Program-made: the position numbers and the translations under genes
NCBI RefSeq assembly: GCF_001682385.1
Contig: NZ_CP016210.1
Span: 3,224,001 to 3,288,000, forward strand
Direction: 5' to 3'
Length of the DNA: 64,000 bases
Source: Azoarcus olearius
GTDB taxonomy: Bacteria; Pseudomonadota; Gammaproteobacteria; Burkholderiales; Rhodocyclaceae
Notes under the pieces: model-generated
What the model was told of the DNA's origin: nothing
What the model saw: only the letters and a program-made list of their open reading frames with translations
The model's database searches: none
Part shown: piece by piece, positions 1 through 64,000 of the stretch
Position numbering within the stretch: position 1 is the stretch's first letter
Layout of the letters: each line of letters begins with the position of its first letter

Positions 1-1
1 C

Positions 2-160
2 TTCAAGCTGCCGGTGCTCTTCATCGGCATGCTGCTGCCGCTGGTACTGCTCGGCCCGGGCCGGCTGAGCGTGGATGCGGCGATACGCCGCCGTTTCAGC
101 CACTTGCCGCAGGCTGCCGGCCCTAGAATGACATCCACTTCGTCCCTAGAGCCGTCATGA
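2..160 (+). CDS. DoxX family membrane protein, C-terminal fragment
   Basis: The window opens inside a reading frame that ends with TGA at 158-160. About 52 residues remain: a hydrophobic helix (FIGMLLPLVLLGPG) followed by GPGRLSVDAAIRRRF. A membrane helix followed by a GPGxLSxD turn is typical of the last segment of DoxX proteins, small four-helix inner-membrane proteins. The stop overlaps the next start as ATGA, so the gene is co-transcribed with the sigma factor. DoxX genes beside this kind of ECF/zinc-finger pair are common in betaproteobacteria. The start and most of the gene lie upstream of the window, so the family call rests on a short fragment. Confidence 0.6.
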   Translation, partial: FKLPVLFIGMLLPLVLLGPGRLSVDAAIRRRFSHLPQAAGPRMTSTSSLEPS

Positions 161-747
161 ACCAGCCGGTGCCCGACCTGTTGCTGGGCGAATTCCGCCC
201 GCAGATGCTGAAGTTCGCCCGCCTGCAGCTGCAGGACGGCGCCGCGGCAGAAGACGTGGTGCATGACGCCATCAGCGCCGCGCTTGAAGGGGTCAGCCGC
301 TTTTCCGGCCGCGCCGCGCTCAAGACCTGGATCTTCGCGATTCTTCGCCACAAGATCGTGGACGCCCTGCGCGAGCGCGGCCGCACCGTGCAGATTTCCA
401 GCCTGGAAAAGGACGAGGCCGACATGGACGAAGCCTTCGATGCGCTGTTTGCTGCCAACGCCCACTGGCATCCCGCCAGCCGCCCGCGCGACTGGGGCGA
501 CCCGGAAGAAACGCTGGCCCAGCGCCAGTTCTGGCAGGTGTTCGAAACCTGCCTGGAGCTGCTGCCGGCGAATACCGCCAGGGTGTTCATGATGCGGGAG
601 TTCCTCGGTTTCGAAACCCCGGAGATCTGCCGCAACCTCGACATCTCCACCAGCAACTGCCATGTCATCCTGCACCGCGCCCGCGCCGGCCTGAGACAGT
701 GCCTGGAACGCGGCTGGTTCAACCCGGAGGTCCGCAGCGCATGCTGA
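157..747 (+). CDS. ECF-type RNA polymerase sigma-70 family factor
   Basis: A 196-residue sigma factor. Region 2 lies at about residues 10-75 (LKFARLQLQDGAAAEDVVHDA, then ALKTWIFAILRHKIVDALR). Region 4 lies at about residues 130-185, with its helix-turn-helix around TPEICRNLDISTSNCHVILHRAR. The central linker is longer and more acidic than in minimal ECF factors. It begins on the stop of the upstream DoxX gene and overlaps the following zinc-finger gene by 7 bases, so all three form one transcript. The partner gene is probably its anti-sigma factor. The target promoters and the inducing signal cannot be read from the sequence. Confidence 0.92.
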   Translation: MNQPVPDLLLGEFRPQMLKFARLQLQDGAAAEDVVHDAISAALEGVSRFSGRAALKTWIFAILRHKIVDALRERGRTVQISSLEKDEADMDEAFDALFAANAHWHPASRPRDWGDPEETLAQRQFWQVFETCLELLPANTARVFMMREFLGFETPEICRNLDISTSNCHVILHRARAGLRQCLERGWFNPEVRSAC

Positions 748-929
748 CGTGCAAGGAAGCCACCCACCTCATCTCCGACGCGCTCGATCGCCCGCTGTCG
801 TGGCGCGAGCGCCTGAAACTGCGCGCCCACCTCGCACTGTGCAGCGGTTGCCGGGCCTTCCGGCGCCAGCTCGACTTCCTGCGCAGTGCCAGCCAGCGCT
901 TCCGCAACGGCGCCAAGGAAGACGACTAG
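741..929 (+). CDS. zf-HC2 anti-sigma factor
   Basis: A 62-residue protein beginning MLTCKEATHLIS. It carries an N-terminal Cys at residue 4 and the HxxxCxxC signature (HLALCSGC) at about residues 29-36, the zinc-binding anti-sigma fold that binds and inhibits ECF sigma factors. There is no membrane segment, so it should be cytosolic and may release its sigma factor on thiol oxidation or metal exchange (family knowledge). The ATG at 741 was chosen because translation from there starts at the conserved CKEAT segment and gives the usual small size. It overlaps the sigma factor gene by 7 bases. Confidence 0.85.
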   Translation: MLTCKEATHLISDALDRPLSWRERLKLRAHLALCSGCRAFRRQLDFLRSASQRFRNGAKEDD

Positions 930-970
930 GGCCACAGCACGGGCTGCCGTCGCCTGCGTCGCCGTGTTGT

Positions 971-997
971 TCCGCGTGCACACGTTGTGCACCCGGA
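971..997. promoter_or_regulatory. Inverted repeat, possible operator
   Basis: TCCGCGTGCAC (971-981), a 5-base spacer, then GTGCACCCGGA (987-997). The 11-base arms pair with one mismatch. It lies in the 150-base gap between the anti-sigma gene and the esterase gene, upstream of a TACAAT box at 1018-1023. The symmetry suits a dimeric repressor site, but no regulator is identified. Confidence 0.4.
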
Positions 998-1004
998 ACG
1001 CAAC

Positions 1005-1027
1005 GGCGATTGCGCCGTACAATCGCC
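1005..1027 (+). promoter_or_regulatory. Hairpin overlapping a -10-like box
   Basis: GGCGATTG (1005-1012), a 7-base loop, then CAATCGCC (1020-1027): a perfect 8-base stem. The TACAAT at 1018-1023 resembles the -10 boxes of other genes in this window, so the symmetry may partly be chance around a promoter. No T tract follows, so it is not a factor-independent terminator. Confidence 0.35.
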
Positions 1028-1079
1028 ACCAAGCACACATGCGATACGGATTACGATCGACCCCGCCGAGGAGCCCGCC

Positions 1080-1763
1080 ATGCCGAACAGGATCCTGCCC
1101 GCCATCGAGATCGAGACCGGTGCGCAACCCACGCACTCGGTGATCTGGCTGCACGGACTCGGCGCGGACGGCCACGACTTCGAGCCCATCGTGGGCGAAC
1201 TCGACACCGCGCGGCTCCCGCCCACCCGCCTCCTGTTCCCGCATGCCCCCATCCGCACCGTCACCATCAATGGCGGCTACGCGATGCGGGCTTGGTACGA
1301 CATCATCTCTTCCGACTTCTCGCAGCGGCGGGAAGACCCGCGCGGCGTGCGCGAATCGGCACAGCAGCTCGAAAACCTGATCGCGCGCGAGAACGAGCGC
1401 GGCGTCAGCGATGCGAACATCGTGCTGGCGGGTTTTTCGCAGGGCGGCGCGGTGGCGCTGCACACCGGGCTGCGCCACCGCCGCCGGCTGGCAGGCATCC
1501 TGGCGCTCTCCACCTATCTGCCGCTGGCCGAAACGCTGGCGGCCGAAGCCGACCCGGTCAACCGCGACCTGCCGATCTTCATGGCCCACGGCGAGGCCGA
1601 CACCGTGATCCCGCACGCCTTCGCGCGCCGCTCGGCGGAGTTGTTGCAGGCAAGCGGCTATCCGCTGGAATGGCACAACTACCCGGTGGACCACACGGTG
1701 TCGGCCGACGAGATCCGCGACCTCGACGCCTGGCTGCGGCGGGTGCTGGCCCCGGCGGGCTGA
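1080..1763 (+). CDS. Carboxylesterase/phospholipase-like alpha/beta hydrolase
   Basis: A 227-residue cytosolic serine hydrolase of the bacterial carboxylesterase/lysophospholipase family. The oxyanion loop LHGLGADG is near residue 24. The nucleophile is in GFSQGG at about residue 120, the acid in HGEADTVIP and the base in DHTVS near the C-terminus, so the triad is complete. It hydrolyses short acyl esters in characterised relatives; the natural substrate here is unknown. The ATG at 1080 follows an AGGAG ribosome site and matches the family N-terminus; an in-frame upstream ATG would add 31 residues with no similarity. It converges on the VWA gene with only 5 bases between the stops. Confidence 0.9.
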   Translation: MPNRILPAIEIETGAQPTHSVIWLHGLGADGHDFEPIVGELDTARLPPTRLLFPHAPIRTVTINGGYAMRAWYDIISSDFSQRREDPRGVRESAQQLENLIARENERGVSDANIVLAGFSQGGAVALHTGLRHRRRLAGILALSTYLPLAETLAAEADPVNRDLPIFMAHGEADTVIPHAFARRSAELLQASGYPLEWHNYPVDHTVSADEIRDLDAWLRRVLAPAG

Positions 1764-1768
1764 GGCCG

Positions 1769-2800
1769 CTACAGGATGCGGCGGAACCACACCATCGACA
1801 GCCCCGCCGCCAGCACCATCAGCGCCGCCCCGGCGGCGGCGAACAGCGCGCTGACCTCGGTCTTGCGCTCCTGCAGCGTCAACCGGGTGCCGAGCTTGCG
1901 GTAGATGGTGCGCAGCGCTTCGGCGCTCTGGGCGTGGAAATACTCGCCGCGCGTTTCGTCGGCGATGCTCTTCAGCGCCGCTTCATCCAGCCGCACCCGC
2001 ATCGACCAGCCCTCGTAACCGACCACGCCGCCCTCGGCAGTGCCGACCCCCACGGTATAGACGCGCACACCGTGATCGGCCGCGAGCCGGGTCGCGAAAT
2101 CCAGCGGCGGCCCGGTGGTGCGTTCGCCGTCGGTCAGCAGCACGATCGCGCCGTAGGCGTGCGAACCGGGTGGCACCGGCGCGTGCGTGGGCTCGCCCGG
2201 CGGCGGCTTGTCCGCGGGCGGCGAGCCATCGCCCGCCAGCAGGCGCAGGTCGATGCCGGCCTCGGGCAGCAGCGTGGCGAGCGACAGCACCATGCCGCTG
2301 CCGATCGCAGTGCCGCGCTGCAGCTGCACCCGGTCGATCGCCGCCAGCACGTCATCGTGGTTGCGGGTGGGCGCTTGGATCAGCGCGGCGGTGGCGGCAA
2401 AGGCGACCACGCCGACGCGGGTGTCGGACGGCAGCACCTCGACGAAGCTGCGCGCTGCCGCCTGCGCCGCGGCCAGGCGGTTGGGCGCGATGTCGGTGGC
2501 GCGCATGCTGCCGGAGATGTCCATCGCCAGCAGGATGGTCTGGTCGGTCACCGGCAGCGTCACCAGTGCGCTCGGCCGCGCCACGGCCACCAGCATGGCC
2601 GCCAGCCCGAGCAGGTAGATCAGCGGCGGCACGTGGCGGCGCAGCGGGCGCCGTGCCGCCAGTGCCGCGCGCACCATGTCCAGCCCGGCGTAACGCATCA
2701 CTTCGGCGCGGTGGCGCCGCCACAGCACAAGGTAGAACACCACCAGCAGCGGCAGGATCAGCAGCAGCCACAGCAGCTCGGGCCAGGCGAAGCCGATCAT
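1769..2800 (-). CDS. VWA domain membrane protein (BatA-like)
   Basis: A 343-residue protein. It has a membrane segment near the N-terminus (LLWLLLILPLLVVFYLVL), a second at about residues 57-75, a von Willebrand A domain with an intact metal site DISGSM near residue 93, and a final C-terminal helix. This is the BatA/BatB architecture, with the VWA domain held on the periplasmic face. Its start overlaps the DUF58 stop by 4 bases, completing a MoxR-DUF58-VWA operon. In characterised systems MoxR AAA+ proteins act as chaperones with VWA partners; the client here is unknown. It is paralogous to the gene at 5963-6982. Confidence 0.88.
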   Translation of the reverse strand: MIGFAWPELLWLLLILPLLVVFYLVLWRRHRAEVMRYAGLDMVRAALAARRPLRRHVPPLIYLLGLAAMLVAVARPSALVTLPVTDQTILLAMDISGSMRATDIAPNRLAAAQAAARSFVEVLPSDTRVGVVAFAATAALIQAPTRNHDDVLAAIDRVQLQRGTAIGSGMVLSLATLLPEAGIDLRLLAGDGSPPADKPPPGEPTHAPVPPGSHAYGAIVLLTDGERTTGPPLDFATRLAADHGVRVYTVGVGTAEGGVVGYEGWSMRVRLDEAALKSIADETRGEYFHAQSAEALRTIYRKLGTRLTLQERKTEVSALFAAAGAALMVLAAGLSMVWFRRIL

Positions 2801-3709
2801 CGCGTGCCGCCTCCCAGATGAGCGGGCAGCGCCGCCCCCGACAACCGGCTGCGCCAACGCCGCAGTTCGGCAAAGCGCAGCAGGGTATCGACCAGATCGT
2901 CGGCGGTGGACAGCTCCAGCGCATCCACGCCCGCCTCGGCAAAGCCCTTGCGCAGGGCGGCTTCGCGCGCTTCGGCGGCGTCGTGGAAGCGGCGCCGGAA
3001 GTCGGCATCGTGGGTATCCACCTGCAGTTGCTCGCCGGTCTCCACGTCCTCGAACACCAGCGTGCCGAGGTCGGGCAGCTCGGTTTCCAACGGGTCGTGC
3101 AGCCGCACCGCAATCACCTCGTGGCGCTGCGCGAGGCGGGCGAGCGCGGCATTCCAGCCCGGCGTGCTGATGAAGTCCGACAGCACGAACATCAGCGCGC
3201 GCCGCGGCACGCTGCGTTCGGCCGCGCGCAGCAGTTCGCCCAGGTCGGTCTCGTGCCCCGCGTGGCCGCCGGGGGCGCGGCGCAGCAGGGTGTGGAGCAG
3301 ATGGAGAACGTGGCGGCGACCGCCGCGCGCGGGAATCACCGCATCGACGCGCTCGCCGTAGCACAGCGCGCCGACGCGATTGCCGTGGCGGCTGAGCAGG
3401 CGCGCGAGCACGCCGACGAACTCGGTGGCGACGCTGCGCTTCTTGTCGGCCGAGCCGAAATCGAGCGAGCCGCTGAGATCCAGCACGAACCAGGCCGAGA
3501 CCTCGCGATCCTCGTTGTACTCGCGCAGGTAGGGCGTCTGCAGGCGGGCGGTGACGTTCCAGTCGATATGGCGCACGTCGTCGTGGTACTGGTACTCGCG
3601 CAGGTCGGCGAGGTCCAGCCCGAAGCCGCGGAACAGCGTGCGGTAGTCGCCCTGCAGCAGGCCGTCGAGGCGGCGGATCACCCGCCACTCCAGCCTGCGC
3701 AGCAGGCGC

Positions 3710-3735
<26 letters not shown>
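2797..3735 (-). CDS. DUF58 domain-containing protein
   Basis: A 312-residue protein with the DUF58 signature around residues 50-70 (YQYHDDVRHIDWNVTAR), followed by a VWA-like segment WFVLDLSGSLDFGS carrying a DxSxS metal site. No membrane helix is evident. DUF58 proteins are encoded between MoxR ATPases and VWA proteins across bacteria and are thought to be part of the same assembly; their biochemical role is unproven. The start overlaps the MoxR gene by 26 bases and the end overlaps the VWA gene by 4, so translation is likely coupled. Confidence 0.9.
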
Positions 3736-4732
<997 letters not shown>

Positions 4733-4759
4733 GCGTCCCCCTGTCGGTGATGGATGCGG

Positions 4760-5788
4760 CTAGAACGGCGAGATGCCGGCGGCGCCGGCGGCGCTTTCGA
4801 TGGGCACTGCAAAGCCGATGCCGACGAAGAAGCCCTCGTCGGTGGGATTGAGAATGCCGGTGACAATGCCGACCACCTCGCCGTCAATGGTGACCAGCGG
4901 CCCGCCGGAGCTGCCGGGATTGACCGCGGCGTCGAACTGGATGAGATCGCGCAGCGGCATGCGCCCGCCGGGCGTGCGGAATTCGCGCCCGAGGCCGGAA
5001 ACCACGCCCTCGGTCACGGTCAGGCCGACATCGAACGGAAAGCCGACCGCCACCACCGGCTGCCCGAGCGCGAGGTCGTTGCTGGAACGCATGGTCGCGG
5101 CGACCAGGTCGTCGGGAATGCGCGCCGCCTGGATCACCGCCAGGTCCTGGTCCGGGCGCGCGCCCACCAGCTCGGCCTCGGATTCCAGTCCGCTGGCAAA
5201 GGTCACCTTCAGCCGCGGCGAACCCGCCACCACATGCAGGCTGGTCAGGATCACGCCGCGGTCGACCACCACCACGCCCGAACCGATGCTGAGCGCCTCG
5301 TCGTCGCCCTTGTCCTTGCCCTTACCCTTGTGCGGATGGCCGTAGCCGCGCACCCGCACCACCGACGGACCGATCGCGCGAAACGCGCGCGCCGCCGGGG
5401 CGGTGAGCGACTTGTGCACGATGACCTTGTCCACCACCGCCTCCACCTGGGCCGGACTCAGCGCCGGCGGGGGCGGCAGCAACGCGTGGTAGGTGCCGAG
5501 CCCGAACGCGAGCAGCAGCGCGCACGCAATCAGCGTGGTCAGATGGGGATGACGCCGCCAGGGCGGGCGGAGCGGCTTTTGCGCCGCAGGCGGAGGCGTT
5601 GAAGCGGCCAAGGGTGGGCCGGGTTGCGCCGCCGCGGGGGCGGCCACCGCGGCAGCCGAGGGTTCAGCCGAGGGGGCGGCCGGTGCGGGCGGCGCCCCAG
5701 CACCCGCGCGCCCGCGGGCGGGCTGCGGCGCCCGGCGCCGGGGACCGCGTGCGGGGTCGGAACTGCTGTAGAGCGGAACCTTGGGCAT
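4760..5788 (-). CDS. Membrane-anchored trypsin-like serine protease (S1C type, no PDZ)
   Basis: A 342-residue protein. A proline/alanine-rich cytosolic tail (residues 1-80) is followed by one membrane helix (LTTLIACALLLAFGLG) and a periplasmic trypsin-fold domain. The triad is visible: His in TSLHVVAGSP, Asp in PDQDLAVIQ, Ser in NPGSSGGPLV. The protein ends shortly after the protease domain, so it lacks the PDZ domains of DegP/DegS. A lysine/glycine stretch (HPHKGKGKDKGDD) sits early in the domain. The ATG at 5788 follows GGGAG. It is upstream of the MoxR operon on the same strand, which suggests a quality-control role with it, but that is inference. Confidence 0.85.
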   Translation of the reverse strand: MPKVPLYSSSDPARGPRRRAPQPARGRAGAGAPPAPAAPSAEPSAAAVAAPAAAQPGPPLAASTPPPAAQKPLRPPWRRHPHLTTLIACALLLAFGLGTYHALLPPPPALSPAQVEAVVDKVIVHKSLTAPAARAFRAIGPSVVRVRGYGHPHKGKGKDKGDDEALSIGSGVVVVDRGVILTSLHVVAGSPRLKVTFASGLESEAELVGARPDQDLAVIQAARIPDDLVAATMRSSNDLALGQPVVAVGFPFDVGLTVTEGVVSGLGREFRTPGGRMPLRDLIQFDAAVNPGSSGGPLVTIDGEVVGIVTGILNPTDEGFFVGIGFAVPIESAAGAAGISPF

Positions 5789-5962
5789 AGGCGCTCCCGT
5801 CCGGTGGGGCCCGCCCGCGATTGCCGCGCAGGCGAAAGCTTCGGGTGTGACTGCGCACTCCCGCAGAAATTCCATCGCTGCCGCGCGCCTGGGCAGCGCC
5901 GGTTTCGTCCGCCGGCGCGGGTGCTACAGTGAATGAACGAGCGTTGGCGAGGGAGACCTCCA

Positions 5963-6982
5963 ATGAACCTGCTGTGGCCGGAAACGCTGTGGTTGCTGCC
6001 CGTACTGCCGGCGCTGGTGGCCGCCTACGTCTGGCTGCTGCGGCGGCGCCGGCGCGAGCCGGTGCGCTTTGCCAGCCTCGCGCTGCTGCGTCCGGCGCTG
6101 GGCCCGGGCCAGCGCTGGCGGCGCCATGTGCCCGCGGCCCTGCTGCTGCTGGCGCTGGCCGCCACCGCGTTCGCGCTGGCGCGGCCGAGCGCGGTGATCA
6201 CGCTGCCGTCCGAACAGCGCACCATCATCCTCGCGATCGACGTCTCGCTGAGCATGAGCGCACCCGACGTGCCGCCCGACCGCCTGAGCGCGGCGCAGGC
6301 CGCGGCGCGCGACTTCGTCCGCAACCAGCCGCCCGATGTGCGCATCGGCATCGTCTCCTTTGCCGGCACCGCCACCGTGGTGCAGGCCCCCACCGACAAC
6401 CGCGAGGACCTGCTCGGCGCGATCGACCGCCTGCAGCTCGCGCGCCATACCGCGATCGGCAGCGGCATCATCGTCGCGCTGTCGGCCTTGTTTCCCGAGG
6501 AGAGCTTCGACCCCGATCCCACGATGATGAGCAGCGCCGAGCCCGGCCGCGCGCCGAACGCCCCGCGTGAGGAAGTCGCGCCCGGCTCCAACGGTTCGGC
6601 CGCGGTGATCCTGCTGACCGACGGCCGCCGCACCAGCGGGCCGGAGCCGGTGGACGCGGCGCGCATGGCCGCCGCGCGCGGCATCCGCGTCTTCACCGTC
6701 GGCTTCGGCACCGCCGAGGGCGCCACCATCCAGAACGAGGGCTGGTCGGTGTTCATGCGCTTCGACGAGGGCACGCTGCGCGCCATTGCCGACCTGACCC
6801 AGGCCAAGTACTTTCACGCCGGCACCGCCGCCGAGCTGCAGCAGATCTACCACGACCTCAACGCGCGCTATGTGCTCGAACGCCGCGGCACCGAGCTGAC
6901 CGCGCTGTTCGCGGCACTGGCCGCGCTGTTCGCCACCCTCGCCGCAATGCTCTCCCTGCTCCGCAACAACCGCTACGCCTGA
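5963..6982 (+). CDS. VWA domain membrane protein (BatA-like), second paralogue
   Basis: A 339-residue protein with the same layout as the gene at 1769-2800: N-terminal helix (LWLLPVLPALVAAYVWLL), a second helix, VWA domain with metal site DVSLSM near residue 93, and a C-terminal helix. Many segments match the paralogue (ALARPSAVITLP, TAIGSGI, AVILLTDG, VGFGTAEG). The ATG at 5963 follows GGGAG; an upstream ATG at 5933 lacks a comparable site. It is divergent from the protease gene. Duplicated Bat-type proteins often form a complex together (family knowledge), but here they are in separate transcripts. Confidence 0.88.
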   Translation: MNLLWPETLWLLPVLPALVAAYVWLLRRRRREPVRFASLALLRPALGPGQRWRRHVPAALLLLALAATAFALARPSAVITLPSEQRTIILAIDVSLSMSAPDVPPDRLSAAQAAARDFVRNQPPDVRIGIVSFAGTATVVQAPTDNREDLLGAIDRLQLARHTAIGSGIIVALSALFPEESFDPDPTMMSSAEPGRAPNAPREEVAPGSNGSAAVILLTDGRRTSGPEPVDAARMAAARGIRVFTVGFGTAEGATIQNEGWSVFMRFDEGTLRAIADLTQAKYFHAGTAAELQQIYHDLNARYVLERRGTELTALFAALAALFATLAAMLSLLRNNRYA

Positions 6983-7086
6983 CCAGAGGCAGAACGAGGG
7001 GCAATCAACCCGGCAAAGTCGGAACCCGGCCAAGCATCTATCATTCTTCTGCGGAGATTCCCTGCCGCCACGACAAGGAGATTGAG

Positions 7087-7392
7087 ATGACGACCCGCCT
7101 GCTGCAGATCGACTTTCCCTACGACGGCCCCTGGGGCGAGGCGCTGGCGAGCGCCTGCGACCCGCTTGCGCACGACATCGCCGGCGAATCCGGCCTGCGC
7201 TGGAAGATCTGGACCGAGAACCGCGAGCGCGGACGCGCAGGCGGCATCTATCTGTTCGACGACGAAGCCGCCTGCACGCGCTATCTCGAAAAGCACCGCG
7301 CCCGTCTGGCCGGTTTCGGCATTGTCGACATCCGCGCGGAAGTGTTCGAAGTCAACGGCCCGCTGTCGGCGATCACGCGCGCACCGCTGTAA
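7087..7392 (+). CDS. YdhR-like putative monooxygenase
   Basis: A 101-residue single-domain protein. It matches the YdhR family of small dimeric ferredoxin-like (ABM-fold) proteins: the N-terminal strand TRLLQIDFPYDGP, then LRWKIWTENRERGRAGGIYLFDD and the C-terminal DIRAEVFEVNGPLSAITRAPL. YdhR proteins are annotated as possible monooxygenases of aromatic compounds from structural similarity; activity is unproven. A strong AAGGAG lies 7 bases before the ATG. A TATCAT box at 7039-7044 may be its -10 element. Confidence 0.85.
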   Translation: MTTRLLQIDFPYDGPWGEALASACDPLAHDIAGESGLRWKIWTENRERGRAGGIYLFDDEAACTRYLEKHRARLAGFGIVDIRAEVFEVNGPLSAITRAPL

Positions 7393-7421
7393 GCGGCTCA
7401 CCCCGGGCGCGGCGATGCCAC

Positions 7422-7427
7422 TACAAT
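7422..7427 (+). promoter_or_regulatory. -10 box TACAAT before the PAS-GGDEF gene
   Basis: TACAAT followed by CGCCGC, the same pattern seen before purC, dusB and valS in this window. It lies 39 bases upstream of the ATG at 7466. No convincing -35 box was seen. Confidence 0.5.
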
Positions 7428-7465
7428 CGCCGCTTCCGCGTTTCAGCCGGGGCCGCCGGACCGCC

Positions 7466-8494
7466 ATGCCCAGCCAGGACGAGTATTTCGCCGCCGTATT
7501 CGACGTCACCCCCGTCGGCATTGCCATTGCCGACGAGCGCGGGCATTACGTCGATGTGAATCCGACCTACTGCAGGATGTTCGGCTACGCGCGCGAGGAA
7601 CTGATCGGGCAGAGCTTCCGCCTGATCCTGCGCCCCGAGGACCGGCACCTGGAGGCCGACATCCTGCGCATGGCGCTGTCGCACGACCGCAGCGCACCCA
7701 ACGAATGGCAGGTGCGCACGCGCGACGGCGGCACGCTGACGGTGCGCTCCAGCTTCCGCCCGCTGCAGGCGCCCGACGGCAGCACGCGGGTGGTCACCGC
7801 GCTGGCCGACGTCACCGCGCTGTACGACACCATCGACCGCCTGCGCGACAGCGAGCACCGCCTGCAGGAACTCAACGCCGATCTGGAACACCTGGTGGCC
7901 GCGCGGACCGCCGAACTGGCCGAGCGCAACCGCGAGTTGAGCGACGCGGTGGCCAAGCTCGAAGCGAGCCGCGCCCGCGTCGAACACCTGGCGCTGCACG
8001 ACCCGCTGACCGGCCTGCCCAACCGCACCCAGCTGCGCCAGGTACTGGACGAAATGCTGGCGCTGCCGGGCTGCTTCGGCGTGCTGTTCATCGACCTCGA
8101 CGGCTTCAAGCCGGTCAATGACACCCTCGGCCACGACAGCGGCGACCTCGTGCTGGTCACGGTGGCGCAGCGCCTGCGCGAGGCGCTGCCGGCCGAGTGC
8201 TTCGTCGGCCGCCTGGGCGGCGACGAGTTCGTCGCGGTACTGCCGCATACCGACCGCGCCGCCGCGTGCGCGGTGGGCGAAAACCTGATCGCGGCGCTGG
8301 CCGCGCCCATCGTCATCGAAGGCGGCGCGCAGTGCCAGCTGGGCGCCAGCATCGGCGTCGCGCTCGGGCCGCAGCACGGGCGCAGCCGCCGCAGCCTGCT
8401 CACCGCGGCTGACCGTGCGATGTACGCGGCGAAGCGCAGCGGCAAGGGCCGCGTCGCGGTGGCTGGCGAAGACAGCGCGGCCTCGGCCGCCTAG
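7466..8494 (+). CDS. PAS-domain diguanylate cyclase
   Basis: A 342-residue cytosolic protein. A PAS domain spans residues 5-125 (FDVTPVGIAIADERG and MFGYAREELIGQSF). A coiled-coil linker follows at about 130-175, with a C-terminal GGDEF domain at about 175-335. The catalytic motif is RLGGDEF, and the nucleotide and metal segment DLDGFKPVNDTLGH is present, so it should make c-di-GMP from GTP. The residues five positions before GGDEF are not RxxD, so the usual product-inhibition site is absent. The ATG at 7466 gives a PAS domain directly after the start. It ends 4 bases from the convergent LysR gene. The PAS ligand is unknown. Confidence 0.92.
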   Translation: MPSQDEYFAAVFDVTPVGIAIADERGHYVDVNPTYCRMFGYAREELIGQSFRLILRPEDRHLEADILRMALSHDRSAPNEWQVRTRDGGTLTVRSSFRPLQAPDGSTRVVTALADVTALYDTIDRLRDSEHRLQELNADLEHLVAARTAELAERNRELSDAVAKLEASRARVEHLALHDPLTGLPNRTQLRQVLDEMLALPGCFGVLFIDLDGFKPVNDTLGHDSGDLVLVTVAQRLREALPAECFVGRLGGDEFVAVLPHTDRAAACAVGENLIAALAAPIVIEGGAQCQLGASIGVALGPQHGRSRRSLLTAADRAMYAAKRSGKGRVAVAGEDSAASAA

Positions 8495-8498
8495 GGCC

Positions 8499-9434
8499 TC
8501 AACCGGCCCCGCGCGCGCGCTCCACCGCCTCACACTCCGCCCACGGCACGGTGGCGAAAGCCGCCGCCAGGTAATCCAGCAGCACCCTCACCTTCAGCGA
8601 CAGGTGCTTGCGCGACGGATACACCGCGTGGATGCCGACCTCCACGCCGCCGTATTCCGGCAGCACCCGCAGCAGCCGCCCCGCGGCCAGGTCGTCGCCC
8701 ACCAGGAAGGTCGGCTGCATCACGATGCCCTGCCCGGCCAGCGCCGCCGCGCGGCAGGTGTCGCCGTTGTTGGCGCGGAAACGCGGCCGGGTCTGCACCT
8801 CCTCCTCCACCCCCTGCGGCCCGACGAAGCGCCACACATCGCCGCTCTGCGCATAGCTGTAGGCGATGACGGCGTGGTGGGCGATGTCGGCGAGGCGCTG
8901 CGGGGCGGGATGCTGCGCAAGGTAGGCCGGCGCGGCGCACATGACGATGCGGGTGGTGGCGAGCTGGCGCGACACCAGCGACGAATCCTGCAGCCGGGTG
9001 ATGCGCAGCGCGAGGTCGTAACCCTCATCCACCAGATCCACCATGCGGTCCGACAGGGACACGTCGAGTTCGATGCCGGGATAGCGGGCGAGGAAGTCGC
9101 CCCACAGCGGCGCCAGGTAGCGCACGCCGAAGGACAGCGGCGCATTCACCTGCAGGCGGCCGACCGGCTGCCCGGTCACCGCGCCGACCGCGCCGTCGGC
9201 TTCGTCCAGATCCGCCAGCAGCTGGCGCGCGCGGGCGTAGTACGCGCGCCCCGCCTCGGTCAGCGACAGGCGCCGCGTGGTGCGCTGGAGCAGGCGCGCG
9301 CCGAGCCGGGCTTCCAGGTCCTGCACGCAGCGCGACACCGCGGCCTTGGAAATCCGCAGCGCGTCGCCGGCGCCGACGAAGCTGCCGGCATCGACGACGG
9401 CCACGAAGACGCTGAGTTCACGAAACCGATCCAT
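8499..9434 (-). CDS. LysR family transcriptional regulator
   Basis: A 311-residue regulator. The N-terminal helix-turn-helix (residues 1-60) carries the LysR pattern SFVGAGDALRISKAAVSRCVQDLEARLG and is followed by the periplasmic-binding-protein-like effector domain (residues 90-300). It is divergent from the dioxygenase/cytochrome b561/YceI genes, the usual arrangement for a LysR activator of the neighbouring operon. A 15-base palindrome (9455-9469) in the shared gap is its likely binding site. The effector is unknown, although a quinone or aromatic compound would fit the target genes (inference). Confidence 0.93.
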   Translation of the reverse strand: MDRFRELSVFVAVVDAGSFVGAGDALRISKAAVSRCVQDLEARLGARLLQRTTRRLSLTEAGRAYYARARQLLADLDEADGAVGAVTGQPVGRLQVNAPLSFGVRYLAPLWGDFLARYPGIELDVSLSDRMVDLVDEGYDLALRITRLQDSSLVSRQLATTRIVMCAAPAYLAQHPAPQRLADIAHHAVIAYSYAQSGDVWRFVGPQGVEEEVQTRPRFRANNGDTCRAAALAGQGIVMQPTFLVGDDLAAGRLLRVLPEYGGVEVGIHAVYPSRKHLSLKVRVLLDYLAAAFATVPWAECEAVERARGAG

Positions 9435-9454
9435 GAAAGATTGTTCTCACCCGT

Positions 9455-9469
9455 TTGACAGTCTGTCAA
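9455..9469. promoter_or_regulatory. Palindrome in LysR/dioxygenase divergent promoter
   Basis: TTGACAGTCTGTCAA: arms TTGACA and TGTCAA around 3 bases, with perfect symmetry. It lies 21 bases upstream of the LysR start and 83 bases upstream of the dioxygenase start. It contains the T-N11-A LysR signature, and each arm also reads as a -35 TTGACA. It is the best candidate for the LysR operator. Confidence 0.55.
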
Positions 9470-9551
9470 TTGAAGACGGATTTATCGCCATCCTGGGTTT
9501 CAATAAAGTGCCTTCATCGACGCCGGCCCGATGCCGGCGAGGACGCTCACC

Positions 9552-10358
9552 ATGACGACCACGCATCCCGCCCCGCTGCCCACGCTGTTCGTTTCCCACG
9601 GCTCGCCGATGTTCGCCCTCAATCCGGGCGAAGCCGGCCCGGTGCTGGCTGCCTTTGCCGCCCGCGTGCCGCGTCCGCGCGCAGTGGTGGCGGTGTCGCC
9701 GCACTGGATGACGCGCTCGCCCGAAGTGCTCGCGAGCGCGCAGCCGGCCACGGTGCACGACTTCGGCGGCTTTCCGCGCGAACTGTATGCGCTGGACTAC
9801 CCGGCGCCCGGCGCGCCCGGTGTCGCCGCCGAAGTCATCGCGCTGCTCGCCGGCCACGGCGTGACGGTGCAAGCCAACGAACTGGCCGGGCGCGACCACG
9901 GCACCTGGGTGCCGCTGATGCACCTGTATCCGGACGCCGACGTGCCGGTGATCCAGCTCTCGCAGCCGGCCACGCGCTCGCCGGTGGTGCTGCTGGAACT
10001 GGGCCGCGCGCTGGCGCCGCTGCGCGAGCAGGGCATCCTGTTGATGGGTTCGGGCAGCATCACCCACAACCTGTACGAATTCCGCGCGCCGCGCGATCCC
10101 GACGACCACTACGCGAGCGAATTCACCGACTGGATGTGGAACACGATCGCGGCCGGTGACCTCGAAGCCTTGCTCGACTACCGCACCCGGGCGCCGCACG
10201 CGGTGCGCGCCCACCCCACCGACGAGCACCTGTTGCCGCTGTACTTCGCACTCGGCGCCGCGGGCGCGGACTGGACCCGGGCAACCCGGCTGCCCGGCGG
10301 CGTCACCGACGGCGTGCTGGCGATGGACAGCTTCGCGTTCGGCGACGCCACGGCCTGA
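9552..10358 (+). CDS. Class III extradiol dioxygenase, DODA/YgiD-like
   Basis: A 268-residue enzyme of the LigB superfamily, closest to the 4,5-DOPA dioxygenase/YgiD group. Conserved metal-site histidines appear in FVSHGSPM, in VSPHWM and in GSGSITHNLYEF, and DEHLLPL near the C-terminus is typical. The family opens catechol rings using a non-haem metal; the physiological substrate here is unknown. The ATG at 9552 was preferred to 9531 because GAGGA precedes it at suitable spacing and the conserved strand LPTLFVSHGSP follows. It is the first gene of the operon with cytochrome b561 and two YceI genes. Confidence 0.88.
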   Translation: MTTTHPAPLPTLFVSHGSPMFALNPGEAGPVLAAFAARVPRPRAVVAVSPHWMTRSPEVLASAQPATVHDFGGFPRELYALDYPAPGAPGVAAEVIALLAGHGVTVQANELAGRDHGTWVPLMHLYPDADVPVIQLSQPATRSPVVLLELGRALAPLREQGILLMGSGSITHNLYEFRAPRDPDDHYASEFTDWMWNTIAAGDLEALLDYRTRAPHAVRAHPTDEHLLPLYFALGAAGADWTRATRLPGGVTDGVLAMDSFAFGDATA

Positions 10359-10374
10359 TCAGGAGGACGACCGC

Positions 10375-10929
10375 ATGCACACCCCGCCCGCCCATCCCGC
10401 CGCCCGCTACACCGGCACCGCCATCGCGCTGCACTGGCTGATCGCGCTCGCGCTGTTCGCGATCTTCGCGCTGGGCCTCTACATGCACGATCTGCCGCTA
10501 TCGCCGACCAAGCTCAAGCTCTACTCCTGGCACAAGTGGGCGGGGGTGACGGTGTTCGCGCTGGTGCTGCTGCGGCTGGGCTGGCGCGCCACCCACCCGG
10601 CGCCGGCGCTGCCGGCCGCAATGCCGGCCTACCAGCGCGCCGCGGCCGGGGCGATCCACGTGCTGCTCTACGTGCTGATGCTGCTGATCCCGATCAGCGG
10701 CTGGCTGATGAGTTCGGCCAAGGGCTTCCAGACGGTGTGGTTCGGCGTGCTGCCGCTGCCCGACCTCGTCGCCAAGGACGCCACGCTCGGTGACCGCCTG
10801 CAGACGCTGCACTTCGCGCTCAACATGGTGCTGGCCGGTCTGGTGCTGGGCCATGTCGGTGCCGCACTCAAACACCACTTCATCGACCGCGATGACGTGC
10901 TGACGCGGATGCTGCCGCACAAGGCCTGA
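10375..10929 (+). CDS. Cytochrome b561 (YceJ/CybB-like)
   Basis: A 184-residue four-helix inner-membrane cytochrome. Histidines expected to bind two haems are visible: IALHWLIA near residue 20, SWHKWAG, GAIHVLLY, and LHFALN with LGHVGAALKHH at the C-terminal end. Relatives carry electrons between quinone and periplasmic partners. An AGGAGGA site lies before the ATG at 10375, 16 bases after the dioxygenase stop. The next genes encode YceI proteins, mirroring the E. coli yceJ-yceI pair. Confidence 0.93.
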   Translation: MHTPPAHPAARYTGTAIALHWLIALALFAIFALGLYMHDLPLSPTKLKLYSWHKWAGVTVFALVLLRLGWRATHPAPALPAAMPAYQRAAAGAIHVLLYVLMLLIPISGWLMSSAKGFQTVWFGVLPLPDLVAKDATLGDRLQTLHFALNMVLAGLVLGHVGAALKHHFIDRDDVLTRMLPHKA

Positions 10930-10974
10930 ACGCCGAATCACGCGCTGCCCCGACAACCCATCAGGAAGAAGATC

Positions 10975-11544
10975 ATGCCCCGCTCCCGCCCCGCCGCCCT
11001 CGGCCTGCTCGCCGCCAGCCTCGCCCTTTCAACGGCTGCATACGCGGTCGAATTCACCCAGGTGAATGCCGCCGCGAGCCGGGTGGACTTCAGCTACAAG
11101 CAGATGGGCGTCGGCATGGACGGCCGCTTCGGCAAGGCGGATTTCCAGCTCGCCTTCGATCCCGCGCGGCCGGAAGCGGGCCGCGCCGCGATCGACATCG
11201 ACCTAGCCAGCATCGACACCGGCTCGGCCGAGGCGAACGCGGAATCGGCCGCCAAGGCCTGGTTCGACACCGCGCGCCATCCGCGCGCCAGCTTTCGCGC
11301 CACCCGGGTGAAGGCGCTCGGCGGCAACCGCTTCGAAGCCGCCGGCACGCTGACGATCAAGGGCCGCAGCCAGGAAGTCACCGCACCCTTCACCTTCAAT
11401 GCGCAGGGCAACGCCGGCGTGTTCGACGGCAGCTTCGTGCTCCGGCGCAGCGACTTCGGCATCGGCGAGGGCGAATGGGCCGACCCCAGCATCGTCGCCA
11501 ACGAAATCCTCGTGAAATTCCACGTGCAGGCGGCGGCTCGCTGA
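10975..11544 (+). CDS. YceI family periplasmic protein (first copy)
   Basis: A 189-residue protein with a signal peptide (LGLLAASLALSTAAYA) and a YceI lipocalin-like barrel: VNAAASRVDFSYKQMGVG, then HPRASFRATRVKALGG and GTLTIKGRSQEVTAPF. YceI proteins bind isoprenoid or amide lipids; their role is poorly defined. It lies 45 bases after cytochrome b561 and is followed by a second YceI gene. Confidence 0.92.
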   Translation: MPRSRPAALGLLAASLALSTAAYAVEFTQVNAAASRVDFSYKQMGVGMDGRFGKADFQLAFDPARPEAGRAAIDIDLASIDTGSAEANAESAAKAWFDTARHPRASFRATRVKALGGNRFEAAGTLTIKGRSQEVTAPFTFNAQGNAGVFDGSFVLRRSDFGIGEGEWADPSIVANEILVKFHVQAAAR

Positions 11545-11602
11545 GCCCCCGCCGGCCCCGCATTCCCCTTTTCCCCAGCCCCATCCTTCCTACGGAGACG
11601 AC

Positions 11603-12181
11603 ATGAAGAACACCCTCAAGACCCTCGCCCTCGCCACCCTGTTCGCCGGTTTTGCCGGCAGCGCCGCGGCCGCGCCGGAAAGCTATGTGATCGACAACAG
11701 CCACACCTTCCCGCGCTTCTCTTACAGCCACTTCGGCCTGTCCAAGCAGTTGTCGCGCTTCAACAAGACCAGCGGCACCATCGTGCTCGACAAGGCCGCG
11801 AAAACCGGCTCGGTCGATGTCACGATCGACATGAAGTCGGTCGACACCGGCTTTGCGCTGTTCGACGAGCACATCCAGGGCGCGGATTTTCTCGATACCG
11901 CCAGCCATCCGACCGCGCGCTTCAAGTCCACCAAGGTGCGCTTCGAAGGCGACAAGCCGGTCTCGATCGACGGCGAGCTGACGATCAAGGGCATCACCCG
12001 CCCGGTCACGCTGCAGGTCACGTCCTTCCTCAACATGCCGCATCCGATGCTGAACAAGGACGCGATCGGCGCCAACGCCACCACCGTTATCAAGCGCAGC
12101 GAATTCAACGCCGGCAAGTACGCCCCCCACGTGGGCGATGAAGTGACGCTGGACATCGCCGTCGAAGCGATCAAGGGCTGA
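11603..12181 (+). CDS. YceI family periplasmic protein (second copy)
   Basis: A 192-residue protein with a cleavable signal peptide (ALATLFAGFAGSAAAA) and a complete YceI domain: YVIDNSHTFPRFSYSHFGL, VDTGFALFDEHIQGADFLD, ELTIKGITRPVTLQV. It is closer to the canonical E. coli YceI length and motif set than the preceding copy, so the two have diverged. It is the last gene of the LysR-linked operon and is followed by a strong stem-loop. Confidence 0.94.
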   Translation: MKNTLKTLALATLFAGFAGSAAAAPESYVIDNSHTFPRFSYSHFGLSKQLSRFNKTSGTIVLDKAAKTGSVDVTIDMKSVDTGFALFDEHIQGADFLDTASHPTARFKSTKVRFEGDKPVSIDGELTIKGITRPVTLQVTSFLNMPHPMLNKDAIGANATTVIKRSEFNAGKYAPHVGDEVTLDIAVEAIKG

Positions 12182-12210
12182 TTTCCGCCCCTCTCGCAGC
12201 AATCCACACC

Positions 12211-12236
12211 CGCGGCGGGCCTTTTTGCCCGCCGCG
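12211..12236 (+). terminator. Stem-loop after the YceI operon
   Basis: CGCGGCGGGC (12211-12220), loop CTTTTT, GCCCGCCGCG (12227-12236): a perfect 10-base stem 29 bases after the second yceI stop. The T run is in the loop and only CCTT follows, so intrinsic termination is likely but not classical. Confidence 0.6.
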
Positions 12237-12309
12237 CCTTGTCAGCGGCGAAGACGCTGGGCAAGAATGCGCCGTTGCGCTACCCCTCGGCGCGTTCTCC
12301 ATAACAACA

Positions 12310-13602
12310 ATGCCCTTCTTCACCCAGCATCCGCTGCGGCAGACGCTCAGCGACGAAGTCCACGCCCGCCCCCACCTTCCGCTCGATACGCCGGAGTTCA
12401 TCAGCTATCTCGCCTTCCTGCATCACGAGGGCAGCGCCGAACGCGAAGGCGCCCACATCCAGTCGCTGGCCGAGCAGTTCGGGCTGCCACTGCCCGCCAC
12501 CGACAGCGGCCACCTGTCGCTCGACTGCGGCGGCTTCCGCCTGAAGTGGGAGCGCCACAACGAGTTCTCCAGCTACACCTTCTTCCGCCGCATCTCGCCT
12601 GCGGACGTGGGCGACGAACACGCGCTGCTGGCGGTGCCCGCGGCCTGGCGCAAGGACATCCCGGGTCAGCTGATCACTGCCACCCATATCGAACTGCGCA
12701 GCGCCAGGGACGTGCCGCCGGACACGGTGATGGTGCAGGTTTCGCCGCGCGGCAAGACGGTCGTCGGCTCGCGCATCGCCGACGGTGCCGGCTGGGTGTT
12801 CACCGATTTCCACCTGCATGAGGGCTTCTCGCGCTTCCTGGTGCTGGACGAAGGCCTCACACCGCGCCAGGCCGGCCGCACCGTGCAGCGCCTGGTCGAG
12901 ATCGAAACCTATCGCGTGATGGCCCTGCTCGCGTTCCCGGTGGCCAAGGAGGTCGGCCGGCTGCTGTCGCGCGCCGAAGACGAACTGGCCGACCTGATGG
13001 ACCGCATGGGCGAAGCGCGCAACGCGGAAGACGACCGCCAGGTGCTCGGCCGCCTGACCCGCCTCGCCGCCGAGGTCGAGCGCTCGGTCGCGCGCACCAC
13101 CTTCCGCTTCGGCGCTGCCGGCGCCTATTACCAGCTGGTGCGCCAGCGCATCGACGAACTGCGCGAGGAGCGCCTGGCGGGCATGCCGACGGTGCGCGAG
13201 TTCATGGAGCGCCGCCTGACCCCGGCGATCAACACCTGCGCCTCGATCGCCCGCCGCCAGGAAGACCTCTCCAGCCGCATCGCACGCAACTCGCAACTGC
13301 TGCGCACGCGGGTGGATATCGAGCTGGAGCGCCAGAACCAGGAACTGCTGGCGCAGATGAACCGGCGCGCCAAGATCCAGCTCCACCTGCAGGAAACCGT
13401 GGAAGGCCTGTCGGTGGTGGCGATCACCTACTACGCCTCGCAGCTGGTCAACTACATGGCCAAGGGCGCCAAGCACCTGATCGAGCCGGCCACGCCGGAA
13501 CTGATCACCGCCGCCTCCATCCCGGTCATCGCCATGCTGGTCGCGCTCGGCCTGCGGCGGATGCGCAAGGCGCTGGCGGCCGAGGACGGCGGCGGGCATT
13601 GA
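12310..13602 (+). CDS. DUF3422 family membrane protein
   Basis: A 430-residue protein of the DUF3422 family, recognised by its N-terminus (LSDEVHARPHLPLDTPEFISYLAFLH) and by SSYTFFRR near residue 80. The middle third is helical and charged. Two membrane segments close the protein (VVAITYYASQLVNYMAK and a segment around IPVIAMLVALGL). No activity is known for the family. It stands alone between a terminator and a repeat-filled spacer. The arginine-rich, coiled-coil-like segment before the helices may mediate oligomerisation. Confidence 0.9.
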   Translation: MPFFTQHPLRQTLSDEVHARPHLPLDTPEFISYLAFLHHEGSAEREGAHIQSLAEQFGLPLPATDSGHLSLDCGGFRLKWERHNEFSSYTFFRRISPADVGDEHALLAVPAAWRKDIPGQLITATHIELRSARDVPPDTVMVQVSPRGKTVVGSRIADGAGWVFTDFHLHEGFSRFLVLDEGLTPRQAGRTVQRLVEIETYRVMALLAFPVAKEVGRLLSRAEDELADLMDRMGEARNAEDDRQVLGRLTRLAAEVERSVARTTFRFGAAGAYYQLVRQRIDELREERLAGMPTVREFMERRLTPAINTCASIARRQEDLSSRIARNSQLLRTRVDIELERQNQELLAQMNRRAKIQLHLQETVEGLSVVAITYYASQLVNYMAKGAKHLIEPATPELITAASIPVIAMLVALGLRRMRKALAAEDGGGH

Positions 13603-13620
13603 CGCAGCTTGCTTCTCACT

Positions 13621-13948
13621 CTTCAAGGCGGTGAGGACGGGGTTTCGGCGAGCATCGCTCGCCGCCGGCCGAACGACAGCGCCTCCTGGCACTGGCTACC
13701 GGGCTGGGGTGGGGATGGGATATCGCGGCGCTGCGCCTGACCCCATCCCCCACCTAGCCAGTAGTCTCGGCTGCGCCTCGCCGCTCCGCCGGCATCGAGC
13801 AGTGCTCGATGAAACCCCTGCTCCGCCCCCCTTGAAGGGGGAGGAACGTGAATCTCCTGGGCAGTCGTCTCGGATTCGCGTCGCCGCTCCACCGGCATCG
13901 AGCAGGGCTTGCCGAAACCCCGGCCAAACCCCCTTGAAGGGAGAGGAG
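13621..13948. repeat. Intergenic repeat block, three copies
   Basis: This fills most of the 365-base spacer between the DUF3422 gene and the purC promoter. Two direct copies lie 103 bases apart (13759-13844 and 13862-13948). Each contains CGCCGCTCC, CCGGCATCGAGCAG, GAAACCCC and CCCCCTTGAAGG. A third copy lies in inverse orientation at 13621-13670 (CTTCAAGG, GGGGTTTCGG). Between the inverted copies, 13703-13720 and 13741-13758 form a long imperfect hairpin. The arrangement resembles a REP or MITE-like element rather than coding DNA; no credible gene is present. Confidence 0.6.
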
Positions 13949-13967
13949 TAAAAGCAGCGCGCTCACC

Positions 13968-13973
13968 TATAAT
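13968..13973 (+). promoter_or_regulatory. -10 box TATAAT of purC
   Basis: A consensus TATAAT followed by CGCG. The predicted start of transcription near 13980 leaves about 20 bases before the GTG at 14001, which argues against the TTG at 13980 as the start codon. Confidence 0.75.
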
Positions 13974-14000
13974 CGCGTTTTGCTCTCAGAGACCCCTTCC

Positions 14001-14936
14001 GTGGCCACCCCGCTTTTCGAATCCACCATCAAGAGTCTGCCGCTGCTCGGGCGCGGCAAGGTCCGCGATATCTACGCCGTCGACGCCGACAAGCTGCTGA
14101 TCGTCACCAGCGACCGGCTGTCCGCCTTCGACGTGATCCTGCCTAACCCGATCCCCGACAAGGGCCGCGTGCTCACCGCGATGGCCAACTTCTGGTTCGC
14201 CAAGCTCGGCCACATCGTCCCCAACCAGCTCACCGGCATCGATCCGGAATCGGTGGTCGCCGCCGACGAGCGCGAGCAGGTCAAGGGCCGCGCGCTGGTG
14301 GTCAAGCGCCTCAAGCCGCTGCCGATCGAAGCGGTGGTGCGCGGCTACGTCATTGGCTCCGGCTGGAAGGACTACCAGGACACCGGCGCGATCTGCGGCA
14401 TCGCCTTGCCCGCGGGGCTCAAGCAGGCAGCCAAGCTGCCGGCGCCCATCTTCACCCCGGCCTCCAAGGCAGAAGTCGGCGATCACGACGAGAACATCTC
14501 CTTCGCCCAGGCACAGGCCAACTGCGACGCGGTGCTCGCCGAAGCGCTCGCCGGCACCGGCAAGACTGGCGCCGGGCTGGCCGAGGAAGCCCGCCAGGCC
14601 GCGATCGCGCTGTACAGCCAGGCAGCCGACTATGCCGCCGGCCGCGGCATCATCATCGCCGACACCAAGTTCGAGTTCGGCATCGATGGCGCCGGCACCC
14701 TGCACCTGATCGACGAGGCGCTGACGCCGGATTCGTCCCGTTTCTGGCCGGCCGACAGCTACCGCGAGGGCATCAGCCCGCCGTCCTACGACAAGCAGTA
14801 CGTGCGCGACTATCTGGAAACGCTGGACTGGAACAAGAAGGCGCCGGGCCCCAACCTGCCCGCCGACGTCGTCGAGCGCACCGCGGCGAAGTACCGCGAA
14901 GCCTACGAAAAGCTCACCGGCCTGACGCTGGCCTGA
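14001..14936 (+). CDS. purC: Phosphoribosylaminoimidazole-succinocarboxamide synthase
   Basis: A 311-residue SAICAR synthetase that condenses CAIR with aspartate using ATP in purine synthesis. Family segments are present in order: [41 protein letters not shown] and DTKFEFG. The C-terminal part has the [14 protein letters not shown] and [14 protein letters not shown] motifs of the longer yeast-like type. GTG at 14001 was chosen because the consensus -10 box at 13968 places transcription start near 13980; a TTG at 13980 would be at the message end. A clear terminator follows, so it is monocistronic. Confidence 0.95.
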
Positions 14937-14956
14937 GCCGGCGCACCGCCCGGCCA

Positions 14957-14990
14957 CGCCGCCCGCGCCCTGTGCGCCGGCGGCGTTTTT
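14957..14990 (+). terminator. Intrinsic terminator of purC
   Basis: Arms CGCCGCCCGCGC (14957-14968) and GCGCCGGCGGCG (14974-14985) pair with one mismatch around a 5-base loop and are followed by TTTTT. It lies 20 bases after the purC stop and faces the convergent toxin gene. Confidence 0.85.
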
Positions 14991-15006
14991 CATTTCGGCG
15001 TGGCGC

Positions 15007-15738
15007 TCAGTCGTGAAAGGCGAAGGTCCAGCGCTCGGCGCTGAGGTCGCGCTGCCATACGGTGAGGTGAGGCGGCTGGATCAGCAGCGTCCATCCCTGC
15101 TGGTTGTTGCGATAGGGCTCGGCGACGGCGCGGAACACCTCCGGGCCCAGCAGCGCCACACACAAGCCGCCCGGGTGTCGCACCGACTCGTAGCGGATTG
15201 CCTGCGCCCCGCCTTCGCGCGCGGCGAGCGCCAGCGCCTGCGTCGCGCTGTAGTCGTCCGGATGGGTCCATGCCGCACGCCCGGCCGCGAGCGGCGGCTG
15301 CGTCAGATCGAGCGCCGCGTTGGTCGCGGCCCAGAATTCGAACAGCGTGATCGGCACCGCGCGCGGACGTTCGCTCAGGAAGCTGCTGTCGCGCCAGAAA
15401 CGCAGCCGCCAGTAGCCGCTTTCGGCGCAGGCCGTTTCGCGGCTTTCCGCTCCATAGAACACACCTGGGTCCTCGCGCCGGCGAAAGCGCGATCCGCCGG
15501 GCAGCGGCCAGTAGCGGAACGGCGTGGCGAGCAGCCAGTGCAGGCCTTCCGCGGCGGGCGGCAGTTGCGGCTTGTGCGCTTCCAGGATGTCTTCGAGCAG
15601 GGTCTGGCGCGCCAGGTCGCCACCGGCCAGCCCCATGGTGGCAACGCGGTGCTGCGCCTCCACCGCACGCCAGCCCGAGCCCGCCCAGGGCCGCAGTTCA
15701 GACGCGAGCGCGGTGGGCGTCCAGGTATTCGCAGACAT
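15007..15738 (-). CDS. RES domain toxin
   Basis: A 243-residue RES-domain protein. Visible family segments are SRFRRREDPGVFYGAESRET around residues 83-102, AVPITLFEF and the C-terminal GLCVALLGPEVF. RES toxins of the ParT/MbcT/Res type deplete or modify NAD+ or transfer ADP-ribose. An N-terminal region of about 70 residues precedes the core, longer than the minimal toxins. It overlaps the upstream Xre/MbcA-like gene by 41 bases, the standard antitoxin-first order. Which chemistry this member performs cannot be told from the sequence. Confidence 0.88.
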   Translation of the reverse strand: MSANTWTPTALASELRPWAGSGWRAVEAQHRVATMGLAGGDLARQTLLEDILEAHKPQLPPAAEGLHWLLATPFRYWPLPGGSRFRRREDPGVFYGAESRETACAESGYWRLRFWRDSSFLSERPRAVPITLFEFWAATNAALDLTQPPLAAGRAAWTHPDDYSATQALALAAREGGAQAIRYESVRHPGGLCVALLGPEVFRAVAEPYRNNQQGWTLLIQPPHLTVWQRDLSAERWTFAFHD

Positions 15739-16078
15739 GCAGCAAGCCGTCGATGCGCTTCATCAGTTCGATTGGCGTACGCCCCGCGAATGCCGCGTTG
15801 GCCGAGCGCAGCCAGCCGCGCGCCAGTTCGTCGTCGCCGCCGACCAGCGAGAACAGCGAGCGGTAGAGCCGCACCAGATGGACCGACAGCTCCCACTCCT
15901 TCGCGGCCTCGCGCAACTGGTAGGCGCCGCGCAACAGCCGCGATGCCGTGGACTGGCTGACGCCGACGATCTGTCCCATCTCGGTCGGCCCGATCCGCAG
16001 CCGCGCGGCCGCTTCGGCCACCGCCTGGGTCAGCACCGCCGAGCGCTCCGCCGAAACGGCGGGTGCCTGCTGAAGCAT
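15698..16078 (-). CDS. Xre/MbcA/ParS-type antitoxin
   Basis: A 126-residue antitoxin. The N-terminal Xre-like helix-turn-helix contains MGQIVGVSQSTASRLLRG, and the C-terminal DUF2384 toxin-binding domain contains RSLFSLVGGDDELARGWLRSAN and RTPIELMKRIDGL. The ATG at 16078 is preceded by GGAGG five bases upstream; a GTG at 16102 would place that site inside the gene. It should neutralise the RES toxin and repress the shared promoter (family knowledge). An imperfect dyad at 16089-16108 is a possible operator. Confidence 0.9.
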   Translation of the reverse strand: MLQQAPAVSAERSAVLTQAVAEAAARLRIGPTEMGQIVGVSQSTASRLLRGAYQLREAAKEWELSVHLVRLYRSLFSLVGGDDELARGWLRSANAAFAGRTPIELMKRIDGLLHVCEYLDAHRARV

Positions 16079-16088
16079 CACATCCTCC

Positions 16089-16108
16089 GAATTTGTAGCC
16101 ACACATTC
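16089..16108. promoter_or_regulatory. Imperfect dyad upstream of the antitoxin
   Basis: GAATTTGTAG (16089-16098) and CCACACATTC (16099-16108) match as inverted halves at 8 of 10 positions. The dyad ends about 10 bases before the antitoxin ATG and touches a TATAGA/TAGAAT -10-like stretch, so binding would block transcription. It is a candidate autoregulatory site. Confidence 0.4.
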
Positions 16109-16285
16109 ATTCTATAGCATACCTGTGCGCCCGTTGCCGGCGTTTCGACGCCGCCGGCCGTCCAGCTGCGGCCAGCCCGTGGGTAAACCCGGTCGCGAAT
16201 CCCTGTCGGCTGTTCTAGATTGAGTAGCAACCCGGAGCGCTCCCGCCAGAGGAGCGCGGCGTATTTTTCCCCGCAGGAGGTCGCC

Positions 16286-17059
16286 ATGAACAAGTCCTAT
16301 CCGGCTCTGGACCACCACTTCCACCTTCCCCACATCCGTGAGGTCGGCGCCTCGCGGCCGCTGTACTGGCTGCGCATGGGCTGGGCCGACCTGCGCGACA
16401 ACCCGGTGCCCAGTCTCAGCTACGGGGCCGCGCTGGCCGTACTCGGTTACCTGATCCTGGCCTACGCCTCCAACCTGCCGTATCTGTTCACCGCGGCGAT
16501 TTCCGGCTTCTTCCTGGTCGGACCGATTGCCGCCGCGGGGCTGTACGAGATGTCGCGGCGGCGCGAACGCGGGCTGCGCACCGGCCTGCGCGACTCGCTG
16601 ATGGGCCTCGGCCGCCACGGCGACACGCTGCTCTACTTCGGACTGGTGCTGGCGGTTGCGCTGATCGGCTGGGAGCGCATCTCGGCAATCCTGTTCGCGC
16701 TGTTCTACGACGGCAATGTGCCCGACCTCGGCAACTTCGCCAGCACGGTGTTCCTGTCCGGCGAATACACCCGCTTCGTGATCGCCTATCTGGTCGTCGG
16801 CGGCGCACTGGCGGCGACCGTGTTCGCACTGTCGGCGATGGCGATCCCGATGCTGATCGACCGTGAGACCGACACCGTGACCGCCGCGATGACCAGCGCC
16901 AAGACGGTGGGCATCAACCCCGCGGCGATGATCGTCTGGGCGGCGATGATCGTGGTGCTGATGGCGATCGGCTTTGCCACGATGATGATTGCGATGGTCG
17001 TGCTGCTGCCGCTGGTCGGCCACGCCACCTGGCACGCCTACCGCGACATGGTCGAGTGA
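16286..17059 (+). CDS. DUF2189 family integral membrane protein
   Basis: A 257-residue protein. A soluble start carries LRMGWADLRDNPVPSLSYG, the typical DUF2189 entry. About six membrane helices follow, including AVLGYLILAYAS, YFGLVLAVALIGW, YLVVGGALAATVFALSAM and a glycine/methionine-rich C-terminal pair. Its function is unknown. An AGGAGG site lies six bases before the ATG at 16286. A hairpin with a T tract follows, so the gene is a single transcription unit. Confidence 0.88.
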   Translation: MNKSYPALDHHFHLPHIREVGASRPLYWLRMGWADLRDNPVPSLSYGAALAVLGYLILAYASNLPYLFTAAISGFFLVGPIAAAGLYEMSRRRERGLRTGLRDSLMGLGRHGDTLLYFGLVLAVALIGWERISAILFALFYDGNVPDLGNFASTVFLSGEYTRFVIAYLVVGGALAATVFALSAMAIPMLIDRETDTVTAAMTSAKTVGINPAAMIVWAAMIVVLMAIGFATMMIAMVVLLPLVGHATWHAYRDMVE

Positions 17060-17096
17060 CCGCACCGGCGCACGTCGCCGCGATTGCTTTTGACCG

Positions 17097-17125
17097 GGGC
17101 GCCCATAGCGGCGCCCTTTGTACTT
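17097..17125 (+). terminator. Intrinsic terminator of the DUF2189 gene
   Basis: GGGCGCC (17097-17103), loop CATAGC, GGCGCCC (17110-17116), then TTTGTACTTTTT. It lies 37 bases after the stop. A CACAAT box at 17132-17137 directly after it may start prlC. Confidence 0.75.
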
Positions 17126-17186
17126 TTTCGGCACAATAGCCGCCATCACTTGCCATCCGACGCGTCGCCGACGCCATACCGCCATC

Positions 17187-19253
17187 ATGACCGCTGCCGC
17201 CAATCCGCTGCTGGACTTCTCAGGCCTGCCCCGCTTCGATGCCGTCCGTCCCGAACACGTCGCGCCCGCCATTCGCAGCCTGCTCGACGAATACCGCGCG
17301 CTGATCGAGCGCCTGACCGCCGACCCCGCCGCACCCACCTGGGACAGCTTTGTCGCGCCGATGACCGAAACCGGCGAACGCATGGGGCGCGCTTGGGGCG
17401 TGGTCGGCCACCTGCACAGCGTGATGGACGTGCCGGAGTGGCGCGAGGCCTACAACGCGATGCTGCCGGAGGTCTCGCGCTTCTACGCCGAGGTCGGCCA
17501 GAACCTGGCGCTGTTCCACAAATACAAGGCACTGCGCGACAGCGCCGAATACGCCACGCTGTCGCCGGCGCGCCGCCGCATCCTGGACAACGAAGTGCGC
17601 GACTTCCGCCTGTCCGGCGCGGAACTGCCGGACGAGGTCAAGCCGCGCTTCCAGGCCATCCAGGAAGAACTCTCGCAGCTGGGCGCCAAGTTCTCCGAGA
17701 ACCTGCTCGACTCCACCAATGCCCACGCGGAGTGGATCACCGACGAGGCCGCACTGGCCGGCATTCCGGAAGATGCGCGCGCTGCGGCACGCGCCGCCGC
17801 CGAGAAGGACGGCAAGCCGGGCTGGAAATTCACGCTGCACATGCCGTCCTACCTGCCGGTGCTGCAATACGCCGACAACCGCGAACTGCGCGAACGCATG
17901 TACCGCGCCTATGCCACCCGCGCGTCCGAACAGGGCAAGCCCGAATGGGACAACGGTCCGCTGATCGGCAAGATCCTCGCGCTGCGCGAGGAGGAATCCC
18001 GCCTGCTCGGCTACAACAGCTTCGCCGAGGTGTCGCTGGTACCCAAGATGGCCGACACGCCGGCGCAGGTGCTCGGTTTCCTGCGCGAACTCGCCGCCAA
18101 GGCCAAGCCTTTTGCCGAACGCGACCTCGCCGAACTCAAGGCCTTTGCTGCCGAAGAACTCGGCCTGGATGACCTGCAGCCGTGGGACGCGTCGTGGGTG
18201 TCGGAAAAGCTGCGCCAGAAGCGCTACGACTATTCCGACCAGGAGGTGAAGCAATACTTTCCCGAACCCAAGGTGCTCGACGGCCTGTTCGGCGTGGTGC
18301 GCCGGCTCTACGGCGTGGACATCCTGCCCGACGAGGCGCCGCGCTGGGACGCGGACGTGCGCTTCTTCCGCATCGAGAAGGAAGGCGACGTCGTCGGCCA
18401 CTTCTACCTCGACCTGCACGCGCGCGAAACCAAGCGCGGCGGTGCCTGGATGGACTCCGCGCGCAGCCGCCATGTCACCGTCAGCGGCACCGAAACCCCG
18501 GTGGCCTACCTGGTGTGCAACTTCCCCGGCCCGGTCAACGGCAAGCCCGCTACCTTCACCCATGACGACGTGCTCACGCTGTTCCACGAGACCGGCCACG
18601 GCCTGCACCACCTGCTCACCCGGGTGGACGAACTCGCGGTGTCCGGCATCCACGGCGTCGAATGGGATGCGGTGGAACTGCCCAGCCAGTTCATGGAGAA
18701 CTTCTGCTGGGAATGGGACGTGCTGCAGGGCATGACCGCTCATGCCGAAACCGGCGAACCGCTGCCGCGCGCGCTCTACGACAAGATGATCGCCGCCAAG
18801 AACTTCCAGAGCGGCATGCAGATGGTGCGCCAGCTGGAGTTCTCGATGTTCGACCTGCGCCTGCACGGCGAGGTGGAAGCCAATGGCCAGCCGGTCAGCA
18901 TGGAGCGCGTGCTCGACCTGCTCGGCGAAGTGCGGCGCGAGGTGGCGGTGCTGATTCCGCCCGCCTGGCACCGCTTCCCCAACAGCTTCTCGCACATCTT
19001 CGCCGGCGGCTACGCGGCGGGCTATTACAGCTACAAGTGGGCGGAGGTGCTGTCGGCCGACGCCTTCGAAGCCTTCGAGGAAGCCGGCGCCGGCAAGGGC
19101 AGCCTGCTCGACCCGGAAACCGGCGCGCGCTTCTGGCGCGAGATCCTCGCGGTCGGCGGCAGCCGCCCGGCGATCGAATCCTTCAAGGCCTTCCGCGGCC
19201 GTGAGCCCCGGGTCGACGCGCTGCTGCGCCACAACGGCATGGTGAGCGCATGA
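17187..19253 (+). CDS. prlC: Oligopeptidase A, M3 zinc metallopeptidase
   Basis: A 688-residue cytosolic peptidase of the thimet/oligopeptidase A family, which degrades short peptides including cleaved signal peptides. The zinc motif HETGHGLHH is near residue 465, with the glutamate ligand in the following helix (GVEWDAVELPSQFMENFCWE). The C-terminal motif FAGGYAAGYYSYKWAEVLSAD is typical. The ATG at 17187 gives the usual length. The stop overlaps the next start by 4 bases (ATGA), so the glutaredoxin-like gene is co-translated. Confidence 0.95.
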   Translation: MTAAANPLLDFSGLPRFDAVRPEHVAPAIRSLLDEYRALIERLTADPAAPTWDSFVAPMTETGERMGRAWGVVGHLHSVMDVPEWREAYNAMLPEVSRFYAEVGQNLALFHKYKALRDSAEYATLSPARRRILDNEVRDFRLSGAELPDEVKPRFQAIQEELSQLGAKFSENLLDSTNAHAEWITDEAALAGIPEDARAAARAAAEKDGKPGWKFTLHMPSYLPVLQYADNRELRERMYRAYATRASEQGKPEWDNGPLIGKILALREEESRLLGYNSFAEVSLVPKMADTPAQVLGFLRELAAKAKPFAERDLAELKAFAAEELGLDDLQPWDASWVSEKLRQKRYDYSDQEVKQYFPEPKVLDGLFGVVRRLYGVDILPDEAPRWDADVRFFRIEKEGDVVGHFYLDLHARETKRGGAWMDSARSRHVTVSGTETPVAYLVCNFPGPVNGKPATFTHDDVLTLFHETGHGLHHLLTRVDELAVSGIHGVEWDAVELPSQFMENFCWEWDVLQGMTAHAETGEPLPRALYDKMIAAKNFQSGMQMVRQLEFSMFDLRLHGEVEANGQPVSMERVLDLLGEVRREVAVLIPPAWHRFPNSFSHIFAGGYAAGYYSYKWAEVLSADAFEAFEEAGAGKGSLLDPETGARFWREILAVGGSRPAIESFKAFRGREPRVDALLRHNGMVSA

Positions 19254-19732
19254 CGCGGCGCGCCGTCGCCCTTGCCCTGCTCGCGCTCGGCCTGACGGCC
19301 GGCGCGCAGGCACAGACCACCTACCGCTGGGTGGACGAGCACGGCCGGGTGCAGTACTCCGACCAGCCGCCCCCGCCCTCGGTCAAGCGGGTCGACGAAA
19401 AGCGTTTTCGCAGCGACGCGGCGCAGACGGTGGACTCCTACGGCGTACGCAGGGCGGCCGAGTCCTTTCCGGTCACGCTCTACACCTCGGACAACTGCAC
19501 CGACCTCTGCGCCCGGGCGCGCGCCTTCCTGGCCGAGCGCGGCGTGCCCTATACCGAGATGAAGATCGCCACCGAGGCGGACATCAACGCCTACCGCGAC
19601 CGCTTCGGCACCCCGGACGAAGTGCCGGCGATCACCGTCGGCGCAGTCGCGATCAAGCGTTTCGAACCCGGCGGATGGACGCGCGCGCTCGACAACGCCG
19701 GCTACCCCAAAACGCCGATGCCGCGACAGTAA
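19250..19732 (+). CDS. DUF4124 and glutaredoxin-like periplasmic protein
   Basis: A 160-residue protein with a signal peptide ending near AGAQAQ. A DUF4124 segment follows at residues 23-50 (TYRWVDEHGRVQYSDQPPP). A glutaredoxin-fold domain spans about residues 73-155 (VTLYTSDNCTDLCARARAFL, then EVPAITVGAVAIKRFEPGG). The two active-site cysteines are spaced CTDLC, three residues apart instead of the usual two. It is exported, so a role in periplasmic thiol chemistry is likely but unproven. It overlaps the prlC stop by 4 bases. Confidence 0.85.
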   Translation: MTRRAVALALLALGLTAGAQAQTTYRWVDEHGRVQYSDQPPPPSVKRVDEKRFRSDAAQTVDSYGVRRAAESFPVTLYTSDNCTDLCARARAFLAERGVPYTEMKIATEADINAYRDRFGTPDEVPAITVGAVAIKRFEPGGWTRALDNAGYPKTPMPRQ

Positions 19733-19751
19733 GCCGCCGCCGCGGGGCCGG

Positions 19752-22700
19752 TCAGCGCGGCATCATCCGCACCCGGCCCAGCTCGGCCAGCGGCCGCGGC
19801 ATGCCCACGTGGTAACCCTGGGCATAGTCGATGCCGATTTCCTCCAGCGCACGCAGGATGGCCTCGTCCTCCACGAACTCCGCCACCGTGGCCAGCCCCA
19901 TCGTGTGGCCGATGGTGTTGATCGCCTCCACCATCGCGCGGTCCGACGGATCGCTGACGATGTCGCGGATGAAGCTGCCGTCGATCTTCAGGTAATCCAC
20001 CGGCAGGTTCTTGAGGTAGGCAAACGACGACAGCCCGCTGCCGAAGTCGTCGAGCGCAAACGCACAGCCCAACCGCTTCACCTCGCCGATGAAGCTCACC
20101 ACCCGCGACAGGTTGGCGACCGCCGAACTCTCGGTGATCTCGAAGCAGATCGCCCCCGCCGGCAGCGCCGCGCGCGCCAGCCGCGCCCGGATGTCCTCCA
20201 GCAGGCGCTCGTCGTTGAGCGAGTTGCCGGACAGGTTGATGCACCAGGTCGCGTCCACGCGGCCGCACTGACGATAGGTGTCGCTGACCCACGCGAGCAC
20301 GTTGCGGAACACCCAATCGTCGATGCGCGGCATCAGGTTGTAGCGCTCGGCGGCCGGGATGAAACTGCCCGGGCTGACGATGCGGCCCTCCTCTTCCAGC
20401 CGCACCAGGATCTCGTAATGGATCGCCCGCCCCGGCTCCAGCGGCACGATGGGCTGCGCGTAGAGGCGCAGGCGGTCGCCTTCGAGCGCATCGTGCAGAC
20501 GGGACACCCACTGCATCTGGCCATGCTGCTCCATCAGCAGGTCGTCGTCGGGGCGATAGACGTGCACCCGGTTGCGGCCGCCCTCCTTGGCCGCGTAGCA
20601 AGCCGCATCCGCCGCGGACAGCAAGCGGCCCATGTGCAGGTCGTTGCCCGCAACCGGCACCAGGCCGATGCTGACGCCGATCGCGAACACCTTGCCCTCC
20701 CACGCGAAGCGGAAGTCACGGATCGCCTCGCGCAGGCCTTCGGCCATCTCGGTCGCCTTCTCCACCGGGCAGTTGAAGAAGATCACGCCGAACTCGTCGC
20801 CGCCCAGCCGCGCGAGCAGGTCTGCGCTGCGCAAGCGCCCCGACAGCAGCGCGGTGACCTGGCGCAACAGCTCGTCGCCGGCGACATGGCCGCAGGTGTC
20901 GTTGACCACCTTGAACTGGTCGAGGTCGAGATAGCACAGCACATGACTGACGCCGCGCGCAGGGGGCCGCTCGATAAGCTCGCCCAGCCGGCGCTCGAAC
21001 TCGCGCCGGTTGGGCACGCCGGTGAGTGCGTCCTGGCTGGCCTGCAGCGTCAGCTCGCGGGTGAGCTGCAGCGTCACCGTGACGTCGTGGAACACCAGCA
21101 CCACGCCCATCAGGTAGCCCAGCCGGTTGCGGATCGGCGCCGCGGTGTCCTGCACCGGCACGCGCTCGCCGTCGCGCCGCAGCAGCAGGCCGTGTTCGCT
21201 GCGGCGGATCTCGCGGCCGTGCGCCAGTACCGTGCGCACCGGGTTCTCCAGCACCGCGCCGGTGCCCTCGTCTTCGAGCCGGTAGATCGCCGCGATGTTG
21301 TGGCCGCGCGCCTCCTCGCTGGTCCAGCCGGTCAGCTGCTCCGCGGTGGGATTGAGGTATTGCACCAGCCCGGCCTCGTCCGTGGTGATCACGCCGTCGC
21401 CGATCGAGGCCAGCGTCACCTGCGCCAGATCGCGCTCGCGCTGCAACTGCTCTTCCATCGAGCGGCGATCGGTCACATCGCGCACCAGCCCGGTAAACAG
21501 CAACTCCCCGGCGTGCGCGCTCTCGCTCACCGAGACCTCCAGCACGCGGGGCGGCGCGCCGCGCCGGTGCAGGCGCAGTTCGGTCTTGTCGCCCGCCACC
21601 ATCAGTCTGCGCAGCTGGTGCTCGGGCACCACCTGGCCGTCGCCAAGCAGGCGTGAAATCGGCAGCCCGATCGCCTGCCCCGCCGCCACGCCGAAGAGCT
21701 TCTCGGCGCCGGGATTGAGGCTGCGCAGCAGTCCTTCGCGGTTGAAGGTGATGATGCCGTCGCGCACGTCACGGATGATGTTGCGGGTCTGCGCCACCGC
21801 GCGCTCCAGCGCATCCATCACCCGGTTGTAGCTGGCAGCGATCTGGCCGACTTCGGTGAAGGGTTCGACCGGCACCCGCACCGCGAGCTGGCCGGTGCGC
21901 TCCTGCACCTCCATCGCCTCCAGCAGGTCGAGCAGCTCGGTGCGGGCACCGTGCTCGGACACGTTGAGCCCGAGCGTCTCGTGCTCCGGCGTCACCCGCA
22001 GCGGCAACAGGCGGTCGAGGCATTTCAGCAGCAGCCAGGCCACGCCGAACGACCAGGTGCCGCAGGCGACGACACCGACGAACTGGACGAAGAACTGCTC
22101 GCCCGCGCCCAGCCCGGTCCCCAAGGCCGCCGGATCGCCGAACAGGGCCACCGCCAGCGTGCCCCACACCCCCGCGGCCAGGTGGGCCGGGATCGCCCCC
22201 ACCGCGTCGTCGATGCGCCGGTGCAGCAGCCACTCGTTGCACAGGATCATCACCAGCGCACCGCCCCCGCCGACCAGCAGCGCTTCGGCCGCGCTGAAGG
22301 CATGGGCGCCCGCGGTGACCGCGACCAGGCCGGCGATGGTGCCGTTGAGCGTCTGCACCACGTCGGCGTAGCCGCGCATCCACCAGCTTGCGGCCAGTGC
22401 GGCAAGCACGCCCGCCACCGCCCCCAGCAAGGTATTGACCAGCACCCCCGGCACACGCGCATCCAGCGCGAGCGTGCTGCCGCCGTTGAAACCGAACCAG
22501 CCGAACAGCAGCAGCATCGCCCCCAGCATCGACAGCGGCAGGTTGCCGCCCGAAATCGGCTGCACCCCGCCTGCATCGAAACGCCCCCGGCGCGGCCCGA
22601 TGATCAGCACCGCGGCGAGCGACACCCAGCCGCCCACGCTGTGCACCGCGGTCGAGCCGGCAAAATCGACGAAGCCTATCGCGGCCAGCCAGCCCGGCGC

Positions 22701-23141
22701 ACCGCCGAGGCCTCCGCCCCAGGCCCAGTGGCCGAACACCGGGTAGATCAGCCCGCCGACCAGCGCCGCCACCGCGAGATAGGCGGCGAAGCGCATGCGC
22801 TCCGCCACCGCGCCCGAGACGATCGTGGCCGCGGTGGAGCAGAACACCGCCTGGAACAGGAAGAAGGCCGCGAGCGCGCCCGGCGCGCCCTGCCCGACCG
22901 GGGCCATGAAACGATCAGTGCCGATCAGGCCCGCGGCGGAAGCCCCGAACATCAGCCCGAAGCCGAACAGCCAGTACAGCGCCACGGCGACGGCGAAGTC
23001 GACCAGGTTCTTGAGCGCCACGTTCACCGCGTTCTTGCTGCGGGTCAGGCCCGACTCCAGGCACAGGAAGCCCGCCTGCATCAGGAACACCAGCCCTGAA
23101 CACAGGACGACCCAGAGGATGTCGATATCGGCTGCGTGCAT
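19752..23141 (-). CDS. Ammonium transporter-PAS-PAS-GGDEF-EAL fusion
   Basis: A 1129-residue sensor-type fusion. Residues 1-390 are a full Amt/Rh ammonium channel with eleven likely helices. Asp159 (VDFAGS), His167 (TAVHSVGG) and His320 (IPAHLAAG) match the AmtB conduction residues, as do the Phe gate segments (FQAVFCST, GWFGFNGGS). A HAMP-like linker (415-450), two PAS domains (450-690), GGDEF (about 705-860) and EAL (about 880-1120) follow. GGDEF has RLGGDEF and an upstream RSAD inhibition site. EAL has EILVRL, DDFGSG and KIDGSF, so both look active. The ATG at 23141 was preferred to an upstream TTG. It is monocistronic with no glnK nearby. It probably couples external ammonium to c-di-GMP turnover. 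Confidence 0.95.
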   Translation of the reverse strand: MHAADIDILWVVLCSGLVFLMQAGFLCLESGLTRSKNAVNVALKNLVDFAVAVALYWLFGFGLMFGASAAGLIGTDRFMAPVGQGAPGALAAFFLFQAVFCSTAATIVSGAVAERMRFAAYLAVAALVGGLIYPVFGHWAWGGGLGGAPGWLAAIGFVDFAGSTAVHSVGGWVSLAAVLIIGPRRGRFDAGGVQPISGGNLPLSMLGAMLLLFGWFGFNGGSTLALDARVPGVLVNTLLGAVAGVLAALAASWWMRGYADVVQTLNGTIAGLVAVTAGAHAFSAAEALLVGGGGALVMILCNEWLLHRRIDDAVGAIPAHLAAGVWGTLAVALFGDPAALGTGLGAGEQFFVQFVGVVACGTWSFGVAWLLLKCLDRLLPLRVTPEHETLGLNVSEHGARTELLDLLEAMEVQERTGQLAVRVPVEPFTEVGQIAASYNRVMDALERAVAQTRNIIRDVRDGIITFNREGLLRSLNPGAEKLFGVAAGQAIGLPISRLLGDGQVVPEHQLRRLMVAGDKTELRLHRRGAPPRVLEVSVSESAHAGELLFTGLVRDVTDRRSMEEQLQRERDLAQVTLASIGDGVITTDEAGLVQYLNPTAEQLTGWTSEEARGHNIAAIYRLEDEGTGAVLENPVRTVLAHGREIRRSEHGLLLRRDGERVPVQDTAAPIRNRLGYLMGVVLVFHDVTVTLQLTRELTLQASQDALTGVPNRREFERRLGELIERPPARGVSHVLCYLDLDQFKVVNDTCGHVAGDELLRQVTALLSGRLRSADLLARLGGDEFGVIFFNCPVEKATEMAEGLREAIRDFRFAWEGKVFAIGVSIGLVPVAGNDLHMGRLLSAADAACYAAKEGGRNRVHVYRPDDDLLMEQHGQMQWVSRLHDALEGDRLRLYAQPIVPLEPGRAIHYEILVRLEEEGRIVSPGSFIPAAERYNLMPRIDDWVFRNVLAWVSDTYRQCGRVDATWCINLSGNSLNDERLLEDIRARLARAALPAGAICFEITESSAVANLSRVVSFIGEVKRLGCAFALDDFGSGLSSFAYLKNLPVDYLKIDGSFIRDIVSDPSDRAMVEAINTIGHTMGLATVAEFVEDEAILRALEEIGIDYAQGYHVGMPRPLAELGRVRMMPR

Positions 23142-23478
23142 GCGACGACCCGTCAATCCGGCGGCGGCGCCTTCCGCCCCAAAGCGGAAGCGCCCGCACG
23201 ACGCATCGCACCAGCAGCGTGCATCGTCGGCGCAAATCGGGCGTTCCGCGCAGATGCAAGGATGGGAAGCAAGATCGGCGCCACTTTGCTGCAGCGCAGC
23301 GAACCCCGGTCGGACTCCAGCCGCGGCGGGTTCCTGCCCGCCACTTCACGGCACCCGCCCGGTCGCTGCCCGGCGCACGGAGCGGCCGCGGGTTGCGCTA
23401 CTATCCGGGCCATTCCGGAATCCGCCGCCCGGGGCCGCCCGCCCAGGCGCGGCGGCCCGCCCTCGATCGGAACCCCTG
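23142..23478. other. Divergent intergenic region, Amt fusion/xth
   Basis: A 337-base gap without a gene. A hairpin at 23166-23194 (GGCGCCTTCCGC and GCGGAAGCGCC around CCCAAA, one bulge) lies 25 bases upstream of the Amt fusion start, in its leader. A TACTAT box at 23399-23404 is the likely -10 of the exonuclease gene. Nothing else was recognised. Confidence 0.5.
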
Positions 23479-24240
23479 ATGAAAATCGCTACCTGGAACG
23501 TCAACTCCCTCAAGGTCCGCCTGCCCCACGTCCTCGACTGGCTGGCGGCGAACCAGCCCGATGCGCTCTGCCTGCAGGAGCTGAAGCTCGAAGACAAGGG
23601 CTTTCCGGTCGCCGAACTGCAGACCGCGGGCTACAACGCCGTCTTCAACGGCCAGAAGACCTATAACGGCGTCGCCATCCTCAGCCCGCACCCGCTGGAA
23701 GACGTGGTGCGCGACATCCCCGGCTTTTCGGACGAACAGAAGCGCATCATCGCGGCCACGGTGAACGGCGTGCGCATCGTCTGCGGCTACTTTCCCAACG
23801 GCCAGGCGGTGGGCTCGGACAAGTTCGAATACAAGCTGCGCTGGCTGGGGGCGCTGACCGAATGGCTGCGCGCGGAACTCACGGCGCATCCGCGGCTGGT
23901 GCTGGGGGGCGACTTCAACATCGCCCCGGAAGACCGCGACGCGCACCCCGACTGGAAGGACGAGATCCACGTCTCGGCGCCGGAGCGCGCCGCCTTCACC
24001 GCGCTGACCGCGCTCGGACTGGTCGATGCGTTCCGCCTCTACGACCAGCCGGAGCGGGCGTTCTCGTGGTGGGACTACCGCATGGGCGCATTCCGGCGCA
24101 ATTTCGGCCTGCGCATCGACCACCTGCTGGTATCGCCCGCGCTGCAGCCGGCGTGCCGGGCCTGCACGGTGGACAAGGCCCCGCGCAAGCTGGAGCGCCC
24201 GTCCGACCATGCCCCGGTCGTGCTCGACCTGGAAGTCTGA
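23479..24240 (+). CDS. xth: Exodeoxyribonuclease III (AP endonuclease)
   Basis: A 253-residue enzyme of the endonuclease/exonuclease/phosphatase fold that cuts DNA at abasic sites and removes 3' blocking groups. Motifs in order are KIATWNVNSLKVRLP, CLQELKLED with the metal-binding Glu, LGGDFNIAPEDRD and the catalytic SDHAPVVLDLE. The ATG at 23479 begins the conserved strand directly. It belongs to the ExoA/XthA group. The hydrolase gene follows after 5 bases and is probably co-transcribed. Confidence 0.95.
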   Translation: MKIATWNVNSLKVRLPHVLDWLAANQPDALCLQELKLEDKGFPVAELQTAGYNAVFNGQKTYNGVAILSPHPLEDVVRDIPGFSDEQKRIIAATVNGVRIVCGYFPNGQAVGSDKFEYKLRWLGALTEWLRAELTAHPRLVLGGDFNIAPEDRDAHPDWKDEIHVSAPERAAFTALTALGLVDAFRLYDQPERAFSWWDYRMGAFRRNFGLRIDHLLVSPALQPACRACTVDKAPRKLERPSDHAPVVLDLEV

Positions 24241-24245
24241 GCCGC

Positions 24246-24962
24246 GTGCGACAGGCGGACACCGGCGTCGTGCTCGCCCACGGTAAGTGGGACCGGCGCC
24301 CGTTCGCCATCGACGCCCTCGCGACACCGCTTGCAACGGCGGGCTACGCCAGCGCCACGCCGGAATTGCCGTGGTCGCTGCGCAGGCTGTACGACGCCTC
24401 CTTCGACACCGCGCTCGACGAACTCCACGCCGCCGTTGCGGGCCTGCGCGATGCGGGATGCAACCGTGTGCTGCTGGTCGGCCACAGCCTGGGGGCGAAC
24501 GCGGCCGTGGCCTGCGCCGCACGCGGCGCGCGGATCGACGGGCTGGTGGTGCTGGCGCCCGGCCATCTGCCCGAACGGCTGCACGCGGAAGGGGTCACCA
24601 CCGCCGCGCTGCAGGACGCGCGTGCGGCACTGGCCGCGGGCGAGCGCAGCCGTCGCGTGCTTGTCGACAGTTTCCAGGGCGTGCCGCGCCGGCTGCGCAT
24701 CGACCCGGCCCACTACCTGACTTACTTCGACCCCGCCGGCGCGGCGGTACTGCCGGCGAACTGCGCGCGGCTGCCGGAAATGCCAGTGCTGTGGATGGTG
24801 GGGCGCGCCGATCCCCACGCCACCCTCGGCCCGGCCTACGCCTACGATCGTGCGCCCCGTCATCCCCTCAGCCGCTATGTGGAGATCGGCGCCGACCACA
24901 TCGGCACCCCCGCCGCAGCCGCCCCGCTCGTGCTCGAATGGCTGCAGCGCCACTTTCACTAA
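24246..24962 (+). CDS. Alpha/beta hydrolase
   Basis: A 238-residue protein starting at GTG (24246). Strand and oxyanion loop GVVLAHGKWDRRP occur at residues 7-19. The nucleophile is in LLVGHSLGANAA near residue 80, and late Asp (WMVGRADPHA) and His (IGADHIGTP) complete a plausible triad. It has no signal peptide. Related DUF3530/dienelactone-hydrolase-like proteins lack a defined substrate. It starts 5 bases after the xth stop and ends 13 bases before the Crp/Fnr gene, suggesting one transcript. No good ribosome site precedes the GTG, so translational coupling is likely. Confidence 0.8.
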   Translation: MRQADTGVVLAHGKWDRRPFAIDALATPLATAGYASATPELPWSLRRLYDASFDTALDELHAAVAGLRDAGCNRVLLVGHSLGANAAVACAARGARIDGLVVLAPGHLPERLHAEGVTTAALQDARAALAAGERSRRVLVDSFQGVPRRLRIDPAHYLTYFDPAGAAVLPANCARLPEMPVLWMVGRADPHATLGPAYAYDRAPRHPLSRYVEIGADHIGTPAAAAPLVLEWLQRHFH

Positions 24963-24975
24963 GACGGCGACCGCG

Positions 24976-25662
24976 ATGAACGACAGCCCCAGACTCGAAG
25001 CCCGCTACCCGGTGATCGCTGCCCTCTCACCTGCTGCGCACGCCCGGCTGGCGGCGTCCGCGCGCTGGATGGACGTGCCCGCCGGCGCGGTGCTGTTCGA
25101 CGAACGTCAGGCCTGCGAAGGCTTTCCCTTTGTCATCGAGGGTTCGGTGCGGGTGGTGAAATGCGCCCCCAACGGACGCGAGCTGCCGCTGTATCGGGTC
25201 AGTGCGGGCGAAACCTGCATCATCTCGTCCTCCTGCCTGCTCGGGCACGAGGACTACAACGCGCGCGGCGTCGCGGAAACCCCGACCCGCCTGATGCTGC
25301 TGCCGAAGCCGGTATTCGACGAACTGCTCGCCGACCCGGCCTTCCGGCATTTCGTGTTCCATCTGTTCGCCGAGCGGATCGCCGACCTGATGCAGTTGAT
25401 CGAGGAAGTGGCCTTCCATCGGCTCGACCAGCGCCTTGCCGCGCTGTTGCTGGGCAAGGGCCGCACGCTGCATGTGACGCACCAGCACCTCGCGGACGAA
25501 CTGGGCAGCGTGCGCGAGATCGTCAGCCGCCTGCTGAAGGGCTTCGCCGCGCAGGGGCTGGTGAGGCTGGCGCGCGAACAGATCGAGGTTCTGGACCCGG
25601 CGCGCCTGCGCCAACTGGCGGCCGGCGAGGAGCGCGGCGGCCCCACACCGCCCGCTGTGTAA
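24976..25662 (+). CDS. Crp/Fnr family transcriptional regulator
   Basis: A 228-residue regulator. An N-terminal cyclic-nucleotide-binding-type domain (residues 15-130) is followed by a dimerisation helix and a C-terminal winged helix containing VTHQHLADELGSVREIVSRL. The arginine/serine ligands of cAMP-binding CRP are not evident. Several cysteines are present (QACEGF, VKCAPN, ETCIISSSCLLG), but no Fnr-type N-terminal cluster, so thiol or other sensing is possible. A perfect palindrome (25658-25673) overlaps its stop codon and precedes the DUF2892 gene, which is its probable target. Confidence 0.9.
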   Translation: MNDSPRLEARYPVIAALSPAAHARLAASARWMDVPAGAVLFDERQACEGFPFVIEGSVRVVKCAPNGRELPLYRVSAGETCIISSSCLLGHEDYNARGVAETPTRLMLLPKPVFDELLADPAFRHFVFHLFAERIADLMQLIEEVAFHRLDQRLAALLLGKGRTLHVTHQHLADELGSVREIVSRLLKGFAAQGLVRLAREQIEVLDPARLRQLAAGEERGGPTPPAV

Positions 25663-25673
25663 CCGAGGTTACA
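25658..25673. promoter_or_regulatory. Palindrome, predicted Crp/Fnr-type operator
   Basis: TGTAACC GA GGTTACA: perfect 7-base arms around two bases. It overlaps the end of the regulator gene and lies 58 bases before the DUF2892 start. The half-site TGTAAC differs from CRP (TGTGA) and FNR (TTGAT) but has the same outer TGT/ACA symmetry. Confidence 0.6.
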
Positions 25674-25730
25674 GACGCCGCCCCGTCGTCCCTGCTGCAA
25701 TGGCGCCACCTGTTATCGAAGGAGAACGCC

Positions 25731-25922
25731 ATGAAAGCCAACGTCGGTGGTATCGACAAGATCCTGCGCATCCTCGCAGGCCTCGCACTCGTCGCCTGGG
25801 CCGCGCTCGGTGGTCCGGTGTGGGCGTGGATCGGCATCGTTCCGCTCGCCACCGGGTTGATGGGGTGGTGCCCGCTGTATCCGCTGCTGGGCATCAGCAC
25901 CTGCCCGCTGAAGAAGTCCTGA
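25731..25922 (+). CDS. DUF2892 small membrane protein
   Basis: A 63-residue protein: the start MKANVGGIDKILRILAG, two hydrophobic helices (LALVAWAALGGPVWAWIGI and a shorter one) and the end LYPLLGISTCPLKKS. This is the DUF2892 (YgaP membrane-part) family, often found beside rhodaneses and sulfur genes. The two cysteines (GWCPLY, STCPL) are conserved family features. An AAGGAG lies before the ATG. The palindrome upstream suggests control by the adjacent Crp/Fnr protein. Its function is unknown. Confidence 0.9.
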   Translation: MKANVGGIDKILRILAGLALVAWAALGGPVWAWIGIVPLATGLMGWCPLYPLLGISTCPLKKS

Positions 25923-25980
25923 GCCTTACCCGCAGCAACACGGCCGGCACCCGCGCAAGCGGCTGCCGGCCGCGCGTTCA

Positions 25981-26778
25981 TCAGCCGGCGCGCGCGGCGG
26001 CGACGTGGTTGGCGATGGCGACAAACTCCGCCACCGACAGCCGCTCGCCGCGCAGACCGGGGTCCAGCCCGAGCGCGGCAAAGTCGGCTTCGCCGAGGAA
26101 ATCCTTCAGCGTATTGCGCAGCGTCTTGCGGCGCTGGCCGAACGCGGCAGTGACGATCTGACCCAGCAGCGCCTCGTCGCGCGCGCCCAGCTCTTCGGGC
26201 GGCAAGGGGGCCATCCGCACGATACTCGACATCACCTTGGGCGCCGGCCGGAACGCACCGGGCGGCACGTCGAACACCCGCGCCATCCGGAAGCGGTATT
26301 GCAGCATCACCGACAGGCGGCCGTATTCCTCGGTGCCGGGCTCCGCCACCATGCGCATCACCACCTCCTTCTGCAGCATGAAGGTCATGTCCTTCACCCG
26401 GTCGGCGAACGTGGACAGGTGGAACAGGATGGGCGTGGAGATGTTGTAGGGCAGGTTGCCGACCACGCGCAGCGGGCTGCCGAGGCTGCCGAAATCAAAC
26501 TTCAGCGCGTCGCCCTCGTGGATCGTGAGCTGCTCCGGCGTCCAGGTTTCGCGCAGGCGGGCGATCAGGTCGCGGTCGATCTCGACCACGTTGAGATGCC
26601 CGAGGCGCTCGATCAGCGGCGTGGTCATCGCGCCGAGACCCGGGCCGATCTCGACCATGATGTCGCCCTCCCTTGGGCGGATCGCGTCGATGATGCGGCG
26701 GATGATGTTGGGGTCGGACAGGAAGTTCTGGCCGAAGCGCTTTCTGGCGCGGTGGCCGTCGGTTTCGCGGTCTTGCAT
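25981..26778 (-). CDS. rsmA: 16S rRNA dimethyladenosine transferase
   Basis: A 265-residue SAM-dependent methyltransferase (KsgA) that dimethylates two adjacent adenines in helix 45 of 16S rRNA. Motifs: [11 protein letters not shown] at the N-terminus, SAM-binding [11 protein letters not shown], catalytic NLPYNIS and [12 protein letters not shown]. The ATG at 26778 gives [19 protein letters not shown], the usual short lead-in. It is the last gene of the lptD-surA-pdxA-rsmA operon, 19 bases after pdxA, a conserved proteobacterial order. Confidence 0.96.
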
Positions 26779-26797
26779 GAAATTCCTCGAACGCCGC

Positions 26798-27790
26798 TCA
26801 GCGCGGCTGGCGGGCACGGGCCTCGGCCATCGACACGGCCAGCTCGACCGCGGCGTACAGGCTGCCGGGGTCGGCGCGACCGCTGCCGGCAAGGTCGAGC
26901 GCCGTGCCGTGGTCGACCGAAGTGCGGATCACCGGCAGACCGAGCGTGACGTTGACGCCGCCGCCAAAGCTGGCGTGCTTGAGCACCGGCAGGCCCTGGT
27001 CGTGATACATCGCCAGCACCGCGTCGCCGTGCGCCAGCGTGTGCGGCACGAACAGGGTGTCGGCCGGCAGCGGGCCGACGAGTTGCAGGCCTTCGGCGCG
27101 CAGGCGGTCCAGTACCGGGGTGATGACCTCGATTTCCTCGCGCCCCATGTGACCGCCCTCGCCCGCGTGCGGGTTGAGGCCCGCCACCAGGATGCGCGGC
27201 GCGGCGATGCCGAAGCGTTGCACCAGGTCGGCGTGAAGGATGCGCAGCGTCTGTTCGACCACCGGCCGCGTGATCGCCGCCGGCACCGCGGCCAGTGGCA
27301 GATGCGTGGTGGCGAGCGCGACGCGCATGCCGCCGCCGACCAGCATCATCACGACCAGCGGCGTCGCGGTATGTTCGGCGAGATATTCGGTATGACCGGA
27401 GAACGCGATACCGGACTCGCAGATCACGCCCTTGTGCACCGGCGCGGTGACCATGCCGGCAAACTCGCCGCCGACGCAGCCGGCGAGCGCACGGTCGAGC
27501 AGCGCCAGCACGTAGCGTGCGTTGCCCACCGCCAGGTGACCCGCATCGCTCCGTTCGGCGAGTGGAATGTGGAGCACCTCGAGCGCGCCGGCGGCCGGGG
27601 CCTGGCCGCGGCTGTAGTGCCGGACCGCTATCGGGCTGCCCGCCGCCGCAGCGCGCGCGGCGATGAGGTCGGCGTCGCCCAGCACGACCAGTCGCGCCGG
27701 CCAGTCGCGCGCAAGCAGCCGCGCACACAGTTCGGGCCCGACGCCGGCGGGTTCGCCGCTGGTGACGGCCAGGACCGGAAGCGCGGCCAT
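26798..27790 (-). CDS. pdxA: 4-hydroxythreonine-4-phosphate dehydrogenase
   Basis: A 330-residue enzyme that oxidises 4-phosphohydroxy-threonine in pyridoxal phosphate synthesis. Family motifs: [13 protein letters not shown] at the start, [22 protein letters not shown] carrying metal-site His, [15 protein letters not shown], and [15 protein letters not shown] with [12 protein letters not shown]. It lies 4 bases after surA, so the two are translated from one message. Confidence 0.96.
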
Positions 27791-27794
27791 GGGA

Positions 27795-29114
27795 TCAGTC
27801 GTTTTCGAGGCGGTATTCGACGTAGGTGCTGTCGCGCAGCTGGCGCACCCAGTCTTCGTAAGCCTCTTCGGCCTTGCGTTCGCGCAGGATGTTGCGGGCT
27901 GCCATGCGCTTGCGCTCGTCGGTGACGTCCTGCTGGCGCCGTTCGAGCACCTGGATCAGATGCCAGCCGAACGGCGAACGCACCGGAGGGCTGACCTCGC
28001 CCGGCTTCAGCACGTTCATCGCGCGCTCGAACTCGGGCACCGTATCGCCCGGATTGACCCAGCCCAGGTCGCCGCCCTTGGCCGCGGAGAGATCGGCGGA
28101 ACTGGCCTTCGCCAGCTCGCCGAAGTCGGCCCCGCCGGCGACGACCCGTTCGCGCAACCCGAGCAGGCGCGCTTCGGCCTCGGCGTCGGACAGCACCGCG
28201 GAGGTCTTGATCAGGATGTGGCGGGCGCGGGTCTGCTCCAGGCGCTGCGGTCCGGCCGCGGCGCCACCGCGGCGGTCGACCAGCTTGACCAGGTGCAGGC
28301 CGGCGGCGCTGCGCATCAGCGGCGACAGCTCACCCGGACGGAGGTCGCGCACCGCGTCGGAATACAGCGCGGGCAGGCGGTCGCGCTGGCGCCAGCCGAG
28401 GTCGCCGCCGCTGATGCCGTCCGGCGCATCCGACGAATCGGCCGCCACACGCGCGAAGTCCTCGCCATTGCGCAGCCGGTTGATCACGGTGTCGGCGCGC
28501 TGGCGCAGGCGGTCGATCTGCTCCGGCGTGGCCCCTTCGGGCGCCCGCAGCAGGATGTGGGCGACGTGGAATTCCTCACCCGAAAAGGCGTCGGGGTTGG
28601 ACGTCAGGAAGTTGTCGACCTCGGCGTCGGTCACGACGATCTTGGCGTCGACTTCGCGTTCGCGCAGGCGGGACAGCAGGATTTCGGTGCGGATCTCGTT
28701 GCGGAAGCGGTCCCAGGCCACGCCGTCGCGCTCGAGCGCTGCGCGCAGCTGGATGGTGTTCATCTTGTTGTTTTCGGCGATACGGCCGATCGCCCGCTCG
28801 AGCGTGGCGTCGTCCACCCGCAGCGAGCTGTCGCGCGCGAGCTGCAGTTGCGCGCGCTCGACGATCAGGCGCTCGAGAAGCTGGCGTTCGAGCACGTCGG
28901 CGGGCGGCAGCTGGACGCCCTGGCGCTGCAGCTGGCGGGTGGTCTGGTCGACGCGGTCGCGCAGTTGCACCGCGGTGATCACTTCGTTGTTGACCACCGC
29001 GATGATGCGGTCGACTGCAACCGGCTGGACCGCGGCCCGCACCGGCAGCGCGAGCGCGCTGCAGGCAACCAGGGCGACGAAAAGGGAACGCGGGCGAAGC
29101 GGGAATCGATTCAT
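27795..29114 (-). CDS. surA: Periplasmic chaperone and peptidyl-prolyl isomerase SurA
   Basis: A 439-residue protein with a signal peptide (residues 1-30, ending near LPVRA), a SurA N-terminal chaperone domain (DRIIAVVNNEVITAVQLRDRV) and two parvulin domains at about 175-275 and 290-390. The first has FARVAADSSDAPDGISGGDLGW, the second FGELAKASSADLSAAKGGDLGW. SurA escorts outer-membrane proteins, including LptD encoded just upstream. The ATG at 29114 was preferred because the signal peptide starts there; an upstream in-frame ATG would overlap lptD and bury it. Confidence 0.95.
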   Translation of the reverse strand: MNRFPLRPRSLFVALVACSALALPVRAAVQPVAVDRIIAVVNNEVITAVQLRDRVDQTTRQLQRQGVQLPPADVLERQLLERLIVERAQLQLARDSSLRVDDATLERAIGRIAENNKMNTIQLRAALERDGVAWDRFRNEIRTEILLSRLREREVDAKIVVTDAEVDNFLTSNPDAFSGEEFHVAHILLRAPEGATPEQIDRLRQRADTVINRLRNGEDFARVAADSSDAPDGISGGDLGWRQRDRLPALYSDAVRDLRPGELSPLMRSAAGLHLVKLVDRRGGAAAGPQRLEQTRARHILIKTSAVLSDAEAEARLLGLRERVVAGGADFGELAKASSADLSAAKGGDLGWVNPGDTVPEFERAMNVLKPGEVSPPVRSPFGWHLIQVLERRQQDVTDERKRMAARNILRERKAEEAYEDWVRQLRDSTYVEYRLEND

Positions 29115-29148
29115 GAGCTTGGTCAGGCAGATGGAGGCGCGTGCTGCG

Positions 29149-31659
29149 TCATTCGATGCCGAACACGCGGTTGGCGGCGGGGTCGTTGATCTTGCCATAG
29201 CCCGGCACGCTGCGCTTGATCAGGTTGACCGGGCTGGAGCCGATGCTGGCGAGGTCGTTGAGTTCGAGCTGGATGAACACCGCCTTGGTGACATCGTTGG
29301 GGTCGGTCGCGAAGCGGTGCATCGCCACGCGCGCAACCCAGCAGCCGCCGTCGTACTCGATGCCGGCAATCGCCTCGGTCAGGCGGTCGTCCTTAAGCGA
29401 ATGCGTCAGCCGGCCGACGCCGTACCAGCCGCCGCCCAGCGGCCACTGGCCGGAGACGTTCACGTCGCGCAGACCGATCGTGCCGTCCGGGCTGACCAGG
29501 CTGCGGGCGTAGCGGTAACCCAGGTTGAGCGCCTTGGCGAACTCGGGCTGGTAGCGGAAGGTGAAGTTGAAGCGTTCGGTCTCGTTGTCTTCCGGGTTGT
29601 ACTGCAGCAGCGTATCGACGGTGCTGTAGCGCGTGATGCGTCCGCTGAAACCGCCGAGCACGTCGGTGCGGCGGCTGGTGCGCAGGGCCTCGCCGGCGGT
29701 GACGCGCTGGTCCTCGAAGTAGTAGCGCTGGCCGACCAGCGCGCGCATGCGCTCGGAACCGGTTTCGGGGTCGATCAGCCGGGTGGTGACTGCGGCGGTG
29801 AGCTGGTTCGCGTCGCCGATGCGGTCGCCCCCGGTGTAGCGGTTCTCGGCAAAGATCTGCGCGAAGCCGAAGTCGTAGCGGCTGGTGTCGAACAGCGGGA
29901 TGTCGTCCTGGCGGCGGTAGGGCACGTTCAGGTAGTACAGCCGCGGCTCCAGGGTCTGCGTGAAGGCGGTGCCGAAGAACTGCGTGTCGCGCTCGAAGGT
30001 GACGCCCGAATCGACCGAGAAGATCGGCACGGTACGCGTGATCGAGGTGCGCGCATCGGTGAGGCCCGCGACCGGTTCGTCGAGGTCGTAGCGGGTGTAG
30101 TGGACGCCGACCTTGGGCGTCACGTAAAACCCGGCGCGCTGCATCGGCAGCGACAGCTGCGGATAGGCGGTGAAGCGGTTGCCCTCCGGATGATCCTCGT
30201 CCGGGTGGGCGAACTGCACGTATTCGCCGTGCCAGTTGAACGTGAGACCGGCGGGCAGATCGGGGCGGCTGGCGGTGGTCAGCAGTTGCGGCACGCGACG
30301 GTAGGGCGTGGTCACCGGATTGTCCGGATCAGAGTTCAGCGTCTGGTAGCTCTGGACCAGTGCCGAGGCGCTCCACCACGGGCTGCCGACATACACCAGA
30401 CGCCCTTCGCGCAGCAGATTGACGCGGGAGGCAACCGACACGCGCGAACTCAGATCCTCGAAGTAGTCGTCGTCGGACACGCCGTTGATGTCGAGCGAGC
30501 CATACAGCGAAGAGGTGATCTGCTGGCGGTGCTGCAAGGAGCCCAGCGTGCGCTGCTCGCCGGTGATGCGATCGCGGCCCAGCCATTCGGCCCGCACTTC
30601 GCCGGCGTAGGAGTCGCCCAGATAGCGGAATTCACCGCCCAACTGCAGGCCACGGCGCCCCATGTAGCGCGGGGTGATGGTGGCGTCGTAGTTCGGCGCG
30701 ATGTTCCAGTAATACGGGACGGTGAGGTCAAGACCGGTCTTGTTGGACGAACCGATCGTGGGCGGCAGCACGCCCGACTGGCGCTGGCCCACCAGCGGGA
30801 ACTCGGCCCACGGCATCCAGAAGAACGGCACATCCTTGAACACCACGGTGCCGCCCTTGGCGACGCCGATCTCGCGATCGTAATCGAGCTGCAGGTCGCG
30901 CGCCTTGATGTACCAGTCGGGATCGTCCACCGAACAGGTGCTCCAGGTGGCGTTCTCCAGCCGGTACTGGTTCTCGCCTTCGAAATGGAGCACGTCCGCG
31001 TGACCGCCGCCAGATACCTGGCGCGGCGGGTCTCCGGGTTCCAGCCCCGCCTTGGTGCGGGTGATCTCGTAGCGCGGCGACTGGAAGTCGCCGGTGCGCT
31101 CACCCACGACGAGGCTGGCGGACGGGCCTGAGATCACGTCCGGCCCCTGGCGCAGGCGCACATTGCCCTCGGCCAGCGCCTCGTCCGTGGGTTCGCGGTA
31201 GGTCAGCGCGTCGGCGGTCAGCAGGATGTCGTCGCGCTGCAGCTCGGCATCGCCCTCGGCGACCAGTTCCACCGACCGGGTGCCACGGATGCGCAGTGCG
31301 CGAACCTCGGTGGAGCCGGGCTTGCGCGCCGTCGCGTCGGCCGGGCTTGCGGACCCAGCCGGGGCGGCGGAAGCGGGCGCCGCCGCGGCGGGCGATGCCT
31401 GACCGGTAGCCGCGGCCGGCCGGGCCGGCGCCATCGGCACCTGCGCGGCGGGCGAGGACGGTTCGACCGGGCGGACCTCCACCGGCGAGGTTACGTCGCG
31501 CACGGTGCGCCCCGGCGTGGCGGCGGCAGGCGCCGGCGTCGGAGCGGCACTGGCACCGGCCGCCCCGCGCACGAGGTCGGGCGACACCACCAGGGCGGGC
31601 ATGCCGGCCGCAAACGCGGAGCCCGACATCCAGCACAACAGCAGCGGAATCAAACGCAT
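29149..31659 (-). CDS. lptD: LPS-assembly protein LptD
   Basis: An 836-residue outer-membrane protein that inserts lipopolysaccharide into the outer leaflet with LptE. It has a signal peptide (LIPLLLCWMSGSAFAAG), then an alanine/proline-rich linker of about 110 residues. The OstA-like periplasmic domain follows (VRALRIRGTRSVELVAEGDAEL), then a 26-strand barrel domain from about residue 300. The mature protein holds only two cysteines, WSTCSVDD and GGCWVAR, against four in E. coli LptD. It heads the operon with surA, pdxA and rsmA. The ATG at 31659 begins the signal peptide. Confidence 0.95.
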   Translation of the reverse strand: MRLIPLLLCWMSGSAFAAGMPALVVSPDLVRGAAGASAAPTPAPAAATPGRTVRDVTSPVEVRPVEPSSPAAQVPMAPARPAAATGQASPAAAAPASAAPAGSASPADATARKPGSTEVRALRIRGTRSVELVAEGDAELQRDDILLTADALTYREPTDEALAEGNVRLRQGPDVISGPSASLVVGERTGDFQSPRYEITRTKAGLEPGDPPRQVSGGGHADVLHFEGENQYRLENATWSTCSVDDPDWYIKARDLQLDYDREIGVAKGGTVVFKDVPFFWMPWAEFPLVGQRQSGVLPPTIGSSNKTGLDLTVPYYWNIAPNYDATITPRYMGRRGLQLGGEFRYLGDSYAGEVRAEWLGRDRITGEQRTLGSLQHRQQITSSLYGSLDINGVSDDDYFEDLSSRVSVASRVNLLREGRLVYVGSPWWSASALVQSYQTLNSDPDNPVTTPYRRVPQLLTTASRPDLPAGLTFNWHGEYVQFAHPDEDHPEGNRFTAYPQLSLPMQRAGFYVTPKVGVHYTRYDLDEPVAGLTDARTSITRTVPIFSVDSGVTFERDTQFFGTAFTQTLEPRLYYLNVPYRRQDDIPLFDTSRYDFGFAQIFAENRYTGGDRIGDANQLTAAVTTRLIDPETGSERMRALVGQRYYFEDQRVTAGEALRTSRRTDVLGGFSGRITRYSTVDTLLQYNPEDNETERFNFTFRYQPEFAKALNLGYRYARSLVSPDGTIGLRDVNVSGQWPLGGGWYGVGRLTHSLKDDRLTEAIAGIEYDGGCWVARVAMHRFATDPNDVTKAVFIQLELNDLASIGSSPVNLIKRSVPGYGKINDPAANRVFGIE

Positions 31660-31805
31660 CCGCGTATTCAAACCCTTGTCCGGCAAAGCAATCCCCCAGG
31701 CGGCCCGCGGCGCCGCTCCAATAGCGCCATGGTCATGGGCCGCCCCTGCGGACGGCCGTGTTGATAAACTCGCGGATTCTACACGATCGATCGCGGAGAA
31801 CCCGT

Positions 31806-32825
31806 TTGCAACGTCTCGAACAGCTCCAGTCCTGGCTTGCCGCACAACTGCCGGGGCGCGCCTTCTCGCTGGCGCCGGCTTCGGCCGACGCGAGCTTCCG
31901 CCGTTATTTCCGCGTCAGCTTCGATGATGGCGCCAACAGCCTGATCGTCATGGACGCGCCGCCGGCCCACGAGGACTGCCGGCCGTGGCTGAAGGTAGGC
32001 GACATTTTCCGTGCTGCTGGCGCGCATGTGCCCGACGTGCTCGCGCAGGATCTCGACCTGGGCTTCCTGCTGCTGTCCGACCTTGGCAGCACCACCTACC
32101 TCGCGACGCTGCAGACGCCCGCCGCGGATCCGCTGCGCGACGCCCACCTCTATGCCGACGCGCTCGGCACGCTGGCCGCGATCCAGGCCGCGAGCCAGCC
32201 CGGCGTGCTGCCCGAATACGACCGCGCGCTGCTGCACCGCGAGCTGATGCTGTTCCCCGAGTGGTACATCGCGCGCCACAAGGGCGTCACCCTCACCGAC
32301 AAGGAACGGGCGACGCTCGACACCGTGTTCGAGCGCATCCTCGCGGTGAACCTCGCCGAACCGCGGGTCTTCGTCCACCGCGACTACCACTCGCGCAATC
32401 TGATGCACATCCCCGGCGGCCGCAACCCCGGCGTGATCGACTTCCAGGACGCGGTGTACGGCCCGATCACCTACGATCTGGTGTCGCTGTTCAAGGACGC
32501 CTACATCCGCTGGGACGAGGAATTCATCCTCGACCTGCTGATCCGCTACTGGGAGATGGCGCGTACGTTGAAGCTGCCGGTACGGGAGGCCTTCGACGAC
32601 TTCCACCGCGACTTCGAATGGATGGGCGTGCAGCGCCACCTCAAGGTGCTCGGCATCTTCGCCCGCCTCTACCACCGCGACGGCAAGGAAGGCTATCTGA
32701 AGGACATGCCGCTGGTGATGGACTACCTGCGCCGCGCGTGCAAACGCTACGGCGAACTCGGGCCGCTGCTGAAGCTGCTCGACCGCCTCGACCCGGAGCA
32801 GGTCGAGTTCGGTTACACCTTCTGA
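31806..32825 (+). CDS. amgK: Anomeric amino-sugar kinase (phosphotransferase family)
   Basis: A 339-residue kinase-fold protein. The APH catalytic loop VFVHRDYHSRNLM is near residue 200, and the metal motif GVIDFQDAVYGP follows. The order with a MurU-like nucleotidyltransferase 25 bases downstream, next to lptD/surA, matches AmgK, which phosphorylates N-acetylmuramic acid and GlcNAc at C1 in peptidoglycan recycling. The start is TTG at 31806, supported by GGAGA seven bases upstream; no in-frame ATG fits. A TTGATA box at 31761 may belong to its promoter. Specificity is inferred from context and family. Confidence 0.85.
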   Translation: MQRLEQLQSWLAAQLPGRAFSLAPASADASFRRYFRVSFDDGANSLIVMDAPPAHEDCRPWLKVGDIFRAAGAHVPDVLAQDLDLGFLLLSDLGSTTYLATLQTPAADPLRDAHLYADALGTLAAIQAASQPGVLPEYDRALLHRELMLFPEWYIARHKGVTLTDKERATLDTVFERILAVNLAEPRVFVHRDYHSRNLMHIPGGRNPGVIDFQDAVYGPITYDLVSLFKDAYIRWDEEFILDLLIRYWEMARTLKLPVREAFDDFHRDFEWMGVQRHLKVLGIFARLYHRDGKEGYLKDMPLVMDYLRRACKRYGELGPLLKLLDRLDPEQVEFGYTF

Positions 32826-32850
32826 CCCACCCTCGCACCAGGACGACCCG

Positions 32851-33579
32851 ATGCGCGCGATGATCTTCGCCGCCGGCCGCGGCGAACGCATGCGGCCGCT
32901 GACCGACACCTGTCCCAAGCCGCTGCTCGCGGTCGGCGGCAAGCCGCTGATCGCGTGGCAGATCGAGGCGCTGGCGCGCGCCGGCATCGCCGACATCGTC
33001 ATCAACCACGCCTGGCTGGGCGAGCAGATCGAAGCCACCCTCGGCGACGGCGGCCGCTTCGGCGTGCGCCTGCATTACTCGGCTGAGGGCGCGGCGCTGG
33101 AAACCGCCGGCGGCATCGCCCAGGCGCTGCCGCTGCTCCGTGACCGGCCGGACGCCGCAGGCGAGGTCTTCCTCGCCGTCTCCGGCGACATCTACTGCGA
33201 CTACGACTACCGCCGCCTGCTGCCGCGCGCCGCAGCGATGGCGACCAGCCCGGCGCCGCTGATGCACCTGGTGATGGTACCGAACCCGCCCTTCCATCCC
33301 GGGGGCGACTTCGCGCTCGGCGCAGACGGCCGCCTCGCGCTCGACGGCCCCGCGCGCCTCACCTTCGGCAACATCGGCCTCTACGACACCCGGCTCTTCG
33401 CCGACATCCGCGTCGGCGACAAAGTGGCGATGACACCCTACTACCGCGCCGCCATCGCGGCCGGCCACGCCAGCGGCGAACGCTTCGACGGCCGCTGGGA
33501 AAACGTCGGCACCCCCGCCCAGTTGGCCGCACTCGACCGCAGCCTCGCGGTCGAACAGGCTCCCCCGGCCATGAGATAA
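32851..33579 (+). CDS. murU: N-acetylmuramate-1-phosphate uridylyltransferase
   Basis: A 242-residue nucleotidyltransferase. The signature AAGRGERMRPLTDTCPKPLL lies at residues 7-26, the metal-binding Asp in VSGDIYCDYDY, and ENVGTPAQL near the C-terminus. With the upstream kinase it would turn recycled MurNAc into UDP-MurNAc, bypassing MurA. The gene is one step downstream of the kinase, supporting this over a mannose-1-phosphate or glucose-1-phosphate enzyme, which is longer or carries a different C-terminal domain. Confidence 0.85.
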   Translation: MRAMIFAAGRGERMRPLTDTCPKPLLAVGGKPLIAWQIEALARAGIADIVINHAWLGEQIEATLGDGGRFGVRLHYSAEGAALETAGGIAQALPLLRDRPDAAGEVFLAVSGDIYCDYDYRRLLPRAAAMATSPAPLMHLVMVPNPPFHPGGDFALGADGRLALDGPARLTFGNIGLYDTRLFADIRVGDKVAMTPYYRAAIAAGHASGERFDGRWENVGTPAQLAALDRSLAVEQAPPAMR

Positions 33580-33586
33580 TTCCGCC

Positions 33587-34933
33587 ATGAACGCGCCCAC
33601 CGCTTCCAGCCTGCTCGACATCACGCCCTTCGCCGCCCGCCGCCAGCGCCTGCTCACGCGCATGGCCGAAGCCGGCGGCGGCGTCGCGATCCTGCCCACC
33701 GCGCCGGAAGTCGCGCGCAACCGCGACACCCACTACCCCTACCGCCACGACAGCTACTTCTATTACCTCAGCGGTTTCCGCGAGCCGGGCGCGGTACTGG
33801 TGCTGGTGGCCGGCGAGACGCCGAAGCAGATCCTGTTCTGCCGCGAGAAGGACGAGGAACGCGAGATCTGGGACGGTTTCCGCTACGGTCCCGACGCTGC
33901 CCGCGAGGTATTCGGCTTCGACGAAGCCTGGACGCTGGGCGAATTCGACCGCCGGCTGGCCGAACTGCTCGCCAACCAGCCGCTGATGTGGTTCAGCCTC
34001 GGCCACGACGCCGACTGGGATGCCCGCATCACCCGCGGCCTCAACGCGGTGCGCGCCAATGCCCGCACCGGCATCGTGCCGCCGCATTCGGTGCGTGACC
34101 TGCGCGCCGAACTCGACGAAATGCGGCTGGTCAAGGACGCCTACGAGATCGACATCATGCGGCGCGCCGGGCGCATTTCGGCCGAGGCCCACTGCCGCGC
34201 GATGCGCGCGACCCGCCCGGGTTGCCACGAATACGAGATCGAGGCCGAGCTGCTGCATCATTTCCGCCGCAACGGCAGCCAGTTTCCCGCCTACACCTCC
34301 ATCGTCGCCGCCGGCGCCAACGCCTGCATCCTGCACTACGTCGAGAATGACCAGCGGATCGCCGACGGCGATCTGGTGCTGATCGACGCCGGCTGCGAAC
34401 TCGACGGCTACGCCTCCGACATCACCCGCAGCTTCCCGGCAAACGGCCGCTTCAGCGGCCCGCAACGCGCGGTGTACGAACTGGTGCTGGCGGCGCAGCA
34501 CGCGGCGCGCGCAACCATCCGCCCCGGCGCCCACTGGAACGCGCCGCACGAGGCGGCAGTCAAGGTGCTCGCGCAGGGCATGCTCGACCTCAAGCTGCTC
34601 AACGGTTCGCTCGATGCGGTCCTGGAGAACGGCGACTACCGCCGCTTCTATATGCACCGCACCGGCCACTGGCTGGGCATGGATGTGCACGACGCCGGCG
34701 AGTACAAGCTGGGCGGCGAGTGGCGCCCGCTCGAACCTGGCATGGTGCTCACCGTCGAGCCGGGCTGTTACATCCGCCCCGCCGCCGACGTGCCGGAAAC
34801 CTTCTGGAACATCGGCATCCGCATCGAGGACGACGCCCTGGTCACCGCCGACGGCTGCGAATACCTCACCGAAGGCGTACCACGCGAGGCAGCCGACATC
34901 GAAGCCCTGATGCGCGACGCCCATGCAGCCTGA
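33587..34933 (+). CDS. pepP: Xaa-Pro aminopeptidase (aminopeptidase P)
   Basis: A 448-residue M24 metallopeptidase that removes the N-terminal residue before proline. The AMP_N domain (residues 10-150) contains RHDSYFYYLSGFREPGAVL. The pita-bread catalytic domain has all five metal ligands in view: DAGCELDGYASDIT (two Asp), HRTGHWLGMDVHD (His), LTVEPGCYI (Glu) and IGIRIEDD (Glu). It starts 7 bases after murU and overlaps the ubiH-like gene by 11 bases. pepP followed by ubiH is a conserved proteobacterial pair. Confidence 0.95.
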   Translation: MNAPTASSLLDITPFAARRQRLLTRMAEAGGGVAILPTAPEVARNRDTHYPYRHDSYFYYLSGFREPGAVLVLVAGETPKQILFCREKDEEREIWDGFRYGPDAAREVFGFDEAWTLGEFDRRLAELLANQPLMWFSLGHDADWDARITRGLNAVRANARTGIVPPHSVRDLRAELDEMRLVKDAYEIDIMRRAGRISAEAHCRAMRATRPGCHEYEIEAELLHHFRRNGSQFPAYTSIVAAGANACILHYVENDQRIADGDLVLIDAGCELDGYASDITRSFPANGRFSGPQRAVYELVLAAQHAARATIRPGAHWNAPHEAAVKVLAQGMLDLKLLNGSLDAVLENGDYRRFYMHRTGHWLGMDVHDAGEYKLGGEWRPLEPGMVLTVEPGCYIRPAADVPETFWNIGIRIEDDALVTADGCEYLTEGVPREAADIEALMRDAHAA

Positions 34934-36086
34934 CCGGGTCGACCTGCTGATCGTCGGCGCCGGCCCGGTGGGGCTGGCGCTGGCGCTGGCGCTGCGCGAC
35001 AGCGGCTTGCGGATCGCCCTGGCGGACGCCCGCCCGCGCGAAGCGGTTGCCGCCGACCCGCGCGTGCTGGCGCTTGCCCACGGCACCCGGCTCGGCCTCG
35101 AGCGGCTCGGCGTATGGAAGGCGCTCACCGCAACGCCGATCGAAACCATCCATGTCTCGCAACAGGGCGGCTTCGGCCGCAGCATGCTGCGCGCCACCGA
35201 CTACGAGCTGCCGGCGCTCGGCTACGTCGCGTCAGCCGGCGCGCTGGCGGGCGTGATGCGTGCAGCGGTGGACGCCGCCGGCATCCCGGTGTTCGACAGC
35301 ACGCAGGTCGGCGCGCTGACGCCCACCGCCGACGGCATCACCGCCACGCTCGTCGGCGCCACCGAAGGCAGGCTGGACGCGCGCCTGGCAGCCTGCGCCG
35401 AAGGCAACCTGCAGTCCGACGCCGGCGACGTGGTCGAGCACGACTACGGCCAGCACGCGCTGATCTCGGTCGCAACCCCGGCCGCGCCGCATCGCCAACT
35501 GGCGTTCGAACGCTTCACCGCCGATGGTCCGCTTGCGCTGCTGCCCTACGGCCGCGACTACGCCGTGGTCCACGTCACCCCGCCGGCGCGTGCGGACGCG
35601 CTGCTCGCGCTCGACACCGCTGCCTACCGCCAGGTGTTGCAGGACAGGATCGGCGACCGCGTCCACCTCGCCGCCGTGGGCGAGCGCCTGCGCTACCCGC
35701 TACTGCTGCGCTACCGCCGCAACCCCGTGGGCGAGCGGACCGTCTGGCTCGGCAATGCGGCCCAGACCCTGCACCCGGTCGCCGGCCAGGGCTTCAACCT
35801 CGCCCTGCGCGACGTCTGCGGGCTGGCCGACACCCTGCTCGACGCCGCGCGCCAGCCCGGTTTCGACCCCGGCGCCCCGGCGCTGCTCGCCGAGCACGCA
35901 CGCCGCCGCCGGCTCGATCGCTTCGGCACCATCCGCTTCACCGACGGCCTGGTGAGGCTCTTCAGCAACGACCTCGCCCCGCTCCGCCACGCCCGCGGCG
36001 CTGGCCTCTTCCTGCTCGATGTGTGCCCCCCGCTGCGCCATTTCGTCGCCCGGCGGATGATGTTCGGCGCGCGCGCCTGGCCGTAA
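34923..36086 (+). CDS. ubiH: UbiH-type FAD-dependent ubiquinone hydroxylase
   Basis: A 387-residue flavin monooxygenase. The Rossmann motif LLIVGAGPVGLALALAL is at the N-terminus, the second FAD motif GNAAQTLHPVAGQGFNLALRD is near residue 275, and DYGQHALI is typical of UbiH-like proteins. The DG motif that usually follows the second strand is replaced by AACAEGNLQSDAG, a common variant in betaproteobacterial members. It overlaps pepP by 11 bases. The family hydroxylates the ubiquinone ring at different positions (UbiH, UbiI, UbiF, Coq7-independent types); the exact position is inferred from synteny only. Confidence 0.85.
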   Translation: MQPDRVDLLIVGAGPVGLALALALRDSGLRIALADARPREAVAADPRVLALAHGTRLGLERLGVWKALTATPIETIHVSQQGGFGRSMLRATDYELPALGYVASAGALAGVMRAAVDAAGIPVFDSTQVGALTPTADGITATLVGATEGRLDARLAACAEGNLQSDAGDVVEHDYGQHALISVATPAAPHRQLAFERFTADGPLALLPYGRDYAVVHVTPPARADALLALDTAAYRQVLQDRIGDRVHLAAVGERLRYPLLLRYRRNPVGERTVWLGNAAQTLHPVAGQGFNLALRDVCGLADTLLDAARQPGFDPGAPALLAEHARRRRLDRFGTIRFTDGLVRLFSNDLAPLRHARGAGLFLLDVCPPLRHFVARRMMFGARAWP

Positions 36087-36148
36087 CCGGGATCACGGCG
36101 CGGCGCCCGTCGCGGGCGCTGCGCTCGCCCACCCCCGCCTGCATGGGG

Positions 36149-36154
36149 TAAAAT
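36149..36154 (+). promoter_or_regulatory. -10 box TAAAAT of dusB-fis
   Basis: TAAAAT followed by GCCGG, 29 bases before the dusB ATG. No clear -35 box was seen at 16-18 bases upstream. Confidence 0.55.
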
Positions 36155-36182
36155 GCCGGCCTTTTCCCGCCCGCGCCCTCCC

Positions 36183-37226
36183 ATGCAGTTTGCCGGATTC
36201 TCCTTGCGCAACAATCTCTTCGTCGCACCGATGGCCGGTGTGACGGATCGCCCTTTCCGCCAGTTGTGCAAGAAATTGGGCGCCGGCCTCGCGGTGTCGG
36301 AGATGGTCACCTCCAACTCGCTGCTGTACGGCAGCGCCAAGACGCAGCGGCGCGCCAACCACGACGGCGAGGTCGATCCGATCTCGGTGCAGATCGCCGG
36401 CGCCGACCCGGCGATGATGGCGGAGGCCGCGCGCCACAACGCCGACCGCGGCGCGCAGATCATCGACATCAACATGGGCTGCCCGGCCAAGAAGGTGTGC
36501 AACGTAATGGCCGGCTCGGCGCTGATGCAGGACGAGCCGCTGGTGGCGCGCATCCTCGAAGCCGTGGTCAAGGCGGTGCCGGATACCCCGGTCACGCTCA
36601 AGTTCCGCACCGGCTGGAACCGCCAGAACAAGAACGCCCCGATCATCGCCCGCATTGCCGAAGAGTCCGGCATCCAGGGCATCGCCATCCACGGCCGCAC
36701 CCGCGCCGACCAGTACATGGGCGATGCCGAATACGACACCATCGCGCTGGTGAAGACGCTGGTGAAGATCCCGGTGATCGCAAACGGCGACATCACCACG
36801 CCGCAGAAGGCCAAACATGTGCTCGACTACACCGGCGCTGACGGCGTGATGATCGGCCGCGCCGCCCAGGGCCGGCCGTGGATCTTCCGCGAGATCGAAC
36901 ATTTCCTCGCGACCGGCGAGGAACTGCCCCCGCCGCTGGTTTCCGACATCCACCAGGTGTGCCGTGAGCACCTCGCCGACCTCTACGCCTTTTACGGCGA
37001 AGACACCGGCGTGAAGGTCGCGCGCAAGCACATCTCCTGGTACACCAAGGGTCTGGTCGGCTCCGCCGCCTTCCGGCGCACGATGAACCAGCTGCCCGAC
37101 ATCCCCGCCCAGCTCGCTGCGGTAGACGAATTCTTCGGTCAGCTTGCCGAGGCGGACAGCCGTTTGAGTTATCAGACCGGCCAAGCCGATTTTGGCGACG
37201 AACAGCCTCAGGAACTTGCAGCATGA
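36183..37226 (+). CDS. dusB: tRNA-dihydrouridine synthase B
   Basis: A 347-residue FMN-dependent reductase that makes dihydrouridine in the D loop of tRNA. Motifs: FVAPMAGVTDRPFRQLCKKLG, INMGCPAKKVCN with the catalytic Cys, TLKFRTGWN, HGRTRADQY and GADGVMIGRAAQGRPWIF. The ATG at 36183 starts at the family N-terminus; an upstream in-frame ATG at 36153 overlaps the -10 box. The stop overlaps the fis start by 4 bases (ATGA), the classic dusB-fis operon. Confidence 0.96.
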   Translation: MQFAGFSLRNNLFVAPMAGVTDRPFRQLCKKLGAGLAVSEMVTSNSLLYGSAKTQRRANHDGEVDPISVQIAGADPAMMAEAARHNADRGAQIIDINMGCPAKKVCNVMAGSALMQDEPLVARILEAVVKAVPDTPVTLKFRTGWNRQNKNAPIIARIAEESGIQGIAIHGRTRADQYMGDAEYDTIALVKTLVKIPVIANGDITTPQKAKHVLDYTGADGVMIGRAAQGRPWIFREIEHFLATGEELPPPLVSDIHQVCREHLADLYAFYGEDTGVKVARKHISWYTKGLVGSAAFRRTMNQLPDIPAQLAAVDEFFGQLAEADSRLSYQTGQADFGDEQPQELAA

Positions 37227-37459
37227 GCCGCAGCAACGAGATCGCCGACTCCGTCTTCCGGACCCTCGACCAGTATTTCCGCGATCTCGACGGCGAGAAG
37301 CCGTCGGCGATCTACGACATGGTGATCCGCAATGTCGAGCGGCCGATGCTGGAGTTCGTGCTGCAGCAGGCCAAGGGTAACCAGACCGTGGCCGCCGACA
37401 TGCTCGGCATCAACCGCAACACCCTGCGCCGCAAGCTCACCGACTACGACCTGTTGTAA
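37223..37459 (+). CDS. fis: DNA-binding protein Fis
   Basis: A 78-residue nucleoid protein. The C-terminal helix-turn-helix ([22 protein letters not shown]) matches Fis almost completely, and the N-terminal part is shorter than the 98-residue E. coli protein, as usual in betaproteobacteria. It bends DNA and controls rRNA and many growth-phase genes. It is co-transcribed with dusB. Confidence 0.93.
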
Positions 37460-37559
37460 GGCCGCGGCGCAGCGCGCCGCCTGTTTGCCCCGCGCCGGCC
37501 ACCGGGCCGCGCTGCAGTTTCCGCCTTTCCCCGCTTTCCACCTTGTGCAGCCTCTGAAG

Positions 37560-39143
37560 ATGAACGTCACCCAAGCCCTGATCAGTGTTTCCGACAAACG
37601 CGGCGTGCTCGACTTCGCCCGCGAACTCGCCGGCCTCGGCATCAAGCTGCTGTCGACCGGCGGCACCGCCGCCTTGCTGCGCGACGCCGGCCTGCCGGTC
37701 ACCGACGTGTCCGAGCACACCGGCTTCCCGGAAATGCTGGACGGCCGGGTGAAGACCCTGCACCCGAAGGTGCACGGCGGCATCCTTGCCCGCCGCGACC
37801 TCGCCGAGCACATGGACACCATCGCCGCCCACGACATCAGCCGCATCGATCTCGTGGTGGTGAACCTCTACCCCTTCCAGGCCACCGTGGCCCGCCCCGA
37901 CTGCACGCTGGAAGACGCGATCGAGAACATCGACATCGGCGGCCCCACCATGGTGCGCGCCGCGGCCAAGAACCACGGCACCGAAGCCGGCGGCGTCGGC
38001 ATCGTCACCGATCCGGAGGACTACGCCGGCATCGTCGCCGAGCTCAAGGCCAACGCCAACATGCTCAGCTACAAGACCCGCTTCGCGCTGGCGGTGAAGG
38101 CCTTCACCGACACCGCGCGCTACGACTCGGCGATCTCCAACCACCTCACCGCGCTGGTCACCAACGACGCCGGCGACGTCTCCAAGCAGGCCTATCCGGA
38201 GCGCTTCCAGCTCGCCTTCGACAAGGTGCAGAACCTGCGCTACGGCGAGAACCCGCACCAGAGCGCCGCGTTCTACAAGGAACCGGGCGCGGCCGAAGGC
38301 GGCATCGCCAGCTACACCCAACTGCAAGGCAAGGAACTGTCGTACAACAACATCGCCGACGCCGACGCGGCGTGGGAATGCGTGAAGGCCTTCGACACCG
38401 GCGCGTGCGTCATCGTCAAGCACGCCAACCCCTGTGGCGTCGCACTCGGCGCGACCCCGCTGGAAGCCTACAAGAAGGCCTTCTCCACCGACCCGACTTC
38501 CGCCTTCGGCGGCATCATCGCCTTCAATGGCGAAGTCGACCGCGCCGCGGCCGAAGCGGTGTCCGCCCAGTTCCTCGAAGTGCTGATCGCGCCCTCCTAC
38601 ACCGCCGACGCGCTGGAGCTGCTGCGCGCCAAGCAGAACGTGCGCGTGCTCACCTGCCCGCTCGGCAAGCCTTCCGGTGCGCTCGACTACAAGCGCGTCG
38701 GCGGCGGCCTGCTGGTGCAGAGCGCCGACGAGGCCCGCATCCAGCTCGCCGACCTCAAGGTCGTCACCAAGCGCGCGCCGTCCGACACCGAACTGCGAGA
38801 CATGCTGTTCGCCTGGCGCGTGGCCAAGTACGTCAAGTCCAACGCCATCGTCTATTGCAAGGACGGCATGACCATCGGCGTCGGCGCCGGCCAGATGAGC
38901 CGCGTGGACTCCGCCCGCATCGCCAAGATCAAGGCCGAGAACGCCGGCCTCGCCATCCCCGGCTGCGTGGTCGCGTCGGATGCCTTCTTCCCGTTCCGCG
39001 ACGGCCTCGACGTGCTCGCCCAGGCGGGCGCCACCGCGGTGATCCAGCCGGGCGGGTCGATGCGCGACGCCGAGGTGATCGCCGCCGCCGACGAGCAGAA
39101 CATCGCGATGGTCTTCACCGGCTTCCGCCACTTCCGCCACTGA
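37560..39143 (+). CDS. purH: Bifunctional AICAR transformylase/IMP cyclohydrolase
   Basis: A 527-residue enzyme for the last two steps of IMP synthesis. The N-terminal IMP cyclohydrolase domain has [18 protein letters not shown] and [12 protein letters not shown]. The C-terminal transformylase domain has [25 protein letters not shown] and [14 protein letters not shown]. It ends in FTGFRHFRH, as usual. The ATG at 37560 is 100 bases after fis. purD follows after 13 bases, so the two purine genes form an operon. Confidence 0.97.
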
Positions 39144-39156
39144 TCGGAGTCCGCAC

Positions 39157-40434
39157 ATGAAAGTCCTCGTCATCGGCTCGGGCGGACGCGAACACGCGCT
39201 GGCCTGGAAGCTCGCGCAGTCTCCGCGTGTGACCCGCGTGCTGGTCGCTCCGGGCAACCCCGGCACCGCGCGCGAACCCAAGCTCCAGAACGTGCCCGTC
39301 ACTGCGATCGATGCGCTGGTGACGCTCGCCCGCGACGAGCAGGTCGGCTTCACCGTCGTCGGGCCGGAAGCCCCGCTCGCGGCCGGCGTGGTCGATGCCT
39401 TCCGCGCCGCCGGCCTGCCGATCTTCGGGCCGACGAAGAACGCCGCCCAGCTCGAAAGCTCCAAGGACTTCGCCAAGCGCTTCCTGGTCCGCCACAACAT
39501 CCCTACGGCCAAGTACCAGACCTTCTCCGACGCCGCCGAAGCCCACGCCTACATCGAAGCCGAGGGCGCGCCGATCGTGATCAAGGCCGACGGCCTGGCT
39601 GCCGGCAAGGGCGTGGTGGTGGCGATGACGCTGGACGAAGCCCACGGCGCGATCGACATGATGCTGCTCGACAACAAGATGGGGGACGCGGGCGCTCGCG
39701 TCGTCATCGAGGAGTTCATGCAGGGCGAGGAGGCGAGCTTCATCGTCATGGCCGATGGCAAGCATGCGCTGCCACTGGCCACCAGCCAGGACCACAAACG
39801 CCTGCTCGACGGCGACGCCGGCCCCAACACCGGCGGCATGGGCGCCTATTCGCCCGCGCCGGTGGTCACGCCGGAGGTCCACGCGCGGGTGATGCGCGAG
39901 ATCATCCAGCCGACGCTCGCCGGCATGGCCGCCGACGGCCTGCCCTACACCGGCTTCCTGTACGCCGGGCTGATGATCGACGACGCCGGCAAGCCGCGCG
40001 TGGTCGAATTCAACTGCCGCATGGGCGACCCCGAAACCCAGCCGATCATGATGCGGCTCAAGACCGACCTCGCCGACCTGGTGGAAGCCGCCATCGCCGG
40101 CAAGCTCGACCAGGCCGAAACCGAGTGGGACCGCCGCATCGCGCTCGGCGTGGTGCTCGCCGCCGGCGGCTATCCCGACAGCCCGAAGAAGGGCGACGCC
40201 ATCAGCGGTCTGCCTGCGGCAGCGCTGGATGACGCGCATGTCTTCCATGCCGGCACCGCCGAGCAGGACGGCGCCATCGTCACGGCCGGTGGGCGCGTGC
40301 TGTGCGTGACCGCGCTCGGCGACAACGTCAAGGCGGCGCAGAAGCGTGCCTACGAACTCGCCGACGCGATCCAGTTCGAAGGCCGCCAGTTCCGCCGCGA
40401 CATCGGCCACCGCGCCGTCGCCCGCAAGAGCTGA
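39157..40434 (+). CDS. purD: Phosphoribosylamine-glycine ligase
   Basis: A 425-residue ATP-grasp enzyme that joins glycine to phosphoribosylamine. Motifs: [21 protein letters not shown] at the start, [15 protein letters not shown] and [22 protein letters not shown] in the ATP-grasp domain, and [13 protein letters not shown]. It follows purH by 13 bases and precedes hemF by 6 bases. Confidence 0.97.
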
Positions 40435-40440
40435 TCCGCC

Positions 40441-41355
40441 ATGGTCGTCGATCTCACCGCCATCAAGCAGTATTTCACCGGCCTGCAGGGCCGCATCGTC
40501 GCCGGGCTCGAAGCCTTCGACGGCCAGACCTTCCGCAGCGACGGCTGGGAGCGCCCGGGCGGTGGCGGCGGCCTGACCCGTGTGATCGAGGAAGGCAACT
40601 TCTTCGAGCGCGGCGGGGTGAATTTTTCGCACGTGATGGGCGACGGCCTGCCGGCGTCGGCCAGCGCGCACCGGCCCGAACTCGCGGGGCGCCGCTTCGA
40701 GGCGATGGGCGTGTCGCTCGTATTGCATCCGCGCAACCCCTACTGCCCCACCGTGCACATGAACGTGCGCTGCTTCGTCGCGCTCGCCGACGGCAAGCCG
40801 CCGGTGTGGTGGTTCGGTGGCGGCATGGATCTGACACCCTATTACGGCTTCGAAGACGACGTTCGCCACTTCCACGCCACCTGCAAGGAAGCGGTGCTGC
40901 CCTTCGGCGGCGAAGCCGAGTACCAGCGCTACAAGGCCTGGTGCGACCGCTACTTCTTCCTCAAGCACCGCAATGAGCCGCGCGGCGTTGGCGGACTGTT
41001 CTTCGACGATCTCGGCGCCGACGGCGAAACCGATTTCGACACCGCCTTCGGCCTCACCCGCTCGGTCGGCAACGCCTTCCTCGACGCCTACATCCCCATC
41101 GTCGAACGCCGTCGCGACTACGGCTACGGCGAGCGCGAACGCGACTTCCAGGCCTACCGGCGCGGCCGCTACGTCGAGTTCAACCTGGTGTTCGACCGCG
41201 GCACCCTGTTCGGCCTGCAATCGGGCGGGCGTACCGAGTCCATCCTGATGTCGATGCCGCCCATCGTGAAGTGGCGCTACGACTGGCAGCCCGAGCCGGG
41301 CTCCGCCGAAGCAGCGCTGTACGAACAATTCCTCGTCCCGCGCGACTGGGCCTGA
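40441..41355 (+). CDS. hemF: Oxygen-dependent coproporphyrinogen III oxidase
   Basis: A 304-residue aerobic haem-synthesis enzyme that decarboxylates two propionates of coproporphyrinogen III. Motifs: [39 protein letters not shown] and [27 protein letters not shown], all strongly conserved in HemF. It is the third gene after purH and purD, with only 6 bases before it, so haem and purine synthesis share a transcript here. Confidence 0.97.
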
Positions 41356-41431
41356 CTCGACCGCCCGCAAGCACGGGCATCAAATAGAAGCGTTTGCTAA
41401 CATGGCGGCCCGCCCCTCGCCGCCACGCCGC

Positions 41432-43162
41432 ATGTCCGCGCCTGTCGAACGCCTGTTCCCCTTTCTCGCCTGGCCGAAGCGGTGGAGCGCCGCCAGCGTG
41501 CGCGGTGACGTGATCGCCGGCATCACCGTGGCGCTGGTCATGGTGCCGCAGTCGCTGGCCTACGCCCAGCTCGGCTCGCTTCCGCCCCATGTCGGTCTCT
41601 ATGCGGCGCTGCTGCCCGCGGTGGTGGGCGCCTTGTTCGGCTCCTGCGGCCAACTCTCCACCGGACCGGTCGCGCTGACCTCCCTGCTCACCGGCGCCAG
41701 CCTGTTGCCACTGGCCTCGCCCGACAGCCCGCGCTTTCTGGCGCTCGCCGTACTGCTGGCGCTGATGTCGGGCCTCATCCAGCTCGCGCTCGGCGCACTG
41801 CGCCTGGGCTGGCTGCTCAACCTGCTGTCGCATCCCGTGCTGATGGGCTTTCTCAACGCCGCGGCACTGGTGATCTGCCTGTCACAGCTACCGCCGCTGC
41901 TCGGTCTGTCACTCCCGCAAAGCGGGCGCTTCCTCGCCGACATCGCCGCCGCCTTCAGCCCGCCACATCTGCCCCAACTTGCGCCCGCGCTGTTCGGCAT
42001 CGGCGCGCTGGCCGCCCTGCTGGTGCTGCGCCGCGCGGCGCCCCGCCTGCCTGGCGTGCTCGTCGTCGTCGCCGCCGCCACGGCCCTGTCGGCATGGAGC
42101 GGCTTTGCCGCCAGCGGGGGGCCGGTCGTCGGGGCAGTGCCGAGCGGACTGCCGGCTTTCGCGCTGCCTTCGTTCGACTTTCCCGCCATCGTGACGCTGC
42201 TGCCGACGGCCTTTGTCATCGCGCTCGTCAGCTTCATGGAAGCCGCATCGAGCGCGAAGGTCATCGCCGGCCGCACACGGCAAGCATGGGACCAGAACCA
42301 GGAACTGATCGGCCAGGGCCTGGCCAAGCTGGCCGCAGCCTTCACCGGCGGCCTGCCGGTCAGTTCTTCGTTCTCGCGCGCTGCGCTCAACTACGCCGCC
42401 GGCGCGCGCAGCGGGCTGTCGTCGCTGGTGTCTGCCGCCGTGGTGCTGCTGACGCTGCTCTACCTCACGCCCCTGCTGTGGCACCTGCCCAAGCCGGCCC
42501 TCGCCGCGGTGATCCTGCTCGCGGTCGCCAACCTGCTCGACTTCGGCGCCCTGCGCCGGGCGTGGCGCACGCAGCGGGATGACGGACTCGCCGGCCTGAT
42601 CACCTTCTTCGCCACCCTCGCCTTCGCCCCCAACATCCAGAACGGCATCCTCACCGGACTGCTGCTGTCGCTGGCGCTGATGGTGTATCGCAGCATGAGT
42701 CCGCGCGTGGCCCTGCTCGGCCTGCACCCGGACGGCACCTATCGGGACCTCGAACGCTTCGGCCTCTCGCACCCGCATCCCCAGCTTGTGATCCTGCGCT
42801 TCGACAGTCCGCTCACCTTCGTCACCGCCGCCACCTTTGAGGACGCGATGCTGCGCGCCGCGCGTGCACAGCCGGATGTGCGCGCGGTGGTAGTCTCGGC
42901 AGCCGGCATCAACGCGATCGACGCCACCGGTCTTCACGTGCTGGGCGGGCTGCTGGATCGCTTCGGCGCCCAACTGCAGCAGATCGCGTTCTGCGGATTG
43001 AAGAAGCAGGTGCTGGACACCATGCAGCGCGATCCGCTGTGGCCCGCGCTTGCGCCGCATGCCGGCTACCGCACCGAGCAGCAGGCCATCGACGCGCTGC
43101 TGCCCTCGCTTGCGGCGCCCACGCGCGGCAGTAGCGGCCCCGCCTCCGCGCCCAGCGCTTGA
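41432..43162 (+). CDS. SulP family anion transporter with STAS domain
   Basis: A 576-residue protein. The SulP transporter domain (residues 10-400) shows about ten to twelve helices, with the entry motif [22 protein letters not shown] and [21 protein letters not shown]. The C-terminal STAS domain covers about residues 440-560. Family members carry sulfate, bicarbonate or dicarboxylates; the substrate cannot be assigned. ATG at 41432 was preferred to 41402, which overlaps a TAACAT -10-like box. It separates hemF from the ribosomal operon. Confidence 0.9.
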
Positions 43163-43176
43163 CACGCGCCCGTGGC

Positions 43177-43205
43177 TTGTGACGTCGGGGTTTTTGGCTT
43201 ATCAT
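43177..43205 (+). promoter_or_regulatory. Promoter of rpsP operon
   Basis: -35 TTGTGA (43177-43182), 17 bases, -10 TATCAT (43200-43205), with a T-rich spacer. It lies 39 bases before the rpsP start, a sensible 5' leader for a ribosomal operon. Confidence 0.7.
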
Positions 43206-43244
43206 GCACGGCTTTTCGCATCTACCGAATACAGGACACACAGA

Positions 43245-43496
43245 ATGGTCGTCATTCGCCTTGCCCGTGGCGGCGCCAAAAAGCGCCCGTTCTTCAACAT
43301 CGTTGCCGCCGATTCCCGCAATCGTCGTGACGGCCGCTTCATCGAGCGCGTCGGCTACTACAACCCCGTCGCCTCTGGCGCCGAAAAGGGCCTCGTGGTG
43401 AACACCGAGCGTCTGGCTTACTGGGAACAGAACGGCGCCCAGCTGTCGCCCACCGTGGCCCGTCTGGTCAAGCAGGCCGCCAAGGCCGCTGCCTGA
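43245..43496 (+). CDS. rpsP: 30S ribosomal protein S16
   Basis: An 83-residue protein beginning [20 protein letters not shown]. It matches S16 over its whole length ([35 protein letters not shown]). It is the first gene of the rpsP-rimM-trmD-rplS operon, with its own promoter at 43177-43205. Confidence 0.98.
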
Positions 43497-43515
43497 TCCC
43501 GACGGATCATCGCCA

Positions 43516-44022
43516 ATGATGGTACTGGGGCGCATCGTCGCCCCTTTTGGCGTTCAGGGCTGGCTCAAGATCCACCCCTTCGGTGACGACCCCGCCGCCT
43601 GGCGCAAGATGACGCACTGGTGGCTGGCAGAAGATCCGGACGGCCCCGAGAGCGCCTGGGTTCAGTACAAGCTGGCAAGTTGCCGGCCGCATGGAAAAGG
43701 TCTGGTGGCGCTGCTCGAAGGCGTTCCCGACCGCAACGCCGCCGAAGCGATCGAAGGCCGCTACGTGGGCGCGCCGCGCGATGCGATGCCCGCCCCCGAG
43801 AAGGACGAGTACTACTGGGGCGACCTGGTCGGGCTCGATGTCGTGAACGAGACGGACGAAACCCTGGGTCGCGTCAGCGGCCTGATTTCCACCGGCGCAC
43901 ACGATGTACTGCAGGTCGAAGACGGCGAGACGGAGCGGCTCATTCCCTTCGTGGCGGCCTATGTACTTGATGTAGACCTCGCGGCCCGGCGCATCCGGGT
44001 GGCGTGGCAGAAAGACTGGTGA
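43516..44022 (+). CDS. rimM: 16S rRNA processing factor RimM
   Basis: A 168-residue assembly factor for the 30S head. The N-terminal RimM domain ([22 protein letters not shown]) is followed by a PRC-barrel ([16 protein letters not shown] and [20 protein letters not shown]). The usual order after rpsP supports the call. Its stop overlaps the trmD start by 4 bases. Confidence 0.95.
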
Positions 44023-44816
44023 CCGCAACAACCGGCGGAAAACGCCGCTTCGACGTGGTGACGCTGTTTCCGGAGATGTTCGCCGCGCTCACCGCAAGCG
44101 GCATCACCCGGCGCGCGCGCGATCGTGGCTTGTACGACATCGGTTTCCACAACCCGCGCGACTTTGCCACCGATGCGCACCGCACGGTCGATGACCGGCC
44201 CTACGGCGGCGGTCCCGGCATGGTCATGCTGGCCGAACCGCTGGAGAAATCCATCGGCCAGGCGCGCGCGGCACAGCAGGCGGCACTGGGCACGAGCGGC
44301 CCGGTGATCTACCTGTCGCCGCAGGGCCGTACGCTGGATCACGGCCGGGTGCAGGAACTTGCCGCCGCGCCAGGAATGATCCTGCTGTGCGGCCGCTACG
44401 AAGGCATCGACCAGCGGCTGATAGACCGCTGCGTGGATGAGGAAATCTCGCTCGGCGACTTCGTCCTCTCCGGCGGCGAACTGCCGGCGATGGTGTTGCT
44501 CGACGCAGTGATCCGGCAACTGCCGGGGGCCTTGAATGATGCCGATTCGGCGGTGGAGGATTCCTTCGTCGACGGCCTGCTGGATTGCCAGCACTACACC
44601 CGCCCTGAGATTTACGAGGGCGAACGGGTGCCGGAAGTCCTGCTCTCGGGCAACCATGCGCTGATCCGGCGCTGGCGCCTGAAGCAGGCGCTGGGGCGTA
44701 CCGCGCTGCGCCGCCCCGATCTGCTCGCCGCGCGTCGGCTGAGCAAGGAAGAATTGAACCTGCTTGAGGAATTCAAGCGGGAACAAGCTGGAGCCGAGGA
44801 TGGCAACACCGTCTGA
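44019..44816 (+). CDS. trmD: tRNA (guanine37-N1)-methyltransferase
   Basis: A 265-residue SPOUT methyltransferase that makes m1G37, preventing frameshifts. Motifs: [38 protein letters not shown] and [20 protein letters not shown]. The GTG at 44019 overlaps the rimM TGA (GTGA) and was preferred to an upstream GTG at 44004 that lies further inside rimM. It is followed by rplS. Confidence 0.95.
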
Positions 44817-44901
44817 ACGCTCGATCACAAACCGCGTGCATCAGGTGGCGACCTGCTCTGCCGCAAGGCCAAGTGCCATTGACCATACTGGAGTCAACGA
44901 A

Positions 44902-45288
44902 ATGAACCTGATTCAGCTGCTCGAACAGGAAGAAATCGCCCGCCTGACCGCTGGCAAGACCATCCCCGCGTTCGCCCCCGGCGACACCGTGGTGGTGCAG
45001 GTCAAGGTCAAGGAAGGCAACCGCGAACGTCTGCAGGCGTACGAAGGCGTCGTGATCGCGAAGCGTAACCGCGGTCTTAACTCGTCCTTCATCGTCCGCA
45101 AGATCTCCTCGGGCGAAGGCGTGGAGCGTACGTTCCAGACCTACTCGCCGCTGGTCGCGACGATCGAAGTCAAGCGTCGCGGCGATGTCCGTCGCGCCAA
45201 GCTGTACTACCTGCGCCAGCGCTCGGGCAAGTCGGCTCGCATCAAGGAAAAGCTGGACTACAAGTCGGCCGCCGGCAAGAAGGCGTAA
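44902..45288 (+). CDS. rplS: 50S ribosomal protein L19
   Basis: A 128-residue protein. It matches L19 from [16 protein letters not shown] through [20 protein letters not shown] to [27 protein letters not shown] lies before the ATG. It is the last gene of the operon and is followed by a textbook terminator. Confidence 0.98.
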
Positions 45289-45315
45289 GACTGGCGCTCC
45301 GGCGCAAGCAGAACG

Positions 45316-45341
45316 AAACGGGCCCGCAAGGGCCCGTTTTT
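45316..45341 (+). terminator. Intrinsic terminator of the rpsP operon
   Basis: AAACGGGCCC (45316-45325), GCAA tetraloop, GGGCCCGTTT (45330-45339), then TT. A near-perfect 10-base stem with a T run, 27 bases after the rplS stop. The A/T symmetry lets it act in both directions. Confidence 0.92.
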
Positions 45342-45408
45342 CATTCCACCTCGGCGCACCGGCGCCGACATCGGCGGGCGCCGGCCTCGCAGCTGCGGCG
45401 AACGCGCG

Positions 45409-46485
45409 TCAGCGGCGCTCCACCGAGTAGAGCATGACCGCGGCGGTTGCGAGGAAGACCAGGCTGGGCGTCAGCGCGGCGAGCACCGGCGGCCACGCAT
45501 TGATCACCCCGAGATTGGACGCCAGCCCGTTGAGCAGGTGAAAACCGATGCCGAGCATCACACCGAGGAACACCTTGACGCTGACGCCGCCCATGCGGTC
45601 GTGGGTAAAGGCGAACGGCAAGGCCAGCGCCAGCATCACCAGCACCGCAAAGGGATACACCAGCTTCTTCCACAGCGCGATTTCGTAGCGGTCGGCGTTC
45701 TGCCGGTTCTCCCGCAGGTGGCGCACATAGGCCCACAGGTTGGCGACGGACATGCGCTCCGGCACCACCATCAGCACGCTCAGCACTTCGGGCGTGAGTT
45801 CCGAGCGCCAGATGATGCTGTCTTCGTGCTCCAGCACGGTGCGCTCGTCGGTAAAGCGGGTGCGCTGGATTCCGTTCAGGCGCCACTGCCCTTCACCGTC
45901 ATACACCCCGGTGGCCGCCTCGCTGATCGACTCCAGGCCGTAATGCTCGTTGAAGGCATAGATGCGGACGTGCTCCATCGAGCGGTCGGGCCGCAGCGTG
46001 CGCACGTTGATCACCTGCGCGCCGTCCTTGACCCACAAGCCGGAACGCAACTGCTGCGACACCGCCGAGTTCGTCGCCACCAACCGCCACTGCTGCGCGG
46101 CGCTTTCGGCCGGCGGCGCGATGTATTCACCGAACACGAAAGTCAGCACGACGAACACGCTGCCGATGAGGCCGAGGATGCGCAGCATGCGCCAGGTCGA
46201 CAACCCGGAGGCACGCATCACGGTGATCTCCGAATGTCGCGCCAGCGTCGTCAGGGCGTACAGCGAACCGATCAGCACCGCGATCGGCAACAGCTCATAG
46301 ACGCGCCCCGGCACGATCATCGCCACGTAGATGACCGCCTGGTACAACTGGTAGCCGTCCTTGCCGACGCTGTCGAGTTCGTTGATGAAGTCGAAGAACG
46401 CGAACAGCCCGAGGAAGGCGACCAGCACCGTTGCCGTGGCGCCGAAGATTTCCTTGGCGAGGTAACGCGACAGGATCTTGCTCAT
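45409..46485 (-). CDS. lptG: LPS export ABC permease LptG
   Basis: A 358-residue inner-membrane subunit of the LptB2FG transporter that extracts lipopolysaccharide. It has about six helices: an N-terminal pair around YLAKEIFGATATVLVAFLGLFAFFDF, a periplasmic jellyroll domain (residues 105-270) and a C-terminal trio (KLVYPFAVLVMLALALPFAF). VMRASGLSTWRMLR is the cytosolic coupling loop. Its start overlaps the lptF stop by 4 bases. Confidence 0.95.
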   Translation of the reverse strand: MSKILSRYLAKEIFGATATVLVAFLGLFAFFDFINELDSVGKDGYQLYQAVIYVAMIVPGRVYELLPIAVLIGSLYALTTLARHSEITVMRASGLSTWRMLRILGLIGSVFVVLTFVFGEYIAPPAESAAQQWRLVATNSAVSQQLRSGLWVKDGAQVINVRTLRPDRSMEHVRIYAFNEHYGLESISEAATGVYDGEGQWRLNGIQRTRFTDERTVLEHEDSIIWRSELTPEVLSVLMVVPERMSVANLWAYVRHLRENRQNADRYEIALWKKLVYPFAVLVMLALALPFAFTHDRMGGVSVKVFLGVMLGIGFHLLNGLASNLGVINAWPPVLAALTPSLVFLATAAVMLYSVERR

Positions 46486-47561
46486 GCGCGCACCCGCCAG
46501 ATCGGCGACACCGCCAGACGCTTGTAGAACATCAACGCGAGCAGGCCCAGCACCACCAGATGCGGCAGCAGCACCGCCAGTTCGAAGCGCAGCCGGCCCT
46601 GTGCCACCCAGGCTTGGCCGATCGTGATCGCGTTGCTGTAGATCAGGTAGGTGAGGATGGCCACCAGCAGGTTGTTGGTACGGCCCGCACGCGGATTGAC
46701 GAAGGACAGCGGGATCGCCAGCAGGGCCAGCAGCAGCGCCGCCAGCGGCGTGCCCACACGGCCCGCGAGCTCGCCCAGGTTGCGGTCGTCGGGGCTGCGC
46801 AACAGCTCTTCGGTAGGCCGCGCGCGGCTGCGCTGCGGCTGGGCGGCCGCCTGCTTGGCCTCGATCTGCACCGAGTAGCGTTCGAAGCTCATCACCCGGT
46901 ACTCGGGCGTACCCGGCTTGCCGTCGTAGCGCCGCCCCTTCTCGAGCACGACGAAGCGGTTGCCCTCTTCGTCGGTCTTCAGATAGCCCTCCGCGGCGGC
47001 GATGACGCTGAGCCGGTCGCCGTTCTCGTCGCTGACGAAGACGTTGCGCACCCGCCCGTCCTCGCCCGCGCCCACCTCGACGAAGAACACCCGGCGCGAG
47101 CCCGCGGATTCGCGGAACACGCCCGGCGCCACGCGCTGGGTGTCATCACGGCTTTCGAGGCGTTCGCGGTATTCCGCATTCTTCATGTGCGCCCACGGTG
47201 ACAGGAACAGGGTCATGCCGGCGATGACCGCCACGACCGGCAGCGCGAAGCGCAGCACCGGCCCGATCCACGCCGTCAGCGGCACGCCGGAGGCGAACCA
47301 CACCACCATTTCGGAATCGCGGTAGCTGCGCGACAGCGTCAACAGCACCGCGACGAACAGGGTCAGGGTGAGCACCACCGGCATCTCGGTCAGCGCGCCG
47401 AATCCGATCAGCGCCAGCACCGCGTCGGACGGAACGCCGCCGCCGGCCGCCTGGCCGAGCAGCCGGATCAGGACAATGGTGACCAGGATCGCGAACAGGG
47501 CGACGAACACCGCCGCAGCGGTCTGGCTGAATTCGCGCAGCAAGGCGCGGCGGAAGATCAT
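46482..47561 (-). CDS. lptF: LPS export ABC permease LptF
   Basis: A 359-residue partner permease of LptG. N-terminal helices (AVFVALFAILVTIVLIRLLG), the coupling segment RSYRDSEMVVWFASGVPLTAWI, a periplasmic domain (residues 130-265) and C-terminal helices (LAALLLALLAIPLSFVNPRAG) follow the LptF plan. It precedes lptG and is divergent from pepA, a conserved arrangement in gamma- and betaproteobacteria. Confidence 0.95.
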   Translation of the reverse strand: MIFRRALLREFSQTAAAVFVALFAILVTIVLIRLLGQAAGGGVPSDAVLALIGFGALTEMPVVLTLTLFVAVLLTLSRSYRDSEMVVWFASGVPLTAWIGPVLRFALPVVAVIAGMTLFLSPWAHMKNAEYRERLESRDDTQRVAPGVFRESAGSRRVFFVEVGAGEDGRVRNVFVSDENGDRLSVIAAAEGYLKTDEEGNRFVVLEKGRRYDGKPGTPEYRVMSFERYSVQIEAKQAAAQPQRSRARPTEELLRSPDDRNLGELAGRVGTPLAALLLALLAIPLSFVNPRAGRTNNLLVAILTYLIYSNAITIGQAWVAQGRLRFELAVLLPHLVVLGLLALMFYKRLAVSPIWRVRA

Positions 47562-47629
47562 CGCGCGAGGGGAAAACCGTTATGCAAGGGGGAAGGAAGC
47601 CGTTGGCCCGGCCGCTGCCGGGGGCGTTT

Positions 47630-47659
47630 TTGACGGCGTTGACGGCTACGGTCCATAAT
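47630..47659 (+). promoter_or_regulatory. Promoter of pepA
   Basis: -35 TTGACG (47630-47635), 18 bases, -10 CATAAT (47654-47659). A second TTGACG begins at 47639. It lies 44 bases before the pepA start and may share the gap with the lptF promoter. Confidence 0.6.
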
Positions 47660-47703
47660 CGGCCGAAAGCCCAAAACACCCGTCTTTCCCCAGGAGCAAG
47701 CCC

Positions 47704-49206
47704 GTGGAATTTACCATAAAGACCGCCACCCCGGAGAAGGTCCGGACCGGCGTTCTGGTCGTCGGTCTCTTTGCCGACGGCATCCTGCCCCCCGCCGCGC
47801 ACGCGGTCGACAAGGCCTCCAAGGGCAAGCTCGCGCAGCTCGTGAAGCGCGGCGATCTCGACGAGAAAGCCGGCGCCGCCGTGATGCTGCACGACCTAGC
47901 CGGCATTGCCGCGGAGCGCGTGCTGGTGGTCAGCCTGGGTAAATCCGCCGAGTTCTCCGACAAGGCCTATCGCGACGCGCTCAACAGCGTTGCCAAAGCG
48001 CTCGCGAGCGGCGTCGCCAAAGACGCCGTCGTCGCGATTGCGGACGCCGAGCTGGACGGCCGCGCGCTCGCCTGGCGCCTGCAGCAGGCCACGCGCCAGA
48101 TCGCCGACGGCGCCTACCGCTTCGACGCGCCCAAGGCCGGCGCGAAGGACGCGAAGAAGGAACGCGGCGCACGCAAGATCACGCTGCTGATCGGTGACAA
48201 GGTCAGCGACGAGCTGGAAGCGGCGGTGCGGCGCGGCCAGGCCGTCGCCGAAGGGATGGCGCTCGCCAAGGATCTCGGCAACCTGCCCGGCAATGTGTGC
48301 ACGCCCGCCTACCTCGCCGACACCGCGGAAGCGCTCGGCAAGCAGTTCAAGTTCGACGTCGAGGTGCTCGAACGCGCCGACATGGAAAAGCTCGGCATGG
48401 GCTCGCTGCTGTCGGTGGCCAAGGGCTCGCACATCCCGCCCAAGTTCATCGTCATGCACTACAAGGGCGGCAAGTCCAAGGCCAAGCCGGTGGTGCTGGT
48501 CGGCAAGGGCATCACCTTCGACACCGGCGGCATCTCGCTGAAGCCCGGCGCCGAAATGGACGAGATGAAGTACGACATGTGCGGCGCCGCCAGCGTGCTC
48601 GGCACCTTCAAGGCGATCGCGCGCATGGCGCTGCCGCTCAATGTCGTCGGCATCGTCCCGGCGACCGAGAACATGCCGGGCGGCAACGCCACGCGGCCGG
48701 GCGACGTGGTCACCTCGATGTCCGGCCAGACCATCGAGATCCTCAACACCGACGCCGAGGGCCGCCTGATCCTGTGCGACGCGCTCACCTACGCCGAGCG
48801 CTTCAAGCCCGCGTGCGTGATCGACATCGCCACGCTCACCGGGGCCTGCGTGGTTGCGCTGGGCAAGATTCCCAGCGGCCTGCTCGCCAACGACGACGAC
48901 CTCGCCGCCGAGCTGCTCAAGCGCGGCACCGAATCCGGCGACCGCGCCTGGCAGCTGCCGCTGTGGGACGAGTACCAGGATCTGCTGAAGAGCAATTTCG
49001 CCGACATGGCCAACATCGGCGGCCGCTATGGCGGCACCATCACCGCGGCGTGCTTCCTGGCGCGCTTCACCAAGGCCTACAAGTGGGCCCACCTCGACAT
49101 CGCCGGCACCGCCTGGGTGTCGGGCGACGCGAAGGGCGCCACCGGACGTCCGGTGCCCTTGCTGGCGGAGTTCCTCGTCGGCCGCGCCGCGGCCAAGGCA
49201 GACTGA
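47704..49206 (+). CDS. pepA: Leucyl aminopeptidase
   Basis: A 500-residue M17 metallopeptidase. The N-terminal macro-like domain (residues 1-165) is followed by the catalytic domain: VGKGITFDTGGISLKPGAEMDEMKYDMCGAA with the active-site Lys and metal-binding Asp, and NTDAEGRLILCDALTYAE with the active-site Arg. It releases N-terminal leucine and similar residues; E. coli PepA also binds DNA. The start is GTG at 47704. holC follows after 5 bases, a common proteobacterial pair. Confidence 0.96.
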   Translation: MEFTIKTATPEKVRTGVLVVGLFADGILPPAAHAVDKASKGKLAQLVKRGDLDEKAGAAVMLHDLAGIAAERVLVVSLGKSAEFSDKAYRDALNSVAKALASGVAKDAVVAIADAELDGRALAWRLQQATRQIADGAYRFDAPKAGAKDAKKERGARKITLLIGDKVSDELEAAVRRGQAVAEGMALAKDLGNLPGNVCTPAYLADTAEALGKQFKFDVEVLERADMEKLGMGSLLSVAKGSHIPPKFIVMHYKGGKSKAKPVVLVGKGITFDTGGISLKPGAEMDEMKYDMCGAASVLGTFKAIARMALPLNVVGIVPATENMPGGNATRPGDVVTSMSGQTIEILNTDAEGRLILCDALTYAERFKPACVIDIATLTGACVVALGKIPSGLLANDDDLAAELLKRGTESGDRAWQLPLWDEYQDLLKSNFADMANIGGRYGGTITAACFLARFTKAYKWAHLDIAGTAWVSGDAKGATGRPVPLLAEFLVGRAAAKAD

Positions 49207-49211
49207 CGGTC

Positions 49212-49649
49212 GTGACCAAGGTCCAGTTCTATCACAACGCCCCCGACCAGCTCGCGCTCGCCTGCGAGCTGGTCGCCAAGGCGCAGGCGGGCGGACGCCA
49301 GGTCGCGGTTCGCGCTGCGGACCCGGCGATGGCGCGCAAGCTGGACCTGATGCTGTGGACGGTCGAACCGCTCGCCTTCGTACCGCACGTGATGAACGGC
49401 GGCCCGCTCGCCGATGAAACCCCGGTGCAGATCGGCGCCCCTGGCAGCGACGCGCGCTGGCCGCATGCCGATATCCTGTTCAACCTTGCGGCCGACCTCG
49501 CACCCGGCTTCGAAGGTTTTCGCACCGTGGTCGAGATCGTCGGCCGCAGCGAAGCAGAGAAAGCGCCCGCGCGTGCGCGCTGGACCCAATACAAGACGCG
49601 CGGCCTCCCGCTCAAGGCCTTCGATGCGGAACGGCGGGTGGCGTTGTGA
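49212..49649 (+). CDS. holC: DNA polymerase III chi subunit
   Basis: A 145-residue protein with a GTG start at 49212. The chi fold is recognised from KVQFYHNAPDQLALACELVAKA, DPAMARKLDLMLWTVEPLAFVPH and HADILFNLAAD. Chi links the clamp loader to single-strand-binding protein. It sits between pepA and valS, the same relation as in many proteobacteria, but with an extra gene before valS. Confidence 0.9.
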   Translation: MTKVQFYHNAPDQLALACELVAKAQAGGRQVAVRAADPAMARKLDLMLWTVEPLAFVPHVMNGGPLADETPVQIGAPGSDARWPHADILFNLAADLAPGFEGFRTVVEIVGRSEAEKAPARARWTQYKTRGLPLKAFDAERRVAL

Positions 49650-50173
49650 AGGACTGGTCTTCGATGCGGCGGGAAACCGAGGCCGAGCTGGAGCGCGCCG
49701 ACGACCTGCTGGGCAAGGCCGACGCGCTGCTGCGCCGCCACCGGGGGACCGAGTCGGAGTCCGAGCGTCTCGACGACGAGCTGACGATTCCACTCGACGA
49801 TCTGGACGACGACCTGCCTATCCTGACCGAGGTCGTCGACGAAGACGAGCTGAGCGCGCTGGAACGCCAGGCCGCCACTGAACCACCGCCGGTCGCGCCG
49901 TCCGCGCCCGACATTGCCGCCGCCGCGCCGGCCGTGGACACCCGACGGCAACAACAGGCGGCCCATGTCGCCGAACAGCTGATCGAACTCGACACCGAGA
50001 TCGGGCGCGAGGTCGAGGCCTGGCTCGCCAACGAGTTACCGCAGATCCTGTCGCGCGAACTCGACGCGCTCGCCGAGAAGGTGCGCAGCGAAGCCCTCGC
50101 CCAACTGCGTGCCACCCTGCTGCCCAGCATCTCCGAACGCATCGCGCGCCGGCTCGACCGCGACGACGGCTGA
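49646..50173 (+). CDS. Uncharacterised acidic/helical protein between holC and valS
   Basis: A 175-residue protein I do not recognise. It starts at GTG (49646) overlapping the holC stop; an ATG at 49664 is the alternative. The N-terminal half is charged and coiled-coil-like ([20 protein letters not shown]), with an acidic stretch ([16 protein letters not shown]) and a proline/alanine linker. The C-terminal 75 residues are helical ([21 protein letters not shown] and [17 protein letters not shown]). It has no signal peptide or membrane helix. Position suggests co-expression with holC. Replisome or tRNA-synthetase association is possible but unsupported. Confidence 0.8.
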
Positions 50174-50228
50174 CGCCGGCCTCGCCGCGTACACCGTCCG
50201 CCACCCGGGCCGGGCGGCGCCCATCCGC

Positions 50229-50234
50229 TATAAT
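50229..50234 (+). promoter_or_regulatory. -10 box TATAAT of valS
   Basis: A consensus TATAAT followed by CCGCC, 34 bases before the valS ATG. It shows valS has a promoter of its own inside the pepA-holC operon. Confidence 0.65.
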
Positions 50235-50267
50235 CCGCCCCTTTCCTTAAAGCGCCCGAACACCATC

Positions 50268-53264
50268 ATGGAATTGGCCAAGAGTTTCGAGCCGGCGGCC
50301 ATCGAGGCCCGTCGCTACCCCGAATGGGAATCCCGCGGCTACTTCGACGCCGGCCTCGACACGTCGAACCCCAACGCATTCTGCATCCTGCTGCCGCCGC
50401 CCAACGTCACCGGCACGCTGCACATGGGGCACGGCTTCAACCAGACCATCATGGACGCGCTCACCCGCTACCACCGCATGCGGGGCGACAACACCCTGTG
50501 GCAACCGGGCACCGACCACGCCGGCATCGCCACCCAGATCGTCGTCGAGCGCCAGCTGGACGCCCAGGGCGTCAGCCGCCACGACCTCGGCCGCGAGAAG
50601 TTCCTGGAAAAGGTGTGGGAATGGAAGGAGTACTCCGGCGGCACCATCACCCGCCAGATGCGCCGCCTGGGCACCAGCCCGGACTGGAAGCGCGAGCGCT
50701 TCACGATGGACGAGGGCCTGTCCAAGACCGTCACCGAAACCTTCGTGCGCCTCTACAACGAGGGCCTGATCTACCGCGGCAAGCGCCTGGTGAACTGGGA
50801 CCCGAAGCTCGGCACCGCAGTGTCCGACCTCGAAGTGGTGTCGGAAGAAGAGGACGGCAAGCTCTACCACATCCTCTACCCCTTCTCCGACGGTCCCGTC
50901 GGCGACTTGCGCGGTCTCACCGTCGCCACCACCCGCCCCGAAACGCTGCTCGGCGACGTCGCAGTGATGGTGCATCCGGAAGATGAGCGCTACGCCCACC
51001 TGATCGGCAAGACCGTGGCGCTGCCGCTCACCGGCCGCCACATCCCGATCATCGCCGACGACTATGTCGACCGCGAGTTCGGCACCGGCTGCGTCAAGGT
51101 CACCCCGGCGCACGACTTCAACGACTACGCCGTCGGCCAGCGCCACCAGCTCGACATGATCGTGGTGCTCAAGCTCGACGGCAGCGTGCCCGCCGTGGCC
51201 GAGCGCTACACCACCGACGGCCAGCCGCGCGAAGGCGTGGCGATGCCCGCCGGCATTGCCGGACTCGACCGCGTGCCGGCGCGCGACAAGGTCGTCGCCG
51301 AACTCGAAACGCTCGGCCTGATGCTGGAGATCAAGGCGCACAAGCTGCAGGTGCCGCGCGGCGACCGTACCAATGTCGTGATCGAGCCGATGCTCACCGA
51401 CCAGTGGTTCGTCGCGATGAGCAAGCCGGGCGCGGACGGCAAGAGCATCACCGCGAAGGCGCTGGAAGTGGTCGCCTCCGGTGAGATCAAGTTCTACCCG
51501 GAAAACTGGGTGAACACCTACAACCAGTGGCTCAACAACATCCAGGACTGGTGCATCTCGCGCCAGCTGTGGTGGGGTCACCGCATCCCCGCCTGGTACG
51601 ACGACGAAGGCCGCATCTACGTCGCCGCCAACGAGGAAGCCGCCCTCCACGCCTGGAAGGCCGACCTCGAAGCCGAGATCGCCCGCCTGCAGGCCGAGGT
51701 GCAGTCGCGCCAGTCGCAAGGCCAGACCGCCGAGCAGTACCCCGACCTCGCCGAGCGCCTGTCGGTGCTGCACGCGCGCTATGAAGAGGGCACGCTGCGC
51801 CAGGAAGAGGACGTGCTCGACACCTGGTACTCGTCCGCGCTGTGGCCGTTCTCGACGCTGGACTGGACGCCCGAGTGGCCGCAAAAGAGCAACCCCGCGC
51901 TCGACCTCTACCTGCCCTCCACCGTGCTGGTCACCGGCTTCGACATCATCTTCTTCTGGGTCGCCCGGATGGTGATGATGACCAAGCACATCACCGGCAA
52001 GATTCCGTTCAAGCACGTCTATGTGCACGGCCTCATCCGCGATGCGGAAGGCCAGAAGATGTCGAAGTCCAAGGGCAACGTGCTCGACCCGATCGACCTG
52101 ATCGACGGCATCGGCATCGACGAACTGGTGCAAAAGCGCACCTTCGGCCTGATGAACCCGAAGCAGGCCCAGAGCATCGAGAAGAAGACACGCAAGGAAT
52201 TCCCCGAAGGCATCCCGGCCTTCGGCACCGACGCGCTGCGCTTCACCTTCGCCTCGCTCGCCAGCCCGGGCCGCGACATCAAGTTCGACCTCGCCCGCTG
52301 CGAGGGCTACCGCAACTTCTGCAACAAGCTGTGGAACGCCACCCGCTTCGTGCTGATGAACTGCGAAGGCCAGGACTGCGGCATGGACCCGCACGAGCCC
52401 GGCACCTGCGTGCCCGGCGGCTACCTCGACTTCTCCTTCGCCGACCGCTGGATCGTCTCCCGCCTGCAGCGCACCGAGGCGGAAGTGGCCGCGCAGTTCG
52501 AGGCCTACCGCTTCGACCTGGTGGCGCGCGCGGTCTATGAGTTCGTCTGGGACGAGTACTGCGACTGGTACCTCGAACTCGCCAAGGTACAGATCCAGAC
52601 CGGCACACCGGAGCAGCAGCGCGCCACCCGCCGCACCCTGCTGCGCGTGCTCGAAACCGTGCTGCGCCTCGCCCACCCGCTGATCCCCTTCATCACCGAG
52701 GAACTGTGGGAAACCGTGGCCCCGCTCGCCGGCCGCAAGGACGCCGACAGCATCATGCTGGCGCGCTATCCGCAGGCGGACATGGGCCGCATCGACGAGG
52801 CCTCGGAGGCGCAGGTGGCCGAACTCAAGGCGCTGATCTATGCCTGCCGCAACCTGCGCGGCGAGATGAACATCTCGCCCGCGCAGCGCCTGCCGCTGGT
52901 GGCCGCCGGCAACGCCGAACTGCTCGGCCGCTACGCGCCCTACCTCGCCGGCCTGGCGAAGTTGTCCGAGGTCGAGATCGTGGCCGAGATCGGCGCCGAC
53001 GAACTCGCCCCGGTGGCCGTCGCCGGCGAAACCCGGCTGATGCTGAAGGTGGAAATCGACATCGCAGCCGAGCGCGAGCGCCTGACCAAGGAAATCGCCC
53101 GCCTCGAGGGCGAGGTCGCCAAGGCCGAAGGCAAGCTCGGCAACGCCAGCTTCGTCGACCGCGCCCCCGCCGCAGTCGTGCAGCAGGAACGCGACCGCCT
53201 CGCCGGCTTCAAGGCCACGCTGGAACAGCTGCGTCCGCAGCTCGCCAAGCTCGCCGGCCGCTGA
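50268..53264 (+). CDS. valS: Valyl-tRNA synthetase
   Basis: A 998-residue class I synthetase. The HIGH motif lies in [15 protein letters not shown] near residue 42 and the KMSKS motif in [10 protein letters not shown] near residue 590. The editing (CP1) domain contains [19 protein letters not shown]. The C-terminal coiled coil ([23 protein letters not shown]) contacts tRNA. The ATG at 50268 follows a clear -10 box. Length is slightly above E. coli ValS owing to an insertion around residues 455-510 ([17 protein letters not shown]). Confidence 0.97.
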
Positions 53265-53296
53265 ACCGGCGTCCGGCCGGCCTCGCCTGCGGCGCT

Positions 53297-53938
53297 TCAG
53301 CCGCGGGCGAGGTTGCCCAGCACCGCGCGCCGCAGTTCGCGCTTGAGTTCGTCCAGCGGGATTTCGCGCCCCGCCAGCCGCGCCTGCACGGCCCGCGACG
53401 ACATCACCAGCGAGTAGGCGCCCACCAGCGCAATCTGCAACACCACCGGATCGGCCTCGGCCAGCACGCCGGCTGCCATCGCCTCGCGCCACAGCGGCCC
53501 GCAGGCTTCCACACCCGGCCGGATCAGGCGCTCGACGAGGTAGTCGAGCCGCTCCCCCGGTTCCGCGAACTCCCGCGTCACGAAACCCAGTTGTGCCGGA
53601 GAATCGGCGAGGTGATCCATCATGCAGTCGGTCAGCCGCCCGACACGCTCGGCCGCCGGCAACGGCGCTGCGATCACGCTGCGCGCCTCGACCAGCCAGC
53701 TTTGGTGGCGCAGCACCACCTGCTCCGCCACCGCCCGCCACAACCCGGCCTTGGAGCCGAAATGGTGGGCCACCATGGACGCGTCGCACCCCGCCTCCGC
53801 CGCGATCAGGCGTAAACCCGCGCCGTCGAAGCCGAGCCGGGTGAAGGCCTGCAGGGCGGCGGCAAGCAGCCGCTCACGACAGTCGCCACCGCCGCCGCGG
53901 GGACGGCCTGGACTGCGCGGCACCGTGGTCGGGGACAT
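53297..53938 (-). CDS. TetR family regulator of the export operon
   Basis: A 213-residue TetR-type repressor. The N-terminal helix-turn-helix is RLIAAEAGCDASMVAHHFGSKAGLWRAV, and a C-terminal ligand domain resembles CecR/YbiH-type members (residues 80-200). It is the last gene of a minus-strand operon with two ABC permease genes, an ATPase fusion, an adaptor and an outer-membrane factor, and starts 5 bases after the last permease. A palindrome in the operon promoter (60508-60521) is its likely operator, so the operon would be autoregulated. Confidence 0.9.
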   Translation of the reverse strand: MSPTTVPRSPGRPRGGGGDCRERLLAAALQAFTRLGFDGAGLRLIAAEAGCDASMVAHHFGSKAGLWRAVAEQVVLRHQSWLVEARSVIAAPLPAAERVGRLTDCMMDHLADSPAQLGFVTREFAEPGERLDYLVERLIRPGVEACGPLWREAMAAGVLAEADPVVLQIALVGAYSLVMSSRAVQARLAGREIPLDELKRELRRAVLGNLARG

Positions 53939-53943
53939 GAGGG

Positions 53944-55149
53944 TCAGGCCATCTGGCTGAGGGATTTGCGGAAGCGGGCCAGCGCGACGCCGAAAAACAC
54001 CGCCCCGATCGCCAGGATCGCGAGGAACTGCGGCCACACGACGTCCAGCCCGGCCCCGCGATAGAGGATGGCCTGCGCGGCTGCCACAAAGTGTGTGGTG
54101 GGTGCCGCCAGCATGATCTGCTGCGCCAGCTCGGGCATGCTCTCGCGCGGGGTGGAACCGCCCGACAGCAGTTGCAGCGGCAGCAACACCAGCAGCATCA
54201 GCAGGCCGAACTGCGGCATCGAGCGCGCCAGCGTCGCCATGAAGATGCCCATGGAGCTGGTGGCGAACAGGTGCAGCGTGACGCAGGCCAGGAACAGCGC
54301 CACCGAGCCCTCGATCGGCACCTGCAGCGCGCCCTCCACCACCGTCTTCAGCGAGATGGCGGTGGCCACCAGCACCACCAGCCCCATCGCCCACACCTTG
54401 GCCAGCATGATCTCGGCCGGCGTTACCGGCATCACCAGCAGGTGTTCGATGGTGCCGTGTTCGCGCTCGCGGATCAGCGCGGCGCCGGTGAGGATGATGG
54501 AGAGCATCGTGACCTGGTTGATGATTTCCATCAGCGAGCCGAACCAGGCGCGCGTCAGGTCGGGGTTGAAGCGTGCGCGCAGCACCAGATCCACCGGCAG
54601 CGTGCCGGCGCTGCGGTAGCGCTGCACGAACTCGTTCACCTCGCCGAGCACGATCTGCTGGATGTAACCGGCGCCGGTGAAGGCCTGGCTCATGCGCGTC
54701 GCATCGACGTTGAGCTGCAGCGCCGGTGCGCGGCCGGCCAGCACGTCGCGCTGGAAGTCGGGCGGGATGTCGAGCACGAAGGTGTAGCGGCCCGCGTCCA
54801 TGCCGGCATCCATTGCCTCCAGCGACACCCGCTCGGGCGGAGTGAAGTGCGGCGGATAGAAGGCCGAGAGGATGCGGGCCGACAGCGGCGAACCGTCCTC
54901 ATCGACGACCGCGATCGAGGCGTTGTGCAGCGTTTCCGGCATCGCGGTGGCGGCGGCGTAGATGGCGATGGTGAAGGTGTAGGCGATCAGCACCAGCATC
55001 ATCGGGTCGCGCCGCAGGCTCCAGAGTTCCTTGATGCCGAGGCGGTAGATGTTGGCGGCACGACGTCGCCACGCCGCCGGGCGAGCGAGGGCGGCGGCGT
55101 CCGGTGAGTCGGGCGTGTGCGCTGTCATGGCTGGGGTTCCCGGCAGCAT
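53944..55149 (-). CDS. ABC-2 type permease (YhhJ-like)
   Basis: A 401-residue membrane protein of the ABC-2 family. An N-terminal helix (PMMLVLIAYTFTIAIYAAATA) precedes a periplasmic segment of about 150 residues, then five C-terminal helices including FLACVTLHLFATSSMGIFMATL. VEREHGTIEHLLVMPVTPAEIMLAKVW-type sequence (here REREHGTIEHLLVMPVTPAE) is the ABC-2 signature. It follows the ATPase/permease fusion by 9 bases, matching the E. coli yhiI-rbbA-yhhJ order. Starts at 55149 or 55128 are both possible. Confidence 0.9.
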   Translation of the reverse strand: MLPGTPAMTAHTPDSPDAAALARPAAWRRRAANIYRLGIKELWSLRRDPMMLVLIAYTFTIAIYAAATAMPETLHNASIAVVDEDGSPLSARILSAFYPPHFTPPERVSLEAMDAGMDAGRYTFVLDIPPDFQRDVLAGRAPALQLNVDATRMSQAFTGAGYIQQIVLGEVNEFVQRYRSAGTLPVDLVLRARFNPDLTRAWFGSLMEIINQVTMLSIILTGAALIREREHGTIEHLLVMPVTPAEIMLAKVWAMGLVVLVATAISLKTVVEGALQVPIEGSVALFLACVTLHLFATSSMGIFMATLARSMPQFGLLMLLVLLPLQLLSGGSTPRESMPELAQQIMLAAPTTHFVAAAQAILYRGAGLDVVWPQFLAILAIGAVFFGVALARFRKSLSQMA

Positions 55150-55158
55150 CGGTTCATC

Positions 55159-57927
55159 TCAGCGCTCCTGCTTCTTCAGCAGCGCGATCGACAGCCCGAT
55201 GATCACGGGCGCGGCGACGGCCATCGCGAGAAACGCGTCCTGCAGATCGCCCAGCCCCAGCGCCTTGGTGAACACCCCGCGGCTGATGGTGAGCAGATGT
55301 GTGGCGGGGTAGATCTCGCCGATCGCCCGTCCCACGCCCTCCAGCGAGGACACCGGGTTGAGCAGGCCGGCGAACTGCACCGCGGGCAGGATGGTGCCGA
55401 TGATGGCGACGAAGATCGCCGCGATCTGGCTGCGGGTGAAGGTCGAGGCGAACAGCCCGAAGCCGGTGGAAAACAGCACGAACACCAGCGCCGCCAGGGC
55501 CAGCGTGGCGAAGTCGCCCTTCACCGGCACGCCGAACAGCGTCACGGCCAGCAGCGTCATCAGCAGGAAGTTGAGCATGCCGAGCGCCACGTAGGGCAGT
55601 TGCTTGCCGATCAGGAATTCGGCGCGCGTGACCGGCGTGACGTACAGGTTGAGGATGGAACCCAGCTCCTTCTCGCGCACCACCGCCAGCGCGGTCAGCA
55701 TGGCGGGGATCATCAGCAGCAACAGCGGAATCACCGCCGGCACGATGGCCGGCAGGCTGCGCACGTCCGGGTTGTAGCGGTAGCGGGTCTCGATCGTCGC
55801 GGCGGCGATGCCGAGCGTGCTGCCGAAGCGCGTCCGCGCCATCTCCAGCAGCCACGCCTGGTGCATGCCGGCCACGTAGCCCTTGGCCGTCTCGGCGCGC
55901 TGGGGCATGGCGCCATCGATCCACGCGGCGATCTGCACCGTCTTGCCACGCAGCAGGTCGCGGCCGAAGCCCGGGGGAATTTCGATTGCGACCGACAGCT
56001 CGCCGCTGCGCATGCGCCGATCGAGTTCCGCATGGTCGGCAATCGGCGGGCGTTCGGTGAAATAGCGCGACCCGGCGAGATTCAGCGTGTAGTTCTGGCT
56101 GATGCCGGACTGGTCGCGGTCGAGCACCGCGAAGTTGAGGTTTTCGACATCGAGCGTGATGCCGTAGCCCATGATCAGCAGCAGGAGCAGGCTGCCGAGC
56201 AGCGCCAGCGTGCCGCGCACCGGATCGCGCGTCAGCTCCAGCGCCTCCCGCCGCGAGTAGCTGAGCGCCCGCGCGGGACTGAAGGCGCGCCGGGGCGCGG
56301 CGAGCGTTGGAGCAGCCGGCGCGGCATCGGCCGGCGCGGCCGCCGCTTCGTTGCCTGCCGCCTGCCCGGCCTGCGCGCCTGCGTCTTCCAGCCATGCGAT
56401 GAACGCCGCCTCCAGCGTCGCCGCGCCGCGCGCCTTCACCAGCGCCGCGGGTGCGTCGCTGACCAGCACGCGGCCGGCATGCATCAGCGAGATGCGGTCG
56501 CAGCGCTCGGCCTCGTTCATGAAGTGGGTAGAGATGAAGATCGTGACCTTGTCCTCGCGCGCGAGGCCGATCATCAGGCGCCAGAAGCTGTCGCGGGCGA
56601 CCGGATCGACGCCGGAAGTCGGCTCGTCGAGGATGAGCAGGTCCGGCTTGTGCACCATCGCCACCGCCAGCGACAGGCGTTGGCGCAGACCCAGCGGCAG
56701 TTGCTCGGGCAGGCTGTCGAGCACCGCGCCGAGGTCGAAGCGCGCGCTCATCTCGGCCACCCGCGCGGCGATCGCCGCCTCCGGCACGTCGAAGAGGCGC
56801 GCGTGCAGCACCAGGTTCTGGGCGACGGTAAGTTCGGAATAGAGCGAGAACGACTGCGACATGTAGCCCACCCGGCGGCGGGTGTCGATATCCGCTGCAT
56901 CGACCTTGCGCCCGAACAGCCAGGCCTCGCCCTCGCTCGCCGGCAGCAGGCCGGTCAGCATCTTCATCGTGGTCGATTTGCCGCAGCCGTTGGAGCCGAG
57001 AAAACCGAAAATCTCGCCGCGGCGGATGCGGAAGCTGACGTGGTCGACCGCGGTGAAGTCGCCGAAACGCATCGTCAGCCCGCGCGCTTCGATCGCGATC
57101 TCGTCGCGCTCGCCTTCGGCCAGCGGCGGCACCACCACCGCGCGGTGCCCCCGCCGGGCCGACTCCGGCAGCAGCGCGATGAAGGCCGCCTCCAGCGTCG
57201 CCGTGCCGGTGCGTTCATGCAGTTCGCGCGGTGAGCCCGTGGCAAGCACACGCCCCGCATTCATCGCGACCAGCCAGTCGAAACGCTCCGCCTCGTCCAT
57301 GTAGGCGGTGGCGACGATGACGCTCATGCCCGGACGGCCGCGACGGATGCGCGCGATCAGCGTCCAGAACTGGCTGCGCGCCAGCGGATCGACCCCGGTG
57401 GTGGGCTCGTCGAGAATCAGCAGCGCCGGATCGTGGATCAGCGCGCAGCACAGCCCGAGCTTCTGCTTCATGCCGCCCGAGAGCTTGCCGGCCGGGCGGT
57501 CGAGGAAGGGATCGAGGCCGGTCGCGCGCGTCAGGTCGTCAATGCGCCGGCGACGCTCGCCGGCGTCGTGGCCGAAGAGGCGGCCGAAGAACTGCAGGTT
57601 CTCCTCCACCGACAGCGTCGGGTAGAGGTTCTTGCCCAGGCCCTGCGGCATGTAGGCGATATGCGGGCAGACCCGGGCGCGGTGACCGGCGTCGGCCATG
57701 CTGCCGCCCAGCACCTCCACCGCACCCGCCTGCAGGGCCCGCGCGCCCGCCACCAAAGACATCAGGCTGGACTTGCCGACGCCGTCCGGGCCGATCAGGC
57801 CCACCATGCAACCCGCGGGAATCTCGAGGTCGATGCCGTCCAGCGCCAACGTGCTGCCATAGCGCAGGCCGACCCCGGCCAGGCGCACCACCGGCGCGCC
57901 GCGGTCGGAGCCGGCAGTCGTGCTCAT
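55159..57927 (-). CDS. RbbA-like fused double ABC ATPase/permease
   Basis: A 922-residue fusion. The first ABC ATPase (residues 10-230) has Walker [11 protein letters not shown], signature [11 protein letters not shown] and Walker [14 protein letters not shown]. The second (about 265-500) has [12 protein letters not shown], a signature-like [12 protein letters not shown] and [13 protein letters not shown]. An alanine/proline linker leads to an ABC-2 permease domain (residues 560-920). The layout equals E. coli YhiH/RbbA. The second signature lacks the canonical SGG. It overlaps the adaptor gene by 4 bases. Substrate unknown; drug or lipid export is a guess. Confidence 0.9.
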
Positions 57928-58997
57928 TCCGGAACCCGTATCGCCAGTTCAGCGGGCCAGCTGGCGGCGGGGTCGAGCTTGACCCATGCGACCCCGGGCA
58001 GCCCGGTCTTCACCTGCGTCAGGTGCTTGCGCAGCAGTTCGGGCGGAATCTGCGCCTTGACGCGGAACATCAGCTTCTGCCGCTCGCTCGCGGTTTCGAC
58101 TGTCTTCGGCGTGAACTGCGCCGTGCTGGCGACGAAGGAGATGCTGGCGGGGATCACCAGGGCGGGGGCGGCGTCCAGCACGATGCGCGCCTCACCGCCG
58201 AGCGCCACCCGGCCGGCAACGGTCTCGGGCAGGAAGAAGGTCATGTAGACGTCGGCCAGATCGACCAGGTTGAGCACCTTGCCGCCCGCGCCCAACACCT
58301 CGCCCGGCTGCGCGACGCGAAACTGCACGCGGCCGTCGCGCGGCGCCTTCAGCTGGCTGTCCGCGATGTCGGTGTCGATGCGGGCCACGGTGGCTGCGGC
58401 GGCATCCACGGTGGATCGCGCGCCGACCAGTTGCGCCCGCGCGGCGGCGATCGCGGCGCGCGCGGCGGTGACCTGCGCCCGCGCCGCCCCCAGCGCGGCC
58501 TCGGTGCTGCGCAAACGGGCGCGGTCGTCATCCAGCTCCTGGATGGATGCGGCGCCTTCACCGGACAAGGTCTGCGAACGCGCCAGCCGGCGTGCGGCGG
58601 CATCGACCTCGCTTTCACGCTGCCGGACCACGGCTTCGGCAGCCGCGAGGTCGCTTTCGCGCACCGCCACCTGGGCTTCGGCACTGCCGACCGCGTTGAT
58701 CGCCTGCTGATGGCGCGCCGCCGCTTCGTCGCGCTGCGCATTGAGGCCATCGACCTGCATCTGCGCCAGCACGTCGCCCGCCTTGACGAAATCGCCCTCG
58801 CGCGCACGGATGTCCACGATGCGACCGGCAAGTTTCGTGGCAACGTCGATCTCGGTCGCTTCGATGCGGCCGTTGCCGCTGGCGAAGCCCTCGCCCGGCC
58901 CCTCCTGCCGCATCGAATACCAGGTCACCACGCCGACCACCGCCACCGCCGCCAGCGCTGCCGGGACAATCCACGTCTTCCTGAATGCAGATTTCAT
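57924..58997 (-). CDS. HlyD family periplasmic adaptor (YhiI-like)
   Basis: A 357-residue membrane-fusion protein. One N-terminal helix ([20 protein letters not shown]) is followed by the lipoyl half motifs [18 protein letters not shown] and [15 protein letters not shown], a long coiled-coil hairpin (residues 95-200) and a C-terminal barrel. It would bridge the inner-membrane ABC unit to the outer-membrane factor. The ATG at 58997 has AAGGAG 11 bases upstream; a GTG at 59006 is closer to the site but spaced only 2 bases. It lies 15 bases after the outer-membrane gene. Confidence 0.92.
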
Positions 58998-59012
58998 GAT
59001 CCGCACAGCTCC

Positions 59013-60467
59013 TTATCTGGGCGTCCGTTCCGACTCCTGGGCGCCGCCGCCCAGTGCTGCATACAACGCGACCCGGCTGGACAGCAGCGCGCGACGCGTC
59101 TGCACCACCTGCTGCTCCGCGGCAAGCAGGTCGCGCTGGGCGTCGAGCACTTCGAGATAACGCGCCGCGCCGTTGTCGTAGCGCAACTTGGCGAGGCGCG
59201 CGCGTTCGACCTGGGTGGCGAGCGCAGCACGCTGGATGCCGAGCTGCGCCTCCAGCCAGTGCCGCGCGGCAAGCGCGTCGGCCACCTCGCGGAAGGCCTG
59301 CTGCACCGTCTTCTCGTAACTGGCGACGGCAAGATCGCGCCGCACCTCGGCGAGATCGAGCCCGGCGCGGTTGCGGCCGGCATCGAAGATCGGCAGCGAG
59401 ATCGTCGGCGCGAAGCGCCATGCGCCGCTGCCGGGTTCGAACAGCCCGTCGAGCGCGGCGCTCGCGCTGCCGGCCGACGCGGTCAACGCGATGCGGGGGA
59501 AAAACGCAGCCCGCGCCGCGCCGATACTGGCGTGGGCCGCCTTCAGGCGGTGCTCGGCGGCGACGATGTCCGGGCGTCCCGTCAGCAGTTCGGACGGCAG
59601 CCCCGCATCGAGTTCGTGGAGGATGAGGTCGTCGTCGAGGCGGGTTGCCGCGGCGGGCAGGTCGAGCGGCGCCCCCACCAGCACCGCCAGCGCATGTGCC
59701 TGCAGCGCGCGCGCCTGTTCGAGCTGCGCGCCCAGCGCCTGGGCCTGCGTCAACAGCGTTTCGACCTGGGCGAGATCCAGTCGAGAGGTCGCCCCGACCT
59801 CCACGCGGCGGCTGAAGATGCGGAACGATTCCTGGCGGGTGTCGATGGTGCGCTGCGCCAGCACGATGCGCTCGTCCAGTTCGCGCAGCGTGAGGTAGGC
59901 ATCGGCAACCTGGGCCACCACGCTGACGGTGACGGCGCGACGCGCCGCCTCGGTGGCAAGGAACTCCTCCAGCGCCGCGCCTTCGAGACTGCGCACCCGC
60001 CCCCACAGGTCGAGTTCCCAACTCGCCAGGCTGATGCCCATCTGGTACTGGCCGCTGGTCACCGCCTCGCCGGTGATGCTGAGGTCGGCTGGCGTGCGCC
60101 CGCGCACGCCTTCGAAACCGAGCCCCACGGTGGGAAAGCGGTCGGCACGCCGGATGCCGAAGGCGGCACGCGCCTCCTCGACCCGCAGCACCGCGGCGCG
60201 CAGATCACGGCTGTTATCCAGCGCCTGGCCGATCAGGCGGCGTAGCGCAGGGTCGGCGAAGTAGTCCTGCCAGCCGGTGTCGGCCGCACGCTGCGCGGCC
60301 GGCGCCACCGGGGCGTCGGCCGGATAGCGGCTTTCCACCGGCAGGGCCGGAAGCTCATAGGGCGGCGCAAGCGAGCAGGCAGCAACGCCTGTCAGCGCGA
60401 GACCGAAGACCACCGGACGCAACCAGGGCCGCAACCTGCTCCACCGCGGGTATCCGCATACGCTCAT
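59013..60467 (-). CDS. NodT/OprM-type outer-membrane efflux lipoprotein
   Basis: A 484-residue TolC-family protein. A lipobox-bearing signal (LALTGVAAC) would anchor the mature N-terminal Cys. Two repeated OEP domains follow (residues 75-265 and 285-470) with motifs YQMGISLASWELDLWGRVRSLEGAA and TGRPDIVAAEHRLKAAHASIGAARAAFFP. It is the first gene of the export operon; the promoter with an internal palindrome lies 36 bases upstream. Together with the adaptor and ATPase it completes a tripartite efflux pump. Confidence 0.93.
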   Translation of the reverse strand: MSVCGYPRWSRLRPWLRPVVFGLALTGVAACSLAPPYELPALPVESRYPADAPVAPAAQRAADTGWQDYFADPALRRLIGQALDNSRDLRAAVLRVEEARAAFGIRRADRFPTVGLGFEGVRGRTPADLSITGEAVTSGQYQMGISLASWELDLWGRVRSLEGAALEEFLATEAARRAVTVSVVAQVADAYLTLRELDERIVLAQRTIDTRQESFRIFSRRVEVGATSRLDLAQVETLLTQAQALGAQLEQARALQAHALAVLVGAPLDLPAAATRLDDDLILHELDAGLPSELLTGRPDIVAAEHRLKAAHASIGAARAAFFPRIALTASAGSASAALDGLFEPGSGAWRFAPTISLPIFDAGRNRAGLDLAEVRRDLAVASYEKTVQQAFREVADALAARHWLEAQLGIQRAALATQVERARLAKLRYDNGAARYLEVLDAQRDLLAAEQQVVQTRRALLSSRVALYAALGGGAQESERTPR

Positions 60468-60502
60468 GGGACGCTACCACTTGCGATCGACAGTACGCCT
60501 GA

Positions 60503-60531
60503 ATTATCCAACACCTGTTGGGAAACGACAA
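60503..60531 (-). promoter_or_regulatory. Promoter with palindromic operator, export operon
   Basis: On the minus strand, -35 TTGTCG (60531-60526), 17 bases, -10 GATAAT (60508-60503). The spacer carries the perfect palindrome CCAACACCTGTTGG (60508-60521), with 6-base arms around two bases. A repressor bound there would block polymerase. The operon encodes a TetR protein at its end, its obvious candidate binder. Confidence 0.7.
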
Positions 60532-60770
60532 TTTGCCCCCTGCCCGATCGGAGCAGTGCCCAAACGCGCTAGCAGCCCGACGTGCCCTGAAGACGGCGCA
60601 AGGAGCCGCCGCAGCGCCCCCACGACGCGACCGCCGGCCGGTCGGCATTAACCCATAGGAAAGCCTCGCCACGGCCGCGGCGCCCCCCCCGGGGCCTTGA
60701 CAAGGAGAGCGGCTGACGTTGCCGCCTGAGTGGTAGGCAAGACCTCGCCCCGCCATATCTTCTCTTTCGC
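60532..60770. other. GC-rich intergenic leader, function unknown
   Basis: 239 bases between the export promoter and the CRP-like site. They contain a stem CGACCG/CGGTCG (60628-60644), a run of eight C followed by GGGG near 60690, CCTTGACAAGG, and a GCGGC/GCCGC hairpin further on. The 3' end turns AT-rich. I compared it by eye with c-di-GMP-I, fluoride and TPP riboswitch motifs and found no match. No gene was seen. Confidence 0.4.
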
Positions 60771-60784
60771 GTGACATATTTCAC
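60771..60784. promoter_or_regulatory. CRP/Vfr-like site upstream of the pilin operon
   Basis: GTGA-CATATT-TCAC: the core of the CRP consensus with exact 4-base arms and the correct six-base spacer, though the flanking bases differ (CGTGA, TCACT). It lies 10 bases before a predicted -35 box, in the activator position. Confidence 0.5.
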
Positions 60785-60793
60785 TGTTATGTC

Positions 60794-60822
60794 TTTCCAT
60801 ATAGCTGGTATGCAAAGATAAT
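60794..60822 (+). promoter_or_regulatory. Predicted promoter of the minor pilin operon
   Basis: -35 TTTCCA (60794-60799), 17 bases, -10 GATAAT (60817-60822), 32 bases before the fimT start, in the only AT-rich stretch of the area. The weak -35 would suit an activator-dependent promoter. Confidence 0.5.
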
Positions 60823-60853
60823 TTCCCGTCATTATTCGAGGCGATTCCTCCCA

Positions 60854-61354
60854 ATGCGCCCAAAGTCTTATCACTCAGGTATTGCGGCGAGAACCGGGGG
60901 CCGCGGGTTCACGCTGGTCGAGATGATCGTCGTGCTCGCACTGATCGGCATCCTGGCGGGCATCGCGGTGCCGGCCTTCGATTCCATCATTGCCCGCACC
61001 CGGCTCTCCACCGCGGCCAACGACGTCCTGCTCGGCCTCAACGTCGCCCGCAGCGAGGCGGTGCGCCGCAATGCCACGGTGTACTTCTGCCTCGCCGATG
61101 CCGGCGGACGCTGGAGCGTCCATCAGGTCGCCGGAGACGAGATCCGCGAAGGCGCGCTCCCGCCCTCCATTACGGCCGACACCAACAATCTCGATACCGG
61201 ACTGCTCGCGGACTTCGCCTGCGTGCGGTATCGCCCCGACGGCCTCGCATACGGCGCCGGCAGCGTGCTGATGACCAACGGCGAAATCACCCTCACCCTC
61301 GGCACCAGCAGCCGGGTGGTCAATGTCCGGACCGGAGGCACTTATGTCGGCTAG
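60854..61354 (+). CDS. fimT: GspH/FimT-type pseudopilin
   Basis: A 166-residue type IV pilin-like protein. The prepilin cleavage motif RG/FTLVEMIVVLALIGILAG lies at residues 16-35, with the invariant Glu at position 5 of the mature protein. A GspH-like beta domain follows. FimT proteins initiate pilus assembly and in some species bind DNA. It is the first gene of the pilus cluster and overlaps pilV by 11 bases. The long leader of 16 residues is typical of minor pilins. FimU cannot be excluded. Confidence 0.9.
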   Translation: MRPKSYHSGIAARTGGRGFTLVEMIVVLALIGILAGIAVPAFDSIIARTRLSTAANDVLLGLNVARSEAVRRNATVYFCLADAGGRWSVHQVAGDEIREGALPPSITADTNNLDTGLLADFACVRYRPDGLAYGAGSVLMTNGEITLTLGTSSRVVNVRTGGTYVG

Positions 61355-61811
61355 GGTTTCGCGTCTTCCCCGCCGTGTGCGCGACCGCGAAGGCGGTTTC
61401 AGCCTGCTCGAGGTGCTGATCGGCATCGTCGTGTTCTCGATCGGGCTGCTCGGCATGGCCTCGCTGCAGATGAACGCGCTGAAGAACAACCAGAGCAGTG
61501 CCTACCGCATGCAGGCGGTCGTGCTCAGCTACTTCATGTTCGACGCCATGCGCGCCAACCGTGCCGACGTCGAAAACGGCAACTACAACCTTGCCAAGAC
61601 CTGCAACATCCCGGCGCCCGGCTCCACGCTCGTCTCCAACGACCAGCGTTACTGGCTCGGACGCCTCAAGGAGTCGCTCGGCGACGCGGACACCACCTGC
61701 GGCGAAATCGACTGCGACGGCATGAACTGCACGGTACGCGTCTATTGGGACGACAGCCGCGCCGCCGGCGGCAGTGACGCGCAGGTATTCGAAACCTCCA
61801 GCCGGCTGTGA
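61344..61811 (+). CDS. pilV: Minor pilin PilV
   Basis: A 155-residue prepilin. The motif GG/FSLLEVLIGIVVFSIGLLGMASLQ begins near residue 20, and the C-terminal domain contains paired cysteines (KTCNIP, TTCGEIDCDGMNC). GGAGG precedes the ATG at 61344, which lies inside fimT. An alternative upstream start at 61323 lacks a site. It belongs to the fimT-pilV-pilW-pilX-pilY1 priming complex. Confidence 0.9.
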   Translation: MSARVSRLPRRVRDREGGFSLLEVLIGIVVFSIGLLGMASLQMNALKNNQSSAYRMQAVVLSYFMFDAMRANRADVENGNYNLAKTCNIPAPGSTLVSNDQRYWLGRLKESLGDADTTCGEIDCDGMNCTVRVYWDDSRAAGGSDAQVFETSSRL

Positions 61812-61816
61812 CTGCG

Positions 61817-62830
61817 ATGACAAACAAGCGCGTCAATTCCCAGGCGGGTCTGACCCTGATCGAGCTGATGATCGCAATGGCGCTCGGCTTGCTGCTGCTG
61901 CTCGCCGTCACCACCATCTTCCTGTCGCAGCGCCAGGCCTACCGGGTCAATGAAGGGCTGGCCCACATGCAGGACAGCACCCGGGTAGCCTTCGAACTGA
62001 TGGCCCGCGAAATTCGCGAGGCCGGGGGCAATGCCTGCGGCACGCGGCTCGTCGCCAACGTCCTCAACGATGCCGACGGCTCGGTCTGGCACGACTGGGA
62101 GCGTGGCGGCGTCGAGGGCTTCGACGGCGAGACCGTGCTGCCCGGCCTGACCACCGGCACCGGCACCGAAGAGCGCGTGAGCGGCACCGACGCGCTGATC
62201 CTGCGCAGCGCCTCGCTCCACGAAGGCGTGATCATCACCGACCACCACACCACCTCCGCGCAGTTCAAGGTCAACACCACGGCGCACGGCTTCATTCCGG
62301 GCGACATCGTGATGGTGTGCGACTACCGCCAGGCGGCCATCCTGCAGATCACCAATGCCAACGCAAGCAGCCGCACCATCGTCCACAACACGGGCGCTGG
62401 CACGCCGGGCAACTGCAGCAAGGGCCTCGGCTTCCCCACCGACTGCGGATCGGTGATCGGCAACGAATACAGCTTCGAAGGCAACGGGTTCATGAACCGC
62501 CTCACGGTGACGGCCTGGTACGTCGGCAACAACGCGCGCGGCGGGCGTTCGCTGTACCGCATCGTCAACGGCGGCGCGCCGCAGGAAATCGCCGAGGGCG
62601 TGGCCGACCTGCAACTGAGCTACCTCACCCGCACCGGCAGCGTCCCTGCGGACGACTATGTCGATGCGGATGCGATCGACGGCTGGGAGAACGACGCCTC
62701 CGCACAGGTCATCGGTGTGCGCGTCGTCCTCCAGGTTGAATCGCGCGAGCGGGTCGGCGTCGATGCGGAGCGGCTGAACCGTCCGCTGGTACACGCCGTC
62801 AGCCTGCGCCACCGGGAAATCGTGCAATGA
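61817..62830 (+). CDS. pilW: Minor pilin assembly protein PilW
   Basis: A 337-residue protein. The prepilin motif AG/LTLIELMIAMALGLLLLLAV begins near residue 11, followed by a large PilW_C-like domain. The GTG at 61808 overlaps the pilV stop; the ATG at 61817 was chosen as the more regular start, but the two cannot be separated by eye. Cysteines at ACGTRL, MVCDYR, GNCSKG and TDCGS suggest disulfides. It overlaps pilX by 4 bases. Confidence 0.9.
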   Translation: MTNKRVNSQAGLTLIELMIAMALGLLLLLAVTTIFLSQRQAYRVNEGLAHMQDSTRVAFELMAREIREAGGNACGTRLVANVLNDADGSVWHDWERGGVEGFDGETVLPGLTTGTGTEERVSGTDALILRSASLHEGVIITDHHTTSAQFKVNTTAHGFIPGDIVMVCDYRQAAILQITNANASSRTIVHNTGAGTPGNCSKGLGFPTDCGSVIGNEYSFEGNGFMNRLTVTAWYVGNNARGGRSLYRIVNGGAPQEIAEGVADLQLSYLTRTGSVPADDYVDADAIDGWENDASAQVIGVRVVLQVESRERVGVDAERLNRPLVHAVSLRHREIVQ

Positions 62831-63396
62831 AAACGCCCTCTGCCTTCGCGCCCCAACGCGGCGCCGCGCTGATCGTCGCGCTGTTGCTTCTGGTGGTCAT
62901 GACGCTGCTGGGGCTGTCCGGGGTGCGCATGGTCATGCTCGAAGAGCGCATGACCGCCAACGCCCACGACCGCGGCCTGGCGTTCCAGGCGGCAGAAGCG
63001 GCGCTGCGCGTGGGCGAAGCGGTGGCCCAATCGCAGGCGGCCGCGATTCCCCCGAACCTGCTCTTTCCCGATGGCGGCGAATGGTCGGACAGTGACGACA
63101 ACTGCGCGGCGTCCCCCTGCGCCAATGGCCTTTGCGCCCAGCCGGACAAGGACTGCCCCGCACGCTGGCTGGACGACGGCTTCGACGGCTGGGTGGATGC
63201 CGGCGAACTCGACCTCGGCCCGCTCGGAACCAGCCCGCAGTATTTCGTCGAGTTCCTCGGCGGCAACTTCCCCTGCGACATCGACGACCCGACCGCTGGG
63301 GCAACGGATTGCAACCGCTACCGGGTCACGGCACGCAGCCATGGCGACGACGACCGCGCCATCGTGATCCTGCAATCGATCTACGCCACAGAATGA
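62827..63396 (+). CDS. pilX: Minor pilin PilX
   Basis: A 189-residue protein with the PilX N-terminus QRGAALIVALLLLVVMTLLGLSG, which lacks the Phe-Thr-Leu of other prepilins but keeps the Glu (LEERMTANAHDRGLAFQAAEAAL). The C-terminal part has cysteine-rich loops (NCAASPCANGLCAQ, KDCPARW). PilX helps start pilus assembly with PilV, PilW and PilY1. It ends 7 bases before pilY1. Confidence 0.9.
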   Translation: MKTPSAFAPQRGAALIVALLLLVVMTLLGLSGVRMVMLEERMTANAHDRGLAFQAAEAALRVGEAVAQSQAAAIPPNLLFPDGGEWSDSDDNCAASPCANGLCAQPDKDCPARWLDDGFDGWVDAGELDLGPLGTSPQYFVEFLGGNFPCDIDDPTAGATDCNRYRVTARSHGDDDRAIVILQSIYATE

Positions 63397-63403
63397 GGCG
63401 CGC

Positions 63404-64000
63404 ATGAACTTCCCCCGCCCCCTCGCCGCGCTCGCCCTGACGCTCGCCGCGGCCACGCTGCCCGCCAGCGCCGGCATCGCGCTGCCCGAAGCGCCGCTGA
63501 TCACCAGCCAGGCCGCAACGCCGCTCAGCATGCTGGTCGTGGGGCGTGACCACACGCTCTACTACGAGGCCTACAACGACGCCAGCGACATCGACGGCGA
63601 CGGCACGCTCGATACCCGCTTCAAGCCGGCGATCACCTACTACGGCCTGTTCGACTCCCAGGTGTGCTACAGCTACAGCGGCAACGGCGCGAGCGCGGTC
63701 TTCGAACCCCAGGCCGCGGCGGACAGCCTGGGCCGCTGCAAGCACAAGCGCTGGTCGGGCAACTGGCTGAACTATGTCACCACCAGCCGCATCGACGCGC
63801 TGCGCAAGGTGTTCTACGGCGGCTATCGCGAGGTCGACACCGCCACCGAAACCATCCTGCGCCGCGCCTACATCCCGCAGGACGCGCACTCCTGGGCCAA
63901 GGAGTACACCAGCGAAGCCGTGGATGGCTACAAGATCAGCGACTACACGCCGCTCGACGAACCCACTGCCTCGCGCCGGCACTTCTTCGGCAACCTCACC
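63404..64000 (+). CDS. pilY1: PilY1/PilC-type pilus tip protein, N-terminal part
   Basis: An open frame from the ATG at 63404 to the end of the window (199 codons). A signal peptide (LAALALTLAAATLPASAG) is followed by ITSQAATPLSMLVVGRDHTLYYEAYND, then a Dx(D)GDGxLD calcium-site-like segment (SDIDGDGTLDTRFKP) and the WSGNWLNYVTTSRIDALRKV motif, all typical of the PilY1 N-terminus in betaproteobacteria. PilY1 sits at the pilus tip and governs extension and adhesion. The rest, including the beta-propeller, lies beyond the window. A GAGGCGCGC site precedes the ATG. Confidence 0.88.
   Translation, partial: MNFPRPLAALALTLAAATLPASAGIALPEAPLITSQAATPLSMLVVGRDHTLYYEAYNDASDIDGDGTLDTRFKPAITYYGLFDSQVCYSYSGNGASAVFEPQAAADSLGRCKHKRWSGNWLNYVTTSRIDALRKVFYGGYREVDTATETILRRAYIPQDAHSWAKEYTSEAVDGYKISDYTPLDEPTASRRHFFGNLT

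Follow-up and report, generated by a model that had tools for sequence, protein, structure and literature searches.

An inverted repeat that overlaps a promoter may be the operator of a local repressor, the site of another regulator, or an accident of base composition. We address this question for a short palindrome upstream of a putative exporter operon of Azoarcus olearius, lying in a stretch of 64,000 nucleotides (hereafter, the window). The operon occupies the minus strand in the order nodT-hlyD-rbbA-yhhJ-tetR, with all genes nearly abutting (Table 1). The product of rbbA matches the RbbA equivalog model NF033858 at full length (profile positions 1-909 of 909). The adaptor scores 136.9 bits against PRK03598, under the cut-off of 393, and we take it to be YhiI-like from its position; the permease is presumably yhhJ-like, a name assigned by position and from general knowledge. 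Since only five bases separate yhhJ from tetR, the latter should be co-transcribed with yhhJ. An earlier note on this DNA had stated that the operon encodes a TetR protein, and the domain match of its last gene bears this out.

Table 1. Genes of the exporter operon and elements of its predicted promoter (window coordinates).
Feature	Position	Strand	Basis
nodT-type outer-membrane efflux channel, first operon gene	59013-60467	-	TIGR01845, 404.7 bits (cut-off 210.05)
HlyD-type periplasmic adaptor	57924-59006	-	PF13437, 52.7 bits (cut-off 22.2)
rbbA, fused ATPase-ATPase-ABC2 permease	55159-57927	-	NF033858, 1577.1 bits (cut-off 1050)
ABC-2 permease, yhhJ-like	53944-55149	-	PF12698, 119.2 bits (cut-off 31.6)
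TetR-family regulator, last operon gene, predicted operator binder	53297-53938	-	PF00440, 37.1 bits (cut-off 24)
-35 hexamer TTGTCG	60526-60531	-	promoter scan and choice of the best -35/-10 pair
-10 hexamer GATAAT	60503-60508	-	promoter scan; overlaps the right half-site of the operator
Core palindrome CCAACACCTGTTGG	60508-60521	.	marked in the earlier note
Predicted operator, 22 bp, 9-4-9 inverted repeat TTTCCCAACAGGTGTTGGATAA	60504-60525	-	motif and matrix comparison

Upstream of the nodT start codon (ATG at 60467), the minus strand carries the promoter-like site TTGTCG-TTTCCCAACAGGTGTTG-GATAAT. Sigma-70-type promoters were defined as two hexamers 16-18 bases apart that agree with the consensus at 9 or more of their 12 positions; this site, with its 17-base spacer and 9 matches, is of that kind and, being a consensus match, constitutes a predicted promoter. 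It is the only such site on the minus strand between 52000 and 61000, where both strands together contain two, against a mean of 0.6 in shuffled sequences. The second one (TTTCCA-17-GATAAT, 60794-60822, plus strand) is situated upstream of genes starting at 60854 that, judged by eye, resemble minor pilin genes.

The core palindrome consists of exact arms, CCAACA and TGTTGG, around the 2-base center CC. Rereading the sequence confirmed its previously described location between the two hexamers at 17-base spacing, with its outermost base shared with the -10 hexamer as the first base of GATAAT. The proposal that this palindrome is the repressor site needs an extension: it stands as the core of a conserved site, and the full unit is larger, a 22-bp inverted repeat that spans the gap after the -35 hexamer through five bases of the -10 hexamer. 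The left outer arm of this repeat in the window is imperfect (TTTCCC against the consensus TWATCC).

Taken alone, the palindrome is weak evidence, because perfect 6-bp inverted repeats are common in the window: there are 41 with a 2-base gap and 36-54 at every other gap length between 0 and 8. We estimate the chance that a given spacer contains a 6-bp inverted repeat of any sequence at one to a few per cent. The search for further genomic copies, suggested along with the original observation, found the exact 14-mer core once in the 4.45-Mb genome and its reversed control not at all. A looser 14-bp core, with at most one mismatch allowed, has 20 places genome-wide against 42 for the reversed control, and hence the core alone carries no signal. 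The 22-bp motif at three or fewer mismatches has a single place in the genome, the window site itself (2 mismatches). A single match is likewise obtained with the reversed control pattern, so this uniqueness is not strong by itself. By the same three-mismatch criterion, the predicted regulon in this genome comprises the exporter operon alone. It is conservation in relatives that raises the window palindrome above the chance level.

The distribution of the regulator was assessed in counts that all include the window's own genome. The window TetR has matches at 1e-20 in 9 of 150 genomes of the same family, and it is present in 4 of 4 genomes of the genus. Across the order, matches at 1e-30 were found in 2 of 399 genomes. 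A 13-row TetR profile matched 24 of 395 family genomes at 1e-35 and 2 of 369 genomes of the class at 1e-30. Given so few matches in the order and class, the footprint described below is that of one family. Two loci came from genome contigs, L013 from Azonexus hydrophilus and L014 from Pseudothauera nasutitermitis; L067, on a contig as long as that of L014 (160527 bases), was taken for a duplicate and left out.

The gene order of the window recurs in L013, L014, L015, L018, and L019. The tetR gene is transcribed divergently from nodT in L021, L071, L073, L074, L078, and L079, and from hlyD in L023, L024, L069, L072, L075, L076, L077, L080, and L081. A version of the 22-bp motif, with the consensus TWATCCAAC-RNNY-GTTGGATWA, precedes the first exporter gene in these 20 loci, i.e., it is kept whether tetR is the last gene or a divergent one. 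Five loci of genus g36 have two sites each, which face nodT and tetR, respectively, and the coordinates place a second, lower-scoring match close to the tetR start in L024 and L069. The motif also adjoins the solo tetR genes of L016 and L017. Altogether, some version of the site was observed near 27 of 28 tetR genes of this clade (27 places from the 395-genome profile search plus L013), including altered versions in L020, L022, and L068; the sole exception is the second clade tetR of L080, which has no such site within 260 bp. Sequence, length, and promoter position of the site recur in seven labelled genera and in L013. In the congeneric loci L018 and L019, whose TetRs are 48 and 47% identical to that of the window, the operon and TetR are intact, the right arm of the operator is decayed, and the operator is located about 2.8 kb upstream of rbbA; regulation in these two loci may be weakened. 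Two other exact matches to the looser 14-bp core (L025, L026) were rejected as candidates; they fall within long open frames and are devoid of the extended arms.

Sites were ranked by a symmetric leave-one-genus-out matrix, from which the genus being scored was withheld. The operator is the top-scoring position of its own locus in 20 of 21 cases; in L079, only the sister site before tetR scores higher. This ranking is not fully independent, as the matrix sites were picked by a consensus that had first been noticed in part of these loci. In the window, the operator scores 29.6 versus 5.2 for the next position in 64 kb, and the lowest scores (16.3-17.5) belong to L018, L019, and L079. The position relative to the promoter is likewise preserved: 20 of the 21 exporter sites have the triplet TTG starting 6-10 bases ahead of the operator, compared to 248 of 3885 shifted stretches (6.4%). 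The best -35/-10 pair was also chosen for each of 26 sites, five of which belong to loci with other or additional neighbours and were oriented toward the gene that they face; L017, at a contig edge, was left out. Of these sites, 24 had a TTG-type -35 hexamer, the exceptions being L013 and L078. The operator began 0-3 bases past the -35 hexamer, and the two hexamers were 16-18 bases apart; these figures come from an uncontrolled best-of-many choice of hexamers. The window, L014, and L015 share the layout of TTGTCG or TTGCCG, 17 bases, and GATAAT. Sites of genera g36, g44, g48, and g67 have poor -10 hexamers (TGAAAT, TGGAAT, or AATAGT), and the operator fits cleanly between the two hexamers mainly in the window's genus, L014, L016, L020, and L022. 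This clean layout places the operator within the footprint of the polymerase itself, which points to repression.

The association of the motif with the regulator was evaluated against rbbA genes of the same family that lack this TetR beside them. Of 40 such places, upstream stretches were taken for 39 and scored for 37, G090 (no stretch) and L150 and L151 (no rbbA start found) being left out. Each locus was scored by its best 22-bp match within a stretch of at most 6 kb preceding rbbA; five of the 37 control stretches do not extend to 6 kb, with L126, L128, and L153 under 2.1 kb, and these may fall short of the operon promoter. The best matches of 18 loci holding the TetR, located 1.1-3.6 kb from rbbA, had 1 (three loci), 2 (four), 3 (five), 4 (three), or 5 (three) mismatches, whereas those of the 37 controls had 5 (two), 6 (six), 7 (twenty), or 8 (nine), i.e., at least 6 in 35 of 37. 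The groups touch at five mismatches, with the holders L018, L019, and L072 on one side and the controls L140 (G057) and L144 (G115), both from genera with holders, on the other. Nine more holder loci, in which no rbbA start could be used, were scanned whole and had 1-4 mismatches.

Eight scored controls come from the same genera as exporter-linked holders (g36: G133; g48: G048, G139; g57: G057; g62: G112, G147; g67: G067, G115), and these have 5-8 mismatches. In seven of the eight, no TetR match was found at 1e-15, and G115 has a single match, at 3e-17. Thus, the motif follows the TetR, rather than the pump or simply the taxon. Two control genomes, G020 and G081, have a clade TetR elsewhere, with an altered operator beside it. 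The other 36 contain only weak TetR matches, in seven genomes (E from 3.3e-23 to 7.9e-17), and we take these for other TetRs. At the rbbA places of G020 and G081 (G020:C1:1895830 and G081:C10:182110), the motif is absent, and a different TetR-like match is found about 1.2 kb beyond rbbA; several lineages of TetR may thus have become associated with exporters of this type. The control L140, which has the genus label of L014, has a partial match, TAATCCAACCCTTGGATGATTT, with 5 mismatches about 1.0 kb upstream of rbbA, possibly a remnant of an operator after the loss of tetR, or a chance match.

At the protein level, the helix-turn-helix domain TetR_N (PF00440) was found in 13 of 13 members of alignment A1 at E 0.001 or better. 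The AlphaFold2 model built from the 13-row alignment (pLDDT 88.8) has ten helices in the TetR fold, all-helical with a short N-terminal helix-turn-helix and a helical C-terminal domain. The best Foldseek matches in the PDB are TetR-type regulators by title, with a putative fatty acid metabolism regulator (6azh) at rank 1, E. coli CecR (9i1x) at rank 5, and RutR at rank 7. The CecR_C domain PF09209 scores 22.7 bits, below its cut-off of 24, in the window protein; it is detected at E 0.001 or better in 5 of 13 clade members, with L024 reaching 25 bits. The CecR equivalog NF008587 gives 28.1 bits against a cut-off of 365. With the CecR cut-offs failed, we classify the window protein as a member of the TetR family that is distantly CecR-like and is not CecR.

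The recognition-helix region reads D(V/A)SM(V/I)(A/S)H(H/Y/F)F in most clade members, accompanied by CCAAC-type half-sites; in L080, which contributes two helices, the assignment of each to its gene is ambiguous. The helix DVAMIFHHF of L020 and L022 goes with altered half-sites, and the distant L082, with the helix AHGLIRHYF, has another palindrome, TTATTATAC-GAAT-GTATAATTA (8 of 9 pairs). However, the half-sites are altered also in L068 and L070, the helices of which (DVSMLAHHF and NVSMVSHHF, respectively) are near-standard, so that the pairing of helix and half-site is suggestive and falls short of proof.

Comparison with known systems puts this arrangement in context. CecR of E. coli (YbiH), the subject of the work of Yamanaka et al. 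(2016), is treated in passages of PMC7190983 and PMC6790063. As in the window, a TetR-family gene is clustered in E. coli with genes of an HlyD adaptor and an ABC-2 exporter (ybhGFSR), and the two regulators are similar in sequence (32% over 135 aa) and in fold (9i1x). A perfect 9-4-9 palindrome of the same geometry is situated close upstream of the cecR start codon (L083, 7158-7179); as all 9 pairs are also formed in 51 of 3000 random pieces of 270 bases, it is a lead only. On the other hand, the half-site of that palindrome is different (CTTAATCAA), cecR is the first gene of its cluster and not the last, the transporter consists of YbhF, YbhS, and YbhR instead of a fused RbbA and a permease, and nodT is absent. 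The E. coli yhiI-rbbA-yhhJ cluster encodes the same transporter type, the window RbbA fitting the equivalog model, but in contrast to the window it presumably includes neither tetR nor nodT.

TetR, AcrR, MtrR, and QacR are TetR-family autorepressors of efflux pumps. The window regulator resembles such autorepressors, as described in general in PMC6790063 and PMC3511530, in its TetR_N domain, a predicted palindromic operator overlapping the promoter, and an exporter as the presumed target; it differs from them in the operator sequence and in that its gene is probably co-transcribed as the last one of the operon. Promoter-overlapping palindromes and neighbouring targets are described as common in the TetR family in the same two publications. 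For 372 TetR-family genes of three streptomycetes, PMC3511530 reports a divergent orientation in 67% and likely co-transcription with an adjacent gene in 15%. The literature was surveyed in part, and no publication describing the present operator was found in it; among the matches listed for the motif letters, all look unrelated by title.

We therefore consider it most plausible, with a probability of roughly 0.9, that the site is the operator of the TetR whose gene closes the operon. For a site located between the -35 and -10 hexamers, autorepression is the natural interpretation, as was suggested at the outset, and it is supported by the association of motif and TetR (18 holders versus 37 controls) and by retention of the motif beside tetR genes with different neighbours. 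A TetR dimer is predicted to bind the 22-bp inverted repeat, probably with one subunit per 9-bp half-site. The bound dimer would cover the gap between the hexamers and most of the -10, block the promoter, and shut out RNA polymerase, and nodT-hlyD-rbbA-yhhJ-tetR would be kept nearly off, with the inclusion of tetR providing negative feedback. A ligand, probably an exporter substrate or a linked metabolite, would free the repressor and turn on the tripartite ABC exporter.

Three other explanations were considered. The site might serve some other regulator, either global or of the TetR family, with the local TetR acting elsewhere. The weaker TetR matches in seven control genomes and the second gene in each of G020 and G081 speak for it, as related specificities are possible. 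Yet the motif occurs where members of this TetR clade are encoded, and in a matching position, rather than wherever the transporter is: it stays beside the solo tetR genes of L016 and L017, is at 5-8 mismatches in the eight rbbA operons from holder genera that are without this TetR, and is missing where G020 and G081 have the other TetR-like match past rbbA, so this assignment seems unlikely to us. Still less probable is that the local TetR binds here chiefly as an activator or a dual regulator. CecR, labelled a dual regulator in RefSeq, is among the closest structural matches, but activators usually bind upstream of the -35 hexamer, and a site across the gap between the hexamers normally excludes the polymerase.

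Finally, the palindrome could have arisen by chance from the AT-rich composition of the promoter, and the abundance of 6-bp repeats noted above (41 with a 2-base gap) would agree with that. Recurrence of the same sequence, length, and promoter position in seven labelled genera and L013, set against at least 6 mismatches in 35 of 37 controls, makes a coincidence extremely improbable. Autorepression by the local TetR is thus very probably what the locus encodes, a control circuit of an ordinary kind that is now well supported.

Members of the TetR clade have neighbours other than the exporter. In L020 (10827-13336), the operator lies between the clade tetR and divergent genes for a phasin (PF09361) and PHA synthase (PF07167), and L022 has the same phasin-phaC arrangement, its site being judged by resemblance. 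In L070 (G689, 9479-16926), phasin-phaC-hlyD-rbbA-yhhJ stand in a row behind a single operator. A second, solo TetR in the window's genus (L016, 3412-4377, G086) faces a pagL-type gene for lipid A 3-O-deacylase (PF09411), and the operator there is located inside TTGACC-18-GATAAT. In L068, the nearest facing gene seen, which encodes DUF6781 and is followed by an ABC1 kinase gene, has its start about 0.7 kb away. The window's own genome has three PhaC matches and no further operator at three or fewer mismatches.

The location of the operator before exporter, phasin-phaC, or pagL genes in different relatives suggests a metabolite signal, though this is far from proof. We regard it as a doubtful, but not negligible, idea that the clade senses a (3-hydroxy)acyl or envelope-lipid metabolite rather than comprising drug-sensing pump repressors. 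To our knowledge, the function and control of RbbA-type tripartite exporters are poorly known, and the present analysis offers a predicted regulator-operator pair for one of them. The 22-bp motif can be used in sequence searches for further targets, and its occurrence before exporter, PHA storage, or pagL genes provides a lead to the ligand. If the regulator indeed responds to an acyl or envelope-lipid compound, the exporter would be a part of acyl or envelope homeostasis and not of drug resistance.
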